The position numbers and the translations under genes are program-made. Under the pieces are notes generated by a model. It worked only from the letters and a program-made list of their open reading frames with translations, had not been told where the DNA came from and did not search any database. A stretch of DNA of 50,443 bases from Prevotella sp. (GTDB taxonomy: Bacteria; Bacteroidota; Bacteroidia; Bacteroidales; Bacteroidaceae): assembly GCA_017483805.1 (NCBI GenBank), contig JAFUUL010000005.1, positions 1 to 50,443 on the forward strand. Direction: 5' to 3'. This document shows, in pieces, positions 1 to 50,443 of the stretch (the first letter of the stretch is position 1; every line of letters begins with the position of its first letter).

Positions 1-56
1 ATAAGTGATGAGTGAAAAGTGATGAGTGAAAAGTGATGAGTGAAAAGTGATGAACT
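1..56. repeat. 14-bp tandem repeat
   Basis: Three and a half copies of a 14-bp unit (AAGTGATGAGTGAA, starting at 3, 17, 31 and 45) run up to the start of the thioesterase gene. The same sequence occurs inverted inside the P-type ATPase gene at 10187-10212, so it is a dispersed simple repeat of this genome. No promoter is visible in the part of the region present here. Confidence 0.9.
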
Positions 57-809
57 ATGGATAAAGTAGGAAAATATGAGTTTATGGCCGAGCCGTTCCA
101 TTGCGACTTCTCTGGACGGCTCTTCATGGGCCATCTGGGCAACCACATGCTCAATGCGGCCGACTTCCATTCGTCGGCACGCGGCTTCGGCATGAAGTAT
201 CTCATGAGCATTCACCGCTCGTGGGTGCTCTCGCGACTGGCCATCGAGATGACGGAGATGCCACAGCAGTACACGCGCTTCAGCGTGGAGACGTGGGTGG
301 AGAGCGCCATGCGCTACTTCACCAGCCGAAACTTTGCCGTCGTAGGCGATGACGGTCATGCCTACGGCTACGGCCGCAGCATCTGGGCCATGATAGACAC
401 CGAGAGCCGCCAGCCCACGGACATCTATGCCATCGACAATGGTGCCATAGAGAACTGGATTGTGCAGGACAAGCCCTGTCCCATAGACAAGGGTGGGAGA
501 GTGAAGATGGCCGACGGGGCCGAACTCGTGCGCACCATCGACACATACTATAACGACGTAGACATCAACGGCCACATCAACAGCGTGAAGTACATTGAGC
601 ACGTGCTCGACCTATGGCCCCTCGACTGGTATCGCGAGCACGCCATTCGCCGCTTCGAGATAGCCTACGTGGCCGAGGCCCATGCCGGCGACCAACTGTC
701 GTTCTACCGCGAGGCCGATGCCGACGGTGCCTACTGCATACGCATCGTGCGTTCCGACGGCACCGAGTGCTGCCGCAGCAAGGTGTCGTTTACTCCGGTC
801 TCTGAGTGA
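57..809 (+). CDS. acyl-ACP thioesterase
   Basis: This cytoplasmic enzyme should hydrolyse fatty acyl-ACP to free fatty acid and ACP. The 250-residue length and double hot-dog layout match the bacterial FatA/FatB-like family (Acyl-ACP thioesterase). The C-terminal hot-dog half carries the signature DVDINGHINSVKY at about residues 167-179, which supplies the conserved Asp, Asn (N171) and His (H173). The N-terminal half (about 1-130) has the typical YEFMAEPFHCDFSGR opening. ATG at 57 directly follows a 14-bp tandem repeat and no clear Shine-Dalgarno is seen, which is common in Bacteroidetes. It converges on the DUF349 gene with a shared terminator between them. Family assignment is firm; chain-length preference cannot be read from sequence. 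Confidence 0.9.
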   Translation: MDKVGKYEFMAEPFHCDFSGRLFMGHLGNHMLNAADFHSSARGFGMKYLMSIHRSWVLSRLAIEMTEMPQQYTRFSVETWVESAMRYFTSRNFAVVGDDGHAYGYGRSIWAMIDTESRQPTDIYAIDNGAIENWIVQDKPCPIDKGGRVKMADGAELVRTIDTYYNDVDINGHINSVKYIEHVLDLWPLDWYREHAIRRFEIAYVAEAHAGDQLSFYREADADGAYCIRIVRSDGTECCRSKVSFTPVSE

Positions 810-819
810 TGATGATATG

Positions 820-858
820 AAGAGGGGGGCAGACCGCCAGCGGCCTGCCCCCTCTTTT
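820..858. terminator. bidirectional terminator
   Basis: Inverted arms AGAGGGGGGCAG (821-832) and CTGCCCCCTCTTTT (845-858) form a GC-rich hairpin with one unpaired G. It is flanked by A on the left and T on the right. It lies between the convergent thioesterase and DUF349 genes, so it can serve both strands. Confidence 0.85.
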
Positions 859-869
859 CTTTTATCCTT

Positions 870-2690
870 TTATTCCTTGCCAGCGTTCTCAGCGTCGATG
901 GCCTTGATCTTCTCCTTCACCAGTTGCAGGTCGTCCTTCAGTTTCTGCACCTTGCGGTTCATCTCGTCGATCAGGCTGTTGCCCTTCTTGCTGCTGACGC
1001 TCAGGAAGCCGAGGTTGTTCTCGTAGGTCTGAATCTCCTGCTTCAGGCTGTCGTACTGGCGCATCAGTCGGGCACGCTCGGTGTCCAGTGCACCCTCACC
1101 CCGTTCGGCCACCTGCTTCAGGTTGTCCTTGAACTTGCTGAGGCGACGCTTGGCCACGGAGATGTTCAGTTCCTTATACAGTCGGTCGAGCACCTCGTGG
1201 TACTCCTTGTAGAGTTTGTCCTTCTCCTTGAAGGGCACGTGGCCGATGGCGTTGTACTCCTCCACCAGGGCCTGCACCTTCTCCTGCAGGTCGTCGCCAC
1301 CCTCTTCGGCAATGGCCGATAGGCGGGCAATGACGTCGCGCTTCTTCTCCAGGTTGCCGTATTCCTCGGTGCGCTGTCCGGCACCGGCGGCATTGCGGGC
1401 CTCGAAGAACTTGTTGCAGGCAGCCAGGAACTCCTCCCACAGTTGGTCGCCCATCTTCTTGGGCACCATGCCGATGGTCTTCCATTCCTTCTGCAATGCT
1501 ATGAGTTTGTCGCTGGTAGAGCGCCATTCGGTGCTGTCCTGCAGGGCCTTGGCCTTCTCGATGAGTGCGCGCTTCTTCTCCACGTTCTCCTTGAAGGTGT
1601 CCTTCAGACTCTTGAAGTACTCGGCCTTGCGGGCGAAGAAGTCGTCGCAGGCGGCACGGAAGCGCTCGAAGATCTTCACGTTCATCTTCTGCGGGGCGAA
1701 GCCGATGGTCTTCCACTCCTGCTGCACCTCGATGATCTCCTGGGTGTGACGCTCCCAGTCGGCGCTGCCCTTGTTCTCCTCGGCGGCAATGGCCTCCACC
1801 TTCTCGCAGAGGGCCGTCTTGCGGGCCAGGTTCTCCTCCTCGCGGGCACGCAGGTCCTCGAAGTGCTGCTGGTGGCGCTTGTTGATGACGGTCGAGGCAG
1901 CCTTGAAGCGCTGCCATATCTCTTCGCGCAGGTCCTTGCTGACGGGACCTATCTCGCGGTACTCCTGATGCAGTTTCTGCAACTGGTGGAAGGCGCTGAT
2001 CACGTCTTCCTCGTCGGCCAGTTTCTCTGCGGCCTCGCATAGGCGCGTCTTGGCCTCCAGGTTCTTCCGGAAGTCCAGTTCGCGGGCCTCGCTGTTCAGT
2101 TTCAGCAGGTCGTAGAACTGCTCCACGTAGAGTTGGTAGTTGCGCCAGAGTTCGTTGGCACGCTCAGCAGGCACGGCCTTGATGTCGCGCCACTCCTGCT
2201 GCAGGGTCTTAAACTCCTGATATGTCTTGCTGGCCTCCTCGGGCGAGGTGACCATGGCCTTGATCTTCTCGATGATGTCCAGTTTCTTCTTGAGGTTCTC
2301 CTCCTTCTCGGCTTCCATCTCGCGGAACTGCTGCTGGCGGCGCTCCTTGATGATGCCCATCTCGGCCTTAAACACTTCCTCGTCTTCGTCGGGTGTGATT
2401 TGGTAAGCCTCCGGGTCGCCGCCTCCGTCGATATAGTCCTTCAACTTGGCTTCGCGCTCGGCAATGTGCAATTTGTAGAAGACGGTCTTCAGATACTCCA
2501 CCTCTTCCTTCTGGGGCTGCTCTTCGCCGTGGGCTATTTCCTTCACACGGTCCAGCACCTCCTGCTTGGTGGCGTAGGTCTTGCGTTCTTCCGCTGCTAC
2601 TTCGTTGCTTTCTACTTCAGGAGCCGTTGTCTCCTGGATAACCTCTTCTTGGTTCCCCGTTTCGAGGATGTTTTCTTGAGAGTCCATCAT
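870..2690 (-). CDS. DUF349 repeat protein
   Basis: A 606-residue, strongly charged, largely helical cytoplasmic protein of the Bacteroidetes DUF349 family; its function is unknown. An acidic N-terminal tail (about 1-40) is followed by five recognisable DUF349 units, each with the pattern L-x-x-E-[WY]-[RK]-x-I-x-x-x-[VA]-P and a following helix: LQQEWRDIKAVP, LHQEYREIGPVS, VQQEWKTIGFAP, LQKEWKTIGMVP and LVEEYNAIGHVP. The C-terminus is probably coiled coil. Two adjacent ATG codons (2690 and 2687) could start it. A TACCTTTG box at 2739-2746 gives a leader of about 40 nt, so the gene is probably monocistronic. No signal peptide or membrane segment is visible. Confidence 0.85.
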   Translation of the reverse strand: MMDSQENILETGNQEEVIQETTAPEVESNEVAAEERKTYATKQEVLDRVKEIAHGEEQPQKEEVEYLKTVFYKLHIAEREAKLKDYIDGGGDPEAYQITPDEDEEVFKAEMGIIKERRQQQFREMEAEKEENLKKKLDIIEKIKAMVTSPEEASKTYQEFKTLQQEWRDIKAVPAERANELWRNYQLYVEQFYDLLKLNSEARELDFRKNLEAKTRLCEAAEKLADEEDVISAFHQLQKLHQEYREIGPVSKDLREEIWQRFKAASTVINKRHQQHFEDLRAREEENLARKTALCEKVEAIAAEENKGSADWERHTQEIIEVQQEWKTIGFAPQKMNVKIFERFRAACDDFFARKAEYFKSLKDTFKENVEKKRALIEKAKALQDSTEWRSTSDKLIALQKEWKTIGMVPKKMGDQLWEEFLAACNKFFEARNAAGAGQRTEEYGNLEKKRDVIARLSAIAEEGGDDLQEKVQALVEEYNAIGHVPFKEKDKLYKEYHEVLDRLYKELNISVAKRRLSKFKDNLKQVAERGEGALDTERARLMRQYDSLKQEIQTYENNLGFLSVSSKKGNSLIDEMNRKVQKLKDDLQLVKEKIKAIDAENAGKE

Positions 2691-2738
2691 TTAACTGTTT
2701 TAAGTTACTGAATCGATTAGTTCATACAAATGAGGGTT

Positions 2739-2746
2739 CAAAGGTA
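2739..2746 (-). promoter_or_regulatory. -7 box of DUF349 gene
   Basis: TACCTTTG on the minus strand matches the Bacteroidetes -7 consensus and lies about 50 bases upstream of the start codons. Confidence 0.7.
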
Positions 2747-2751
2747 CGAAA

Positions 2752-2890
2752 AAAAGGTAAAAGGGTAAAATAGTAAAAAGGTAAAAGACGCCGCGTTTGC
2801 ATTATTTAACTATTCGCGCCGTCTTTTACCCCGTTTCACCTTTCTTTTTTCCCCTTTTACTTTTTTACCTTTTTACTTTTTTACCTTTAA
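2752..2890. repeat. GGTAAAA / TTTTACC repeat pair with hairpin
   Basis: A/G-rich repeats of the type AAAAGGTAAAA (2752-2790) face T/C-rich copies (2821-2890). The inner ends pair as GGTAAAAGACGCCGCG (2780-2795) with CGCGCCGTCTTTTACC (2815-2830), a strong stem, so the region probably ends corA transcription on the minus strand. The outer copy at 2853-2890 matches 17281-17318 at 37 of 38 bases. Apart from the DUF349 promoter, nothing else is seen in the 196-base gap. Confidence 0.8.
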
Positions 2891-3813
2891 ATAAGTCGTT
2901 TGTGTCGGAAGAACCACCAGGCCAGTCCTGCCGTGCCTACCGATATGATGAGTGCCAGCAGGAAGCCGAAGGGCTTCTCCTCCATGCCGTTGACCAGGTT
3001 CATGCCGAAGAGCGAGGCGATGAGCGTGGGGAACATCATGATGATGGTCACCGAGGTCAGCGTACGCATGACGGTGTTCATGTTGTTGTTGATGATGCTG
3101 CTGTAGGTGTCCATCGTCGACTCCAGGATGTCGGAGTAGATCGAGGTGGTCTCGCGGGCCTGCGTCATCTCGATGTTCACGTCCTCGATGAGGTCGGCGT
3201 CCAGTTCGTCGATCTGCAGTTTGAACTTCAGTTTCGACAGCAGCGTCTCGTTGCCGCGGATGGAGGTCTGGAAGTAAGTCAGTGAGTCCTGCAGGCGGCT
3301 GAGTCCGATGAGGCTCTCGTTGTTCACGTCCTGGTCCAGGTTGCGCTTGGCCTTGTCGATGAGCGAGTTGATCTGCTTCAGTCGCTTCAGGTACCACACG
3401 GCCGAGGAGAGGAACAGTCGGAAGATCATGTCCACGTGGTCCGTGAAGCCCACGCCGCGCTTCTGCTGGTAACTGACGAAGTCGATCATCATGTTCGTCT
3501 CGTAGTAGCACACCGTAATGGTCACGTCGCGCTTGTGGATGATGCCCAGGGGCACAGTGGTGTAGGGCGTGCGCGAGCGTACCTCCTTCACGTATGGTAT
3601 ACGCAGGATGATGAGCATCCAGCCGTCGTCGTACTCGTAGCGGGCACGCTCGTCGGTATCGCTGATGTCGCTGATGAAGTAGTCGGGTATGCCGAACTTC
3701 TCTTCCAGTTCACGCTGATCGTCTTCTGTCGGACACGTCACCTGTATCCAACAGTTGGGCTGCCACTTCTGGAGTTGGTTCAGCCCTTCTTGGGTGTTCC
3801 AATAGGTCTTCAT
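2887..3813 (-). CDS. corA: CorA-type Mg2+/Co2+ channel
   Basis: A 308-residue inner-membrane pentameric channel for Mg2+ (and Co2+/Ni2+). The long N-terminal cytoplasmic domain is rich in acidic and helical sequence. Two transmembrane segments lie at the C-terminus, and the family signature Gly-Met-Asn is at residues 270-272 (FGMNLVNG) at the end of TM1. The protein ends in basic residues (RHKRLI), as expected for a cytoplasmic tail. I chose ATG 3813, not the longer open frame reaching 3984, because the perfect Shine-Dalgarno GGAGG lies 10 bases upstream and the promoter at 3954-3961 is downstream of the longer start. The leader carries a short ORF and a hairpin that hides the ribosome site, so translation is probably regulated. 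Confidence 0.92.
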   Translation of the reverse strand: MKTYWNTQEGLNQLQKWQPNCWIQVTCPTEDDQRELEEKFGIPDYFISDISDTDERARYEYDDGWMLIILRIPYVKEVRSRTPYTTVPLGIIHKRDVTITVCYYETNMMIDFVSYQQKRGVGFTDHVDMIFRLFLSSAVWYLKRLKQINSLIDKAKRNLDQDVNNESLIGLSRLQDSLTYFQTSIRGNETLLSKLKFKLQIDELDADLIEDVNIEMTQARETTSIYSDILESTMDTYSSIINNNMNTVMRTLTSVTIIMMFPTLIASLFGMNLVNGMEEKPFGFLLALIISVGTAGLAWWFFRHKRLI

Positions 3814-3947
3814 TGTTGCTAATCCTCCGCAAAAGGTTTCTGGCCAGAGGATTAGCAGTGCGATGTTGTCTGCCGATTCCTCCCGCCTAATGTTTGTTAC
3901 TATCCGCCGGGTAATCGTCCATAATTTTGTTACTATTTTGGTTATTT
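3814..3947 (-). promoter_or_regulatory. corA leader with SD-sequestering hairpin
   Basis: Transcription from the TACCTTTG box should start near 3947, giving an untranslated leader of about 135 nt. On the minus strand TGCTAATCCTC (3847-3857) pairs perfectly with GAGGATTAGCA (3817-3827), an 11-bp stem with a 19-nt loop that contains most of the corA Shine-Dalgarno (GGAGG, 3824-3828). Upstream, GAGGA (3878-3882) could pair with TCCTC of the sequestering arm and free the ribosome site. The structure is seen directly in the sequence; switch behaviour is inference. Confidence 0.65.
3887..3922 (-). CDS. putative corA leader peptide (11 aa)
   Basis: ATG at 3922 lies about 25 nt from the predicted transcription start and opens an 11-codon frame, MDDYPADSNKH, which stops at 3887-3889, about 30 nt before the sequestering hairpin. 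The peptide is acidic and has an early proline. In enterobacteria the mgtL leader peptide (acidic and Pro-rich) controls mgtA because ribosomes stall or drop off on such codons when Mg2+ is low. The resemblance is in arrangement only; no homology is claimed. No Shine-Dalgarno is visible, so translation is unproven. Confidence 0.35.
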   Translation of the reverse strand: MDDYPADSNKH

Positions 3948-3953
3948 CGGGTG

Positions 3954-3985
3954 CAAAGGTAAGAAAAAAACGCAGATTTGCCAAA
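3954..3985 (-). promoter_or_regulatory. corA promoter
   Basis: The -7 box TACCTTTG (3954-3961) has a -33 TTTG (3982-3985) 20 bases upstream. The -33 element is located in the loop of the pepD terminator hairpin, so terminator and promoter share the same DNA. Confidence 0.7.
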
Positions 3986-4002
3986 CAAATCTGCGTTTTT
4001 TT
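3964..4002. terminator. perfect 17-bp terminator hairpin
   Basis: AAAAAAACGCAGATTTG (3964-3980) and its exact complement (3986-4002) flank a 5-base loop CCAAA. A/T runs at both ends make it an intrinsic terminator in either direction. It lies just after the pepD stop codon on the minus strand. Confidence 0.92.
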
Positions 4003-4017
4003 CTCGTTCCTCGAAGA

Positions 4018-5478
4018 TTACTTCTCGGGTACATCCTCCAGCGTCTTCTTCAGGAGTTCCCAGAAGGGGGCCACGGTGGCGATGAGGGCGCGCTCGGTGG
4101 TGGTGTGGGGCGACTTCATCGTGGGGCCGAGAGAGACCACATCGAGCCAGGGGTACTTGCCCAGGATGACGGAGCACTCCAGACCTGCATGGTCCACCTG
4201 GATGATGCCGTCCTCGCCGAAGAGCGTCTTATATTTCTTCAGCAGCAGGTGCAGGATCTCTGAGTCGGGGTTGGGGTCCCAGCCGCCATACGAGCCTGCG
4301 GTCTCCACCTTCATGCCGGCCATGGAGAAGCAACTCTCCAGCATGCCCACGACGTAGGCCTTCATGTCCTCACGGCTGGAGCGGGCCAGAATCTTGATGG
4401 CGGCCTTGCCCTCGCCGATGTTGATGATGGCGAGGTTGGAACTGGTCTCAACGACGCTGGGGTAGGCGGGGATGAAGCGGATGACGCCGTCGTGGCAGGC
4501 GAAGATGGCGTCGATCAGGTTGTCTTGTATCTCGGCGGGCACCTCCTTCTGCGGCGTGGCCACCTCTTCGACGGTCAGTTCGATGCCCTGCGGCTCGATG
4601 AGTTTGAACTCGTCGTTGAAGGTCTCTTTCCAGTCGTCGGCGATCTCCTTCAGGGCGGCGATGTTCTCCTTGGGCAGCGTCAGCACGGCCTCGGCCTTGA
4701 AGGGGATGGCGTTGCGCATGTTGCCACCCTGCCAGCAGGCCAGACGGGCCTCGGTCTCGGCGATGGCCTCGCGCACCACCTGTACCAGCAGTTTGTTGGC
4801 GTTGGCGCGACCCTCGTTGATCTCCAGTCCGCTGTGGCCGCCGCGCAGGCCCTTCACGGTCACGCGGACGGCAGCATCCTCTGGGTCGGTGTCAGCCTCC
4901 TGATAGTCGAGCGTAGCGGTGACGTCGATGCCGCCGGCCGAGCCGATGACGAACTTGCCCCAGTGCTCTGAGTCGAGGTTCATCAGGATATCGCCCTGCA
5001 GTTCGCCCTCAGGCAGTTCGTTGGCACCATACATGCCCGTCTCCTCGTCGCGAGTGACCAGGGCGTCGATGGGGCCGTGCTTCAGGGTCTTGTCCTCCAT
5101 GATGGCCATGATGGCGGCTACGCCCAGGCCGTTGTCGGCTCCCAGCGTGGTGCCTGTAGCCTTGACCCACTCGCCGTCGATCCAGGGCTGGATGGGGTCG
5201 GTCTCGAAGTTATGGGTCGACTCGGGTGTCTTCTGCGGCACCATGTCCATGTGGGCTTGCAGGATGACGCCCTTCCTGTTCTCGTAGCCAGGTGTGGCGG
5301 GTTTGCGGAAGTGGATGTTGCCAGCGGGGTCTTTGACGGCATACACGCCAGCCTCGCGGCCGAAGTCGAGCAGGAACTGCTGTATTTTCTCAAGATGTCC
5401 GCTGGGACGCGGAATCTGTGTCAACTTGTAGAAATTGCGCCAGATGCATTCCGGCTTCAGGTTCTGAATGTCACTCAT
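4018..5478 (-). CDS. pepD: aminoacyl-histidine dipeptidase PepD
   Basis: A cytoplasmic di-zinc peptidase of family M20C that splits Xaa-His dipeptides such as carnosine. The 486-residue length equals that of E. coli PepD. Metal-site motifs are visible: LQAHMDMV (H76, D78), the bridging Asp in GADNGLG (D115), the catalytic Glu pair in RDEETGM (about 145-146), Asp in NLDSEHW (about 169), and a C-terminal His in SPHTTTERAL. The lid domain lies between about 200 and 400. The gene follows the flippase-like gene with an 18-base gap and no promoter box between them, so the two are probably cotranscribed. The perfect hairpin at 3964-4002 ends the unit. Confidence 0.93.
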   Translation of the reverse strand: MSDIQNLKPECIWRNFYKLTQIPRPSGHLEKIQQFLLDFGREAGVYAVKDPAGNIHFRKPATPGYENRKGVILQAHMDMVPQKTPESTHNFETDPIQPWIDGEWVKATGTTLGADNGLGVAAIMAIMEDKTLKHGPIDALVTRDEETGMYGANELPEGELQGDILMNLDSEHWGKFVIGSAGGIDVTATLDYQEADTDPEDAAVRVTVKGLRGGHSGLEINEGRANANKLLVQVVREAIAETEARLACWQGGNMRNAIPFKAEAVLTLPKENIAALKEIADDWKETFNDEFKLIEPQGIELTVEEVATPQKEVPAEIQDNLIDAIFACHDGVIRFIPAYPSVVETSSNLAIINIGEGKAAIKILARSSREDMKAYVVGMLESCFSMAGMKVETAGSYGGWDPNPDSEILHLLLKKYKTLFGEDGIIQVDHAGLECSVILGKYPWLDVVSLGPTMKSPHTTTERALIATVAPFWELLKKTLEDVPEK

Positions 5479-5496
5479 AATGCTATTGTTTTAGGG

Positions 5497-6474
5497 TTAA
5501 ACTTTTTTTGTAAAATTCAGCGAAATCCATGCCCATACGCCCAAGAGGATGACCAGCATGGTCTGCACGGTGTGGACGATGAGCACGAAGTAGAGAGCCT
5601 GCGTGTCGGCCACACCGTAGAGGATGAGCATGGTCTTCACGGCGAAGTGCCAGGGGCCGGCACCGTTGGGCGTGGGCACGATGACGGCTATGCTGCCCAC
5701 CACGAACGTCACCATCGCGCACCCCAGACCCAAGTCTGAGGTGAAGTCGAAGCAGAAGAACGTCAAGTAGTAGTGCAGGAAATAACTTAGCCAGATGCCG
5801 ACGGTGAACAGCAGGAAGAGCGGCAGGTTCTTCACATCCTTCAGCGAGATAATGCCCTGCCAGATGCCGCTGATGGTGGCCTTCACCTTATTATATATAG
5901 AGAGGCGACGCAGCAGGAAATGCAGCAGGATGAGCACGGCCACGCCGCAGACGGCCGTCACCAGATAGCCCGTCAGCGAGAACGAAGCCAGGATGCCGTC
6001 GATGGTCGTGCCCGTCTGCTGGAAGAAGGTGCCGAAGATGCTCATCTCCAGCAGCAGGGTGGTGACGGTGATGAGCAGTACCAGCAGCGAGTCGATGGCG
6101 CGCTCGGTGACCACGGTGCCCAGGGCCTTGGGAAACGACACGCCGTCCCACCGCTTGAGCACGCCGCAGCGGGTGAACTCGCCGATGCGCGGCACTACCA
6201 GCGATGCGGCATAACTGAGGAACACCGAGTTGACGCTGACCGACTGTCGCGGCTTCTCGCCCAGGGGCTCCAGCGTCTGCCGCCAGCGCCATCCGCGCAG
6301 GGCCTGCGCCAGTATGCCGAAGGGGAACGACAGCAGCATCCACGTCCAGTTCATCTCGTGCAGCATCACGTGGCGGATGCTCTGGAAGTCGAAGTCGCGA
6401 TACATCCAATAGAGGATGGAGCCGCCCAGTATGAGCGGCAACAAGACCTTTGCTATCGACTGCAGATGCTTCAT
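5497..6474 (-). CDS. UPF0104 / LPG-synthase-type membrane protein
   Basis: A 325-residue polytopic inner-membrane protein of the family annotated as lysylphosphatidylglycerol synthase transmembrane region (UPF0104, flippase-like). About eight hydrophobic segments are visible. Family landmarks include the RGWRWR segment near residue 60, VPRIGEFTRCGVLKRW (about 95-110) and the C-terminal VPTPNGAGPWHFAV. The soluble aminoacyl-transferase domain of true MprF is absent, so this is the stand-alone transporter-like form whose substrate is unknown. ATG 6474 lies only about 7 bases from the -7 box at 6482-6490, so the mRNA would be nearly leaderless. It is probably cotranscribed with pepD. Confidence 0.8.
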   Translation of the reverse strand: MKHLQSIAKVLLPLILGGSILYWMYRDFDFQSIRHVMLHEMNWTWMLLSFPFGILAQALRGWRWRQTLEPLGEKPRQSVSVNSVFLSYAASLVVPRIGEFTRCGVLKRWDGVSFPKALGTVVTERAIDSLLVLLITVTTLLLEMSIFGTFFQQTGTTIDGILASFSLTGYLVTAVCGVAVLILLHFLLRRLSIYNKVKATISGIWQGIISLKDVKNLPLFLLFTVGIWLSYFLHYYLTFFCFDFTSDLGLGCAMVTFVVGSIAVIVPTPNGAGPWHFAVKTMLILYGVADTQALYFVLIVHTVQTMLVILLGVWAWISLNFTKKV

Positions 6475-6480
6475 TGCAAC

Positions 6481-6490
6481 GGCAAAGGTA
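6481..6490 (-). promoter_or_regulatory. -7 box, flippase-like gene
   Basis: TACCTTTGCC on the minus strand ends 7 bases before the start codon, which implies a transcript with almost no 5' leader. It diverges from the rsmA promoter. Confidence 0.65.
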
Positions 6491-6549
6491 CGAAATTAAA
6501 GTGAAAAGTGTTGTCCTTTAACTCCCTTTAACGCCATGATGCGCAATAA

Positions 6550-6594
6550 TTCTTAATTCTTAATTCTTAATTTCTTAATTTCTTTGTACCTTTG
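6550..6594 (+). promoter_or_regulatory. rsmA promoter with TTCTTAA repeat
   Basis: The -7 box TACCTTTG is at 6587-6594 and the ATG follows at 6603, so the mRNA is again nearly leaderless. Directly upstream are four tandem copies of a TTCTTAAT-type unit (about 6550-6582), which occupy the -33 region. Confidence 0.7.
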
Positions 6595-6602
6595 CACCCA
6601 AG

Positions 6603-7403
6603 ATGAGACAAGTAAGACCCAAGAAGAACCTCGGTCAGCACTTCCTGACCGACCTGACGATAGCCCGTCGCATTGCCGATACGGTGGATGCCTGTCCTGA
6701 CCTGCCCGTGCTCGAGGTGGGGCCTGGCATGGGTGTGATGACCCAGTTTCTGGCCGAGAAGCCTCGTCCGCTGCGCGTTGTTGAGATTGACAGCGAGAGT
6801 GTGGAGTATCTCTACGAGCATTTCCCTCGCCTGCACGACAACATCATCGGCGAGGACTTCCTGCGCATGGACCTGCGGACGCTGTTCGACGGGGGGCAGT
6901 TTGTGCTGACTGGCAACTATCCCTACGACATCTCGTCGCAGATATTCTTCAAGATGCTCGACAACCGCGACCTCATACCCTGCTGCACGGGCATGATTCA
7001 GCGCGAGGTGGCCCTGCGCATGGCCTCGCAGCCAGGCACTAAGGCCTACGGCATCCTGTCGGTGCTCATTCAGGCGTGGTACGATGTGGAGTATCTCTTC
7101 ACCGTCGAGCCCTCGGTCTTCAATCCGCCGCCCAAGGTGCAGAGTGCCGTCATCCGCATGACGCGCAACCAGGTGGAACGCCTGGGTTGCGATGAGGATC
7201 TCTTCAAGCGGGTGGTGAAGACCACCTTCAACCAAAGGCGCAAGATGCTGCGCGTGTCGCTGCGCCAGATGCTCTCCCAGGAGGCCCTGCTCAGCCTCCA
7301 GTCGTCCGACTTCATGACCATGCGCCCAGAGCAACTCACCATCGCCCAGTTTGTGGAACTGACAAACATGGTGTCGGAGGTGCTGTTTACGGGCACAAAG
7401 TGA
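6603..7403 (+). CDS. rsmA: 16S rRNA dimethyladenosine transferase RsmA (KsgA)
   Basis: The enzyme adds two methyl groups to each of two adjacent adenosines (A1518, A1519 in E. coli numbering) in the 3' hairpin of 16S rRNA during late 30S assembly. The 266 residues show the family order: KKNLGQHFL (7-15), the SAM-binding motif LEVGPGMG (37-44), the acidic motif EIDSESVEYL (61-70) and the catalytic motif GNYPYDIS (104-111), where Bacteroidetes use NYPY in place of NLPY. A C-terminal helical domain follows, with the conserved TTFNQRRKMLR. The ATG lies 8 bases after the -7 box. It is probably monocistronic. Confidence 0.95.
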   Translation: MRQVRPKKNLGQHFLTDLTIARRIADTVDACPDLPVLEVGPGMGVMTQFLAEKPRPLRVVEIDSESVEYLYEHFPRLHDNIIGEDFLRMDLRTLFDGGQFVLTGNYPYDISSQIFFKMLDNRDLIPCCTGMIQREVALRMASQPGTKAYGILSVLIQAWYDVEYLFTVEPSVFNPPPKVQSAVIRMTRNQVERLGCDEDLFKRVVKTTFNQRRKMLRVSLRQMLSQEALLSLQSSDFMTMRPEQLTIAQFVELTNMVSEVLFTGTK

Positions 7404-7498
7404 TTGTGTTCGGACACAGACGCTTGATTTGCGTCAATAATAACGCCTTTTTTTGACGAAAATCGAAGGTAAGTGATACAACTTATCGGAATTCGTCG
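7404..7498 (+). other. rsmA 3' region
   Basis: A weak hairpin GACGC (7419-7423) / GCGTC (7431-7435) is followed 12 bases later by a run of seven T. It may end rsmA transcription. Nothing else is recognised before the promoter at 7499. Confidence 0.3.
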
Positions 7499-7506
7499 TA
7501 CCTTTG
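7499..7506 (+). promoter_or_regulatory. -7 box of putative small RNA
   Basis: TACCTTTG followed by CA matches the consensus exactly. No ORF starts downstream on this strand before a terminator, so the box probably drives a non-coding transcript. Confidence 0.7.
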
Positions 7507-7509
7507 CAT

Positions 7510-7778
7510 CGTCAAAAGGACAAAACGAGATCTTCAATAGGAAACGATAAAGGTATTAGTTAAGGTAAAAGATTGGCCTTGTGAAAGGCGAGAAAGCATA
7601 GAAAGCAATATATCAGTCAATAGGTTTGTTAGTTAGTTTTTAGTTAGATTGTTTTAGGTTCGATAGGTGTTAGAAGGTAAAGAAGATTGCAGGATAGGAT
7701 AACATTCATAAGAAAGGTTTTTAGTTATTAATACGTAGAAGGACAGCCTAAGGTCAGAGGACCGAAGGCTGTTTTCCT
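7510..7778 (+). ncRNA. putative non-coding RNA, about 270 nt
   Basis: A consensus -7 box at 7499-7506 and an intrinsic terminator at 7743-7775 bracket about 270 bases with no convincing ORF. The terminator is ACAGCC..GGTC, loop AGAG, GACC..GGCTGT, then TTTT. Inside, TTAGTTAAGGTAAAAGATTG (7556-7575) recurs as TTAGAAGGTAAAGAAGATTG (7670-7689), and a TTAGTTAG-rich stretch lies between. The terminator overlaps the 3' end of the MATE gene on the other strand. I do not recognise the family. Bacteroidales-1/6S-type RNAs and Bacteroides paralogous sRNAs are candidates to test. Confidence 0.5.
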
Positions 7779-9145
7779 GTTGTATTGGTCAGTTGGCGGT
7801 TCCACTTGCCCGTGAAGAGCCTGGTGAGGAACATCAGCCCGCGGAAGGTCAGTTCGATGGCCATCGCTATCCAAACGCCCTTCAGGCCGTAGTCCTTAGC
7901 CAGCATCCAGGCCAGCGTCAGGCGGACGCCCCACATGGCGGCCAGGCTCATGATGGCCGGCTTCAGCGTGTCGCCTGCTCCGATGAACACGCCGTTGCAG
8001 ACGATGGCTGCCGCAAACATCGGCTCTGCCCAGGCCTCAATGCGTAGCACCTGTGTGCCCAGGGCGATGACCTCCTCTACGGGCGACATGATGGTCATCA
8101 GTTGGGGTGCGAAGAGCCACATCAGCACGCCCATCACGGTCATCACCACGATGCCCAGCGCCACCGACATGTTGGCCAGCGAGCGTGTCAGCAGACGCTG
8201 TCCGGCTCCGATGCCCTGTCCCACCAGCGTGGTGGCAGCCTCGGCGATGCCGTAGCCAGGCATGTAGCACAGGCTCTCCACGGTGATGGCCAGCGAGTGG
8301 GCGGCTATGGCCACCGTGCCCAGCGGAGCCACGATCAGCGTGCTCACGATCTGCGCTCCGCCCATCAGCATATGCTGCAGGCCCATCGGCGCACCTATCT
8401 TGAAGGCCGTGCCCACGGTGTCGCGCCGCGGACGGAACGAGCCCGGTCGGCCCTTCAGGTGGAGCATGTCGCTGCGAATGAGCAGGAAGTAGAGCATCAG
8501 CGCGGCAGTGACCAGTTCGGCCAGTCCTGTGCCGATGGCAGCGCCCATCACGCCCAGGTCGAGCAGATAGATGAACACGTAGTTGAAGCAGACGTCCATT
8601 ACGCACATGCCGATGTTCAGCACGCTGGGAATCTTCATGTTGCCTGAGCACTTCAGCATCGAGCCAGCCAAGCCCTCCATCTGGAAGAAGATGCCGCACA
8701 GGCCGATGATGGCAAAGTAGAGCGAGGCGTCGCGCGCTATCTCCTCAGAGCCGCCCAGCCAGTAGGGCAGGGGCAGGCTGATGGCGAGGGCCACCAGGCT
8801 GATGGCGATAGACCAGATGAGACAGCACACCAGCGACTGTCGCAGCACGCGGCGCGCGCCCTCCATATCGTTGGCGCCTATGAAGTGGGCCACCTGCACC
8901 GAGAAACCCATGTTGGCCGCCGAGGCCAGTCCTCCCATCAGCCAGCCGGTGGTCTCCACCAGTCCGATGGCGGCCGAGGCCTTGGCCCCCAGGTGGCCCA
9001 CCATCGACGCATCGATGAAGAACATCACCGTGGCCGAGATCTGAGCCAGGATGCTGGGCACACTCAGTTGCACGATGAGCCTCAGTTTCTCGTTGCGGCT
9101 CATCGCTCGCCCTTCGCGGATATATGCCAGGAGGTCTTTTGCCAT
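7754..9145 (-). CDS. MATE family exporter
   Basis: A 463-residue inner-membrane multidrug/toxin antiporter (Na+ or H+ coupled) of the MATE family. Twelve hydrophobic segments fall in two similar halves, with family-typical sequences VPSILAQISATVMFFIDASMV in the first helix region and APMGLQHMLMGGAQIV at the start of the second half. ATG 9145 (MAKDLLAYIREGR) is chosen over an upstream in-frame ATG at 9199, because the -7 box at 9156-9163 lies between them. The last codons overlap the terminator hairpin of the opposite-strand RNA. It is divergent from the metal ATPase. The substrate is unknown. Confidence 0.9.
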   Translation of the reverse strand: MAKDLLAYIREGRAMSRNEKLRLIVQLSVPSILAQISATVMFFIDASMVGHLGAKASAAIGLVETTGWLMGGLASAANMGFSVQVAHFIGANDMEGARRVLRQSLVCCLIWSIAISLVALAISLPLPYWLGGSEEIARDASLYFAIIGLCGIFFQMEGLAGSMLKCSGNMKIPSVLNIGMCVMDVCFNYVFIYLLDLGVMGAAIGTGLAELVTAALMLYFLLIRSDMLHLKGRPGSFRPRRDTVGTAFKIGAPMGLQHMLMGGAQIVSTLIVAPLGTVAIAAHSLAITVESLCYMPGYGIAEAATTLVGQGIGAGQRLLTRSLANMSVALGIVVMTVMGVLMWLFAPQLMTIMSPVEEVIALGTQVLRIEAWAEPMFAAAIVCNGVFIGAGDTLKPAIMSLAAMWGVRLTLAWMLAKDYGLKGVWIAMAIELTFRGLMFLTRLFTGKWNRQLTNTTGKQPSVL

Positions 9146-9155
9146 GATTCGACTG

Positions 9156-9163
9156 CAAAGGTA
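9156..9163 (-). promoter_or_regulatory. -7 box of MATE gene
   Basis: TACCTTTG on the minus strand, about 11 bases before the chosen start codon, which gives a very short leader. Confidence 0.65.
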
Positions 9164-9205
9164 CGAAATAAATAGGAAACGCAAGGCCCTTTTGCTCAAG
9201 ATTTT

Positions 9206-9246
9206 TATCTTTGCAACCGGGTTGCAAGACTTATGCCGTAACTTTG
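9206..9246 (+). promoter_or_regulatory. metal ATPase promoters with 17-bp palindrome
   Basis: Two -7 boxes are visible, TATCTTTG (9206-9213) and TAACTTTG (9239-9246). Between and over them lies the perfect palindrome TTGCAACC-G-GGTTGCAA (9211-9227), which covers the start region of the first promoter and the -33 region of the second. This is where a repressor operator would be expected; a metal sensor is the natural guess. Confidence 0.5.
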
Positions 9247-9283
9247 CAGCCGAAAAAGGTCAATAAACGCAAAAGAAAACGAT

Positions 9284-11299
9284 ATGTCACACCATCATCA
9301 CGAACATTATTGCGAGAGTTGCTCACACGAGCACCACCATCACGATCACGAGCATGAGCATCATCATGAACATCACCACGAGCACCACAGCCTGAAGGGG
9401 CAGTTGGCGCTCATCGTCGCCACCGCCCTGCTGCTGGTCGTGGCCGTCTGGACGGAACATCATTTTGCGCTGTCCACGTGGCAGGCGCTGCTGGTCTATC
9501 TCGTGCCCTATCTGCTCATCGGCACGGGCACGCTGAAGGAGGCGCTGGAGGGACTCTTCAGCGGCGAGCCGTTCAACGAGCATTTCCTCATGTCGGTGGC
9601 CACGATCGGCGCCCTCTGTATCGGCTTCCTGCCTGGTGCTGAGACGCAGTTTCCTGAGGCCGTCTTCGTCATGCTCTTCTTCCAGGTGGGCGAACTCTTC
9701 GAGGGCTATGCCGAGGGCAAGAGTCGCGAGGGCATTGCCCATCTGATGGACATTCGGCCCGATGTGGCGTGTGTGGAAGGAGCGAAAGGCGAGGAGCGCG
9801 TGCGGCCAGAGGAGGTGAGCGTGGGCTCCATCATCGTCATCCGCCCAGGAGAGAAGGTGCCGCTCGACGGCGTGGTCATCGAGGGCGCGACGTCGCTCAA
9901 CACCGTGGCCCTGACGGGCGAGACGGTGCCTCGCGAGGTCGGCGTCGGTGACGAGATCATCTCCGGCTGCGTCAACATGCAGGGCGTCATTCGCGTGCGT
10001 ACCACTAAAGTATATGGCGAGAGCACCGTCGCGCGCATCATCGACCTGGTGGAGCATGCCGGCGAGCACAAGTCGAAGAGCGAGACCTTCATCACCCGCT
10101 TCGCCCGCATCTACACCCCCGTGGTGGTCCTGCTGGCCCTGCTCATAGCCATCGTCCCCCCCCTCATCACGGCGATAGCCAACTCATCACTCATCACTTT
10201 TCACTCATCACTCCCCACCTGGCTCTACCGCGCCCTTATGTTCCTGGTGGTATCCTGCCCCTGTGCACTGGTCATCAGCGTGCCGCTCACCTTCTTTGGT
10301 GGCATCGGCGGTGCCTCGCGGCAGGGCATCCTCATCAAGGGCTCCAACTACATGGACGCTCTGGCGCGGCTCCACACCGTGGTGTTCGACAAGACCGGCA
10401 CCCTGACCCACGGCCAGTTTGCCGTCACCGCCGTCCACCCTGATGCCTGCGACGAGCGTCAGTTGCTCCATCTGGCGGCCCATGTGGAGCACTTCACCAC
10501 TCACCCCATCGGGGCAGCCCTGCGCGATGCCTTCCCTGACGAGGCTACCGACGGCTGCGAGGTTACAGAGGTGGAGGAAGTGGCCGGACAGGGCGTGCGA
10601 GCACGAGTGGACGGACGCATGGTCTGCGTGGGCAACACGCGCATGATGGACGCTGTGGGCGCCCGCTGGCACGACTGCCACCACACGGGGACCATCATCC
10701 ACGTGGCCATCGACGGCGTGTATGCTGGCCACATCGTCATCAACGACCGCCTGAAGGACGACAGCGCCGAGGCCCTCAGCCGCCTCCGCTCGCTGGGCGT
10801 CAGCCGTACCGTCATGCTCACTGGCGACCGTCAGGGCGTGGCTCAGGAGGTGGCCACGGCGCTGGGCCTCACTGACTATCATGCCGAACTGCTGCCTGCC
10901 GACAAGGTGGCCCACGTGGAGCGTCTCTTGCAGGAGAAGCCCCAGGACGGCTATCTGGCCTTCGTGGGCGACGGCATCAACGACGCCCCAGTGCTGGCCC
11001 GTGCCGATGTGGGTATCGCTATGGGCGGGCTGGGCAGCGACGCCGCCATCGAGGCCGCCGACGTGGTGCTGATGGACGACCGTCTGAGCCGTTTGCCCCT
11101 GGCCGTCAGCATCGCCCGTCGCACCCTGCGCATCGCCCGTCAGAACGTCTGGTTCGCCATCGGCGTCAAGGTCGCCGTGCTCCTGCTGGCCGCTCTGGGC
11201 CTGGGCACCATGTGGCTGGCCGTCTTTGCCGACGTAGGCGTCACCGTGTTGGCCGTGCTCAATGCCATGCGGGCGCTGAAACTCCACAAGCGGGAGTAG
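9284..11299 (+). CDS. P1B-type Zn2+/Cd2+-exporting ATPase, His-rich
   Basis: A 671-residue inner-membrane pump that expels soft divalent metal ions (ZntA/CadA group). The first 36 residues are mostly His and Glu and can bind metal; the usual CxxC HMA domain is missing. Core motifs in order are TGET in the actuator loop, C325-P326-C327 in the transport helix, the phosphorylation site D369-KTGT, H407-P408 of the nucleotide domain and G562-DGINDAP. A simple repeat (10187-10212) encodes residues near 302-310 (NSSLITFHSS), in an extracytoplasmic loop just before the CPC helix. A 17-bp palindrome in the promoter suggests metal control. The ATG at 9284 is preceded by an A-rich stretch. Confidence 0.9.
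   Translation: MSHHHHEHYCESCSHEHHHHDHEHEHHHEHHHEHHSLKGQLALIVATALLLVVAVWTEHHFALSTWQALLVYLVPYLLIGTGTLKEALEGLFSGEPFNEHFLMSVATIGALCIGFLPGAETQFPEAVFVMLFFQVGELFEGYAEGKSREGIAHLMDIRPDVACVEGAKGEERVRPEEVSVGSIIVIRPGEKVPLDGVVIEGATSLNTVALTGETVPREVGVGDEIISGCVNMQGVIRVRTTKVYGESTVARIIDLVEHAGEHKSKSETFITRFARIYTPVVVLLALLIAIVPPLITAIANSSLITFHSSLPTWLYRALMFLVVSCPCALVISVPLTFFGGIGGASRQGILIKGSNYMDALARLHTVVFDKTGTLTHGQFAVTAVHPDACDERQLLHLAAHVEHFTTHPIGAALRDAFPDEATDGCEVTEVEEVAGQGVRARVDGRMVCVGNTRMMDAVGARWHDCHHTGTIIHVAIDGVYAGHIVINDRLKDDSAEALSRLRSLGVSRTVMLTGDRQGVAQEVATALGLTDYHAELLPADKVAHVERLLQEKPQDGYLAFVGDGINDAPVLARADVGIAMGGLGSDAAIEAADVVLMDDRLSRLPLAVSIARRTLRIARQNVWFAIGVKVAVLLLAALGLGTMWLAVFADVGVTVLAVLNAMRALKLHKRE
10183..10214. 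repeat. dispersed 14-bp repeat inside the ATPase gene
   Basis: Positions 10187-10212 are the exact reverse complement of 26 bases of the tandem repeat at the left window edge. The repeat keeps the reading frame of the ATPase and codes for a Ser/Thr-rich loop. Confidence 0.85.
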
Positions 11300-11542
11300 C
11301 CCTTCATGCAGGCTGATTGCTAACCGTTTGAAGCCTCCAAACGATGTGCTTGGAGGCTTCAAACCCATCGTTTGGAGGCTCCAAACCAACTGCCGTCACC
11401 TTAGGGGTGTTCCGATGCCATCTTCGGGGGCAAGGAATGGCAGTTTGCGGTCGTTCCGATAGGACTTTACTATAGTAAACTGCCATACCTTACTGCCTGA
11501 CTTGCCATACTTTACACCCGAAGAGATAGCACCTGACAAGGA
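11300..11542. other. gene-free region with palindrome array
   Basis: No credible gene is present. The left part holds the 22-bp array (separate entry). The right part has an inverted pair TGGCAGTTT / AAACTGCCA about 45 bases apart (near 11434 and 11478) around a palindromic TTTACTATAGTAAA, which may fold into a long hairpin. No promoter box was recognised. Confidence 0.4.
11326..11386. repeat. three 17-bp palindromes, 22-bp period
   Basis: Near-palindromes GTTTGAAGCCTCCAAAC (11326-11342), GCTTGGAGGCTTCAAAC (11348-11364) and GTTTGGAGGCTCCAAAC (11370-11386, perfect) start exactly 22 bases apart with 5-base spacers. The array lies downstream of the ATPase. Function is unknown; it is not a CRISPR array because the spacers are too short. 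Confidence 0.9.
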
Positions 11543-11572
11543 AAAGAGGCATTCATTCCTGAATGCCTCTTT
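11543..11572 (-). terminator. terminator of tRNA-Arg/Val unit
   Basis: Perfect 13-bp stem AAAGAGGCATTCA (11543-11555) / TGAATGCCTCTTT (11560-11572) with loop TTCC, just after tRNA-Val on the minus strand. Confidence 0.9.
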
Positions 11573-11573
11573 C

Positions 11574-11651
11574 TGGTAGGAACATTGGGACTCGAACCCA
11601 AGACCTCTTCAATGTGACTGAAGCGCTCTAAACCAACTGAGCTATGCTCCT
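11574..11651 (-). tRNA. tRNA-Val (anticodon CAC)
   Basis: A full cloverleaf folds: acceptor AGGAGCA/TGTTCCT, D stem GCTC/GAGC, anticodon stem CTTCA/TGAAG with loop GTCACAT (anticodon CAC at positions 34-36), and T arm TTGGG-TTCGAGT-CCCAA. The discriminator is A and the 3' CCA is encoded. It is cotranscribed downstream of tRNA-Arg. Confidence 0.9.
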
Positions 11652-11686
11652 ATCTGTTGTGTGCGACCCGCCTTTTTTGTTAGGTG

Positions 11687-11760
11687 TGAACCCGAAGGGA
11701 TTCAAACCCTTGACCTTCAGAACCGGAATCTGACGCTCTATTCAGCTAAGCTACGGGTCC
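11687..11760 (-). tRNA. tRNA-Arg (anticodon CCG)
   Basis: Cloverleaf with acceptor GGACCCG/CGGGTTC, anticodon stem TCAGA/TCTGA around loop TTCCGGT (anticodon CCG) and T arm AAGGG-TTTGAAT-CCCTT. The discriminator is A and the CCA end is not encoded, unlike the adjacent tRNA-Val. Confidence 0.92.
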
Positions 11761-11782
11761 AGTCGTTTGCGGATTGCGGGTG

Positions 11783-11814
11783 CAAAGGTAGACATTTTTT
11801 TTGAATGCTGCAAA
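11783..11814 (-). promoter_or_regulatory. tRNA-Arg/Val promoter
   Basis: The -7 box TACCTTTG (11783-11790) has -33 TTTG (11811-11814) 20 bases upstream, on the minus strand. Confidence 0.8.
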
Positions 11815-11904
11815 TTTTTGGGAGATTATTTTCTTGAATTGAAGAAATATTCGTAACTCTGGCTTTGCCGAAGTTGCTTTCACTCGAAAAAACTCAAATA
11901 TATA

Positions 11905-11936
11905 TTTGGTTTTTTACTCGTTTATTCGTAACTTTG
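11905..11936 (+). promoter_or_regulatory. promoter of lipoprotein-murB operon
   Basis: -33 TTTG (11905-11908) and -7 TAACTTTG (11929-11936) are separated by 20 bases. The start codon at 11965 leaves a leader of about 22 nt. Confidence 0.8.
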
Positions 11937-11964
11937 CACCCCGAAAGTATAGAACACAAGTGTG

Positions 11965-12822
11965 ATGAAAGCGTGGTTGTTATCGCTACTGCTCGTTTTG
12001 GGCTTGGCGGCTTGCTCTATGACAGGCGGCCGTCCTGCCGTGACCGACGAGGGCGAAGGCGTGGAAGAGGCGGAGAATGCCGACACGCTGACGGCTGAGG
12101 AAGAGGCTGAGGAGGAATTTGAGGAACTGGTCTCTGAACAGCCGATGCCTGTGTCGGCCGAGGAACTCTTTGATGACTTTCTCTTCAACTTTGCCTCCAA
12201 CCGGCGACTGCAGTTGGAGCGCATCGCCTTTCCCCTGCTGGTCAATTCAGGCCAGAAGGTGGACACCATCCGCAAGGCCGACTGGGAGATGGAGCATTTC
12301 TTCATGCACCAGGGCGAGTACACGCTGATCTTCGACAGCGAGGAGCAGATGGAACTGGTGAAGAGCACGGACGTCAGCGAGGCCATCGTGGAGAAGATAT
12401 TCCTCAGCGATGCCTTCGTGCGTCAGTATCTGTTCAGCCGTCAGAACGGACGATGGATGCTGAACGAGATCCGCAACCAGACGCTACCACGCAACCCCAA
12501 CGCCTCGTTTCTGGAGTTCTATCAGCAGTTTGTGAGCGACTCGGCGTTTCAGCACGAGAGCCTGAGCGAGGAGATAGACTTCGTGGGCCCAGATCCTGAC
12601 GACGACTTTGCGCAGATGGAGGGCGTGATTACGCCCGACTTCTGGGATGCCTTCGCGCCGGAGTTGCCGTCGCGTATGATATATAATGTGGTGTATGGGC
12701 AGCAGAATGCCGATGCCCACATGAAGATATTCGTGATACGCGGTATCTCGAACGGTCAGGAGATTGAGGTGACCTTTGTGCGAAGGAACGGACACTGGAA
12801 ACTGAAGAAACTGGTGGAGTGA
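11965..12822 (+). CDS. DUF4348-like lipoprotein
   Basis: A 285-residue probable lipoprotein. The signal sequence MKAWLLSLLLVLGLAACS ends in a lipobox (LAAC) with the lipidated Cys at about residue 17. A Glu-rich acidic linker follows (about 30-60), then a globular domain of about 210 residues that resembles the Bacteroidetes DUF4348 family. Function is unknown. ATG 11965 is preferred to the GTG one codon upstream. The TGA stop overlaps the murB ATG (ATGA), so the two are translationally coupled. The reading frame is firm; the family name is from memory of the sequence type. Confidence 0.7.
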   Translation: MKAWLLSLLLVLGLAACSMTGGRPAVTDEGEGVEEAENADTLTAEEEAEEEFEELVSEQPMPVSAEELFDDFLFNFASNRRLQLERIAFPLLVNSGQKVDTIRKADWEMEHFFMHQGEYTLIFDSEEQMELVKSTDVSEAIVEKIFLSDAFVRQYLFSRQNGRWMLNEIRNQTLPRNPNASFLEFYQQFVSDSAFQHESLSEEIDFVGPDPDDDFAQMEGVITPDFWDAFAPELPSRMIYNVVYGQQNADAHMKIFVIRGISNGQEIEVTFVRRNGHWKLKKLVE

Positions 12823-13838
12823 TGACGGAGCAGAGAGACTATAGCCTGCTGAGGCACAACACGTTTGGCATCGAGGCCCGTTGCCGCCGCTTCATCGAAT
12901 ATGCTTCGGTGGAGGAGGCTCAGGAGGTGGCCCGCCGACTGAAAGCCTTATCGGAACCCTTGCTCCTCATTGGCGGTGGCAGCAATCTGCTGCTGACGGC
13001 CGACTTTCAGGGCACGGTGGTCCATTCGGCCATCAAGGGCCATGAGGCGCAGACGCTGACCGACGGCAGCATACTGCTTAGAGTGGGCAGCGGCGAGGTG
13101 TGGGACGATGTGGTGGCTCTCTGCGTGGTCCGCGGCTGGCATGGTGCCGAGAACCTGTCGCTCATCCCTGGCGAAGTGGGGGCATCGGCCGTGCAGAACA
13201 TCGGGGCCTACGGTGCCGAGGCCGCCTCTATTATATATAAGGTGGAGGCGGTGAGTCTGGAGGACGGGCGCGTCTGTGAGTTCACGGCTGCCGACTGCCA
13301 GTATGGCTATCGCCAGAGCCGCTTCAAGCACGAATGGAAGAATCGCTTCCTCATCACCCATGTCACCTACCGCCTGTCTGAGACCTATCTGCCGCTGCTA
13401 GACTACGGCAACATACGCGCAGAGTTGGATCGCCGCGGCATCAGTGAGCCTACGGCTGAACAGGTGCGCGAGGTGATTATCAGCATACGTCGTGAAAAAT
13501 TGCCCGATCCTGAGGTGGAGGGCAATGCGGGCAGTTTCTTCATGAACCCCGTGGTCAGCCGCGAGCAGTATGAGCGTCTGCTGGCCGACTATCCGCAGAT
13601 GCCCCATTACCATGTGGATGAGTCGCACGAAAAGATACCTGCCGGCTGGCTTATCGACCAATGTGGCTGGAAGGGGCGCACGCTCGGACGTGCCGGCGTG
13701 CACGACCGTCAGGCGCTGGTGCTGGTCAACAGGGGTGGGGCCAAGGGCGAGGACATCGTCCGCCTGAGCGATGCCATCCGACAGGACGTGAAGCAGCGGT
13801 TCGACATAGATATATATCCAGAAGTCAATGTGATATGA
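12822..13838 (+). CDS. murB: UDP-N-acetylenolpyruvoylglucosamine reductase MurB
   Basis: A cytoplasmic FAD enzyme that uses NADPH to reduce UDP-GlcNAc-enolpyruvate to UDP-MurNAc, the second committed step of peptidoglycan synthesis. At 338 residues it matches the E. coli-type (type I) enzyme. Motifs seen are the FAD-binding GGGSNLLL (about 50-57), SLIPGEVGASAVQNIGAYG (about 112-130), the catalytic-Ser region NAGSFFMNPV (about 230-239) and IPAGWLIDQCGWKG. ATG 12822 overlaps the previous stop codon, and its own stop overlaps the next gene in the same way, so three genes form one operon. Confidence 0.95.
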   Translation: MTEQRDYSLLRHNTFGIEARCRRFIEYASVEEAQEVARRLKALSEPLLLIGGGSNLLLTADFQGTVVHSAIKGHEAQTLTDGSILLRVGSGEVWDDVVALCVVRGWHGAENLSLIPGEVGASAVQNIGAYGAEAASIIYKVEAVSLEDGRVCEFTAADCQYGYRQSRFKHEWKNRFLITHVTYRLSETYLPLLDYGNIRAELDRRGISEPTAEQVREVIISIRREKLPDPEVEGNAGSFFMNPVVSREQYERLLADYPQMPHYHVDESHEKIPAGWLIDQCGWKGRTLGRAGVHDRQALVLVNRGGAKGEDIVRLSDAIRQDVKQRFDIDIYPEVNVI

Positions 13839-14596
13839 AGATAACGCTATTGGGTACAGGGACATCGTGCGGCGTGCCGGTCATTGGCTGCACGTGTGAG
13901 GTCTGTCGGAGCACCGACCCCAGGGACAGGCGGCTGCGCTGCTCTGTGCTGGTGGAGACCGACAGCACACGCCTGCTGGTGGACTGCGGGCCCGACTTCC
14001 GCGAGCAGATCCTGCCGCAGCCCTTCCGCCGCATAGACGGCATACTGGTCACCCACTCCCACTACGACCACGTGGGCGGCATGGACGACATCCGTCCCTA
14101 CTGTCAGTTTGGCCAAATCAACGTCTATGCCGACGCCATAGCCCGCCAGGGTATGCTCCAGATGCTGCCCTACTGCTTTGCGGAGAATCGCTATCCAGGT
14201 GTGCCCAAGATCGAACTCGACGAGATTCGGGCTGATCAGTCCTTTAGGATTGGCGACATAGACATCCTGCCCGTAGAGGTGATGCACGGCCAATTGCCCA
14301 TCCTGGGCTATCGCTTCGGCCGCTTCGCCTACGTGACGGACATGAAGTCTATCGCCGACGACCAGGCCGCCCTGCTGGAAGGGGTGGACACGCTGGTGGT
14401 CAATGCCCTGCGCTTCGACAAGCCCCACCACTCGCATCAGTTGGTGGACGATGCCGTAGGCTTTGCCCGTAGGGTAGGGGCGCGGCGCACGCTGCTGACG
14501 CACATGTGCCACGACATAGGCCTCTTCGATGCGGCCAATGCCCGTCTGCCCGAAGGCGTAGAACTGGCCTACGACGGACAGGTGCTGGAGTTGTAG
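13835..14596 (+). CDS. MBL-fold metallohydrolase, PhnP-like
   Basis: A 253-residue cytoplasmic metallo-beta-lactamase-fold hydrolase. The opening MKITLLGTGTSCGVPVIGC and Cys pairs near residues 12-22 are typical of the PhnP-type phosphodiesterase group, in which they may bind an extra structural zinc. The metal motif THSHYDHVGG (about 70-79) gives the HxHxDH ligands; further His residues (VEVMHG, LLTHMCHD) complete the site. The natural substrate is unknown; cyclic phosphodiesters are likely from family knowledge. Its ATG overlaps the murB TGA stop. The longer open frame upstream is inside murB and is rejected. Confidence 0.85.
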   Translation: MKITLLGTGTSCGVPVIGCTCEVCRSTDPRDRRLRCSVLVETDSTRLLVDCGPDFREQILPQPFRRIDGILVTHSHYDHVGGMDDIRPYCQFGQINVYADAIARQGMLQMLPYCFAENRYPGVPKIELDEIRADQSFRIGDIDILPVEVMHGQLPILGYRFGRFAYVTDMKSIADDQAALLEGVDTLVVNALRFDKPHHSHQLVDDAVGFARRVGARRTLLTHMCHDIGLFDAANARLPEGVELAYDGQVLEL

Positions 14597-14625
14597 GAGA
14601 AACTTTTAAGAGAGAGAAAATCTTC

Positions 14626-14889
14626 CTAACGGCGGAAGATATTGAGGATGCTGCCGTAGTTGCGCTTCAACTTGCGAAGCGTCATCACACCATCGAAAGC
14701 CATGATGCCGTACTGGATGTACTTGCCAATCTGCTGGCCGCGCGACAGTTCCTCTTCGTCGGCGGTCAGTTGCCCCCAGAGCCGCTTGATCTCCTGGTTC
14801 TCCAACTCGATCACCTCGTCCAGTTGCTCCTTGCGCATCTGGATCTCCTCCAGCGAGTGGTAGGGTCTTACTCTTCTCTTCTTTGCCAT
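14626..14889 (-). CDS. small conserved-type protein, last gene of YtxH operon
   Basis: An 87-residue protein I cannot assign. It starts basic (MAKKRRVRPYHSLEEI), has a predicted coiled-coil helix (about 15-50, with heptad-like E and L residues), and a mildly hydrophobic segment IGKYIQYGIMAFDGVMTL (about 55-72) that may touch the membrane. It follows the holin-like gene by 13 bases in the same direction. The context (YtxH protein, holin-like membrane protein) suggests a cell-envelope or stress-associated trio. ATG 14889 is chosen; a TTG two codons upstream is possible. Confidence 0.65.
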   Translation of the reverse strand: MAKKRRVRPYHSLEEIQMRKEQLDEVIELENQEIKRLWGQLTADEEELSRGQQIGKYIQYGIMAFDGVMTLRKLKRNYGSILNIFRR

Positions 14890-14902
14890 AGACAAGGGGG
14901 GA

Positions 14903-15250
14903 TTAATTCAACAACAGCCTCGACAGATACTTCACCAGCGGACGCTCTATCCATGACTTGCGGCTCAGGTAGACCACCAGCAGCACGAGCAGATAGAAGC
15001 CGGCAACCGCGAGCAGCGACAGCGCCAGTCCTATGTAGGCCGACAGCCAGACGGCCACGGCAGCCGAGGCAAACAGCAGGGCTGCTGCCACGATGACGAT
15101 GATGACGAGGGTCAAGGTGGCGGCGCTGATGAGGCGCACCACCTTGTCCACGATGTCGAGTTTCGCATATTCCTTGCGCAACTCCACATTATGCTTCACC
15201 ATCTCGATGAGTTGCGAGATGGTCTCGACGTTCTTGTCACTCGACAGCAT
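14903..15250 (-). CDS. phage-holin-family (holin_3_6-like) membrane protein
   Basis: A 115-residue inner-membrane protein with an amphipathic N-terminus (about 1-40), two transmembrane helices (about 43-70 and 73-98) and a basic C-terminus. The layout matches the phage holin superfamily III proteins that many Bacteroidetes carry in chromosomal YtxH operons; despite the name there is no phage context here. It sits 5 bases after the YtxH gene and before a small coiled-coil protein. Function is unknown; a role in envelope stress is inferred. Confidence 0.75.
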   Translation of the reverse strand: MLSSDKNVETISQLIEMVKHNVELRKEYAKLDIVDKVVRLISAATLTLVIIVIVAAALLFASAAVAVWLSAYIGLALSLLAVAGFYLLVLLVVYLSRKSWIERPLVKYLSRLLLN

Positions 15251-15255
15251 AAGTC

Positions 15256-15462
15256 TTACTCAGCGGCTTCTTCCAGATCCTCAATCAAGTCGCCCACGTC
15301 CTTGCGGTTCAGTTTGATGTTGTGCTTCTTGAGGAAATCGTTCACCGTGTCAGAAATCTTCTCACGGGTGTTGCTGCCCTTGTCGGGTGCAACCAGAATG
15401 CCGATGACTGCGCCTGCGGCTGCTCCGCCGAGGAATGCGCCCAGATAACCTAATCCCTTCAT
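15256..15462 (-). CDS. YtxH domain protein
   Basis: A 68-residue protein with the YtxH pattern: a Gly/Ala-rich membrane helix (GYLGAFLGGAAAGAVIGILVAP, split here as residues 4-25), then PDKGSNTREKI and a charged helical tail ending in an acidic stretch. YtxH proteins are general-stress membrane proteins of unknown mechanism. It is the first gene of a three-gene operon with a -7 box at 15515-15522, giving a leader of about 45 nt. Confidence 0.85.
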   Translation of the reverse strand: MKGLGYLGAFLGGAAAGAVIGILVAPDKGSNTREKISDTVNDFLKKHNIKLNRKDVGDLIEDLEEAAE

Positions 15463-15514
15463 AGTTGTAAGTGTTATATTTGTTGTGGTAATTATTCGTC
15501 TTGCTTTCAGTGAG

Positions 15515-15522
15515 CAAATTTA
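15515..15522 (-). promoter_or_regulatory. -7 box of YtxH operon
   Basis: TAAATTTG on the minus strand, followed by C, fits TAnnTTTGC. Confidence 0.55.
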
Positions 15523-15612
15523 CGCATTTATTCCGATAAAATGAAGAAAAGGGGTGCGATTTTTTGTTAAAATGACGATATTTGGCCCATTTAACAAAGT
15601 TTATGCCCTGTT

Positions 15613-15646
15613 TTTGCCTGTAATTCTCCGATATTTTGTAATTTCG
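15613..15646 (+). promoter_or_regulatory. putative promoter of SPOR-ruvX-def operon
   Basis: -33 TTTG (15613-15616) and a -7-like TAATTTCG (15639-15646) lie about 45 bases before the ATG at 15690. The -7 box is one base off consensus. Confidence 0.5.
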
Positions 15647-15689
15647 CACCAAATTAACGTAAACAGCAAATAATTATTTATACGAAATT

Positions 15690-16199
15690 ATGAAAAAGTA
15701 CATTGTGTTGTGCGCAGGCCTCTGCCTCGCCATGTCGTTCACAGGTTGCAAATCAAGTGAGAGTGCCTACAAGAAGGCCTACGAGAAGGCTCAGGCCCAG
15801 GCTGCCCAGCAGCAGAGCCAGACGCCCGTCCAGCAGACCGAGGTGCCTGTGGTGACTCCCGTGCAGACCGTTCCCTCTACCCAGACTCAGGTGGTCGACA
15901 ATCTCGACAATGTGTCGGTGCGCCAGGAACGTGTGGCCGTGGTCAATGGTTCAGGCCTGAAGAACTACAGCGTGGTGGTGGGCTCGTTCTCTGTGATTGC
16001 CAATGCCGAGGGCCTGCAGCAGCGTCTGCGTAATGCCGGCTACGACGCTCAGATCGTGAAGAACGAGGAGCGTGGCATGTATCGTGTTGTCGCCGCCACA
16101 TTCGACAGCAAGGCCGAGGCTGCTGCCAGCCGCAACAATATCAGCGGTGGTCAGTTCAATCCCAACGGCGACGCCTGGCTGCTCTATTACACTCGCTAA
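15690..16199 (+). CDS. SPOR-domain lipoprotein
   Basis: A 169-residue envelope protein. The signal sequence ends with the lipobox FTGC, so Cys20 should be lipidated. A Gln/Ala/Val/Pro-rich linker (about 35-75) spans to a C-terminal SPOR domain (about 90-169), recognisable from NYSVVVGSFSVIANAEGLQQ and MYRVVAATFDSKAEAAA. SPOR domains bind denuded glycan strands of septal peptidoglycan, so a division-related location is likely. It is first in an operon with ruvX (10-base gap), def and a TPR protein. Confidence 0.88.
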   Translation: MKKYIVLCAGLCLAMSFTGCKSSESAYKKAYEKAQAQAAQQQSQTPVQQTEVPVVTPVQTVPSTQTQVVDNLDNVSVRQERVAVVNGSGLKNYSVVVGSFSVIANAEGLQQRLRNAGYDAQIVKNEERGMYRVVAATFDSKAEAAASRNNISGGQFNPNGDAWLLYYTR

Positions 16200-16209
16200 G
16201 CGATACTGA

Positions 16210-16626
16210 GTGGGACGCATATTGTCGATTGACTACGGACGGAAACGTACCGGACTGGCAGTCACCGATCCTCTTCAAATCATAGCAGGAGGATTGGCGA
16301 CTGTCTCTACATCTGAACTCTTCGATTGGCTGAAGGCCTACATCGCCCGCGAGCCAGTGGAGCGCATCGTGATAGGCGAGCCCCGTCAGCCCAATGGCGA
16401 GCCGAGCGAGAATCTGGCGCGTGTGCAGGAGTTCGTCAATCGCTGGCGGAGGGCAGTGCCCGATGTGCCTATTGAGTTCTACGACGAGCGTTTCACCTCT
16501 GTGCTGGCTCATCAGGCGATGCTTGACGGCGGCCTGAAGAAGAAGGCCCGCCAGAACAAGGCCCTGGTCGACGAGGTCAGTGCCACCATCATCCTCGAGG
16601 ACTATATGCGTTCCCGAAAACAATGA
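16210..16626 (+). CDS. ruvX: RuvX/YqgF RNase H-fold nuclease
   Basis: A 138-residue putative Holliday-junction resolvase/pre-16S rRNA nuclease of the YqgF family. The N-terminal [17 protein letters not shown] carries the first catalytic Asp. The acidic motif [10 protein letters not shown] (about 93-102) and the C-terminal [17 protein letters not shown] carry the others. The start is GTG at 16210, because the encoded GRILSIDYG is the conserved N-terminus and no ATG is available. It lies 10 bases after the SPOR gene stop and 13 before def. Confidence 0.92.
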
Positions 16627-16639
16627 AAAATCGTTATTT

Positions 16640-17200
16640 ATGATACTACCTATTTATATATATGGTCAGCCTGTGTTGCGCAAGGTGTCGGAAGACATCA
16701 CGGCCGATTATCCTGACCTGAAGCAACTGATCAGCGATATGTGGGAGACACTGGCCGAATCGGAAGGCATCGGCCTGGCTGCACCACAGATCGGACGCGA
16801 CATCCGTCTGGTGGTCATCGACCTGGACCCGCTGGCAGAGGATATGCCCGAGTATAAAGGTTTCCGTCAGGTCTACATCAACGCTCATATCGTAGAATAC
16901 GACGAGACGAATACCAGTACGTCGGAGGAAGGCTGTCTGTCGCTGCCTGCCATCCACGAGAAGGTGACGCGCCCCACGCGTATCCGTGTGCAATGGATGG
17001 ATGAAGACTTTGTGGCTCACGACGAGTGGGTGGAAGGCTATCTGGCCCGTGTCATGCAGCACGAGTTTGACCATCTGGATGCCAAGATGTTCATCGACCG
17101 CATCTCGCCCCTGCGCCGCCAACTCATCAAGAGCAAACTGAAGGCGCTCACCCAAGGCCGCTATCGCTGCGGGTATAGGACAAAACCTGTGAAAAGGTAA
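16640..17200 (+). CDS. def: peptide deformylase
   Basis: A 186-residue cytoplasmic metalloenzyme that removes the formyl group from nascent proteins. The three family motifs are present: [10 protein letters not shown] (about 43-52), EEGCLSLP with the metal-ligand Cys, and MQHEFDHLD with the two His ligands and catalytic Glu. I use ATG 16640 ([11 protein letters not shown]); the upstream frame lies inside ruvX. The last codons and the TAA stop fall inside an AAAAGGTAAAA repeat (17191-17230), so the repeat supplies the C-terminus of the protein. Confidence 0.95.
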
Positions 17201-17318
17201 AAAGGTGAAAAGGTAAAAAGGTAAAAGGGGATGTGGAAGGAGAGTCGTGTGCTTCAACCAAAGAGCAAGAGGCTTGGCTGCCTTTTACTTTTTTACCTTT
17301 TTGCTTTTTTACCTTTAA
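17191..17318. repeat. inverted GGTAAAA / TTTTACC repeat pair
   Basis: An A/G-rich array (17191-17230) and its T/C-rich counterpart (17281-17318) face each other across 50 bases and can pair. The second array matches 2853-2890 at 37 of 38 bases. The first contains the def stop codon and ends in AAAAGGGG directly before the TPR-gene ATG; the second encodes that protein's signal-peptide core. Confidence 0.9.
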
Positions 17319-19228
17319 TGGCCCAGTACAACACCGACCGCCTGCTGATGATTGGGCGGTCGGCGCTCTACTATGAGGACTACGTGCTGTCCATCCAGTA
17401 CTTCAATCAGGCCATCTCGGCCAAGCCCTATCTCTATGAGCCCTGGTTCTTCAGGGGCGTGGCCAAATACTACCTCGATGATTACTCTGGGGCCGAAAGC
17501 GACTGCACTGAGGCTATCCAGCGCAATCCCTACGTGGTCAATATCTACGAACTGCGAGGCTTGACGCGCATTCAGCAGAACAAGTTTGCCGAAGCCATCA
17601 ACGACTATACCCGTGCGCTGAAGTACGACCCTCAGAACCGAGGGCTGTGGCACAACCGCGTGCTCTGCCACATTCAGAACAAAGAGTACGATGCAGCCCT
17701 GGCCGAACTCGACACGATGAACAGCCGCTGGAGCCAGTATGCCCGCGCTTACACCATGCGGGCCGATGTCTACATGCAGATGAAAGACACCACCCAGGCT
17801 ATTGAGGCTCTGCACAAGAGTCTTGATATCGATCCCTATGACGGACAGACCTGGGCGGCGCGAAGCATCATCAGTCTGTCGCGCGAAGAGTGGGACAGCG
17901 CAGAGGTGCAACTCGACCACGCCATCCATCTGATGCCCAAGCATGCCGGCTGCTACATCAACCGTGCCCTGGCCCGTTTCAACCGCAACAACCTGCGTGG
18001 GGCCATGGCCGACTATGACATGGCACTAGACCTGGAGCCCAACAACTTCCTGGGACACTACAACCGCGGTCTGCTCCGTGCACAGGTGGGCGACGACAAC
18101 CGCGCCATCACCGACTTCGACTTTGTGCTTCGCCTGGAACCTGACAACATGATGGCCCTCTTCAACCGCGCCGTGCTGCTCGACAAGACGGGTGACCTGC
18201 AAGGAGCCATCCGCGACTATACCAAGGTCATCGACGAGTATCCCAACTTCTGGACAGGTCTGGAGTTTCGTGCCGCCTGCTATCGTCGGCTGGGGATGAC
18301 GGCCAAGGCCGAGAAAGACGAGTTCACCGTCTATCGGGCCCGTCTCTACAAGCACCTCTACGGCACTCAGCCGCGCCTCAATCCCAACCAGATTCGCAAG
18401 CGCAGCGACGAGGATATGGACAAATACAACCAACTGGTCGTGGAGGACGAGCAGGAGCCATACCGCGAGTATGAGAACGACTATCGTGGCCGCGTGCAGG
18501 ACCATAAGGTGGAACTGGAGTTCCTGCCGATGTTCGCTTTGTCGTTTGAGGCTCAGAAGGGTGAAGTCAGGTCCGGCCAGCCTTTCGACCGCTTGATAGA
18601 CAACCTGAACGACCATCTGCACGCGCGAACCATTTATATTAACAGTGAGCATACTGTTCTCGACGATGCCCGCTCGAAGGCCTATTTCGACTATATCGAC
18701 TCCCTGACCATTGCCATCGACCAGTCGAAAGTCACCCGCCAGGCTGCCGACCTGCTGATGCTCAGGGCGATTGCCCTCTCCACCATTCGAAACTTCGATG
18801 GTGCCATCGACGACTTGAGCACCTATCTGCAGATAGACTCTTCGTCGGTGGTAGCCCTCTGGCAACGTGCCGCATGCCAGGCCCGCATCAATCAGTTCCA
18901 GGCCTCAGAGGGTACAAATGTCGAGTTGCAGATTGCCAATGTGATGGGTGACCTGAACCATGCACTGGCCTTTAGCCCGACCAACGCCTATCTGCTATAC
19001 AACCGCGGCAACATCAATGCCCAGCGACTGGACTATCAGCATGCCATCGACGACTATACTGCGGCCCTTCAGCAGGAGCCGTCTATGGCCGAGGCCTACT
19101 ACAACCGAGGCATCTGTCGCATCAAACTGAATCAACAGGCCGAAGGCATCGGCGATCTGTCGAAGGCTGGTGAACTGGGACTATACACGGCATATAGTCT
19201 CATCAAGAAATATCGCCCTGCCAAATAA
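17231..19228 (+). CDS. secreted TPR-repeat protein
   Basis: A 665-residue exported protein built of tetratricopeptide repeats. The N-terminus has a basic n-region (MWKESRVLQPKSKR), a hydrophobic core (LGCLLLFYLFAFLPLMA, about 15-31) and a likely cleavage before QYNTD. At least eight TPR units follow to about residue 385 (e.g. YEPWFFRGVAKYYLDDYSGA, NFLGHYNRGLLRAQVGDDN), then a charged linker and a second group from about 490 to the end. Such proteins act as binding scaffolds; the partner is unknown. The signal-peptide core is encoded by a dispersed simple repeat. The ATG at 17231 has AAGGGG directly upstream. It is last in the SPOR-ruvX-def operon. Confidence 0.85.
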   Translation: MWKESRVLQPKSKRLGCLLLFYLFAFLPLMAQYNTDRLLMIGRSALYYEDYVLSIQYFNQAISAKPYLYEPWFFRGVAKYYLDDYSGAESDCTEAIQRNPYVVNIYELRGLTRIQQNKFAEAINDYTRALKYDPQNRGLWHNRVLCHIQNKEYDAALAELDTMNSRWSQYARAYTMRADVYMQMKDTTQAIEALHKSLDIDPYDGQTWAARSIISLSREEWDSAEVQLDHAIHLMPKHAGCYINRALARFNRNNLRGAMADYDMALDLEPNNFLGHYNRGLLRAQVGDDNRAITDFDFVLRLEPDNMMALFNRAVLLDKTGDLQGAIRDYTKVIDEYPNFWTGLEFRAACYRRLGMTAKAEKDEFTVYRARLYKHLYGTQPRLNPNQIRKRSDEDMDKYNQLVVEDEQEPYREYENDYRGRVQDHKVELEFLPMFALSFEAQKGEVRSGQPFDRLIDNLNDHLHARTIYINSEHTVLDDARSKAYFDYIDSLTIAIDQSKVTRQAADLLMLRAIALSTIRNFDGAIDDLSTYLQIDSSSVVALWQRAACQARINQFQASEGTNVELQIANVMGDLNHALAFSPTNAYLLYNRGNINAQRLDYQHAIDDYTAALQQEPSMAEAYYNRGICRIKLNQQAEGIGDLSKAGELGLYTAYSLIKKYRPAK

Positions 19229-19269
19229 CAACGCTCTCCCTCCACTCTCCTGTGACGACGCATAAAAAA

Positions 19270-19298
19270 GAGGCTCAGTAGCCGCTGCTACGAGCCTC
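19270..19298 (-). terminator. terminator of uxaB
   Basis: Stem GAGGCTC-A-GTAGC / GCTAC-GAGCCTC with loop CGCT and one bulged A. On the minus strand it is followed by TTTTTT, so it ends the uxaB transcript; the opposite side lacks a T run. Confidence 0.85.
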
Positions 19299-19344
19299 TC
19301 ACTAACCCCTATGAATAAATGGGGATAAATATTAGAAGGAGGTA

Positions 19345-20787
19345 TTAGAGTATCGTTTTCACGGCCTCCAGCATACCCTTCTGCTGAATCAGGTCGAGAT
19401 ACTGCTTCACCAGAGCGTTCAGACCCTTCACCTTGTTCAGGTCTTCCTGCCAGATGAACTCTGCTGCCAGCACGCCGTCGGTCACCTTCTGTGTGTCGCC
19501 GGTAGCCCACAGGTTCTGCAGCAGTTCGATGATCTTCGGATCGTCGTTGGGGGTAATCTCAGCACCGTCGAAGCGCTTGCCACCCTTGTAGTAGGTGATG
19601 ATGGCAGCCAGACCGAACACCAGGCCCTTAGGCAGTTCGCCCTTGCGCTCCAGGTAGGTCTTCACACCAGGCAGGTCGCGAGCCTGGAACTTGGGGAATG
19701 AGTTCAGCATGATGCTGGTCACCTGATGATCGACGAATGGGTTGTCGAAGCGCTCCAGCACATCGCCGGCAAACTTCTCCAGTTCCTCCATCGGCAGGTC
19801 GAGCGTCTGCATGAGTTCCTCAAACTGTACCTTGTGGATATACTTGCCGATGACCTCGTGGTTGCAAGCGTCGCGCACGATGTTCACACCACTCAGGTAA
19901 GCCACAGGCGAGAGCACGGTGTGAGGACCATTCAGCAGGGTCACCTTACGCTTGTGGTAGGGCTCCTCTGAGGGAACGAACAGCACGTGCAGGCCAGCCT
20001 TGTCGGCAGGGAACTCCTGAGCCACTTCCTTCGGAGCCTCGATGACCCACAGATGGAAGTTCTCGGCCTGTACGACCAGATTGTCACGATAGCCAATCTT
20101 CTCCTGAATCTCGGCAATCTCCTTGCGGGGGAAGCCAGGCACGATGCGGTCAACCAGTGTAGCGTAGACGCCGCAAGACTCCTCGAACCACTTACGGAAG
20201 CCCTCTGGCAACTGCCACAGGTCGATATACTTGCGGATGCAGTCCTTCAGCACGTGGCCATTCAGGAAGATCAGTTCGCAGGGGAAGATGATGAGACCCT
20301 TGGTGGGGTCGCCGTTGAAGGCCTGATAGCGGCGATAAAGCAACTGCACCAACTTGCCAGGATACGACGAAGCGGGTTTGTCGTCCAGTTTGCAGGCGGG
20401 ATCGAAGGCGATACCGGCCTCTGTGGTGTTAGAGATGACGAAACGGATCTCAGGCTGCTCGGCGAGAGCCAGGTAGGCATCGTTCTGTGCGTATGGGTTG
20501 ATGCAGCGGCTGATAACGTCGATACGCTCCAGTGTGTTCACGGGCTTACCGTTCTCGCGGCCCTGCAGGTTGACATGGTACAGGCAGTCCTGGCCGTTCA
20601 ACCAGTCAATCATACCACCGTTCAGCGGCTGCACCACGACAACAGAGCCATTGAAGTTGGTCTTCTGGTCCATGTTCCAGATAATCCAATCTACAAACGC
20701 GCGGAGGAAGTTGCCTTCGCCAAACTGAATAACCTTTTCAGGCATGACGCTCTTTGGAGCGAACTTTTTGTTTAGTGGTTTCAACAT
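19345..20787 (-). CDS. uxaB: tagaturonate reductase
   Basis: An NADH-dependent cytoplasmic oxidoreductase that converts D-tagaturonate to D-altronate in galacturonate catabolism. The 480 residues belong to the polyol-specific long-chain dehydrogenase (mannitol dehydrogenase) superfamily. The N-terminal Rossmann region shows VIQFGEGNFLRAFVDWIIW (about 20-38), and the mid-region signature LNGPHTVLSPVAYLSG contains the catalytic neighbourhood. It lies after uxuB in the same direction but has its own promoter (20834-20865) and terminator, so it can be expressed separately. uxaA and uxaC are not in the window. Confidence 0.9.
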   Translation of the reverse strand: MLKPLNKKFAPKSVMPEKVIQFGEGNFLRAFVDWIIWNMDQKTNFNGSVVVVQPLNGGMIDWLNGQDCLYHVNLQGRENGKPVNTLERIDVISRCINPYAQNDAYLALAEQPEIRFVISNTTEAGIAFDPACKLDDKPASSYPGKLVQLLYRRYQAFNGDPTKGLIIFPCELIFLNGHVLKDCIRKYIDLWQLPEGFRKWFEESCGVYATLVDRIVPGFPRKEIAEIQEKIGYRDNLVVQAENFHLWVIEAPKEVAQEFPADKAGLHVLFVPSEEPYHKRKVTLLNGPHTVLSPVAYLSGVNIVRDACNHEVIGKYIHKVQFEELMQTLDLPMEELEKFAGDVLERFDNPFVDHQVTSIMLNSFPKFQARDLPGVKTYLERKGELPKGLVFGLAAIITYYKGGKRFDGAEITPNDDPKIIELLQNLWATGDTQKVTDGVLAAEFIWQEDLNKVKGLNALVKQYLDLIQQKGMLEAVKTIL

Positions 20788-20833
20788 TGTTTGTTTTGTT
20801 TTAGAATTTAAGTGTTTCGGTTATATTTGAGTG

Positions 20834-20865
20834 CAAAGATACAACAAATTCCCGAAACCTCCAAA
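20834..20865 (-). promoter_or_regulatory. uxaB promoter
   Basis: -7 TATCTTTG (20834-20841) with -33 TTTG (20862-20865) 20 bases upstream, on the minus strand. The leader is about 40 nt. Confidence 0.75.
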
Positions 20866-20882
20866 TTTTTCTCTGTTTTTAT

Positions 20883-22469
20883 CTATCGGGCTGCTACATA
20901 TTTGTGAAGCGTTTGACGGACTGCGCCAGGGGCGGCAAAGAGTTCCTTCACCATACCCTCTATCTGCTGGCCGAGGCCTGCTTCGTAGAGGTCGAGACCA
21001 AAGACATCCTTGCGGCTGTAGAGTGCCTTCAGCGGACTCCAGTCCTGATCGGGCTTGCCCAACTCGAGTGGAGCGACGATGGCCTGCAGTTCTGCCAGCA
21101 TGGGGTCGGGTGAGGGCTCGAAAGGCTTGCCTTGGTCGTCGAGGCCCTTCAGATAGCGGGCATAGCCGGCCAGCACCAGCGGGATGAGCACCAGATTCTG
21201 CATGTCAAGGCCGCGGGCGATGTACTTCTTGATGGTCTCACCGAAGCGGATGGGTAGTTTCTGGCTGGTGTCCATAGCGATGCGCTGGGGAGCGTCGGGC
21301 ATGAAGGGGTTCGGCAGACGCTTGTTCAGCACGGCACCAATGAACTCGTAGGGATTCAGCACGCCGGGGTCGGTGACAACGGGCATAGCCTCGATGTAGC
21401 CAATCTTCTGGATGAACGAGCGCAAGTCGTCATCGGCCATCTCGGCAGAGATGAGCGTGTAGCCCAGCATACAACCGTAGATAGACATGGCCGTATGGAG
21501 CGGGTTCAGGCAGGTGGTCACCTTCATGGTCTCCACCTTGTCGACGATTTCGCGCGTGGTGTAGAGGGCACCGCCCAGGTCGAGTGGGGGACGGCCATTG
21601 GTATAGTTGTCTTCGATGACCAGATACTGCACCTCTTCAGCATTGACGAAGGGAGCGGTAAACGTGTGGCGTGTGGTCTCGATGTAGTTGTTGTCCTCAA
21701 AACCGTCGGCTTCCAGCATTTCCTTCACCTTCTGGTGCGGGCGCGGCGTGATTTTGTCAATCATCGACCAGGGGAAGGTGATCTCCTTCTCATTCTTCAG
21801 GTAGGCAAGGAACGCTGCGGGCACCAGTTCCTCCTTCACCCAACGCTCTGCGTAGGCCATGACACCGGCCTTGACCTTGTCGCCGTTGTGCGAGCAGTTG
21901 TCCATCGACTGTACCGTGAGCGGCAATTCGCCAGCCAGGAAGCGCTCCAGCAGCAGGCGCGTCACCTTGCCCATGGCAAAGACGGGCTCCAGACCACGAG
22001 CCAGGTCATCCTCGTTCCAGGTGTAGCCCTTCTCGGTAATGGTAAACGAAATCATCTGTAGCGAAGGATTGCGGAAAATCTCTACCAGGCGTGTCCAGTC
22101 CTTATCGGCATAATCGGCCTTGAGCACTTCGGTAATCGAGGCGATGACTTTCTTCTCAATGTTGCCGTCGCTCTGCAGTGATACGAGCAGCGACAGGTTG
22201 TTGTAGGGAGCATACGCTTTCTCGCCCACTTCGAAGTCGAAGGTCTCGGCCACGATGACGCCGCGGTCGTATTTGCCTGTGTTTAGGGCGTCGTTGAGGA
22301 TGGCTGCCGGGAAGGCGCGGAAGATGTTGCCACCGCCGAAGTGTACCCATGTGGGCTCCTTGGCGGTCTTCTCGCGTACGGCCTTGATGTCAAACTTGGG
22401 GAGTTGGTAGCCCTTGGCTTCCCACTCTGCGGCATTGAACTGGCCGCTCAGTATATCGTTCAGTTTCAT
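20883..22469 (-). CDS. uxuB: fructuronate reductase (mannitol dehydrogenase family)
   Basis: A 528-residue NAD-dependent enzyme of the mannitol dehydrogenase superfamily, expected to reduce D-fructuronate to D-mannonate. The Rossmann motif WVHFGGGNIFRAFPA is at about residues 41-55, and the C-terminal domain contains LNPLHTAMSIYGCMLGYT with a conserved His. It is longer than uxaB and is the second gene after uxuA, 15 bases apart, which favours UxuB over a mannitol dehydrogenase. The stop codon is 95 bases before the uxaB start and the uxaB promoter sits in that gap. Confidence 0.85.
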   Translation of the reverse strand: MKLNDILSGQFNAAEWEAKGYQLPKFDIKAVREKTAKEPTWVHFGGGNIFRAFPAAILNDALNTGKYDRGVIVAETFDFEVGEKAYAPYNNLSLLVSLQSDGNIEKKVIASITEVLKADYADKDWTRLVEIFRNPSLQMISFTITEKGYTWNEDDLARGLEPVFAMGKVTRLLLERFLAGELPLTVQSMDNCSHNGDKVKAGVMAYAERWVKEELVPAAFLAYLKNEKEITFPWSMIDKITPRPHQKVKEMLEADGFEDNNYIETTRHTFTAPFVNAEEVQYLVIEDNYTNGRPPLDLGGALYTTREIVDKVETMKVTTCLNPLHTAMSIYGCMLGYTLISAEMADDDLRSFIQKIGYIEAMPVVTDPGVLNPYEFIGAVLNKRLPNPFMPDAPQRIAMDTSQKLPIRFGETIKKYIARGLDMQNLVLIPLVLAGYARYLKGLDDQGKPFEPSPDPMLAELQAIVAPLELGKPDQDWSPLKALYSRKDVFGLDLYEAGLGQQIEGMVKELFAAPGAVRQTLHKYVAAR

Positions 22470-22484
22470 CTTTTCCCTTATTTT

Positions 22485-23738
22485 TTAATCGAAGAATCCA
22501 GGTTGTTTGTATTCTATGCCTAATTCGCGGTCGACGGTAGCCAGGATGCCCTGCACCTGACCGAGGGCAAACATACGGCCCAGGAGTGTGTAGCCGGCAT
22601 TGTGACCGTGGCTCGACTCATCCATGATGCCGCCGGGCTGATCGGTGAAGGTCATGCCGTGATCCACACGCATGGGCAGGGCGGGGTTCTCCTTCTCGAA
22701 GATGCGGCACAGTTCAATGAGGTCGGCACGTCCGCCCAGATGGCTGGCCTCGGTGAAGTCGCCGTTGGGGAAGATGTGGCACGAGCGCAGGTGAACGAAG
22801 TGGGTGCGGCTGGCAAATTTCTTGGCCAGTTCCACCACATTGTTATAAGCACCAGCCGACAGCGAACCAGCGCAGAAGGTGAGGCCGTTGTGCTTGTTGG
22901 GCACGGCATCGAGGAACCACTGGATATCCTCTTCGGTGCGGACGATGCGAGGCAGGCCGAGAATCTCGATGGGGGGATCGTCGGGGTGCACGCACATATT
23001 CATATTGCACTCCTCGCAGGTAGGCATAATGGCCTCGAGGAAATATTTCATATTCTCGCGTAACTGCTTCTTGTCGATGCCTTTATACAAGTCGAGGAAC
23101 TCGCGGAACTTCTGTACGGGAGCCTCGTCGTTCTCACTGAAGTTACCACTGACGAATCCCTGAGTCTTGATGACGATGTTCTCTACCAACTTGTGGTCTT
23201 TCTCGGGCGTCATCGTCTTGGCCAGTTCGTCGCACTCGGCCAGCACATTGCGGCCCTCGCCCCAGCCCTCGGGGAACTGGAACTGTGCCCACTCCTCGCG
23301 AGCACCCTCACGCTTCAGAATGTAGATGTCGAAATAGGCAAACTCGGCATAGTTGAAGTAGAGGTTGGTGGCACCATTGGGATTGTTGTGGAACAGGTCA
23401 GTGCGGGCCCAGTCGAGCACGGGCATGAAGTTGTAGCAGATACAATGGATGCCCTCGGCCGAGAGGTTGCGGAGGCTCTCCTTGTAGACCTCAATCTGTT
23501 CGTCGCGGTCAGGGCCGCCATACTTGATGGTCTCTACCACTGGCAAACTCTCAACGACACTCCAGCGCATACCGTAACTCTCAATGTACTCCCTGAGTTC
23601 GCGAATCTTTTCGCGTGTCCATACTTGGCCCAGAGGCACATCGTGCAAGGCTGTGACGATGCCCTCTACTCCGATTTGTTTTAGCATGGCAAGGGTGATC
23701 TTGTCTTTCTTGCCAAACCATCTCCAAGTTCTTTCCAT
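22485..23738 (-). CDS. uxuA: mannonate dehydratase
   Basis: A metal-dependent (Mn2+/Fe2+) cytoplasmic TIM-barrel enzyme that turns D-mannonate into 2-keto-3-deoxygluconate in glucuronate catabolism. The 417 residues show the family start MERTWRWFGKKD, the metal-site region MCVHPDDPP (about 236-244), HLRSCH (about 310) and the C-terminal MRVDHGMTF with its His ligand. ATG 23738 is used; the longer open frame extends over the promoter (-7 box 23786-23793). It is first gene of the uxuA-uxuB unit and diverges from ileS. Confidence 0.93.
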   Translation of the reverse strand: MERTWRWFGKKDKITLAMLKQIGVEGIVTALHDVPLGQVWTREKIRELREYIESYGMRWSVVESLPVVETIKYGGPDRDEQIEVYKESLRNLSAEGIHCICYNFMPVLDWARTDLFHNNPNGATNLYFNYAEFAYFDIYILKREGAREEWAQFQFPEGWGEGRNVLAECDELAKTMTPEKDHKLVENIVIKTQGFVSGNFSENDEAPVQKFREFLDLYKGIDKKQLRENMKYFLEAIMPTCEECNMNMCVHPDDPPIEILGLPRIVRTEEDIQWFLDAVPNKHNGLTFCAGSLSAGAYNNVVELAKKFASRTHFVHLRSCHIFPNGDFTEASHLGGRADLIELCRIFEKENPALPMRVDHGMTFTDQPGGIMDESSHGHNAGYTLLGRMFALGQVQGILATVDRELGIEYKQPGFFD

Positions 23739-23785
23739 AGTTGTTTCTTTGTTCTTGTGAGTAATATTAAATTCAGATTTTGCTG

Positions 23786-23793
23786 CAAAGATA
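23786..23793 (-). promoter_or_regulatory. -7 box of uxuAB
   Basis: TATCTTTG followed by C on the minus strand, about 48 bases upstream of the uxuA start. No convincing -33 box is seen, which fits an activator-dependent promoter. Confidence 0.65.
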
Positions 23794-23871
23794 ATATATT
23801 TTTCCGATATGTTGCTTGGGAAATGATACAAAAATATGTAAAATTGTTCATTATGTTTTTTTTACTATCCT

Positions 23872-23906
23872 TTTGGGGCGTATTCGAAAAAAAATGCTTA
23901 CCTTTG
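23872..23906 (+). promoter_or_regulatory. ileS promoter
   Basis: -33 TTTG (23872-23875) and -7 TACCTTTG (23899-23906) with a 23-base spacer. The leader is about 35 nt. Confidence 0.75.
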
Positions 23907-23944
23907 CACGCTAATAATAAAAACATAGGTAAAGAAATACAGAT

Positions 23945-26900
23945 ATGGCTAAGAGATTCGCCGAACATAACGGCTTGAACCTGACGCAGGTGAACAACGA
24001 GATTCTGGAAAAGTGGATGAAAGAAGACATCTTTCATCGTTCTATAGACGAGCGTGAGGGCTGTCCTCAGTTCATTTTCTTCGAGGGACCTCCCTCGGCC
24101 AATGGCCATCCCGGCATCCATCATGTGCTGGGCCGTTCGCTGAAGGATACCTTCAACCGCTACAAGACCATGCAGGGCTTTCAGGTGAAGCGCAAGGCCG
24201 GCTGGGATACCCACGGACTGCCCGTAGAACTGGGCGTGGAGAAGGAACTGGGCATCACCAAGGCCGATATCGACAATCGCGAGTCGGAGAAATACATCTC
24301 TACGGAGGACTACAACCAGAAATGTCGCGAGAACGTGATGAAGTTCACGGCCGAGTGGCGTGACCTGACCGAGCGTATGGGCTACTTCGTTGATCTGGAC
24401 AACCCCTACATCACTTACGACAATAAGTACATCGAGACACTCTGGTGGCTGCTGAAACAGTTCTACCAGAAGGGGCTGCTCTACAAGGGCTACACCATCC
24501 AGCCCTACAGTCCTGCTGCCGGTACTGGCCTGTCGAGTCACGAACTGAACCAGCCTGGCTGCTATCGTGATGTCAAGGACACCACGTGTACGGCTCTGTT
24601 CAAGATGAAGAATCCGAAGCCGGAGATGGCAGAGTGGGGGACACCCTACTTCATGGCCTGGACGACCACGCCCTGGACTCTTGCTGCCAACTCGGCCCTC
24701 TGCGTAGGTCCGAAGATTGACTATGTGGCCATCGAGACCTTTAATCCCTATACCGCCGAGCCTATCACGGTCGTTCTGGCCGAGGCTCGCGTTAGTGCCT
24801 ATTTCAAGGAAGAGGGCAAGGACGGTGACTTCGATGCCTATAAGGCTGGTGATAAGGTTATCCCCTGGAAAGTCGTTGCCAACTACAAGGGTACCGACCT
24901 CGTCGGTATGGAGTACGAGCAACTCCTGCCGATGATCAAGCCAATGGGTGACGCTTTCCGCGTCATTCCCGGCGACTATGTGACAACCGAGGATGGCGCC
25001 GGTATCGTGCATATTGCTCCCAACTTCGGTGCCGACGATGCCTTCGTGGCCAAGAAAGCCGGCATCTGCCCCATCGTGCTCATCGACAAGAAGGGCGCCG
25101 AGCGTCCTGTGGTCGACCTGCAGGGCAAGTACTTCCTCACTGAGGATCTTGACGAGAAGTTTGTTGAGCAGTATGTAGACGTGGAGAAGTGGAACCGCTA
25201 TGCCGGCCGCTATGTGAAGAATGCCTACGACGAGACCCTCACCGACAAGGACGAGACGCTCGACATCTCTATCTGCATGGACCTGAAAGCCCAGGGCAAG
25301 GTCTTCAAGATTGAGAAGCACGTGCACAACTATCCCCACTGCTGGCGTACCGACAAGCCCGTGCTCTACTATCCTCTCGACTCTTGGTTCATCAAGAGTT
25401 CGGCCTGCAAGGAGCGCATGAGCGAACTTAACCGCACCATCGGCTGGCATCCCGAGTCGACAGGCAGTGGCCGCTTCGGCAACTGGCTGGACAACCTGAA
25501 CGACTGGAACCTCTCGCGTTCGCGCTTCTGGGGCACACCGCTGCCCATCTGGCGCTCGGAGGACGGCGAGGAGAAGTGCATCGGTTCGCTGGAAGAACTC
25601 TACAATGAGATTGAGAAGGCCGTCAGCGCTGGCGTGATGGCGTCGAACCCGCTGAAGGAGAAAGGCTTTGTGCCCGGTGATATGTCGAAGGAGAACTACG
25701 ACCGCATCGACGTGCATCGTCCCTACGTAGACTATATTATATTGGTGAGCGAGAGCGGCAAGCCCATGAAGCGTGAGAGCGACCTGGTGGACGTGTGGTT
25801 CGACTCTGGCTCGATGCCCTATGCTCAGGTTCACTATCCCTTTGAGAATCGCGAACTCGTGGATGAGAACAAGGCTTTCCCCGCTGACTTCATCAACGAG
25901 GGCGTCGACCAGACACGTGGCTGGTTCTTCACGCTCCACGCCATTGCCACGATGATTTTCGATTCTGTGGCCTTCAAGAATGTCATCTCCACCGGTCTGG
26001 TGCTCGATGCCAAGGGCAACAAGATGTCGAAGCACGTGGGTAATGTGGTGAATCCCTTCGAGATGATTGAGAAGTATGGCTCCGATGCCGTGCGTTTCTA
26101 CATGATGACCAACTCAGAGCCTTGGGACAACCTGAAGTTCGACCCCGAGGGCGTGGCCGAGATCAGCCGCAAGTTCTTCGGCACGCTGTATAATACGTAC
26201 TCGCTCTTCGCGATGTATGCCAACGTGGACGATTTCGATCCCACGGTGCCGCAGATTCCCGTCAGCGAGCGTCCTGAATTCGACCGCTGGATCCTGTCGT
26301 GCCTGAATACGCTCATCAAGGATGTGCAGGCCGAGATGGACAACTTCGACCCCACGCGTGCCGGCCGTCTGATCGACAAGTTCGTGGACGAAGACCTGAG
26401 CAACTGGTATGTGCGTCTGAACAAGAAGCGCTTCTGGGGCAAGGAGATGGATCAGGACAAACTGGCCGCCTATCAGACTCTTTACGAGTGCCTGATGAGC
26501 GTGTCGAAACTGCTGGCTCCGTTTGCACCGTTCTTCTCCGACCGCATCTACTGTGACCTGGGCGGACAGATGGATTCTGTCCATCTGGAGCAGTTCCCGA
26601 AGTTCAATGCTGAACTGGTGGACAAGGATTTGGAGGAACGCATGGACGTGGCCCAGCGTATCACGACCATCGTGCTGGCACTGCGCCGTAAGGAGAGCAT
26701 CAAGGTGAAGCAGCCTCTGCAGACGCTGATGATTCCGCCGGTGGACAATGCACAGCGCGAGGCCATCGAAAGCGTGAAGCAGATCTTCCTGCAGGAGGTC
26801 AACGTGAAGGACGTGAAATTCGTTGAGGGCCAGGGTGTTCTGGTTAAGAAGGTAAAGTGCAACTTCAGAACGATGGGCAAGAAGTTCGGCAAACTGATGA

Positions 26901-27358
26901 AGGGCGTTGCCGCTGCGATGGACACGCTGACTCAGGAGCAGATTGCCCAGTTGGAGACCCAGGGCACCATCGGTATCACCGTGGAAGGTCAGGCATTGAC
27001 TGTGGAGGCTGAAGATGTAGACATCATCAGCGAAGACATTCCCGGTTGGCTCGTCGGCAACGAGGGCAACCTGACCGTGGCACTCGACATCACGCTGACC
27101 GACGAACTGCGCAACGAAGGCATGGCCCGCGAACTGGTGAACCGCATACAGAACATCCGCAAGAAGAGCGGACTGGAGATCACCGACCGCATCCGTGTGC
27201 AGATTGAGCCCAACGAGACCGTCAGCAAGGCCATCGAGGCCTTTGGCGACTATGTGGCCCGTCAGGTGCTGGCCGACAGCATCGCCCTGGAGGCTAACGA
27301 GGGACAGCCCGTTGAATTCGACGACTTCAAACTAAACATCAATATTACTAAATCTTAA
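23945..27358 (+). CDS. ileS: isoleucyl-tRNA synthetase
   Basis: A class I synthetase of 1137 residues, clearly longer than the 938-residue E. coli enzyme and in the size range of the eukaryotic-like IleS2 type, which is known for reduced mupirocin sensitivity. The HIGH-type signature is PPSANGHPGIHHVLG (about 49-63), the editing (CP1) domain spans roughly 190-430 with WTTTPWTL, and the KMSKS-type loop is KMSKH at residues 693-697. The Val/Ile anticodon-binding domain follows from about 780. It heads a forward cluster with the dksA-like gene 5 bases downstream. The IleS2 assignment rests on length and motif style. Confidence 0.95.
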   Translation: MAKRFAEHNGLNLTQVNNEILEKWMKEDIFHRSIDEREGCPQFIFFEGPPSANGHPGIHHVLGRSLKDTFNRYKTMQGFQVKRKAGWDTHGLPVELGVEKELGITKADIDNRESEKYISTEDYNQKCRENVMKFTAEWRDLTERMGYFVDLDNPYITYDNKYIETLWWLLKQFYQKGLLYKGYTIQPYSPAAGTGLSSHELNQPGCYRDVKDTTCTALFKMKNPKPEMAEWGTPYFMAWTTTPWTLAANSALCVGPKIDYVAIETFNPYTAEPITVVLAEARVSAYFKEEGKDGDFDAYKAGDKVIPWKVVANYKGTDLVGMEYEQLLPMIKPMGDAFRVIPGDYVTTEDGAGIVHIAPNFGADDAFVAKKAGICPIVLIDKKGAERPVVDLQGKYFLTEDLDEKFVEQYVDVEKWNRYAGRYVKNAYDETLTDKDETLDISICMDLKAQGKVFKIEKHVHNYPHCWRTDKPVLYYPLDSWFIKSSACKERMSELNRTIGWHPESTGSGRFGNWLDNLNDWNLSRSRFWGTPLPIWRSEDGEEKCIGSLEELYNEIEKAVSAGVMASNPLKEKGFVPGDMSKENYDRIDVHRPYVDYIILVSESGKPMKRESDLVDVWFDSGSMPYAQVHYPFENRELVDENKAFPADFINEGVDQTRGWFFTLHAIATMIFDSVAFKNVISTGLVLDAKGNKMSKHVGNVVNPFEMIEKYGSDAVRFYMMTNSEPWDNLKFDPEGVAEISRKFFGTLYNTYSLFAMYANVDDFDPTVPQIPVSERPEFDRWILSCLNTLIKDVQAEMDNFDPTRAGRLIDKFVDEDLSNWYVRLNKKRFWGKEMDQDKLAAYQTLYECLMSVSKLLAPFAPFFSDRIYCDLGGQMDSVHLEQFPKFNAELVDKDLEERMDVAQRITTIVLALRRKESIKVKQPLQTLMIPPVDNAQREAIESVKQIFLQEVNVKDVKFVEGQGVLVKKVKCNFRTMGKKFGKLMKGVAAAMDTLTQEQIAQLETQGTIGITVEGQALTVEAEDVDIISEDIPGWLVGNEGNLTVALDITLTDELRNEGMARELVNRIQNIRKKSGLEITDRIRVQIEPNETVSKAIEAFGDYVARQVLADSIALEANEGQPVEFDDFKLNINITKS

Positions 27359-27363
27359 GACTT

Positions 27364-27750
27364 ATGGCTGAAAAGACACGCTACACTGACGAGGAACTCG
27401 AGGAGTTTCGTCAGATCATCAATGAGAAACTGGCACTTGCCAAGCGCGACTACGACCTGATGATGGCCTCGCTGACCAATCAGGACTCGAACGATGTTGA
27501 CGATACATCGCCCACATACAAGGCTCTGGAGGAAGGCAGCGCCACGCAGTCGAAGGAAGACCTCATCCAGTTTGCAGCCCGCCAGCAGAAGTTCATCCAG
27601 GGACTGAAGGCTGCTTTGGTTCGTATAGAGAACAAGACCTACGGCATCGACCGCATCACGGGTAAACTGATACCAGCCGAGCGTCTGCGTGCCGTGCCCC
27701 ATGCTACGCTGAGCGTGGAGTCGAAACAGATAGAGAAGAGCAAGAAGTGA
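27364..27750 (+). CDS. DksA/TraR-family protein lacking cysteines
   Basis: A 128-residue relative of DksA, which binds the RNA polymerase secondary channel and acts with ppGpp. The long coiled-coil hairpin is visible at about residues 5-90, with an acidic tip region (TNQDSNDVDDTSP, about 41-53). The C-terminal globular part has YGIDRITGKLIPAERLRAVPHATL, where related proteins have the zinc-finger residues; here there is not a single Cys in the protein, so no zinc can be held by thiols. It sits between ileS and lspA; its stop overlaps the lspA GTG start. Confidence 0.85.
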   Translation: MAEKTRYTDEELEEFRQIINEKLALAKRDYDLMMASLTNQDSNDVDDTSPTYKALEEGSATQSKEDLIQFAARQQKFIQGLKAALVRIENKTYGIDRITGKLIPAERLRAVPHATLSVESKQIEKSKK

Positions 27751-28349
27751 CGCAGGGAAAGACCGTGATAACCAAGGGGCGGATGGCAGTGCTGCTGATT
27801 ATTGCCATCCTGCTTGTCGACCAGATTGTCAAGATCTGGGTGAAGACCCATCTGGCCATCGGCGACGTGGCCTTCCAGGTCAGTGCCTTCGATATCGACT
27901 GGCTCACCATGACCTTCCTTGAGAACAACGGGGCGGCCGGTGGGTTGCAGTTGTTCGGCAGCAAGATATTCCTCTCCCTGTTCCGCCTGGTGGCTATCGT
28001 GTTCGTGGGCTACTACATCTGGCTGCTCTCCACCAAGAAGGAACCGGTGCGCTGGGGCTACTACATCTGCATGGCTATGATTTTCGCTGGTGCTGCCGGC
28101 AACCTCATCGACTGTATGTTCTACGGCCTCTGCTTCTCTGCTTCCGGCGGTGACGTGGTGGCTCAATATGTGGGCTTTGCCGGCGAGGGTCACTATGCAG
28201 GATTTCTGGAGGGTAGGGTGGTCGATATGTTCGAGATGCCCTTCACCTTCGTTTGGAACATAGCCGATGCCGCCATCACCATAGGCGTCATCGTGCTGCT
28301 ATTGTTCTACAGGAAAGAGATGGGGCAAATATCCCTCAAACGTGAGTAG
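27747..28349 (+). CDS. lspA: lipoprotein signal peptidase LspA
   Basis: A 200-residue inner-membrane aspartyl protease that removes signal peptides from prolipoproteins. Four transmembrane helices are visible. The conserved VDQIVKIWVK, NNGAAGG, AGNLIDCMFYG and FVWNIADAAI carry the two catalytic aspartates, D122 and D174. GTG 27747 overlaps the preceding TGA; a GTG at 27765 or ATG at 27783 could also start it, since homologues usually begin close to TKG. The next gene starts at GTG 28342, inside its last codons. It supplies the processing enzyme for the many lipoproteins in the window. Confidence 0.93.
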   Translation: MTQGKTVITKGRMAVLLIIAILLVDQIVKIWVKTHLAIGDVAFQVSAFDIDWLTMTFLENNGAAGGLQLFGSKIFLSLFRLVAIVFVGYYIWLLSTKKEPVRWGYYICMAMIFAGAAGNLIDCMFYGLCFSASGGDVVAQYVGFAGEGHYAGFLEGRVVDMFEMPFTFVWNIADAAITIGVIVLLLFYRKEMGQISLKRE

Positions 28350-29301
28350 GTGTCTGACGATAGTAGGATTGCTGCTCGTGCTTGTCTTGGTCTCCTGCCA
28401 GCCAGGCACTCCCAGTCAGTATATCCAGCCCGACGATATGGAGGACATTCTGGTGGACTACCACCTGGCTCGTGCCATGAGCGATCAGGAGATGAACCAG
28501 AACGGCGGGGGCAACTACGTCTGCGGGCTCTATCTGGAGGCAGTCCTGCGAAAGCACGGTGTCACGCAGGCCGAGTTTGATTCGTCGCTCATCTATTATT
28601 ATACGCGAGCAGACCGCTTCGACGACATCTACGAGCGAGTGGCTGAACGGCTGGAGGAGAAGGCACTCGTGATGGGTGCCTCAGAGGGTGACATAGGCAA
28701 GTATGCCTCTCTGGATGCTTCGGGCGATACGGCCAATATCTGGTCTGACCGGCCCCAGTTGATGCTGCTGACGGTGCCCCCCTACAATCGTCGCAACATA
28801 GAAGTGGCGGTGGACTCCACGTTTGCACAGGGCGACAGTTTCCTCTTCCAGTTCATGAGTGAGTTCATGTTTCAGGACGGTATGAGGACTGCCATCGGCT
28901 ATCTGGCCCTGCAGTATACCGACACACTGATGACGCGCACCGTGCGTATCTCCACGTCGGGCCTGAACCAACTGCGCATACCCGGCCACGATGCCGACTT
29001 GCAGAGTGTCAGGGGATACTTCTTCTGTGGTGAGGGCTCTGAGCGCACCACAACCACCCGACTGCTCTTCCTGAGCAATATCCAATTCATACGTTTCCAC
29101 AAGAAGCAGGTGAACAATGAAAACGAAAACAAAGAGACTCCGAAGGATAGCCTGTCATCAGATTCTGTTGCCGGACGGCTCGCGGCAGACACTCTCAGTC
29201 CTCGAAATCCAGGATGCGAAGGTCGTCAGATGCTATCCGTTGACACAGGAGTTACCTTTCACCGAATGGTTGACAGGCCACGTCCAGTTGGCGAACGATG
29301 A
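28342..29301 (+). CDS. DUF4296 lipoprotein with extended C-terminus
   Basis: A 319-residue probable lipoprotein. The signal MSRCLTIVGLLLVLVLVSC ends in a lipobox; the DUF4296 domain follows (about 25-115, starting YIQPDDMEDILVDYHLARAM). A second domain runs to about residue 255 (LLFLSNIQFIRFHKKQ). The last 60 residues have no recognisable fold, and they overlap the next gene in another frame by 185 bases, which suggests the original stop was near 29110 and was lost. The start is GTG 28342, overlapping lspA by 8 bases. Function is unknown; the ileS-dksA-lspA-DUF4296 order is familiar in Bacteroidales. Confidence 0.8.
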   Translation: MSRCLTIVGLLLVLVLVSCQPGTPSQYIQPDDMEDILVDYHLARAMSDQEMNQNGGGNYVCGLYLEAVLRKHGVTQAEFDSSLIYYYTRADRFDDIYERVAERLEEKALVMGASEGDIGKYASLDASGDTANIWSDRPQLMLLTVPPYNRRNIEVAVDSTFAQGDSFLFQFMSEFMFQDGMRTAIGYLALQYTDTLMTRTVRISTSGLNQLRIPGHDADLQSVRGYFFCGEGSERTTTTRLLFLSNIQFIRFHKKQVNNENENKETPKDSLSSDSVAGRLAADTLSPRNPGCEGRQMLSVDTGVTFHRMVDRPRPVGER

Positions 29302-29347
29302 GCAGGGCTTACTGAGGGCCTACTATCAAGGAACAATGCTGGAATAA
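29117..29347 (+). CDS. small conserved-type protein overlapping DUF4296 gene
   Basis: A 76-residue cytoplasmic protein. Its sequence has the look of a conserved Bacteroidales small protein: a basic start, a beta-strand pattern HQILLPDGSRQTLSVLEIQD, then CYPLTQELPFTEWLTG and a C-terminal ANDEQGLLRAYYQG. I recognise the type but not a function. It starts at ATG 29117 with a purine-rich AGAAGCAGG upstream, inside the 3' end of the DUF4296 gene in a different frame, and ends 40 bases before the MFS gene. Confidence 0.7.
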   Translation: MKTKTKRLRRIACHQILLPDGSRQTLSVLEIQDAKVVRCYPLTQELPFTEWLTGHVQLANDEQGLLRAYYQGTMLE

Positions 29348-29387
29348 GATAAAAAGAGAAATAAGTAAAAACCTAAAGTTTAAGATT

Positions 29388-30716
29388 ATGAATACGAAAG
29401 TGCGTTTAGCGGTGATGAACTTCCTGGAGTTCGCCGTGTGGGGAGCCTACCTGACCTGTATGGGTAACTATCTGGGACGGGCCGGCCTGGGTGAGAGCAT
29501 TGCTTGGTTCTATGCCATTCAGGGCATCGTCTCCATCTTCATGCCTACGCTGATGGGTATCGTGGCCGACAAGTATATTCAGCCACAGCGTCTGCTGGGA
29601 CTCTGCCATCTGCTGGCCGGAGGCTTTATGCTGGCTTGCTGGTGGATGGGCGTGCAGGCCGGATTCGGCAACGAGTTGACCGACAAGTCACTCTTCATAA
29701 CCCTCTATACCCTGAGCGTGGCTTTCTTCATGCCGACTATCGCCCTGGCAAACACGACGGCATTCACTATCTTGAAGGAGAACGGCATGGACACCGTGAA
29801 GGACTTCCCGCCCATCCGTGTGCTGGGCACCGTGGGCTTCATTGCCACCATGTGGTATGTCAACTGCGCCGTGTGGGAAGATGGTTCGTTCTCGTTCACG
29901 CTGGCTGAAAATTCGCACAAGTTCCAGTACACCTATATGCAGTTCTTTGTCTCTGGCATCCTGAGCATCGCCCTCTGTGCCTACTGCTTCACGCTGCCCG
30001 AGTGCAAACTCAAGAAGGGTGAGGCCCGTAAGGCTTCGCTCGTCGAATCGCTGGGCCTGAATGCATTCAAGTTGTTCAAGACCAAGAAGATGGCCCTCTT
30101 CTTCATCTTCTCGGCCCTGCTGGGCATGTGCCTGCAGGTGACCAACGGCTATGCCGGACCGTTCATCACGAGTTTCAAGGGCAGTGCCGACGCGGCTGTC
30201 GCTTCGTCGTTTGCCGCCAACAATGCCACGCTGCTCACCTCAATCTCTCAGATCAGCGAGGCCTTGTGTATCCTCATGATACCTTTCTTCCTGAAGCGTT
30301 ATGGCATCAAGGTGGTCATGCTCATGTCTATGTTTGCATGGGTGTTCCGCTTTGGCTTCTTCGGTCTGGGCAATCCGGCCATGCCTGGCGTGCTGCTCTT
30401 CGTCCTGTCGTGCATCGTCTATGGTGTGGCCTTCGACTTCTTCAATGTGTCAGGCGGCATCTTTGTCGACCAGGAGTGCGAGCCCAGCATCAAGGCTTCG
30501 GCTCAGGGCCTTTTCATGATGATGACCAACGGCCTGGGTGCAACCATCGGAACGCTGGCCGCAGGCGAGGTGATCAACGCCTTCTGCCAGTGGGATGACC
30601 GTGGATTCCTGCAGGGCGAATGGCAGACCTGCTGGTTCATCTTCGCTGGCTTTGCCCTCGTGGTGGGTGTGGCCTTTGCATTGGTCTTCAATCCTAACGC
30701 CAAGAGCAAGAAGTAA
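29388..30716 (+). CDS. MFS transporter, nucleoside:H+ symporter type
   Basis: A 442-residue inner-membrane permease with twelve hydrophobic segments. The N-terminal sequence RLAVMNFLEFAVWGAYLTCMG and the loop DKYIQPQRLLGLCHLLAG match the NupG/XapB-type nucleoside:H+ symporter (NHS) family, so uptake of nucleosides is the likely role, though some Bacteroidetes members may carry sugars. Weak purine-rich sequence precedes ATG 29388. It is followed by rsmE after 9 bases, in the same direction. Confidence 0.85.
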   Translation: MNTKVRLAVMNFLEFAVWGAYLTCMGNYLGRAGLGESIAWFYAIQGIVSIFMPTLMGIVADKYIQPQRLLGLCHLLAGGFMLACWWMGVQAGFGNELTDKSLFITLYTLSVAFFMPTIALANTTAFTILKENGMDTVKDFPPIRVLGTVGFIATMWYVNCAVWEDGSFSFTLAENSHKFQYTYMQFFVSGILSIALCAYCFTLPECKLKKGEARKASLVESLGLNAFKLFKTKKMALFFIFSALLGMCLQVTNGYAGPFITSFKGSADAAVASSFAANNATLLTSISQISEALCILMIPFFLKRYGIKVVMLMSMFAWVFRFGFFGLGNPAMPGVLLFVLSCIVYGVAFDFFNVSGGIFVDQECEPSIKASAQGLFMMMTNGLGATIGTLAAGEVINAFCQWDDRGFLQGEWQTCWFIFAGFALVVGVAFALVFNPNAKSKK

Positions 30717-30725
30717 TTCCAAGAT

Positions 30726-31442
30726 ATGAAAGAGACGCGATACTTCTACGTGCCGCAGGCCCCAGAGCGTAACGAACTGCCTGAAGAAGAAGCCCAGCAT
30801 GCCCTGCGCGTGCTTCGGCTGAAGGAGGGCGACGAGATGGTACTCATGGACGGACAGGGCACGTTCTATCGCGCCGAGGTGACCTTGGCCAGCAGCAAGC
30901 ACTGCCTGTATACCATCCTTGATACCATGCCGCAGGAGCGCACGTGGAATGGTCATCTGCATCTGGTCATCGCGCCGACGAAGATGATGGAGCGCATGGA
31001 GTGGCTGGCTGAGAAGGCCACAGAGGTGGGCATCGACGAACTGTCGTTTCTTGACTGCAGGTTCTCCGAGCGCCGGAGCATCAAACTGCCCCGGATAGAG
31101 AAGATTGTGGTGTCGGCCGTCAAGCAAAGCCGAAAGGCCTGGATGCCCCGCCTTAACGAGATGGAGTCTTTCCGCACTTTCATAGACCGTCATCAGACGG
31201 GCCGCCGCTACATTGCCCATTGCTATGATGAGGTGCCGCGCCGTAACCTGTTCGATCTGCTGAGGTTGGGGGACGAGCAGGACGCGTTGGTGCTGGTAGG
31301 GCCTGAGGGCGATTTCTCCATCGATGAAGTGAACTATGCCGTAGAGCGTGGCTTCGTCTCAGTAGACCTGGGCAAGAGCCGTCTACGCACCGAGACCGCC
31401 GGGCTTGCGGCTGTGATGATGATGCAACTATCAAAACAATGA
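30726..31442 (+). CDS. rsmE: 16S rRNA m3U1498 methyltransferase RsmE
   Basis: A 238-residue SPOUT-class SAM methyltransferase that modifies U1498 of 16S rRNA. The N-terminal PUA-like domain (about 1-70) contains HALRVLRLKEGDEMVLMDGQG. The C-terminal trefoil-knot domain has KMMERMEWLAEKATEVGI (about 82-99), LVGPEGDFSIDEV (about 191-203) and a final LGKSRLRTETAGLAA. The stop overlaps the DUF3256 gene start (ATGA). Confidence 0.94.
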   Translation: MKETRYFYVPQAPERNELPEEEAQHALRVLRLKEGDEMVLMDGQGTFYRAEVTLASSKHCLYTILDTMPQERTWNGHLHLVIAPTKMMERMEWLAEKATEVGIDELSFLDCRFSERRSIKLPRIEKIVVSAVKQSRKAWMPRLNEMESFRTFIDRHQTGRRYIAHCYDEVPRRNLFDLLRLGDEQDALVLVGPEGDFSIDEVNYAVERGFVSVDLGKSRLRTETAGLAAVMMMQLSKQ

Positions 31443-31891
31443 AACAGATATTCTCAATACTCCTTCTATCGCTCTTTGTGGCGGTGCCATCGGCTGCCCA
31501 GAAGCCGCAGACCATCCGCGATGTCTTCCATACGATGCCCGACTCGTTGGCACCCTATCTGACCACCAACAACCGTTTGGACATGATGGATTTCATGGAT
31601 GCCCGGATGAAGTCGGTGGTCACTAATTCGCTGGATGGCCAGACAGAAATGCTGGCCCTGACCGACGACAGCCTCTCTGTGCGTCTGAATTCGTGCGTAC
31701 TACTCGATTTGTGGTTTGTGCCTGTGGACACGGGTAGGGTGGTTGCGCTGCGCCGAACCTATCAGGTGAGCGATCGCCAGCACCAGGTCGTAGAGGAACG
31801 CTTCACGCCCGACTGGCGTCCGCTGTCAAGACTCGTCGGAAAGTCTACGCTGCTCCGCCGCGACGATGATGTGTTGAATGAGGTAAAGTGA
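31439..31891 (+). CDS. DUF3256-family exported protein
   Basis: A 150-residue protein with a cleavable signal peptide (MKQIFSILLLSLFVAVPSAA, cut before QKPQT). The mature part begins TIRDVFHTMPDSLAPYLTTNNRLDMMDFMDA, the recognisable start of DUF3256, a Bacteroidetes family of unknown function. Family members I know are nearer 200 residues, so this may be a short version. It overlaps rsmE by 4 bases and is followed by a strong terminator. Confidence 0.8.
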   Translation: MKQIFSILLLSLFVAVPSAAQKPQTIRDVFHTMPDSLAPYLTTNNRLDMMDFMDARMKSVVTNSLDGQTEMLALTDDSLSVRLNSCVLLDLWFVPVDTGRVVALRRTYQVSDRQHQVVEERFTPDWRPLSRLVGKSTLLRRDDDVLNEVK

Positions 31892-31912
31892 GGTAAAGTA
31901 AAAGAAAGCAGA

Positions 31913-31950
31913 AGCCCTGTCTCTCGGTTGGGAGACAGGGCTCTGTTGTT
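31913..31950 (+). terminator. terminator
   Basis: Perfect 11-bp stem AGCCCTGTCTC (31913-31923) / GAGACAGGGCT (31932-31942), followed by a T-rich tract. It separates the rsmE-DUF3256 unit from convergent rpmA. Confidence 0.88.
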
Positions 31951-31980
31951 TGTTTGGAATAAGTCTGTTTGTAAGTTTTG

Positions 31981-32244
31981 TTATGCCTCAGCCTCGGGTA
32001 TAACTGAAACGATGCTCTTGTTGAACTTTCCCTTGTGGAAATTCACAGTGCCGTCAACCAGGGCATAGAGCGTGTCGTCCTTGCCAATGGCTACACCATT
32101 GCCGGGGTTGTGCTTTGTGCCGCGCTGGCGAACGATGATGTTGCCGGCTACACACTTCTGGCCACCCCAGATTTTTACACCAAGTCGCTGGGCTGCACTC
32201 TCGCGGCCGTTCTTAGAACTACCTACACCTTTTTTATGTGCCAT
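31981..32244 (-). CDS. rpmA: 50S ribosomal protein L27
   Basis: An 87-residue ribosomal protein bL27 near the peptidyl-transferase centre. It begins [16 protein letters not shown] and contains [11 protein letters not shown] and [16 protein letters not shown], all canonical. It has no Firmicutes-type N-terminal extension. It follows rplU by 15 bases, the universal order. Confidence 0.97.
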
Positions 32245-32259
32245 ACTGTTGTTCCTCCT

Positions 32260-32577
32260 TTAAGCGATTACTTGTTTAACTTCAACCTGAGTGAACTGCT
32301 CACGATGGCCGTTCTTCTTGCGGGAGTCCTTGCGACGCTTCATCTTGAAGACAATCACCTTCTCACCCTTCACCAGCGGGTTCACTACTTCTACTACTAC
32401 CTTTGCACCTTCTACGGTGGGTGCGCCAACCTTGACAGCGCCGTCGGCATCTACCAGCAGCACTTTGTCAAACTCAACAGTCTTGCCGGCCTCCACGTCC
32501 TTAATGTGGTGCACGAAGAGTTTTTTGCCTTCCTCGGCCTTGAACTGCTGACCCTGAATTTCTACAATTGCGTACAT
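32260..32577 (-). CDS. rplU: 50S ribosomal protein L21
   Basis: A 105-residue bL21 that binds 23S rRNA, starting at the canonical [17 protein letters not shown]. The upstream sequence stays in frame to an ATG at 32658, which would add 27 residues; I reject this because L21 is not known to carry such an extension and the region looks like a structured leader. The promoter is at 32668-32675. It is cotranscribed with rpmA. Confidence 0.96.
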
Positions 32578-32662
32578 TGTTGTTTTGTTTGTATTTAGGG
32601 GTTTTTCCGCAAGGCGGTACACGTTCGTGCACACTTCACCCAGCCTCCACGGACTCATTTCG
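32578..32662 (-). promoter_or_regulatory. rplU leader, possible autoregulatory RNA
   Basis: The leader of about 85 nt folds at least one clear hairpin, GTGCAC-GAAC-GTGTAC, and a second short stem CCGC-CTT-GCGG before an A-rich tract. Ribosomal-protein leaders of this type often bind their own product; that role here is inference. Confidence 0.4.
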
Positions 32663-32667
32663 GGGTG

Positions 32668-32675
32668 CAAAGGTA
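32668..32675 (-). promoter_or_regulatory. -7 box of rplU-rpmA
   Basis: TACCTTTG followed by CA on the minus strand. Confidence 0.75.
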
Positions 32676-32748
32676 CAAAAAAGTTGGCACTTACGCTTCC
32701 CTCATCGCCAGTTTCCGCTTTGCTTTAGTAAAGTTTAACATTCGACTT

Positions 32749-33273
32749 CTACCTCTTCTCCTTTGCTTGCCTTGCAAATTCAAACAGCGACTGGGGCAGA
32801 TGACAATAGCCCGTTGGGTTCTTGTCGAGATAGTCCTGGTGATACTCTTCGGCTGTGTAGTAGTTTTCCAGTGGCAACTTTTCTACGGCCAAAGGCTCTT
32901 GATAGTCCTTCTGCACCTCACCATACACCTTCTCGATGACGTGCAGATCCTCGGCATTGGTATAGTAGATGCCGGTACGATAGCGGGTGCCTTCGTCGTG
33001 TCCCTGCTTGTTGAGGCTTGTCGGGTCGATGGCCTTGAAGAACATCTGCAGCAGAAATTCCAGGCTCACCACATCAGGATTGTACTTCACGTGCACCGTC
33101 TCTGCATATCCGGTCGTATCGGTATAGACCTCTTTGTACGTAGGATTTGCAGTATGTCCGTTGGCAAATCCCACCGATGTTTCCACTACACCCTCAATCT
33201 GCTTGAAGTAGTGCTCTGCCCCCCAGAAACAGCCTCCAGCAAGATAGATTTCCTTATTCTTTGCTTGTTCCAT
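32749..33273 (-). CDS. msrA: peptide-methionine (S)-S-oxide reductase MsrA
   Basis: A 174-residue cytoplasmic repair enzyme that reduces methionine S-sulfoxide in proteins. The catalytic motif AGGCFWGAEHYF places the active Cys at residue 15. GVVETSVGFANGHTANPTYKEV and YAETVHVKYNPD are conserved. There is no MsrB fusion and no signal peptide. It has its own promoter (33332-33339). Confidence 0.95.
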   Translation of the reverse strand: MEQAKNKEIYLAGGCFWGAEHYFKQIEGVVETSVGFANGHTANPTYKEVYTDTTGYAETVHVKYNPDVVSLEFLLQMFFKAIDPTSLNKQGHDEGTRYRTGIYYTNAEDLHVIEKVYGEVQKDYQEPLAVEKLPLENYYTAEEYHQDYLDKNPTGYCHLPQSLFEFARQAKEKR

Positions 33274-33331
33274 GTCATCATTAATCAGTTAGTCGTTTGT
33301 TGTTTTCATACGTTAAGTCTAAATCAGGGGC

Positions 33332-33339
33332 AAAGTTAA
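33332..33339 (-). promoter_or_regulatory. -7 box of msrA
   Basis: TAACTTTG followed by CC on the minus strand, about 60 bases before the start codon. Confidence 0.65.
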
Positions 33340-33406
33340 TCATTTTCGCTCAAATTCCGTCATTTTTGCATTCATAATTAACTATTAATAGGACATTTTG
33401 GCCGAG

Positions 33407-33422
33407 CAGTGTTGCAACACTG
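33407..33422. promoter_or_regulatory. 16-bp perfect palindrome
   Basis: CAGTGTTGCAACACTG lies about 125 bases upstream of the glycan-cassette start site and 70 from the msrA promoter. It looks like a dimeric regulator site. No gene is seen between 33340 and 33546. Confidence 0.4.
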
Positions 33423-33546
33423 GCTACCATGACTTTTCAGAAACCTGAGACGCTCAGTCTTTCCCCATGTCAGAAGGAAAAAGGCGTGTTGGGAAAAGAT
33501 TGTGCAGTTTTTTAGGCAAAAACGTACAGGAATGAAGATTTTTTTG

Positions 33547-33554
33547 TACCTTTG
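33547..33554 (+). promoter_or_regulatory. -7 box of glycan cassette
   Basis: TACCTTTG followed by CACC on the plus strand matches the consensus. Transcription should start near 33560, about 400 bases before the first large gene. Confidence 0.75.
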
Positions 33555-33559
33555 CACCT

Positions 33560-33959
33560 GCTCACTCATGCCGAGCCGACTTTGCAAGAGGTCGGATCGG
33601 CTACATGGAGGGAGCACTACATTTTGGAATGCGTCGCTGACGCTTTGTTTTTGGCAACCTTGAACCTAGGAAATTCAAACGTACAGTTCAAAGACATTGC
33701 AGAGGTTGGTGCTACGGGTAGGTATATACCGCCCCGTTAGCGTGCAGAGGGCTAACCATGTCCTCACGCACGCTTTACGGGTGTACATATATACCAACGG
33801 CGTGGGTGTCACTCTGTCTGTTCTTCTGTACAGGTTTCCTAGGACCTAAGGTGGCGGACAGGCAGCAGCCAGATACCCCGCTTTTCTTTTGTAGGAATTG
33901 GAACATTATCAACAACTTCTGGTAAAAGGGTGTCGGCCAGAGACATTTGTCTATGTAAA
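33560..33959 (+). ncRNA. structured 5' leader RNA of the glycan cassette
   Basis: The leader of about 400 nt has several paired elements. (a) GCCGAGCCGAC (33570-33580) pairs with GTCGGATCGGC (33591-33601), with one mismatch. (b) GCGTC-GCT-GACGC (33631-33643) plus TTTGTTTTT forms a terminator-like hairpin. (c) A closing helix pairs CCTAGGAAA (33665-33673) with TTTCCTAGG (33835-33843) and GTACAG (33681-33686) with CTGTAC (33826-33831). (d) Inside it, a long arm pairs GGTATATA (33721) with TATATACC (33788), CCCGT (33733) with ACGGG (33777) and AGCGTGC (33739) with GCACGCT (33768). GTTAGC (33736) / GCTAAC (33751) is an alternative to part of (d). I do not recognise the family. Confidence 0.6.
33568..33663 (+). 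CDS. putative 31-aa leader peptide
   Basis: ATG 33568, about 8 nt after the predicted transcript start, opens a frame of 31 codons (begins MPSRLCKRSDRLHGG, ends TLCFWQP) with two Trp and two Cys. Its translation would run through hairpins (a) and (b) of the leader and end at 33663, immediately before the closing helix of the structured domain. The placement fits ribosome-controlled attenuation, but there is no Shine-Dalgarno and coding is unproven. Confidence 0.3.
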   Translation: MPSRLCKRSDRLHGGSTTFWNASLTLCFWQP

Positions 33960-35087
33960 ATGGCTAGGACAAAGGTGTTGGAGGTTATACGACAAGGACA
34001 AATCGGCGGGGGAGAATCGCATCTTGCTGATTTGATAGAGTTGATGGACAAGACAGACTACGAACCTGTCTGTTTGTCCTTTACCGACGGTGAGATGATG
34101 AACCGTTTAAGGGTCAATGGCGTGAAATGCTATATCATAAAAACAACGAAGCCTTTCAATGTTTCCATTCAGCGCCGTATCATTCAAATCATCAAGGACG
34201 AGAGTGTCACCATCATTCATGCTCATGGCACAAGGGCGGCTTCCAACGTCCTTTATCCATCGAGGCACCTTGGCCTGCCACTTGTATATACCGTTCATGG
34301 CTGGAGTTTCCATGATGACCAGGGAAAACTCACTTACACGCTGCGCAGATGGAGCGAGAAACTAATCTGCCATTACGCTACACGAGTCATCTGCGTGTCA
34401 GAAGGAAATGCCGAAACGGGAAGGAAAGCCTTCGGACTGAAGAATCCAATAGTCATTAAGAATGGTGTGAACCTGAACACGTTCAATCGGGATAAGAAGT
34501 CACCATTGCAGAGAAGTGACTTTGGCTTTTCCGACTCAGACTTCGTAGTGGGGTTCATTGCACGTTGTACCAAACAGAAGGCTCCACTTGACTATCTGGA
34601 AGCAGTAAGACTTGCACATCAATCCGTCTCAAGCGTAAAAGGCATGTTTATCGGTGAGGGTGATATGGACACAGAGGTTGATAAATACATCTCCGCCTAC
34701 CAAATGGAGTCGTATGTCTATAGGAGCCCGTTCCGTACCGATGTGGCTGACATTCTACCTTTAATAGATGTCTATTGCCTTCCAAGCATATGGGAAGGAC
34801 TCTCTATCGGGTTGCTTGAAGCGATGGCTTCTGGATGTGCCATTATAGCGACACCAACGGATGGCACACAAGAAATCATTAGGGACGAGCAGAATGGGCT
34901 CATTGTTCCATTCAACTCCCCAAACAAAACCTGTGATGCCATTCTACGCTTGGTGAATGACGAGAAGTTGCGAAACAGATGTCGGCAGAATGCAGTCTGC
35001 CTTGTTGCAGAACAATTTAACGCTCAAAGAGTGGCAGACGCTGTAGTTGACATATACAAGAACATCTTCTACAACGACAATCAGTGA
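33960..35087 (+). CDS. GT4-type glycosyltransferase
   Basis: A 375-residue cytoplasmic or membrane-associated GT-B glycosyltransferase that should transfer a sugar from a nucleotide donor to a glycan or lipid acceptor. The N-terminal domain opens VLEVIRQGQIGGGESHLADL, with the Gly-rich acceptor-side loop. The C-terminal domain has SDFVVGFIARCTKQKAPL (about 196-213) and the GT4 donor-binding motif LPSIWEGLSIGLLEAMASG (about 276-294). ATG 33960 is preferred to a GTG at 33930. Base composition is visibly more AT-rich than the flanks, as in the next two genes, which suggests horizontal transfer of the cassette. The stop is 7 bases before the acyltransferase. Confidence 0.88.
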   Translation: MARTKVLEVIRQGQIGGGESHLADLIELMDKTDYEPVCLSFTDGEMMNRLRVNGVKCYIIKTTKPFNVSIQRRIIQIIKDESVTIIHAHGTRAASNVLYPSRHLGLPLVYTVHGWSFHDDQGKLTYTLRRWSEKLICHYATRVICVSEGNAETGRKAFGLKNPIVIKNGVNLNTFNRDKKSPLQRSDFGFSDSDFVVGFIARCTKQKAPLDYLEAVRLAHQSVSSVKGMFIGEGDMDTEVDKYISAYQMESYVYRSPFRTDVADILPLIDVYCLPSIWEGLSIGLLEAMASGCAIIATPTDGTQEIIRDEQNGLIVPFNSPNKTCDAILRLVNDEKLRNRCRQNAVCLVAEQFNAQRVADAVVDIYKNIFYNDNQ

Positions 35088-35094
35088 TATTTGT

Positions 35095-36153
35095 ATGAGT
35101 GACGAGACATTAAGTATTGTTGAAAAGCATAGGCTATCCGAGACGATTACATTTCTTCGCTTTCCGTTGACGATGATTATTGTCATGTACCACTGCTATT
35201 GTGTGCAGACACCAAATAACCAACCTTTATATGCTGCTGTCACCTATCCCTTTGGATTGATGATAGGTGAGACAGGAGTACCTGCATTTTTCTTCATCTC
35301 AGGATTCCTGTTCTTCTTTAGCCAGCGAAAGTATAGCCAGAAATTACGAACAAGGTTGAATACGCTGCTTGTTCCATATCTAATTTGGAATGCCGTGGTA
35401 TTGCTTGGATACATCGCTTTGATGGTTGTCGGGCATCCCTTGCAAATTGCGGACAAGAACATCTTAGACTTTCAGTTTATCGACTATATAAGAGCATTTG
35501 TAGACCGAGGGCAATGGGAGCACGGGAACGGGCAACCACTGCTTTGTCCCTACTGGTATATAAGGAATTTGATAGTACTGTCATTGGCAGCACCGCTAAT
35601 TGGTATTGCTATGAAGGGAAGAAAGGCACTTGCTATCCTTTTCACATTGTTGATATGGTGGCTGTCCTTGCCATACAACGGAATGATTGCCCAGTCTTTA
35701 CTGTTCTTCAGCATGGGGAGTCTATTTTCTGTCAACAAGATTAGTCCTTTGGCACTCACAAAAGGCAGGACAGGACACATCATTATAATGCTCTGGTGTC
35801 TGGCTGTTGTGTATGACTGGCTGTCGCATTTCTGTTGTCCTATATGGGGTAGCCTTTATGTGCACAGGCTTGTACTGATACTCAACATCTTCATGCTCTT
35901 TTACGTTGGCAGTCATATTTTCATGAAATATAAGATGCCGGAAATACTGACGAAATCGAGTTTCTGGATTTACACCACCCATTATCCTCTAACCTTACTC
36001 ATTCGCTCTGCTCATCCGCAACTTGGCGACTGGGTACAAGTCGTGTTTTACTGGACGAGCGTTTTTGTCATCACCTTAGTCTGTCTTGCTTCCTTTTGGC
36101 TTGGCCGTCGCCTATCACCCAAAGTTATGAACGTCTTAACAGGTAACAGATGA
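35095..36153 (+). CDS. acyltransferase 3 family membrane protein
   Basis: A 352-residue polytopic inner-membrane acyltransferase, likely to O-acetylate a sugar of an exported glycan. About ten hydrophobic segments are visible. The family landmark R-x10-H is present near the N-terminus (RFPLTMIIVMYHCYC), followed by FFFISGFLFFFS, typical of the Acyl_transf_3/OafA group. ATG 35095 (MSDETLSIVEKHRLSE) is used; the frame stays open upstream inside the glycosyltransferase. Its stop overlaps the next gene (ATGA). Confidence 0.85.
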   Translation: MSDETLSIVEKHRLSETITFLRFPLTMIIVMYHCYCVQTPNNQPLYAAVTYPFGLMIGETGVPAFFFISGFLFFFSQRKYSQKLRTRLNTLLVPYLIWNAVVLLGYIALMVVGHPLQIADKNILDFQFIDYIRAFVDRGQWEHGNGQPLLCPYWYIRNLIVLSLAAPLIGIAMKGRKALAILFTLLIWWLSLPYNGMIAQSLLFFSMGSLFSVNKISPLALTKGRTGHIIIMLWCLAVVYDWLSHFCCPIWGSLYVHRLVLILNIFMLFYVGSHIFMKYKMPEILTKSSFWIYTTHYPLTLLIRSAHPQLGDWVQVVFYWTSVFVITLVCLASFWLGRRLSPKVMNVLTGNR

Positions 36154-36959
36154 AAATATCACTAAATAAAGGAGTTCTCGTAGCAATGATTATGGCATTG
36201 ATAGTAATTGGAGGTGAAATGCTGATCTCTATATACCAATACTATCAACCGGCACAAGTCCATCCGATCTACCGCATCCCGGCCAAACAAAGTGATGACA
36301 CTCTGCGAGTGCTATTTATAGGCGATAGTTGGGCAGCGTATCATCAAGTACATGACAGTATCTTAGCCATGATGTTATCGTCAAGCATATACAAGCCCTG
36401 CGTGGTGAAATCTATAGGCAATGTAGGCGCTAAAAGCAAAGAAGTGTACGAAAGATTATTTTCAAGTACAAAGCCATTTATTCTGGAACATCCCGACTAT
36501 TGCATCATATCTGCAGGAATCAATGATGCCGTTGCCAAGATGGGAGTAGATTATTATACTTCAAATTACATGAACCTTTTAGACTTTCTGATTTCACAGG
36601 AAATAGTTCCTATAGTATTAGACATACCTGATGTGGACTATTATGCAGTGTTTAGCCGCGAGACACTTGTCGAGAAGTTTCGTCACAGAATGTCAGCGGT
36701 CGTTAATAGTGTCGGGGATTTCTCTTTCCTAACTTACAGAAAGGCACTAACTGACAAACTTGAATCATCGGAAAAAGGCGATAGTATCATCTATATTAAA
36801 GCGAGTAAATGGATTTCATCTGGTACAAAGTACTTTCTTGAAGATGGCATTCATTTGAACGATAAAGGTTATCAATTACTGGACTCTTGTCTTTCTGATC
36901 AGATTCGGATAAGCATACAGAAACAGCATGCACCTTACGCACCTCAGGCACCCGTTTAA
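36150..36959 (+). CDS. membrane-anchored SGNH/GDSL hydrolase
   Basis: A 269-residue protein with an N-terminal signal anchor (about 8-30) and an outward SGNH hydrolase domain. The nucleophile motif is FIGDSW (S60), block III is ISAGINDA (about 122-129) and the catalytic Asp/His are D232 and H235 in DGIHLND. Such enzymes often add or remove O-acetyl groups on glycans, and the partner acyltransferase overlaps it by 4 bases, so the pair probably works together. The C-terminus HAPYAPQAPV comes from a GCACC-type repeat that reappears inverted at about 37155-37175. Confidence 0.85.
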   Translation: MKISLNKGVLVAMIMALIVIGGEMLISIYQYYQPAQVHPIYRIPAKQSDDTLRVLFIGDSWAAYHQVHDSILAMMLSSSIYKPCVVKSIGNVGAKSKEVYERLFSSTKPFILEHPDYCIISAGINDAVAKMGVDYYTSNYMNLLDFLISQEIVPIVLDIPDVDYYAVFSRETLVEKFRHRMSAVVNSVGDFSFLTYRKALTDKLESSEKGDSIIYIKASKWISSGTKYFLEDGIHLNDKGYQLLDSCLSDQIRISIQKQHAPYAPQAPV

Positions 36960-37231
36960 TGCAAGAATTAGGACTGTAGGACGGGGATGTGTATTTGCAT
37001 TTTCCGCCTTCTGCTTCTTACAAAACAGACTTTCGACCTCAGAATTGTAAGGAAAGCGGAGTGATTTTTCTCAATAACGGGGATATTTTCATAACTCCCA
37101 GAGATATTTTTCTATCTATGGGAGATATTTTCATAACTCGGTACCCTATTTGGGTGCCCAGGGTGCCTGGGGTGGGGGCTATTTCTGTAACCTTATAGTT
37201 GGCCGCGCCCGCGTGTGAGAATCTTTGTTTG
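36960..37231. other. gene-free region right of the cassette
   Basis: No credible gene is present. It contains the 21-bp tandem repeat (separate entry) and a G-rich stretch, GGGTGCCTGGGG (near 37160), which is inverted relative to CTCAGGCACCCG at the end of the SGNH gene. No clear terminator or promoter is seen. Confidence 0.4.
37058..37141. repeat. 21-bp tandem repeat
   Basis: Three clear 21-bp units occupy 37079-37099, 37100-37120 and 37121-37141 (first and third: GGNGATATTTTCATAACTC), with a fourth, diverged unit at 37058-37078. In one frame it reads as a heptapeptide repeat (GDIFITP, RDIFLSM, GDIFITR), but the surrounding frame has no good start or known homology, so I call it a DNA repeat. 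Confidence 0.85.
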
Positions 37232-38023
37232 TCAGTGTCGGAATCGTAGTTCGCGGAGGCTGTGGCTGCCCATGAAGCGGCTCTTGTCTACATCGGTGCT
37301 CACGCCGGAGATGCGGCCGCGGGCAGAATATTGCCAGATGATGTAGTCGCGCTCGTCGGCCAGCACGGGCTCTTCGTCGGTATACATGGCTATCATCAAC
37401 TGATAGTCGTCGAGTTTGCCCAACAGGTGCTTGTTGTAGAAATTGCGGAAGGTGTAGACCAGCGGCTTCTGATGGTAGGTCTGCTCCAGCATACGCAGGA
37501 ACTGATGGAGCGAGTCGCAGAAAGCCTGTGTCGACAGGCCGCCAGTGGTCTCTACGTCGAGCATGGGAATCAGGTCTTGCTCGCCCGAGCGGCACAGACG
37601 GGTGAAGTTCCAGAGTTGCTGCTGCAAGTTGGTGGCCGGACGGAAGAAGTGGTAGGAGCCTACCTTCAGCCCGTGGCGATGGGCCAACTCCACGTTGCGC
37701 TCGTAGCGGTCATCTATGCGGTCACCACCCTCGGTACACTTCAGGTAGACATACGACATCTTGGTGTTCTGGCCAACGGTCTCCCAATAGACGTCACCCT
37801 GATAATGGCTCAGGTCGATGCCGTGGACGTGACCACAGGTATCCTCACAGCACAGATAGGGGTTCTCGTGGATGGTAGGCGGCTTGGGCTTGGCGACCAC
37901 ACGCTTCTTCCTGACCACACGGGTGGTGCGGGCCTTGCTGCGGGTCTTCTTACGCGGACGGGCATCTGCATCCTGAACAACAACGAAAATGAGGCATAAA
38001 GCCAATAAAAGTATCTTCTTCAT
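37232..38023 (-). CDS. GH25 lysozyme (muramidase)
   Basis: A 263-residue secreted N-acetylmuramidase of family GH25. A signal peptide (MKKILLLALCLIFVVVQDADA) is followed by a very basic linker (about 22-50) and the catalytic domain (about 65-255). GIDLSHYQGDVYW carries the first active-site Asp, LDVETTGG the conserved Asp and catalytic Glu, and GVSTDVDKSRF the final Asp. Four Cys near residues 58-64 and beyond suggest a disulfide. It is the reverse-strand neighbour of the C11 protease, with divergent promoters between them. Confidence 0.9.
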   Translation of the reverse strand: MKKILLLALCLIFVVVQDADARPRKKTRSKARTTRVVRKKRVVAKPKPPTIHENPYLCCEDTCGHVHGIDLSHYQGDVYWETVGQNTKMSYVYLKCTEGGDRIDDRYERNVELAHRHGLKVGSYHFFRPATNLQQQLWNFTRLCRSGEQDLIPMLDVETTGGLSTQAFCDSLHQFLRMLEQTYHQKPLVYTFRNFYNKHLLGKLDDYQLMIAMYTDEEPVLADERDYIIWQYSARGRISGVSTDVDKSRFMGSHSLRELRFRH

Positions 38024-38047
38024 GTCTGGAGTCTATGTTTCGATGTG

Positions 38048-38055
38048 CAAAGATA
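38048..38055 (-). promoter_or_regulatory. -7 box of GH25 gene
   Basis: TATCTTTG followed by CA on the minus strand, 25 bases upstream of the start codon. Confidence 0.7.
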
Positions 38056-38100
38056 CAAAAATAATCTGAGTTTTCTCGTCTGTATTTCACTTTTTCTTCG

Positions 38101-38108
38101 TAACTTTG
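38101..38108 (+). promoter_or_regulatory. -7 box of C11 protease gene
   Basis: TAACTTTG followed by CA on the plus strand, 20 bases before the ATG at 38129. Confidence 0.7.
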
Positions 38109-38128
38109 CAGAAATTTATGATTTCAGC

Positions 38129-39283
38129 ATGAAACGACTGTTTTTCTTGATAGGCCTGATGGCCGCATTGATTTCCTGTAGCGATGACAACGAGGATCCC
38201 GCCCGTCCCGGTCGGGCCGTACTGGTGTATATGGCCGCCAACAACAATCTGGGTGATGGCGGCTATGCCACAAGCGACCTGAGGGAGATGATGGAAGGCT
38301 CGAAGACCTTGGCGCCGGAGAACCGCCTCTATGTCTTCTACAGTCACCGCAACAGCGCGTGCATCTATCAGGTGGAGAAGGGCGACACAATCCGCAGGGA
38401 GACCTTCGAGGAAGGCGTCCTGTCGAGCAATTCGAACACGCTTCGCAGGGCTCTGGCCTGGATGATGAGCGAGGCAGAGGACGCCGATGACTATGGGCTG
38501 GTGCTCTGGGGACACTCCACGGGATGGGAGGTGAAGGGCTCAGGTGCATCAAGCCGCCGCAGAGCCTACGACCAGGAACGGTCGAACGGCACCTATTATT
38601 ATATGGACATACCCGATATGGCCGAGGCCCTGAGCGGACTGCCCCGCCTGCGCTTCATCTTTGCCGACTGCTGTGTGTTCCAGTGTGTGGAGACGGCCTA
38701 TGAACTGCGCGATGCAGCCGACTACATCATCGGCTCGCCCGCAGAGATTCCCAATGCCGGTGCGCCCTACAACACGGTGGTGCCGGCCTTCTTCAGTCGC
38801 AGCGAGACTTTTTATAAAGGTATAGCCGACAATTACTATGCTAACTATGTGGGGAGATTGCCTCTCTCTGTTATCCAGACCGACGAACTCGAACAACTGG
38901 CTGCTGCCACCAGTGCAGCGATGGGTACCTTTGTGACGGCTGGGGAGTATCAGCAGACAAGCGGCCTGATGTACTATTTCGACAAGAATATGGTGGACAT
39001 GAACGACTATATCAGGACGAACGCCACCGATGAGGTATACCGCACTTGGCGCGCACAGTTCGACAAGGTGGTCGTCTACAAGCAGTTTGCTGCCACCTGG
39101 ATGACGGATGCCCTCGGCCGTCACGTTAATTTCAGCGACTTCACGGCCACGGAGGAGAAATACGGCGGCATGAGTATGTTTGTCTACCAGCAGCCGAGCA
39201 CTACTTTCCTGAAGTCACTCAACGACAATATCAGTCAGATGGGGTGGTACGAGGCCGCCCGTCTGAGCACTTTCGGCTGGTGA
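38129..39283 (+). CDS. clostripain-like C11 peptidase, lipoprotein
   Basis: A 384-residue surface or periplasmic cysteine protease. The signal sequence MKRLFFLIGLMAALISC has a lipobox with Cys17. The clostripain domain starts at RAVLVYMAANNNLG (about 29-42). The catalytic His is H129 in LVLWGHSTGWE, and the catalytic Cys is in FADCCVFQ (C181 or C182; C181 by alignment with the D-C pattern). Family members cut after Arg or Lys. ATG 38129 follows the promoter; the longer frame is upstream of it. It ends 4 bases from the convergent gldE stop. Confidence 0.88.
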   Translation: MKRLFFLIGLMAALISCSDDNEDPARPGRAVLVYMAANNNLGDGGYATSDLREMMEGSKTLAPENRLYVFYSHRNSACIYQVEKGDTIRRETFEEGVLSSNSNTLRRALAWMMSEAEDADDYGLVLWGHSTGWEVKGSGASSRRRAYDQERSNGTYYYMDIPDMAEALSGLPRLRFIFADCCVFQCVETAYELRDAADYIIGSPAEIPNAGAPYNTVVPAFFSRSETFYKGIADNYYANYVGRLPLSVIQTDELEQLAAATSAAMGTFVTAGEYQQTSGLMYYFDKNMVDMNDYIRTNATDEVYRTWRAQFDKVVVYKQFAATWMTDALGRHVNFSDFTATEEKYGGMSMFVYQQPSTTFLKSLNDNISQMGWYEAARLSTFGW

Positions 39284-39287
39284 GAGG

Positions 39288-40607
39288 CTATGCCTTGGTG
39301 ATGACTTTGATCTTGGCGATGCGGTGACCGTCCAGTTCGACGATCTCGAAGCGGAACTGCCCGTACTCTATGCGCTCGTGCTCTTTGGGGAAGTCGCCTT
39401 TTAGTTCGAGCAACAGGCCTGCCAGTGTGTCGGCGTCGCCCTCCACCTCCTCGAACACGTCATCGTCGAGTTTCAGGATCTTATAGAAATCGGATAGCAG
39501 CGTCTTGCCCTCGAAGACGTAGGTGTTGGCATTGATGCGCACGTAGTTCTTCTCCTCTTCGTCGTACTCGTCGTTGATCTCACCCACAATCTCCTCCAGA
39601 ATGTCCTCCAGGGTGATCAGGCCGCTGGTGCCGCCAAACTCGTCGACCACGATGGCGATGTGCACCTTGTTCTCCTGAAAGTCGCGCAGCAGGTCGTCGA
39701 TCTTCTTGGTCTCCGGCACAAAGTAGGGTGGCCGGATGAGCGACTGCCAGCGAAACGTGGAGGGCTTGCCCAGATGGGGCAGCAGGTCCTTGATGTAGAG
39801 GATGCCGCGCACGTTGTCGATGGAGTCCTGGTAGACGGGAATGCGTGAGTAGTTGTTCTCCACGATGCACTGAATGACCTCTGGGAAGGTGCTGCGGAAG
39901 TCGAGATCCACGATGTCCTGACGGCTGGTCATCACCTCCTTGGCCGTCTCGTCGCCGAAGCGCACGATGCCCTCCAGCATGTTCTGCTCTTCCTTCAGTT
40001 CGGCCTTGTCGGTCAGTTCCAGCGCCTGCTCCAGGTCATCCACGCTCAGCACGTGGTTCTCCCTCTGCACCACCTTCTCAGCCAGTGCACCAGAGCGGAT
40101 CAGAATGCTCGATAGGGGATAGAACAGTTTGCGCAGCACCATCAGTGTAGGTGCAAACACGCGGCATACGGCCAGTGCGTGCTGACCGCAATAGACCTTC
40201 GGCATAATCTCGCCGAAGAGCAGGAGCAGGAAGGTGAGCAGAACGGTGATGACCAGGAACTCGAGCCACTCGGTGCCCGGGCCGAACGTCACCAGATGGG
40301 CGAAGATATAGTTGCAGAGCATGATGATGGTCACGTTGATCAGATTGTTGGTGATCAGGATTGTGGCCAGCGTGCGCTCGGAGTCTTCACGCAGGAACTT
40401 GATCTTTCGGTCTGACTTGTTCTTCTCCTCGTCCAGGTCGTTCAGATCGTTGGGGGAGAGCGAGAAGAAGGCTATCTCAGAGCCTGAGGCGAAGCCGGAA
40501 GCCATCAGCAGCAGGCAGGCTAAGACCATTGTGGCTATCAGACCATAGCCAATGGTGCCGTCAGGCAGAAAAGTCACTTGACTGAATATTTGTTGGAAAT
40601 AGTCCAT
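39288..40607 (-). CDS. gldE: GldE / HlyC-CorC family protein
   Basis: A 439-residue inner-membrane protein of the CNNM-CBS-CorC_HlyC architecture. It has a DUF21/CNNM membrane domain with about four helices (20-190), two CBS domains (about 205-330, EVMTSRQDIVDLDF and VDEFGGTSGLITLEDILEEIVGEI-type ends) and a C-terminal CorC_HlyC domain. In Bacteroidetes this gene is called gldE after its link to gliding and type IX secretion in Flavobacterium, and ssb-gldE order is conserved there. It follows ssb by 9 bases. A role in cation transport is suggested by the CNNM fold. Confidence 0.88.
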   Translation of the reverse strand: MDYFQQIFSQVTFLPDGTIGYGLIATMVLACLLLMASGFASGSEIAFFSLSPNDLNDLDEEKNKSDRKIKFLREDSERTLATILITNNLINVTIIMLCNYIFAHLVTFGPGTEWLEFLVITVLLTFLLLLFGEIMPKVYCGQHALAVCRVFAPTLMVLRKLFYPLSSILIRSGALAEKVVQRENHVLSVDDLEQALELTDKAELKEEQNMLEGIVRFGDETAKEVMTSRQDIVDLDFRSTFPEVIQCIVENNYSRIPVYQDSIDNVRGILYIKDLLPHLGKPSTFRWQSLIRPPYFVPETKKIDDLLRDFQENKVHIAIVVDEFGGTSGLITLEDILEEIVGEINDEYDEEEKNYVRINANTYVFEGKTLLSDFYKILKLDDDVFEEVEGDADTLAGLLLELKGDFPKEHERIEYGQFRFEIVELDGHRIAKIKVITKA

Positions 40608-40616
40608 TGCAAGAGG

Positions 40617-41033
40617 TTAAAATGGCAATGTGCCATTGTCGGCTGTGGTGTCTGCCGTGGAGGGTGTCGTAGGCTGAGGCACTGAGGCCATGGGATCAAC
40701 GGCAGGCTTTGGGGTAAGCATTTCCATGCTGTCGGCCCAAATCTCCGTGACGTACTGGCGTTGTCCTTGCTTGTTGTCGTAAGACGAATAGCGGATGCGC
40801 CCTTCGATGTAGAGTTTGTCGCCTTTGTGGACATAGCGCTCCACCGTCTCTGCCAGCCGACGCCACATCAGCACGTTGTGCCAGTCGGTATGATCGGGAA
40901 CCTGGGTGCCGTTTTGCAGCGTGTAGCCCTTTTCGGTCGTTGCAAAACGGAAACGGGCCACGGCGACACCTTGGTCTACATATCGCACCTCAGGGGCAGT
41001 GCCCACGTTGCCTATCAGCATTACTTTGTTCAT
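40617..41033 (-). CDS. ssb: single-stranded DNA-binding protein
   Basis: A 138-residue SSB that coats ssDNA during replication and repair. The OB fold (about 1-108) shows MNKVMLIGNVGTAPEVRY, RFRFATTEKGY, WHNVLMWRRLAE and GDKLYIEGRIRYSSY. A Pro/Thr-rich linker leads to the partner-binding tip NGTLPF, which keeps the final hydrophobic PF but lacks the usual run of Asp. The start overlaps the stop of the upstream gene (ATGA). Confidence 0.95.
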   Translation of the reverse strand: MNKVMLIGNVGTAPEVRYVDQGVAVARFRFATTEKGYTLQNGTQVPDHTDWHNVLMWRRLAETVERYVHKGDKLYIEGRIRYSSYDNKQGQRQYVTEIWADSMEMLTPKPAVDPMASVPQPTTPSTADTTADNGTLPF

Positions 41034-41575
41034 TTGGCCTTACCTAAATAGACAAACTTGAAGTTCTTGCCCTTTGCCGAAGGGAACTGGCTGCGCTCGT
41101 CCACACGCTGACGCAGATGGTCGATGATGCGGTTGTAACAGTCGATGCCCGACATGGCCTTCACCTGGGCCACAAACCGTGTGTCGCGATACTGGAACTT
41201 GCCAGTGCCGGGCACCAGCAGCACGCGCTTGAAGTCGACAGTACCCTCATACCAGCCCTCACACTCCTCGTTGAGTTTCATCACGGCGGGGGCTGCAGAG
41301 CGCTCTTTCGACTGGGCCTCGGCACCAGAGCGCAAGGCGCGCTTCTCCTTGAAGTCGGTCATGGTGGCCGCCTCGGTCTTTATAATAATAAAGTACACGC
41401 GTGGGCGAACCTTATATCTCTTGGGGTAGAACACATCGCTGGCGGCATAATCGCGTATGTCGGCCTCCAGCACGGGATTCATACCAATTTCCTCAATTCC
41501 TTTTAAGAAATCAATGGCTTCGTCAACACTTTGTACAAGTGTCTCACTGTCAAAATACCTCAAATATAGATTCAT
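41030..41575 (-). CDS. conserved-type protein of unknown function, upstream of ssb
   Basis: A 181-residue cytoplasmic protein, rich in charged residues. The start MNLYLRYFDSETLVQSVDEAIDFL is a distinctive N-terminus, and YFIIIKTEAATMTDF, VPGTGKFQYRDTRFVAQVKAMSG and a basic C-terminus follow. I believe it belongs to a Bacteroidales family without known function; translational coupling to ssb (4-base overlap) hints at a DNA- or RNA-related job. ATG 41575 is chosen because the longer frame runs into tRNA-Gly. No promoter box lies in the 33 bases between that tRNA and the start, so it may be read from the tRNA promoter. Confidence 0.75.
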   Translation of the reverse strand: MNLYLRYFDSETLVQSVDEAIDFLKGIEEIGMNPVLEADIRDYAASDVFYPKRYKVRPRVYFIIIKTEAATMTDFKEKRALRSGAEAQSKERSAAPAVMKLNEECEGWYEGTVDFKRVLLVPGTGKFQYRDTRFVAQVKAMSGIDCYNRIIDHLRQRVDERSQFPSAKGKNFKFVYLGKAK

Positions 41576-41608
41576 GATAGAGAATGTTTTCCTAAAAATC
41601 AAAAAAAG

Positions 41609-41681
41609 AGCGGAAAACGGGACTCGGACCCGCGACCCCAACCTTGGCAAGGTTGTGCTCTACCAACTGAGCTATTTCCGC
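41609..41681 (-). tRNA. tRNA-Gly (anticodon GCC), copy 2
   Basis: Acceptor GCGGAAA/TTTCCGC, D stem GCTC/GAGC, anticodon stem CAACC/GGTTG around TTGCCAA (anticodon GCC), T arm GCGGG-TCCGAGT-CCCGT. CCA is not encoded; a T run follows. The sequence is identical to the copy at 41962-42034. Confidence 0.95.
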
Positions 41682-41709
41682 GATTCTTATGCGTGTTGGA
41701 GATACAAAA

Positions 41710-41796
41710 TGGTGAAGAGGAGGAGACTCGAACTCCCACGTCGCAATTGACACTACCCCCTCAAAGTAGCGCGTCTACCAATTCCGCCACCTCTCC
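41710..41796 (-). tRNA. tRNA-Leu (anticodon GAG)
   Basis: Class II tRNA with long variable arm. Acceptor GGAGAGG/CCTCTTC, anticodon stem CTACT/GGTAG around TTGAGGG (anticodon GAG), T arm GGGAG-TTCGAGT-CTCCT. The 3' CCA is encoded. Confidence 0.93.
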
Positions 41797-41832
41797 AACA
41801 TGTTACTTTGTTTACACATTGATCAAAAAGAG

Positions 41833-41914
41833 TGCCCAGAACAGGACTCGAACCTGCACGCCTCGCGGCACACGCACCTGAAACGTGCGCGTCTACCAAT
41901 TCCGCCACCTGGGC
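41833..41914 (-). tRNA. tRNA-Leu (anticodon CAG)
   Basis: Class II tRNA with long variable arm. Acceptor GCCCAGG/TCTGGGC, anticodon stem CACGT/GCGTG around TTCAGGT (anticodon CAG), T arm GCAGG-TTCGAGT-CCTGT. CCA is not encoded. Confidence 0.93.
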
Positions 41915-41961
41915 ATTTACGATTAAGGCCTTCCTTAATCTCTCTTTTTGTTCAATCTGTG

Positions 41962-42034
41962 AGCGGAAAACGGGACTCGGACCCGCGACCCCAACCTTGG
42001 CAAGGTTGTGCTCTACCAACTGAGCTATTTCCGC
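41962..42034 (-). tRNA. tRNA-Gly (anticodon GCC), copy 1
   Basis: First tRNA after the promoter. Same 73-base sequence and fold as the copy at 41609-41681, with anticodon GCC and no encoded CCA. Confidence 0.95.
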
Positions 42035-42065
42035 CTTTTCGGTGCATCTCTCTCGATTGCGGATG

Positions 42066-42096
42066 CAAAGGTACTACTTTTTTCCGAACTGCCAAA
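42066..42096 (-). promoter_or_regulatory. promoter of tRNA Gly-Leu-Leu-Gly unit
   Basis: -7 TACCTTTG (42066-42073) and -33 TTTG (42093-42096) with a 19-base spacer on the minus strand. It may also drive the downstream unknown gene, ssb and gldE. Confidence 0.75.
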
Positions 42097-42114
42097 ACTT
42101 TTTGCCATTTTTTT

Positions 42115-42162
42115 TCAAAAAAAAGAGAAAAGGAGGCTCTAACGCACCGAAAGAGCCCCCTT
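42115..42162 (-). terminator. terminator of hydrolase operon
   Basis: On the minus strand, an imperfect stem around AGAGCC (42152-42157) / GGCTCT (42135-42140) is flanked by further G/C bases and followed by CTTTTCTCTTTTTTTT. Confidence 0.7.
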
Positions 42163-42185
42163 TTTGGGTTAAAAACGCATCTTTA

Positions 42186-44876
42186 TTATGGTTTTAGCAG
42201 CACTTTCTTGCCGTCGATGATGTTGACGCCGGCCTGGGGAGCATCGAGCCGCTTGCCGTCCATTCCGTAGATGGTCGATGCCTTCTGCGTCTCGGCCTGA
42301 GTTGACTGGATGCCACTGAACGTATTGCTCATCACGCCCTTCACCTCGTCGGCTGTCAGTGCGAAGTTGTAGATGCGCACATCATCGAGTTGGCCTGCGA
42401 AGTAGGGGTCGGAAGCGAACATACTCCGTCCCAGGTAGTTCAAGACGGGGTGAATGTCGCACGGCTTGATGGTGATGCCCGTACTGCTGCCCACGAGTTC
42501 GCCGTCCTGATAGATGCACACGCTGCCGTCGCCAATCGTCACGGCCACATGCTTCCACTGGGAGGTGGGCAACTTGGCCTTGCAGTCCACCGTCTGCTCG
42601 CTGCCGCCATTCTTGATGGCAAAGCGCATCACGGAGGTATAACTGTTGTTCGGCGTCAGGAACATATAGTGTTCTGTATCGTGGCCAAAGTCAAACAGGC
42701 GCTGCCAGGCGGCCACTGATGTGGACTTGACCCACATGGCGACGGTCAGTGCTTCGCTGTTGGCTACCTCGTATGGCAACTGCACGTATCGGTTGGTCAT
42801 CGTGATGGCCTTGCCCTGCGAGTCGTGACCGTCCGTATAGTTAGCCGTTGACGAGCAGACGGCATCCATCATGTTGGCAGTCTCGTCGTTCAGGTTGCCA
42901 TCCATCAGCCACTGTGCCACCAGGGCCCGATGGCCTGTGGGCGTGGCTTGAACCGTCTCTGTACACTCCGACTGGTTCTCCGACTTGTCGATGGCCTTCA
43001 CCTTATATATATATGTATGGCCCTGCGTGCAGTTGTTGTCCACGAAGTGGTTCACCTTCACCTTGCGGGCGATGGTGTTCCAGAGGTCCGTTCCCTGTTC
43101 TGCACGTACCACCATATAGCCGTCGAGGTCTGCCTCCGTGTTGGCGTTCCACTCCAGTTTGACTGAGGCTGCCTCGGCCGTAGCGGTGAGCCCCTGCGGC
43201 ATAGCGGGAGCCGTAGTGTCGAAGGTCACGTCGACGGGCAGCAGTCGCCACATCTGACGTTTGCGTATTTCGTTATTCGTGGAGAGACTGCTTTGCCGTG
43301 CATCAGCATTCGACGACGGGTTCGAGGCCGTCAGGTAGAGCGCACTTTCGCGGTTGCGGATGTAGTAGTAGCCGTTGCCGGCATACTCCAGATACCACTG
43401 CTCATTGCTCGATGGCGCATCCTGTGTCCAGGCGATGATGCTGGCATTTGTGGAAGTGGAGTAGTCCCTGACGTTGGGGCGGATCTTCCGATTGTCGGAT
43501 GCTTCGAAGTCGTAGAAACTGATGTCGCCGCCTGTCCTCTGGGTTGCGGGGTGAATCTCCCATTTCTTCTTGGCGTCCGCCGTGTAGGGACGGATGAGTA
43601 TGTTGTTGCCGCTGGCCGTATACGTCAGCACGCCGCCGCTGACATTGACCACCTGATAGACGCCGTCGATCACAGCGGGCTGCACATCCTCGCCCCAGGT
43701 GACGTCCACCACGCGCTCCACGTTGGTCTGTCCGTTCTGATAGCCGGTGCCTCCCTTCAGCGTCAGGGAGTATTCGCGCAGGGGGCCGTGACCGTCGAAG
43801 TAGACGTCGCGGTCTACCGACACTACCTGATAGGAAGTGGTCAGGGCCTGACGCTCAGACGATCCGAAGAAAGCCTTCACCCGACCGTCGTCATGACGAT
43901 AGACGCTGCCTGCCGTCCAGTTGTTGCGATGTTCGGCATAGGCCAGACGCTCGCCATGACGGCTGATGTCGCAGAACTCGCCGCGGGCACGGCTGTCGAA
44001 GCCCCACCAGATGCCAACGGTCATGCCATACTCCAGACCGATCATCGCCTCACCCACATTGTGCATCTCGTCAGCATAGCCCACCTTGCCGTCCTTCTGC
44101 AACTGCTGGAAGAAATTGGCAAAGTTGTCGAACGAACCTGCCAACTGGTGGGTGTTTCCCCAGTCGTAGTAGGCCTTGCCTGAGGTGTACCACTCCAGGG
44201 CTTTGTCGTTGTTGAGCGTGTTGCCGCCTACAATGGGAATGTCGGCCATTCGCGGATACTTCTCTTTCAGGATCTTGGCCACCTGCCACTGCTTCTGCAC
44301 AGTGGCACCTTCCTCCACGGTCCAGTAGTCGGGCTCGTTGAATGGTGACACGCCGGCGATGGGGTGCTTCGTGTTGGCTTGCATCCAGTGCACGTGGCTG
44401 TTGATCATTGCGGCCCAGTGGTCTACGTCGGCGCTCTTGTTCTTCACAAAGTACGTGTCGGCCCCAGCCTCCTGGTCAGCCGTAAACGTGAGGGGTAGGG
44501 TGGCGCTGATTTTATTGAAGAGCGTGGCGCGGTTCCCCATGTAGTTCACGTCGGCGGCATCTAGTATTGAGTCGTTGGTCAGGGCTTTGGTGAACCTGTA
44601 GGCCGTTCGGCCGATGCCGATGTTCTCCTTGCCCATGTGGTTGATGCCTTTCATGATGTTCTGCTCGCCGCCACTTTCATACCAAGCCAGGTCGAGGCCC
44701 CACGTTGGCGTGAAGCGCTTGCCCTCGGATGCAAACGTGAATGACATATTGACGTCGGTCTTGGCGTAGGCCGGCAGGTAGTTGCTCGACGATGCTCTCA
44801 CGTCGTCTTGTGCCAAGGCATTGACGGTACCAAGGGTGGCTACGGCCAGAATCCAAATCTTCTTACAAGTTTTCAT
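42186..44876 (-). CDS. secreted multidomain glycoside hydrolase (clan GH-A-like)
   Basis: An 896-residue exported protein: signal peptide (MKTCKKIWILAVATLGTVNALA), then a catalytic-like domain (about 25-390) with a probable acid/base Glu in GVSPFNEPDYW (about 180-190) and a probable nucleophile Glu in YADEMHNVGEAMIG. This fits clan GH-A; the exact GH family is not clear to me. It is followed by a ricin-B-type lectin region (about 405-530), a fibronectin III domain (about 550-645), a LamG-like domain (about 650-840) and a C-terminal tail IYGMDGKRLDAPQAGVNII, which resembles Bacteroidetes C-terminal sorting domains. It follows the 1225-residue hydrolase by 7 bases in one operon. The target glycan is unknown. 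Confidence 0.75.
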   Translation of the reverse strand: MKTCKKIWILAVATLGTVNALAQDDVRASSSNYLPAYAKTDVNMSFTFASEGKRFTPTWGLDLAWYESGGEQNIMKGINHMGKENIGIGRTAYRFTKALTNDSILDAADVNYMGNRATLFNKISATLPLTFTADQEAGADTYFVKNKSADVDHWAAMINSHVHWMQANTKHPIAGVSPFNEPDYWTVEEGATVQKQWQVAKILKEKYPRMADIPIVGGNTLNNDKALEWYTSGKAYYDWGNTHQLAGSFDNFANFFQQLQKDGKVGYADEMHNVGEAMIGLEYGMTVGIWWGFDSRARGEFCDISRHGERLAYAEHRNNWTAGSVYRHDDGRVKAFFGSSERQALTTSYQVVSVDRDVYFDGHGPLREYSLTLKGGTGYQNGQTNVERVVDVTWGEDVQPAVIDGVYQVVNVSGGVLTYTASGNNILIRPYTADAKKKWEIHPATQRTGGDISFYDFEASDNRKIRPNVRDYSTSTNASIIAWTQDAPSSNEQWYLEYAGNGYYYIRNRESALYLTASNPSSNADARQSSLSTNNEIRKRQMWRLLPVDVTFDTTAPAMPQGLTATAEAASVKLEWNANTEADLDGYMVVRAEQGTDLWNTIARKVKVNHFVDNNCTQGHTYIYKVKAIDKSENQSECTETVQATPTGHRALVAQWLMDGNLNDETANMMDAVCSSTANYTDGHDSQGKAITMTNRYVQLPYEVANSEALTVAMWVKSTSVAAWQRLFDFGHDTEHYMFLTPNNSYTSVMRFAIKNGGSEQTVDCKAKLPTSQWKHVAVTIGDGSVCIYQDGELVGSSTGITIKPCDIHPVLNYLGRSMFASDPYFAGQLDDVRIYNFALTADEVKGVMSNTFSGIQSTQAETQKASTIYGMDGKRLDAPQAGVNIIDGKKVLLKP

Positions 44877-44883
44877 ACGTGTA

Positions 44884-47800
44884 TCATTTTACTACAGTCT
44901 TATAGACACGGCCTTTGGCCACCTTAATATATAGTCCCTGCTTGAGCGAAGAGTCGTCTTCGCCCACGTAGCGTCCGTCAATGGTGTAGACGCCGTCGAT
45001 GGTCATCGTCCTGTGCTCGGGAATGCCGATGCCCAGTGCCACGTTCTTCGCCTTGTCCTCTTCGGTGATGCCGACGATGGGCAGGGTGGGGCCGTCCCAG
45101 TTGTCGTAGAGCGTGAAGCCCTTGTTGCCGCTGTCAGTGAAGGGGCGGATAGTGCCTGTATAGCGTCCGATGACGGGGCGGTTGTCTGAGGCCACCTTCT
45201 CCCAGGTACCGTTGGTCAGCACGAATGCGTTGGCCTGAGCCCTCAGCGTCAGGTTGCCCTTCAGAAATCCGCGCAGGTTGCCGGTGCCGTCGATGGCGCT
45301 TGTCGCGGCGTCTCCATATTCGTAGAAGACGGCATCGGCCACTTCAGAGTAGAAGACGCAGGGCTCGCCTGCCTTGGTCTCTGTGATCTCCTCGAGGCAG
45401 ACCTTCGTGTAGTCGCTGCTCAGACCGGCTATCTGATAGAGTTTCACGCCAGCGCAAGGCTGCATCTTGTAGGGCAGGCAGATGACGCCCCACTGGTTGG
45501 GCTCCACCGTCTTCAGGAAAACGGGGTGGTACTTCAATGCAAAGTCAGTGGCGCACCACCATCCCTCGCGGTTGTCGTAGGCTGAAGTGGTACTGCCAAA
45601 TGCTCGATAAAGGCCGTCCGTAGCCCCCTTCTTGGAGCCAACGAAGCCTATCGTGACTGCACCGCTCTCTTCCACATAGACGGGAGTCGTGGTCAGCGTC
45701 TGCCAGGCATTGTCAACGGGCAGATCCATATAGTCGGATGTCAGGGTTGGCGTCTCTGCCGTCTGCTCGCCCACCTTCAGGTAGCCGTGCTGGTCGCTCA
45801 GACAGAAATGCTGTGTGGTAGCCTTGCACTGCAGGGCGTAGATGCCGGCCTCCAGAGTGTTGTTGCTCACCGTCTGTCGGATTTCCATCGTTGCCGTAGG
45901 ATTGTCCTTGGCCGAGAGGCTCCACCAGGCATTCCAGCACGTCTGGCCCAGAACGGTGTTGGTGCGTTGGTCGCCTTCCTTATAGGTTCCCACCTTCGTC
46001 TCCCAGCCATTGGCCGAACCGGCAAAGGCTGGCGACTGAGGCTGTACGGCAGCATCATTAAAGTCCAGATACTTGTTCAGCATGGCCTTCAGTTCGTCCA
46101 CGGTCTTGACAACTTCCGATAGCGAGCCTGCTGAAGAGAGCGAGGTGCGCAGGGCCACCATCTGGTCGTAGTTGGCACACTTCAACTCCTTGATGGCATC
46201 CAGCACCCTGCCTATCGAGTCGGCCACCTGCATGGCCTGCGTGGCCTGCTTGTGGTTCTCGATGGCCTTTTCGGCGCCAAACGCATTGGTGGCTGAGGCT
46301 ATCTCGGCATTCAGCAGTTGGTTCAGGGCTGCATACTGGCTGTAGTAGGCCGTCTGGGCCTCTGCCTTCTTCTTGGCCCAGGCCAGTCCGTCGGCATTGG
46401 CTTCCTGTTGTGTGTCGAAGAGTTGGCGCAGTTCCACCTTGTCCAGTCCCACTTTGCCCCCCAGCCATCTGTAGGACAGCATCAGTTTCTCATAGGTGCC
46501 GGCGTTGAACGTCGCCTTCTGGCACTCGAGGGCCGTCGTGTTCGTCATCGACGCTATCACGCTGCTTTCCTCGCTTCCGTCCTTGGTGAGGCTCACCTTC
46601 TGATACATTCCGCCATTCCTGATGGCATTGCTGAAGAAGTAGTCCTTGTTCTGCTCGACGGCAAAGATGGTGCGGATAGAAGCCTCGCCGTTGTTGGCCT
46701 CGCTGCCATGAGCCTGCAGATAGGTGCCGCCACCATATCCGCCGTCGTTCACCACCTGAAACAGCGGCTGGCTGAGCGTGGTGCCCTTGCCGTTGTTCCA
46801 GCCATCAAAGCCGTAGTCGAAGTCGCCGTTCAGTATCTGGTTGCCGCCGGCATACATGGTCTTCTCGCCCACCTGAACGGCATCGCCCGTCTCCACCAGG
46901 TCGCTGGAGAAATATTCTTTGCCGTTGACGTAGGCGACGTGCAGCCTGTATTTGGCATCGGCGTCGTCAGAGTCCACCACATAGGTGTAGTCGGCAGCCG
47001 TCTCCTTCTGGTCGATCACGGCCAGCGTCTCCCAGGCTCCAGACTCGCTTTTCTTCTGAATCTCCATCAACTGGTTCAACTCGCCATTGGCATCGTGCCA
47101 CTTGAAGGTCGTCTTGCCGTCGGCAATGGTCACCGTATAATTCGAGGGGGCATAGACGCGGGGCGTCGTCGGCACATAGTCGTACTTGCCGTTATAGCCC
47201 ACGCCTGAATTGATGGAGGCATAGTACGTACCGGCCTCCGTCAGTGTGCCGTCCTTGTATATCTTCGACGGATCACGCTCGCTGTTCCAATAGTAGTAGC
47301 GCTCCACGTATGCCTTGCTGTTCAGGTTCGGACAGATGCGCTTCAGCGTTGCTGCGTTTTGAGCCTCAGTCACGCCGTTGGCAAAGGCACCATTGCTGTT
47401 CCACGAGGCCCCCCACACCCATTCTGAGATCCAGATGGGGCGGTTGACGGCGTTCACCCAGTTCTCCAGATTGTTGAAGTTGCTTTCAGGCCAATAGCAG
47501 TGCATGTCGAGAATGTCACATCGCCAGCCGCGTGCATCGATAGAGTCGAAGAACTCCTTCAGGAAACCAGTTCCGTTCCAGTAGTCACTGCCGTCCCACG
47601 ACGAAGGCGAGCACAGTCGCATACCTGTAGCCATCAGGTTCTCCCAGTTGTTCAGGATAGTGGTCAGGTCCTGCGGGTGGTCGTCAGAAGCATTGCGCGG
47701 CTCGTTGTTGGTCTTCAGGTGGGGTGAATAGGTCACGCCGCCGCAGGCTGCTGCCGACGGCCAGTCTTCGTAGATGTGATGCGGCACACACTCGGCATCG

Positions 47801-48561
47801 GGCAACCGGCTTTCGCCGAGTCCGAACGAATAGCACGATGTGACGTTCAGGGCCGACACTGCCTCAGAGCGCGTGTCGTTGGCCAAGGCCGCCTTGCCCG
47901 TATCGTACCACTTAAATACGCGATACGACGTGATGCGCTCATCGAGGATGGCGGGCAGCGTGCCTACCTCCAGGTCCTTGTCGGCCGCTATGAAGCAACG
48001 GCTGTAGCCGCGTCCGTTGGCCCGCAGCGAGAAGGTGACCATATAGCCGCGCTTCAGTTTGAACGAGCGGATGCGGTTGTTCAGTTTCTTGTCCGTCAGC
48101 GTGTTCATGAATCCGCCAGAGTTCTCCAGTCCGAAGTCGTTGCACGACTCCCCCTCGAAGTTCTGACCGGCATAGACGGTCAGGGGCTTGAAGTTGTCGC
48201 CGCCGGCGTAGGGCAAGATGATGCAGCCGCGGTTGTAGAGTTTCACCTGGCAGTTGGAGTTGTTCACGGCCTTCGCGCCGTTGATCTGCACGTGGTCGGC
48301 CAGCAGTTTGATGGCTGCCGACGGCTTCACCTGGTTGAGGATGAGCACGGCATGGTCGGTATTGGCGATGTTCACGATGCCTTCATCCCCAAAAGGATTG
48401 GCAGAAGCGACGATATAGTCCACGTCCTTCTCAATCGTCACCAGGCTCTCCACGGTAGCGACCGTCGTCTTGGTGTTGGCGGCAAAGGCCTTGCCCACCA
48501 GGGCAGCCAACAGCACACACACGATGGACAGTCGCGCAGCAATAGTGTCAGTCTTAATCAT
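44884..48561 (-). CDS. secreted multidomain hydrolase with Glyco_hydro_cc (GH128-like) core
   Basis: A 1225-residue exported protein, first gene of the operon. A signal peptide (about 1-28, ending KAFAA) is followed by an N-terminal beta-type domain (about 30-215). A catalytic-like region (about 220-420) contains THLKTNNEPRN-type sequence (HLKTNNEPRN is seen) with a likely acid/base Glu, LDMHCYWPE, and RPIWISEWVWG with a likely nucleophile Glu; this pattern fits the glycosyl hydrolase catalytic-core family that includes GH128 beta-1,3-glucanases. A fibronectin-like module, two carbohydrate-binding-like modules (GDFDYGFDGWNNG and near 870-1010) joined by a helical spacer, and a C-terminal IDGRYVGEDDS sorting-type tail follow. 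The family is an inference from motifs. Confidence 0.7.
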   Translation of the reverse strand: MIKTDTIAARLSIVCVLLAALVGKAFAANTKTTVATVESLVTIEKDVDYIVASANPFGDEGIVNIANTDHAVLILNQVKPSAAIKLLADHVQINGAKAVNNSNCQVKLYNRGCIILPYAGGDNFKPLTVYAGQNFEGESCNDFGLENSGGFMNTLTDKKLNNRIRSFKLKRGYMVTFSLRANGRGYSRCFIAADKDLEVGTLPAILDERITSYRVFKWYDTGKAALANDTRSEAVSALNVTSCYSFGLGESRLPDAECVPHHIYEDWPSAAACGGVTYSPHLKTNNEPRNASDDHPQDLTTILNNWENLMATGMRLCSPSSWDGSDYWNGTGFLKEFFDSIDARGWRCDILDMHCYWPESNFNNLENWVNAVNRPIWISEWVWGASWNSNGAFANGVTEAQNAATLKRICPNLNSKAYVERYYYWNSERDPSKIYKDGTLTEAGTYYASINSGVGYNGKYDYVPTTPRVYAPSNYTVTIADGKTTFKWHDANGELNQLMEIQKKSESGAWETLAVIDQKETAADYTYVVDSDDADAKYRLHVAYVNGKEYFSSDLVETGDAVQVGEKTMYAGGNQILNGDFDYGFDGWNNGKGTTLSQPLFQVVNDGGYGGGTYLQAHGSEANNGEASIRTIFAVEQNKDYFFSNAIRNGGMYQKVSLTKDGSEESSVIASMTNTTALECQKATFNAGTYEKLMLSYRWLGGKVGLDKVELRQLFDTQQEANADGLAWAKKKAEAQTAYYSQYAALNQLLNAEIASATNAFGAEKAIENHKQATQAMQVADSIGRVLDAIKELKCANYDQMVALRTSLSSAGSLSEVVKTVDELKAMLNKYLDFNDAAVQPQSPAFAGSANGWETKVGTYKEGDQRTNTVLGQTCWNAWWSLSAKDNPTATMEIRQTVSNNTLEAGIYALQCKATTQHFCLSDQHGYLKVGEQTAETPTLTSDYMDLPVDNAWQTLTTTPVYVEESGAVTIGFVGSKKGATDGLYRAFGSTTSAYDNREGWWCATDFALKYHPVFLKTVEPNQWGVICLPYKMQPCAGVKLYQIAGLSSDYTKVCLEEITETKAGEPCVFYSEVADAVFYEYGDAATSAIDGTGNLRGFLKGNLTLRAQANAFVLTNGTWEKVASDNRPVIGRYTGTIRPFTDSGNKGFTLYDNWDGPTLPIVGITEEDKAKNVALGIGIPEHRTMTIDGVYTIDGRYVGEDDSSLKQGLYIKVAKGRVYKTVVK

Positions 48562-48604
48562 TCCTATAATCTTAAGTTAGTATTCAGGTTATATGTATTG
48601 GGTG

Positions 48605-48612
48605 CAAAGTTA
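48605..48612 (-). promoter_or_regulatory. -7 box of hydrolase operon
   Basis: TAACTTTG followed by CACC on the minus strand, about 45 bases before the start codon. Confidence 0.7.
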
Positions 48613-48700
48613 ATAGAAAAAGGTCAGACTGCAAAATAAAATCATCAGTTTTTATCTTGCAGCCTTCCAATTTCCGCTTGTTCTTTGACAGCCGTCGCCG

Positions 48701-49330
48701 CTATATGCCCAGCAGCGTCCGCAGGGTGCCCGTCCAGTCTTCATTGTTCTGTGGGCAGAGGGTCTGTATGCCCAGTGCCTGTGCCGCCTCCACATTGTGT
48801 CGGCTGTCGTCAATGAAGAGCGTCTCGTCGGCCGAGGCATGCTGTCCCTCGAGCATCATGCGGAAAATCTCCTCAGAGGGCTTCATCGCCTTGCACTCAT
48901 AACTCAGGTAGAGCCTGTCGAAGTAGTCGTCGATGGCGTGGCCCTGTCCGTCGAAGTCACTACTGTGGGCCCATCGCATCATGAATGGGTTGGTGTTCGA
49001 CAGCAGGCACACCTGATACCCCTTGCCGCGCAACTCGTTGAGCATCTGCAGGTTCCGCTGCGGCACCGACTCCACGTAGCCGTGCCACGCATAGTAGCAG
49101 TCGTCCAGCGTCAGTGGCTTGCCCGTCAGTTCGCACAATCCTTGGCGGAACGCCTCTTCCGTAATCTTGCCTGCCTCCAGGTCGCCGAAGATGCCGTGCT
49201 GGCAGAAGGCATCCAGATGCCGGCGCGCATCCTTCAGCCCAATCTCCTCAAACCGCCTGACGGCATTTTCATAACTCAGCGCCAGCACGACCCCTCCCAG
49301 GTCGAAGGCAATATTCTTGATAAATGTCAT
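48701..49330 (-). CDS. HAD-superfamily phosphatase
   Basis: A 209-residue cytoplasmic HAD subfamily IA hydrolase. Motif I is FDLGGVVLAL with nucleophile D10; the usual second Asp is replaced by Gly, as in YihX-type sugar-phosphate phosphatases. Motif II is LLSNTNPF (about 113-120), motif III Lys lies in CKAMKPSEEIF, and motif IV is LFIDDSRHNVEAA. An alpha-helical cap lies between about 20 and 90. The likely substrate class is sugar phosphate, from family knowledge. It has its own promoter and lies upstream of the hydrolase operon on the same strand. Confidence 0.88.
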   Translation of the reverse strand: MTFIKNIAFDLGGVVLALSYENAVRRFEEIGLKDARRHLDAFCQHGIFGDLEAGKITEEAFRQGLCELTGKPLTLDDCYYAWHGYVESVPQRNLQMLNELRGKGYQVCLLSNTNPFMMRWAHSSDFDGQGHAIDDYFDRLYLSYECKAMKPSEEIFRMMLEGQHASADETLFIDDSRHNVEAAQALGIQTLCPQNNEDWTGTLRTLLGI

Positions 49331-49340
49331 ATTCTAACTG

Positions 49341-49348
49341 CAAAGATA
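49341..49348 (-). promoter_or_regulatory. -7 box of HAD gene
   Basis: TATCTTTG followed by CA on the minus strand, about 10 bases before the start codon. Confidence 0.7.
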
Positions 49349-49382
49349 CGAAATAAGATTGAGTTCTCCAAAAATATTTGCC

Positions 49383-49803
49383 AAATTCACTTCCACTTCC
49401 ACTTTTTTCTCTAAAACACCTGTGTTTATCGTGGTTTCAAGCGGTGGAAGTGAATCGTTTCACTTCCACTTCACTTCCACTTTTTTTTCGTCGGCAAGGA
49501 GTCACAGCGTATACGCATATACATGCCGTCCGAACAACTGCTTTACGACAAAAGTGACGCGTTTTACAGTCGTTTACATGGCGTAAAACAGCGTTTTACG
49601 CCGCGTAAAACGATGTTTTACGCCGCTTAAAATGTTGTAAAACGCCGCTTAAAACATTGCAAATCAGCATATTAACACAACGATTGTCACATCTGTCGGC
49701 AATAAGTGGAAGTGAAGTGGAAGTAAACTGATTCACTTCCACTTCCTGAAACACCTGTATTTATCGGCATTTCAGAAGAAAAAGTGGAAGTGGAAGTGAA
49801 TTT
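49383..49803. repeat. 421-bp nested inverted-repeat element
   Basis: The outer ends are perfect 25-bp inverted repeats (49383-49407 and 49779-49803) made of CACTTCCACTTCC-type sequence. An inner 21-bp pair (49462-49482 / 49704-49724) is also perfect. Near each end lies AAACACCTGTRTTTATCG (about 49415-49432 and 49750-49767). The centre holds the 22-bp palindrome array. No ORF of credible length is present. It may be a MITE-like or dispersed genomic repeat; its right edge meets the truncated ATPase gene exactly at the stop codon. Confidence 0.85.
49581..49660. repeat. 22-bp palindrome array
   Basis: Units GCGTAAAACNRYGTTTTACGCC at 49581-49602 and 49603-49624 are followed by a diverged unit at 49625-49646 and a partial one from 49647. 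The period is exactly 22 bases with no spacers; each full unit is itself palindromic. Confidence 0.9.
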
Positions 49804-50012
49804 CAAAAAGAATAGAGTGAACGCACGACATACCGTAAGTCCAGCCGTTCTGCTATCATATTGAGCACCGTTGACTTCCCAGACCCGTTATTGCCATAAA
49901 GGATAGTGATGGGTGCGAACTCAATATGCTCTAGCCCTTTCGAGCTCAAGAGATTGTATGGATAAACTCTTCGTTCTTCGTTTGGAAACTGGAAGTTCTC
50001 AATGTATAGCAT
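49803..50012 (-). pseudogene. truncated AAA-type ATPase
   Basis: A frame of 69 codons encodes only the N-terminus of a DUF/AAA_21-type ATPase: MLYIENFQFPNEERRVYPY, then a perfect Walker A, YGNNGSGKST (about 39-48), and LNMIAERLDL. The family is normally 200 residues or more and needs Walker B and signature segments, which are absent here and are not found beyond the repeat element. The TGA stop uses the first base of the 421-bp element, so the gene was cut at the element's edge. Sequence is AT-richer than the core genome. It is probably non-functional. Confidence 0.75.
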
Positions 50013-50056
50013 CGTTTTGAATCTAAGTCATATAGTTGGTGTATCTAGAACATGAC

Positions 50057-50443
50057 TTATGGCCATTTATTATCATCACTCTTATCCAGAAGCCCTTTGA
50101 TGGCCTTGTCAAAATCACTCTCCAGCAAGCGCATCTCACGCTCGCGATAGATTTCAAACTCACGTTCAGCCTTTTCAATGGCCTCTTGGTGCGAGATGGT
50201 GCCGTTTCCAGTCAGGATATCCTTGCGGAGACGCAGAATCTGGTCGTCCAGAGCCTGAATCCAGTCAGCCATCGTCATAGGGTTCTGCTCTAAGGCTTGG
50301 AACTCAGCATAGTCGAGAAATTGCGAGGTCAACAGGTTCAGCCGCTGCAGTTCTATCTCCGTCAGATAGTTCTTGGCAATCTTCACGTCATCACGCGTCA
50401 CATAATTGCCCTTGAAGTTCGTCATTCCCACAAACGGTTTCTC
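50057..50443 (-). CDS. RhuM family protein, C-terminal part (runs off the window)
   Basis: The frame is open to the window edge (EKPFVGMTNFKGN...), so only the last 128 or so residues are visible. The sequence matches the C-terminal part of the virulence RhuM family: NLLTSQFLDYAEFQAL, MTMADWIQALDDQILRL and the helical EKAEREFEIYREREMRLLESDFDKA. RhuM proteins, named after a Salmonella SPI-3 gene, are common in accessory and defence-type regions next to restriction systems; the molecular function is unknown. Together with the broken ATPase it marks the start of an accessory region to the right. Confidence 0.8.
   Translation of the reverse strand, partial: EKPFVGMTNFKGNYVTRDDVKIAKNYLTEIELQRLNLLTSQFLDYAEFQALEQNPMTMADWIQALDDQILRLRKDILTGNGTISHQEAIEKAEREFEIYREREMRLLESDFDKAIKGLLDKSDDNKWP

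What the first reader, a model, noticed from the sequence alone, without database searches (positions are those of the whole stretch)
33547..33959. Highly structured 400-nt leader RNA controls a glycan cassette
Seen: a consensus promoter is followed by two early hairpins (the second terminator-like, GCGTC-GCT-GACGC with TTTGTTTTT), then a domain closed by two helices 140-180 bases apart (CCTAGGAAA/TTTCCTAGG and GTACAG/CTGTAC). The domain encloses a three-part long arm and a competing hairpin (33736-33756). Known: Bacteroides capsule loci are controlled in their long 5' leaders by UpxY antitermination. Inference: this is an attenuator or riboswitch-like element for surface glycan expression. 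No UpxY gene is present here, so an RNA-only or ribosome-driven mechanism is possible.
Basis: partly seen in the sequence, partly recalled or inferred. Interest (0 to 1): 0.78.

Follow-up and report, generated by a model that had tools for sequence, protein, structure and literature searches.

The report
Widespread Bacteroidales attenuator leader RNA
Before a sugar-coat gene cassette lies a roughly 390-base RNA switch, not in the Rfam catalogue, whose relatives sit in front of sugar-coat, DNA-restriction and surface-protein genes in many gut and rumen bacteria and look built to stop or allow their transcription.

Summary
The leader at 33547-33959 is real and strongly structured (z = -5.2). It belongs to a large RNA family that reaches no Rfam gathering score: blastn finds it in 74 of 200 genomes of the genus, a covariance model in 199 of 399 of the family, some weakly.

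Sixty-three aligned copies share one plan: a Bacteroidetes-type promoter (62/63; controls 5/63, 5/59), an early hairpin before a U-rich tract (62/63), and a long-range hairpin ending in a U-rich tract (61/63) before the first gene. Best reading: a transcription attenuator, trigger unknown.

Cargo is not only glycan genes: 14 of 50 scanned first genes are DNA methyltransferases, and all 7 loci of one RNA branch begin with an UpxY-like gene. RNA lineages cluster by cargo.

The attenuator idea is supported; "glycan control" is too narrow; the competing hairpin near 33736 is not conserved. Nothing was tested at the bench.

The parts
33547..33554 (+). Bacteroidetes-type -7 box TACCTTTG of the leader's own promoter
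   Evidence: sequence; motif present upstream of 62/63 homologues, controls 5/63 and 5/59
33559..33616 (+). 5' hairpin H1 (TGCTC...GAGCA), variable in sequence between homologues
   Evidence: fold; alignment; not tested for covariation
33616..33621 (+). 5' strand of long-range helix Z (ACTACA), pairs with 33890-33895
   Evidence: covariation score 0.195 vs 0.096 shuffled, 0/500; in the window 5 of the 6 positions pair (33616 faces G33895)
33631..33653 (+). early terminator-like hairpin H2 (GCGTC-GCT-GACGC) and U-rich tract TTTGTTTTTG
   Evidence: 62/63 homologues; the tract can re-pair with CAAAGAC 33689-33695
33657..33686 (+). region A (a1 ACCTTG, a2 CCTAGGAAA, a4 GTACAG): 5' strands of the domain-closing helices; also a local hairpin TTGAA/TTCAA
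33699..33704 (+). antiterminator strand x (GCAGAG), pairs with CTCTGT of the terminator 5' arm
   Evidence: 93% of cells paired but mostly invariant; extra test with divergent loci weak
33712..33716 (+). antiterminator strand y (CTACG), pairs with CGTGG 33801-33805
   Evidence: 82% of cells paired
33721..33795 (+). central long arm P1-P4, shared by both states
   Evidence: covariation; P3 99% paired
33799..33823 (+). terminator 5' arm t1
33826..33852 (+). region B, apical part of the terminator hairpin and 3' strands of the domain-closing helices
33856..33890 (+). terminator 3' arm t2 and U-rich tract TTTTCTTTT
   Evidence: t1:t2 helices 83% and 96% paired with covariation; at least 7 T in 9 nt in 61/63, background 2.3%
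33890..33895 (+). 3' strand of helix Z (TGTAGG), made only after read-through
33918..33941 (+). hairpin C just before the likely start codon; its loop GGGTGTC is complementary to GATACCC of t2
   Evidence: covariation score 0.258 vs 0.196 shuffled, 0/500
33930..35087 (+). first cargo gene, family-4/group-1 glycosyltransferase (likely start ATG 33960, inferred)
   Evidence: PF13439, PF00534
35047..36153 (+). acyltransferase (Acyl_transf_3)
   Evidence: PF01757
36150..36959 (+). GDSL/SGNH-like esterase
   Evidence: PF13472

Best explanation
A conserved transcription-attenuator leader. RNA polymerase starts at the leader's own promoter and makes a structured RNA of about 330 nt (start site inferred from the promoter). 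Near its end the RNA can fold in two exclusive ways. In the OFF fold, t1 (33799-33823) pairs with t2 (33856-33882); this long hairpin is followed by a U-rich tract, and transcription stops before the first gene. In the ON fold, an earlier segment (33657-33716) pairs with region B and with t1 itself, so t1 cannot reach t2 and transcription continues into the cassette. After read-through, helix Z and hairpin C (whose loop is complementary to t2) could lock the ON fold and sit just before the start codon. An earlier U-rich hairpin (33631-33653) may give a first exit point. Shown from sequence: the promoter motif, the two exclusive folds with covariation, the U-rich tracts and their conservation. 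Inferred: that the hairpins terminate, that the fold choice is regulated, and what triggers it. The same switch is used as a module in front of different cargo.
For: Both folds covary on 63 aligned copies: terminator state 86.2% of cells paired, 258 double-changed cells against 87.8 shuffled; antiterminator state 81.2%, 360 against 139.5; covariation scores reached by 0/500 shuffles. The two states share t1, so they cannot both form. U-rich tract after t2 in 61/63 (background 2.3%) and promoter motif in 62/63. Predicted energies are often close: median antiterminator minus terminator -4.5 kcal/mol over 63 loci, window +3.1. A same-strand gene run follows the element in 55 of 58 fetched loci. 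UpxY-like genes, whose products are reported to prevent premature termination in 5' leaders (passages of PMC7819879 and PMC7315117), follow one RNA branch in 7 of 7 loci.
Against: No transcript data. The x:t1 pairing is nearly invariant, and a matched/mismatched test on 15 loci (9 divergent) was weak (WC pairs: 82/5000 permutations as high; WC+GU: 2290/5000). The t1:t2 hairpin encloses about 30 nt and is longer than textbook terminators; the pattern scan, which allows loops of 3-8 nt, did not call it. The energy comparison used a crude helix choice in some loci and the spread is wide (-21.5 to +24.4). Helix Z and hairpin C lie beyond the U-rich tract, so part of the conserved structure is not needed for attenuation. 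In 3 of 58 loci gene calling found no same-strand run; two of these (L058, L095) have an UpxY-like ORF on inspection, for L072 none of 60 aa was seen in 1500 nt. Shuffle controls do not remove relatedness of the copies.
Confidence: 0.72

Rival explanations
1. UpxY-type control: a NusG-paralogue antiterminator (encoded as first gene in some loci, elsewhere in the genome for others) loads on this leader and carries polymerase past the terminator. This names a trigger for the attenuator rather than replacing it.
For: One RNA branch is followed by an UpxY-family gene in 7/7 loci; UpxY is the best NCBIfam match in all 7, one above the cut-off. 4 of 20 UpxY upstream regions taken from high in the list carry the RNA; one of the four (L253) was picked because a model hit beside it was already known, so 3 of 19 is the fairer count. 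UpxY is reported to act in 5' leaders (passages).
Against: The first gene is UpxY-like in only 7 of 63 loci. 16 of 20 UpxY upstream regions lack the RNA at E<1e-3. 19 of the 20 genomes listed without a match were searched and 19 of 19 have UpxY-profile matches, though that profile also hits core NusG and one of them (G522) proved to hold a weak copy of the RNA. The own genome gave one weak UpxY match (21.5 bits) and none with another query, but core NusG was also not found there, so this is uninformative.
Confidence: 0.3
2. Riboswitch: the conserved core (ACTACATA, GCAGAGGT, P1-P4 arm) binds a small molecule, which sets the choice between the folds.
For: Highly conserved stretches beside variable helices and a shared central arm; two-state anatomy.
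Against: Cargo shares no evident pathway (methyltransferases, glycosyltransferases, secreted proteins, UpxY, Hxs peptide system), unusual for metabolite riboswitches, though alarmone-type ligands remain possible. No Rfam riboswitch match.
Confidence: 0.25
3. Processive antitermination RNA (EAR/put-like): the RNA modifies polymerase so that it reads long operons.
For: Some copies are followed by many same-strand genes (L054: 10).
Against: Same-strand runs are short: median 2.5 genes over 58 loci, some cut by contig ends or the 10-kb limit; several cargos are one gene followed by an opposite-strand gene. Covariation supports a terminator inside the RNA itself.
Confidence: 0.08
4. Free-standing structured small RNA whose gene happens to precede cargo genes.
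For: Own promoter motif and an end that would release an RNA of about 330 nt.
Against: Consistent same-strand placement before a gene: 25 of 86 C5-methyltransferase matches in 34 RNA-positive genomes have it within 1.5 kb upstream on the same strand, and none of the 86 has it on another side or strand within that distance. RNA lineages cluster by cargo class. Conserved structure runs on past the U-rich tract to near the start codon.
Confidence: 0.1

Closest known systems
5' leaders of Bacteroides capsule loci controlled by UpxY antiterminators
   Same: Own promoter, long leader, premature termination in the leader (as reported), surface-glycan cargo; UpxY-like gene first in 7/7 loci of one RNA branch here and the RNA found in 4/20 UpxY upstream regions (one preselected)
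   Different: Most copies have no UpxY gene first and carry other cargo; no 11-nt inverted repeats flank the promoters (0 of 60 loci), whereas Bacteroides capsule promoters are described as invertible (passages of PMC12632263). The original B. fragilis leaders could not be compared (paper not held).
Transcription-attenuating riboswitches and protein-dependent attenuators in general
   Same: Two exclusive folds, terminator and antiterminator, in a leader
   Different: Cargo has no shared pathway; ligand or protein unknown; not an Rfam family
EAR / put processive antitermination RNAs (recalled)
   Same: Structured leader RNA in front of polysaccharide operons
   Different: Short cargo runs, terminator inside the RNA; no Rfam match
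D12-methyl and other orphan candidate structured RNAs (recalled)
   Same: A structured RNA upstream of DNA methyltransferase genes
   Different: No Rfam family reached E<=1 on the Dam-linked copies L026 and L030. The candidate list of PMC8040213 was seen only as passages of the main text; its tables were not available.

Membership tests
Any Rfam 15 family | Score at or above a family's gathering threshold | tested here: not met
   Six tRNAs elsewhere in the window only; with E<=10 on 33400-34100 the best hit is 22.3 bits against a threshold of 37, on the other strand; 13 homologous loci: one tRNA and one hit far below threshold
Transcription attenuator leader | Two mutually exclusive conserved folds, one terminator-like | tested here: met
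   U-rich tract 61/63
Transcription attenuator leader | Regulated premature termination in cells | not testable with these tools
   No transcript data held
UpxY-controlled capsule leader | upxY as first gene of the operon | tested here: not met
   Window: first gene is a glycosyltransferase. Met in 7/7 loci of the UUCACGC/AUCACGC-type branch
UpxY-controlled capsule leader | Invertible promoter (common, not universal) | tested here: not met
   0 of 60 loci have a perfect 11-nt inverted repeat flanking the promoter; none in the window. Imperfect repeats not tested in the other loci
Metabolite riboswitch | Specific ligand binding | not testable with these tools
   No binding assay
Leader-peptide attenuator | Conserved short ORF in the leader | tested here: inconclusive
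   No ATG column in more than 25 of 63 aligned copies; the alignment starts at 33610, so H1 was not covered, nor were GTG/TTG starts
Processive antitermination RNA (EAR/put) | Fronts long operons / acts on downstream terminators | tested here: inconclusive
   Median run 2.5 same-strand genes over 58 loci; action on terminators not tested
Phage- or plasmid-borne element | Presence in phage, virus or plasmid collections | tested here: not met
   No blastn match in phages or plasmids at E<=1e-5; 0 of 18 pattern-matched viral contigs confirmed by the model

The most novel reading that the evidence does not exclude
One RNA switch class, answering to a common signal (for instance a NusG-paralogue level or a stress/phage cue), coordinates a whole regulon of variable surface and defence genes across Bacteroidales: coat glycans, secreted proteins and restriction-modification systems are turned on by attenuation relief rather than by DNA inversion, with RNA subtypes matched to cargo.
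Probability: 0.28. Interest if true: 0.86.

Novelty: new variant of a known kind. Interest (0 to 1): 0.73.

Why it matters
If right, a large class of RNA switches that is not listed in Rfam sits in front of many variable genes in abundant gut and rumen bacteria. It would link surface-coat control and restriction-modification control by one mechanism, and would make the question of how Bacteroidales choose which coat and defence genes to express testable with simple leader reporters. It may also give UpxY-type antiterminators a defined RNA partner.

Tried and rejected
Kissing-loop reading of CCTAGGAAA/TTTCCTAGG: first considered because both strands also lie in small local hairpins. Dropped as the main model when the flanking pairs (a1:b5, a4:b1) were found to be nested with it in one domain-closing helix. 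The local hairpin around a2 does covary (helix 2), so a kissing intermediate is not excluded.

Processive antitermination, because of capsule operons: weakened by short cargo runs. Invertible promoters: none found. Leader peptide: no conserved ATG in the part tested. Mobile element or phage RNA: no hits. Rfam families: none at threshold.

Hits under about 35 bits were not trusted: mirror-strand hits of the hairpins reach 35 bits. The 46 of 393 genomes is therefore an upper count, and so is the 199 of 399, of which about 148 (counted by hand) have a best E of 1e-9 or lower.

Three-strand covariation of x, t1 and t2 in divergent loci was tried as a strict test and came out weak; in one locus (L079) the script placed t1 wrongly.

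Rows dropped: alignment A4 holds 63 copies: the window, 51 of the 60 loci L040-L099 and 11 from the first blast set. Left out of L040-L099: L046 (contig ends 84 nt after the core), L092 (no model hit; the truncated copy also seen as L021), L076 (near copy of L075) and L070, L071, L072, L077, L078, L099 (divergent). From the first blast set L021 (truncated), L023 (divergent) and copies of loci fetched again were left out. Cargo runs cover the window and 57 of the 60 loci (not L046, L092, L099). Pfam scans of first genes cover 50 loci, 15 of them without a Pfam match; L049, L082, L088, L090 and L091 had a first ORF but were not in these five calls. Cargo classes rest partly on reading the sequences, and L097 is counted as restriction-modification although a short ORF precedes its methyltransferase. 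Subtype patterns were written after seeing the sequences, and the tree includes the terminator arms. The 34 genomes were chosen because they carry the RNA. The 20 UpxY regions were taken from high in the list, not at random; L253 was chosen knowing of a model hit, and one gene with a known element 207 nt upstream (G311:C13) was not among them.

Full report
WHAT IS THERE. The finding covers the gap between an msrA gene on the minus strand (32749-33273, PF01625) and a glycan cassette on the plus strand: a glycosyltransferase (33930-35087), an acyltransferase (35047-36153) and a GDSL-like esterase (36150-36959). A TACCTTTG box at 33547 starts the leader. The stretch 33547-33959 folds far better than shuffles (z = -5.2, 0 of 100 as good). 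No Rfam family reaches its threshold there; relaxed searches of the window and of 13 homologous loci gave nothing above threshold but one tRNA.

A FAMILY. blastn finds relatives in 74 of 200 genomes of the genus. A covariance model built from 28 of them (R1) finds matches at E<=0.001 in 199 of 399 genomes of the family (24 of 30 genera; about 148 genomes, counted by hand, have a best E of 1e-9 or lower) and in 46 of 393 of the order. Weak scores are doubtful because mirror-strand hits reach 35 bits. Phage and plasmid collections gave no match, and 0 of 18 viral contigs picked by a DNA pattern were confirmed. Of these, 65 bear names within Bacteroidales (Prevotella, Prevotellaceae, Bacteroidaceae, Alloprevotella, Paludibacteraceae, Bacteroidales), many from rumen samples, and one is labelled only uncultured bacterium. 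Of the 14 not confirmed, ten are from other groups (Paenibacillus, Arenibacter and others), which serves as a specificity check, and four are Prevotella or Bacteroidaceae contigs, one of them the truncated copy. The own genome holds three solid copies: the window (201 bits), one on C71 before a restriction-modification operon (a short ORF, a C5-methyltransferase, a protein with a restriction-enzyme profile and an AAA domain, and a LlaJI-like restriction enzyme) and one on C130 whose first ORF matched no Pfam or NCBIfam family and whose second is a leucine-rich-repeat protein. Two weaker matches (C112 36 bits, C181 24 bits) are doubtful, and a fragment (blastn, 84%) ends at a contig edge on C15.

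TWO FOLDS. On 63 aligned copies (A4) two structures were counted. The terminator state (t1 33799-33823 with t2 33856-33882, plus local hairpins) has 86.2% of cells paired and 258 double-changed cells, against 87.8 in shuffles. The antiterminator state (33657-33662, 33665-33673 and 33681-33686 with region B; 33699-33704 and 33712-33716 with t1; the shared P1-P4 arm) has 81.2% and 360, against 139.5. Both covariation scores are above all 500 shuffles, and sliding the partners by 1-3 columns drops both. Relatedness can inflate such counts, as the tool warns. Because both states use t1, they exclude each other. A separate test that ignores the alignment gives 8.5 nt of complementarity between the two closing regions within loci and 6.1 between loci, with 0 of 2000 permutations as high (60 loci). 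Forced-fold energies lie close in many loci: median -4.5 kcal/mol in favour of the antiterminator, +3.1 in the window, range -21.5 to +24.4, antiterminator favoured in 48 of 63; the helix choice in that script was crude for some loci. The direct test of x:t1 with divergent loci was weak.

SIGNS OF TERMINATION. After t2, 61 of 63 copies have at least 7 T in 9 nt (background 2.3%). Beyond the main U-rich tract, helix Z and hairpin C, whose loop is complementary to t2, also covary. These can form only after read-through and lie close to the start codon; I infer that they lock the ON state or touch translation.

CARGO. In 55 of 58 loci gene calling finds a same-strand run behind the RNA; median length 2.5 genes, with some runs cut by contig ends or the 10-kb limit. 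Of 50 first genes scanned with Pfam, 14 are DNA methyltransferases and 15 match no family; others are acyltransferases, MBOAT proteins, SGNH esterases, hexapeptide transferases, glycosyltransferases, CotH proteins and a few more. In 34 genomes chosen because they carry the RNA, 25 of 86 C5-methyltransferase matches have the element within 1.5 kb upstream on the same strand, and none has it elsewhere within that distance; 23 of 90 elements are followed by such a gene. All seven loci whose terminator arm reads UUCACGC or AUCACGC have an UpxY-family gene first (one above the NCBIfam cut-off, six below it with UpxY as best match). Four of 20 UpxY upstream regions taken from related genomes carry the RNA, one of them picked knowing of a model hit. 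RNA lineages cluster by cargo: the UpxY-linked copies form one branch (support 100) and 12 restriction-modification copies another (99); the restriction-modification label needs 6 changes against 16.6 shuffled, the glycan and secreted labels cluster only modestly (11 against 14.5, 9 against 12.0), the label 'other' not at all, and all five together need 19 against 36.4. Terminator-arm subtype and methyltransferase cargo go together in 18 of 20 against 1 of 43 loci (patterns written after seeing the data). Labels rest partly on reading by eye, and related copies are not independent.

MECHANISM AND WHAT IS KNOWN. The anatomy is that of a transcription attenuator. In Bacteroides, UpxY proteins are reported to prevent premature termination within leaders upstream of upxY (passages of PMC7819879 and PMC7315117 seen; the original paper is not held). 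The present family includes leaders of UpxY-linked loci, so UpxY-type control is a good candidate trigger for some copies, but only 7 of 63 first genes are UpxY-like. No conserved ATG-started leader ORF was found (region upstream of 33610 not covered), and no perfect inverted repeats flank the promoters (0 of 60). Full-text searches (listings seen) and passages of seven papers showed no description of this family; the tables of the large human-microbiome screen PMC8040213 were not available, so prior listing of a piece is possible.

VERDICT. The scope is wider than glycan control: this is a modular leader RNA for variable surface and defence cassettes across Bacteroidales, absent from Rfam 15, with the trigger unknown.

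Noticed in passing
L080:9467-9961, L088:9467-9985, L090:9443-9937, L091:9462-9956, L049:2268-2762, L013 downstream: A small secreted protein of about 165 aa (MKKLF..FAQKEVTVKAGT...) recurs as first cargo gene in six loci. L080 had no Pfam or NCBIfam match and L049 no NCBIfam match; the others were recognised by eye and not scanned.
   Followed up: partly
L071 (G415:C1), downstream genes: A divergent copy in another genus (g3) of the family is followed by two MACPF-domain proteins with BACON domains, a kind of cargo not met in the other first genes scanned.
   Followed up: partly
L075:2225-4008: A copy from another family of the order is followed by a His-Xaa-Ser (Hxs) peptide-modification system, HxsD and HxsB.
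   Followed up: partly
L021 / L092 (G196:C100): A copy whose 5' half is 79% identical to the window and then runs into unrelated sequence, as if cut by an insertion or recombination.
   Followed up: no
L239, L242, L243, L246, L248, L249: Several of the best UpxY-family genes in the genus lie directly behind what reads like a trpG-type glutamine amidotransferase gene, without this RNA, so more than one kind of UpxY setting exists (by eye).
   Followed up: no
window 41609-42034 minus strand: Four tRNA genes in a row.
   Followed up: no
window 33747-33765 and homologues: The P4 loop is the same CUAACCAU-like sequence in many copies across subtypes but is replaced by other loops elsewhere, which hints at a tertiary contact or binding site.
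   Followed up: no
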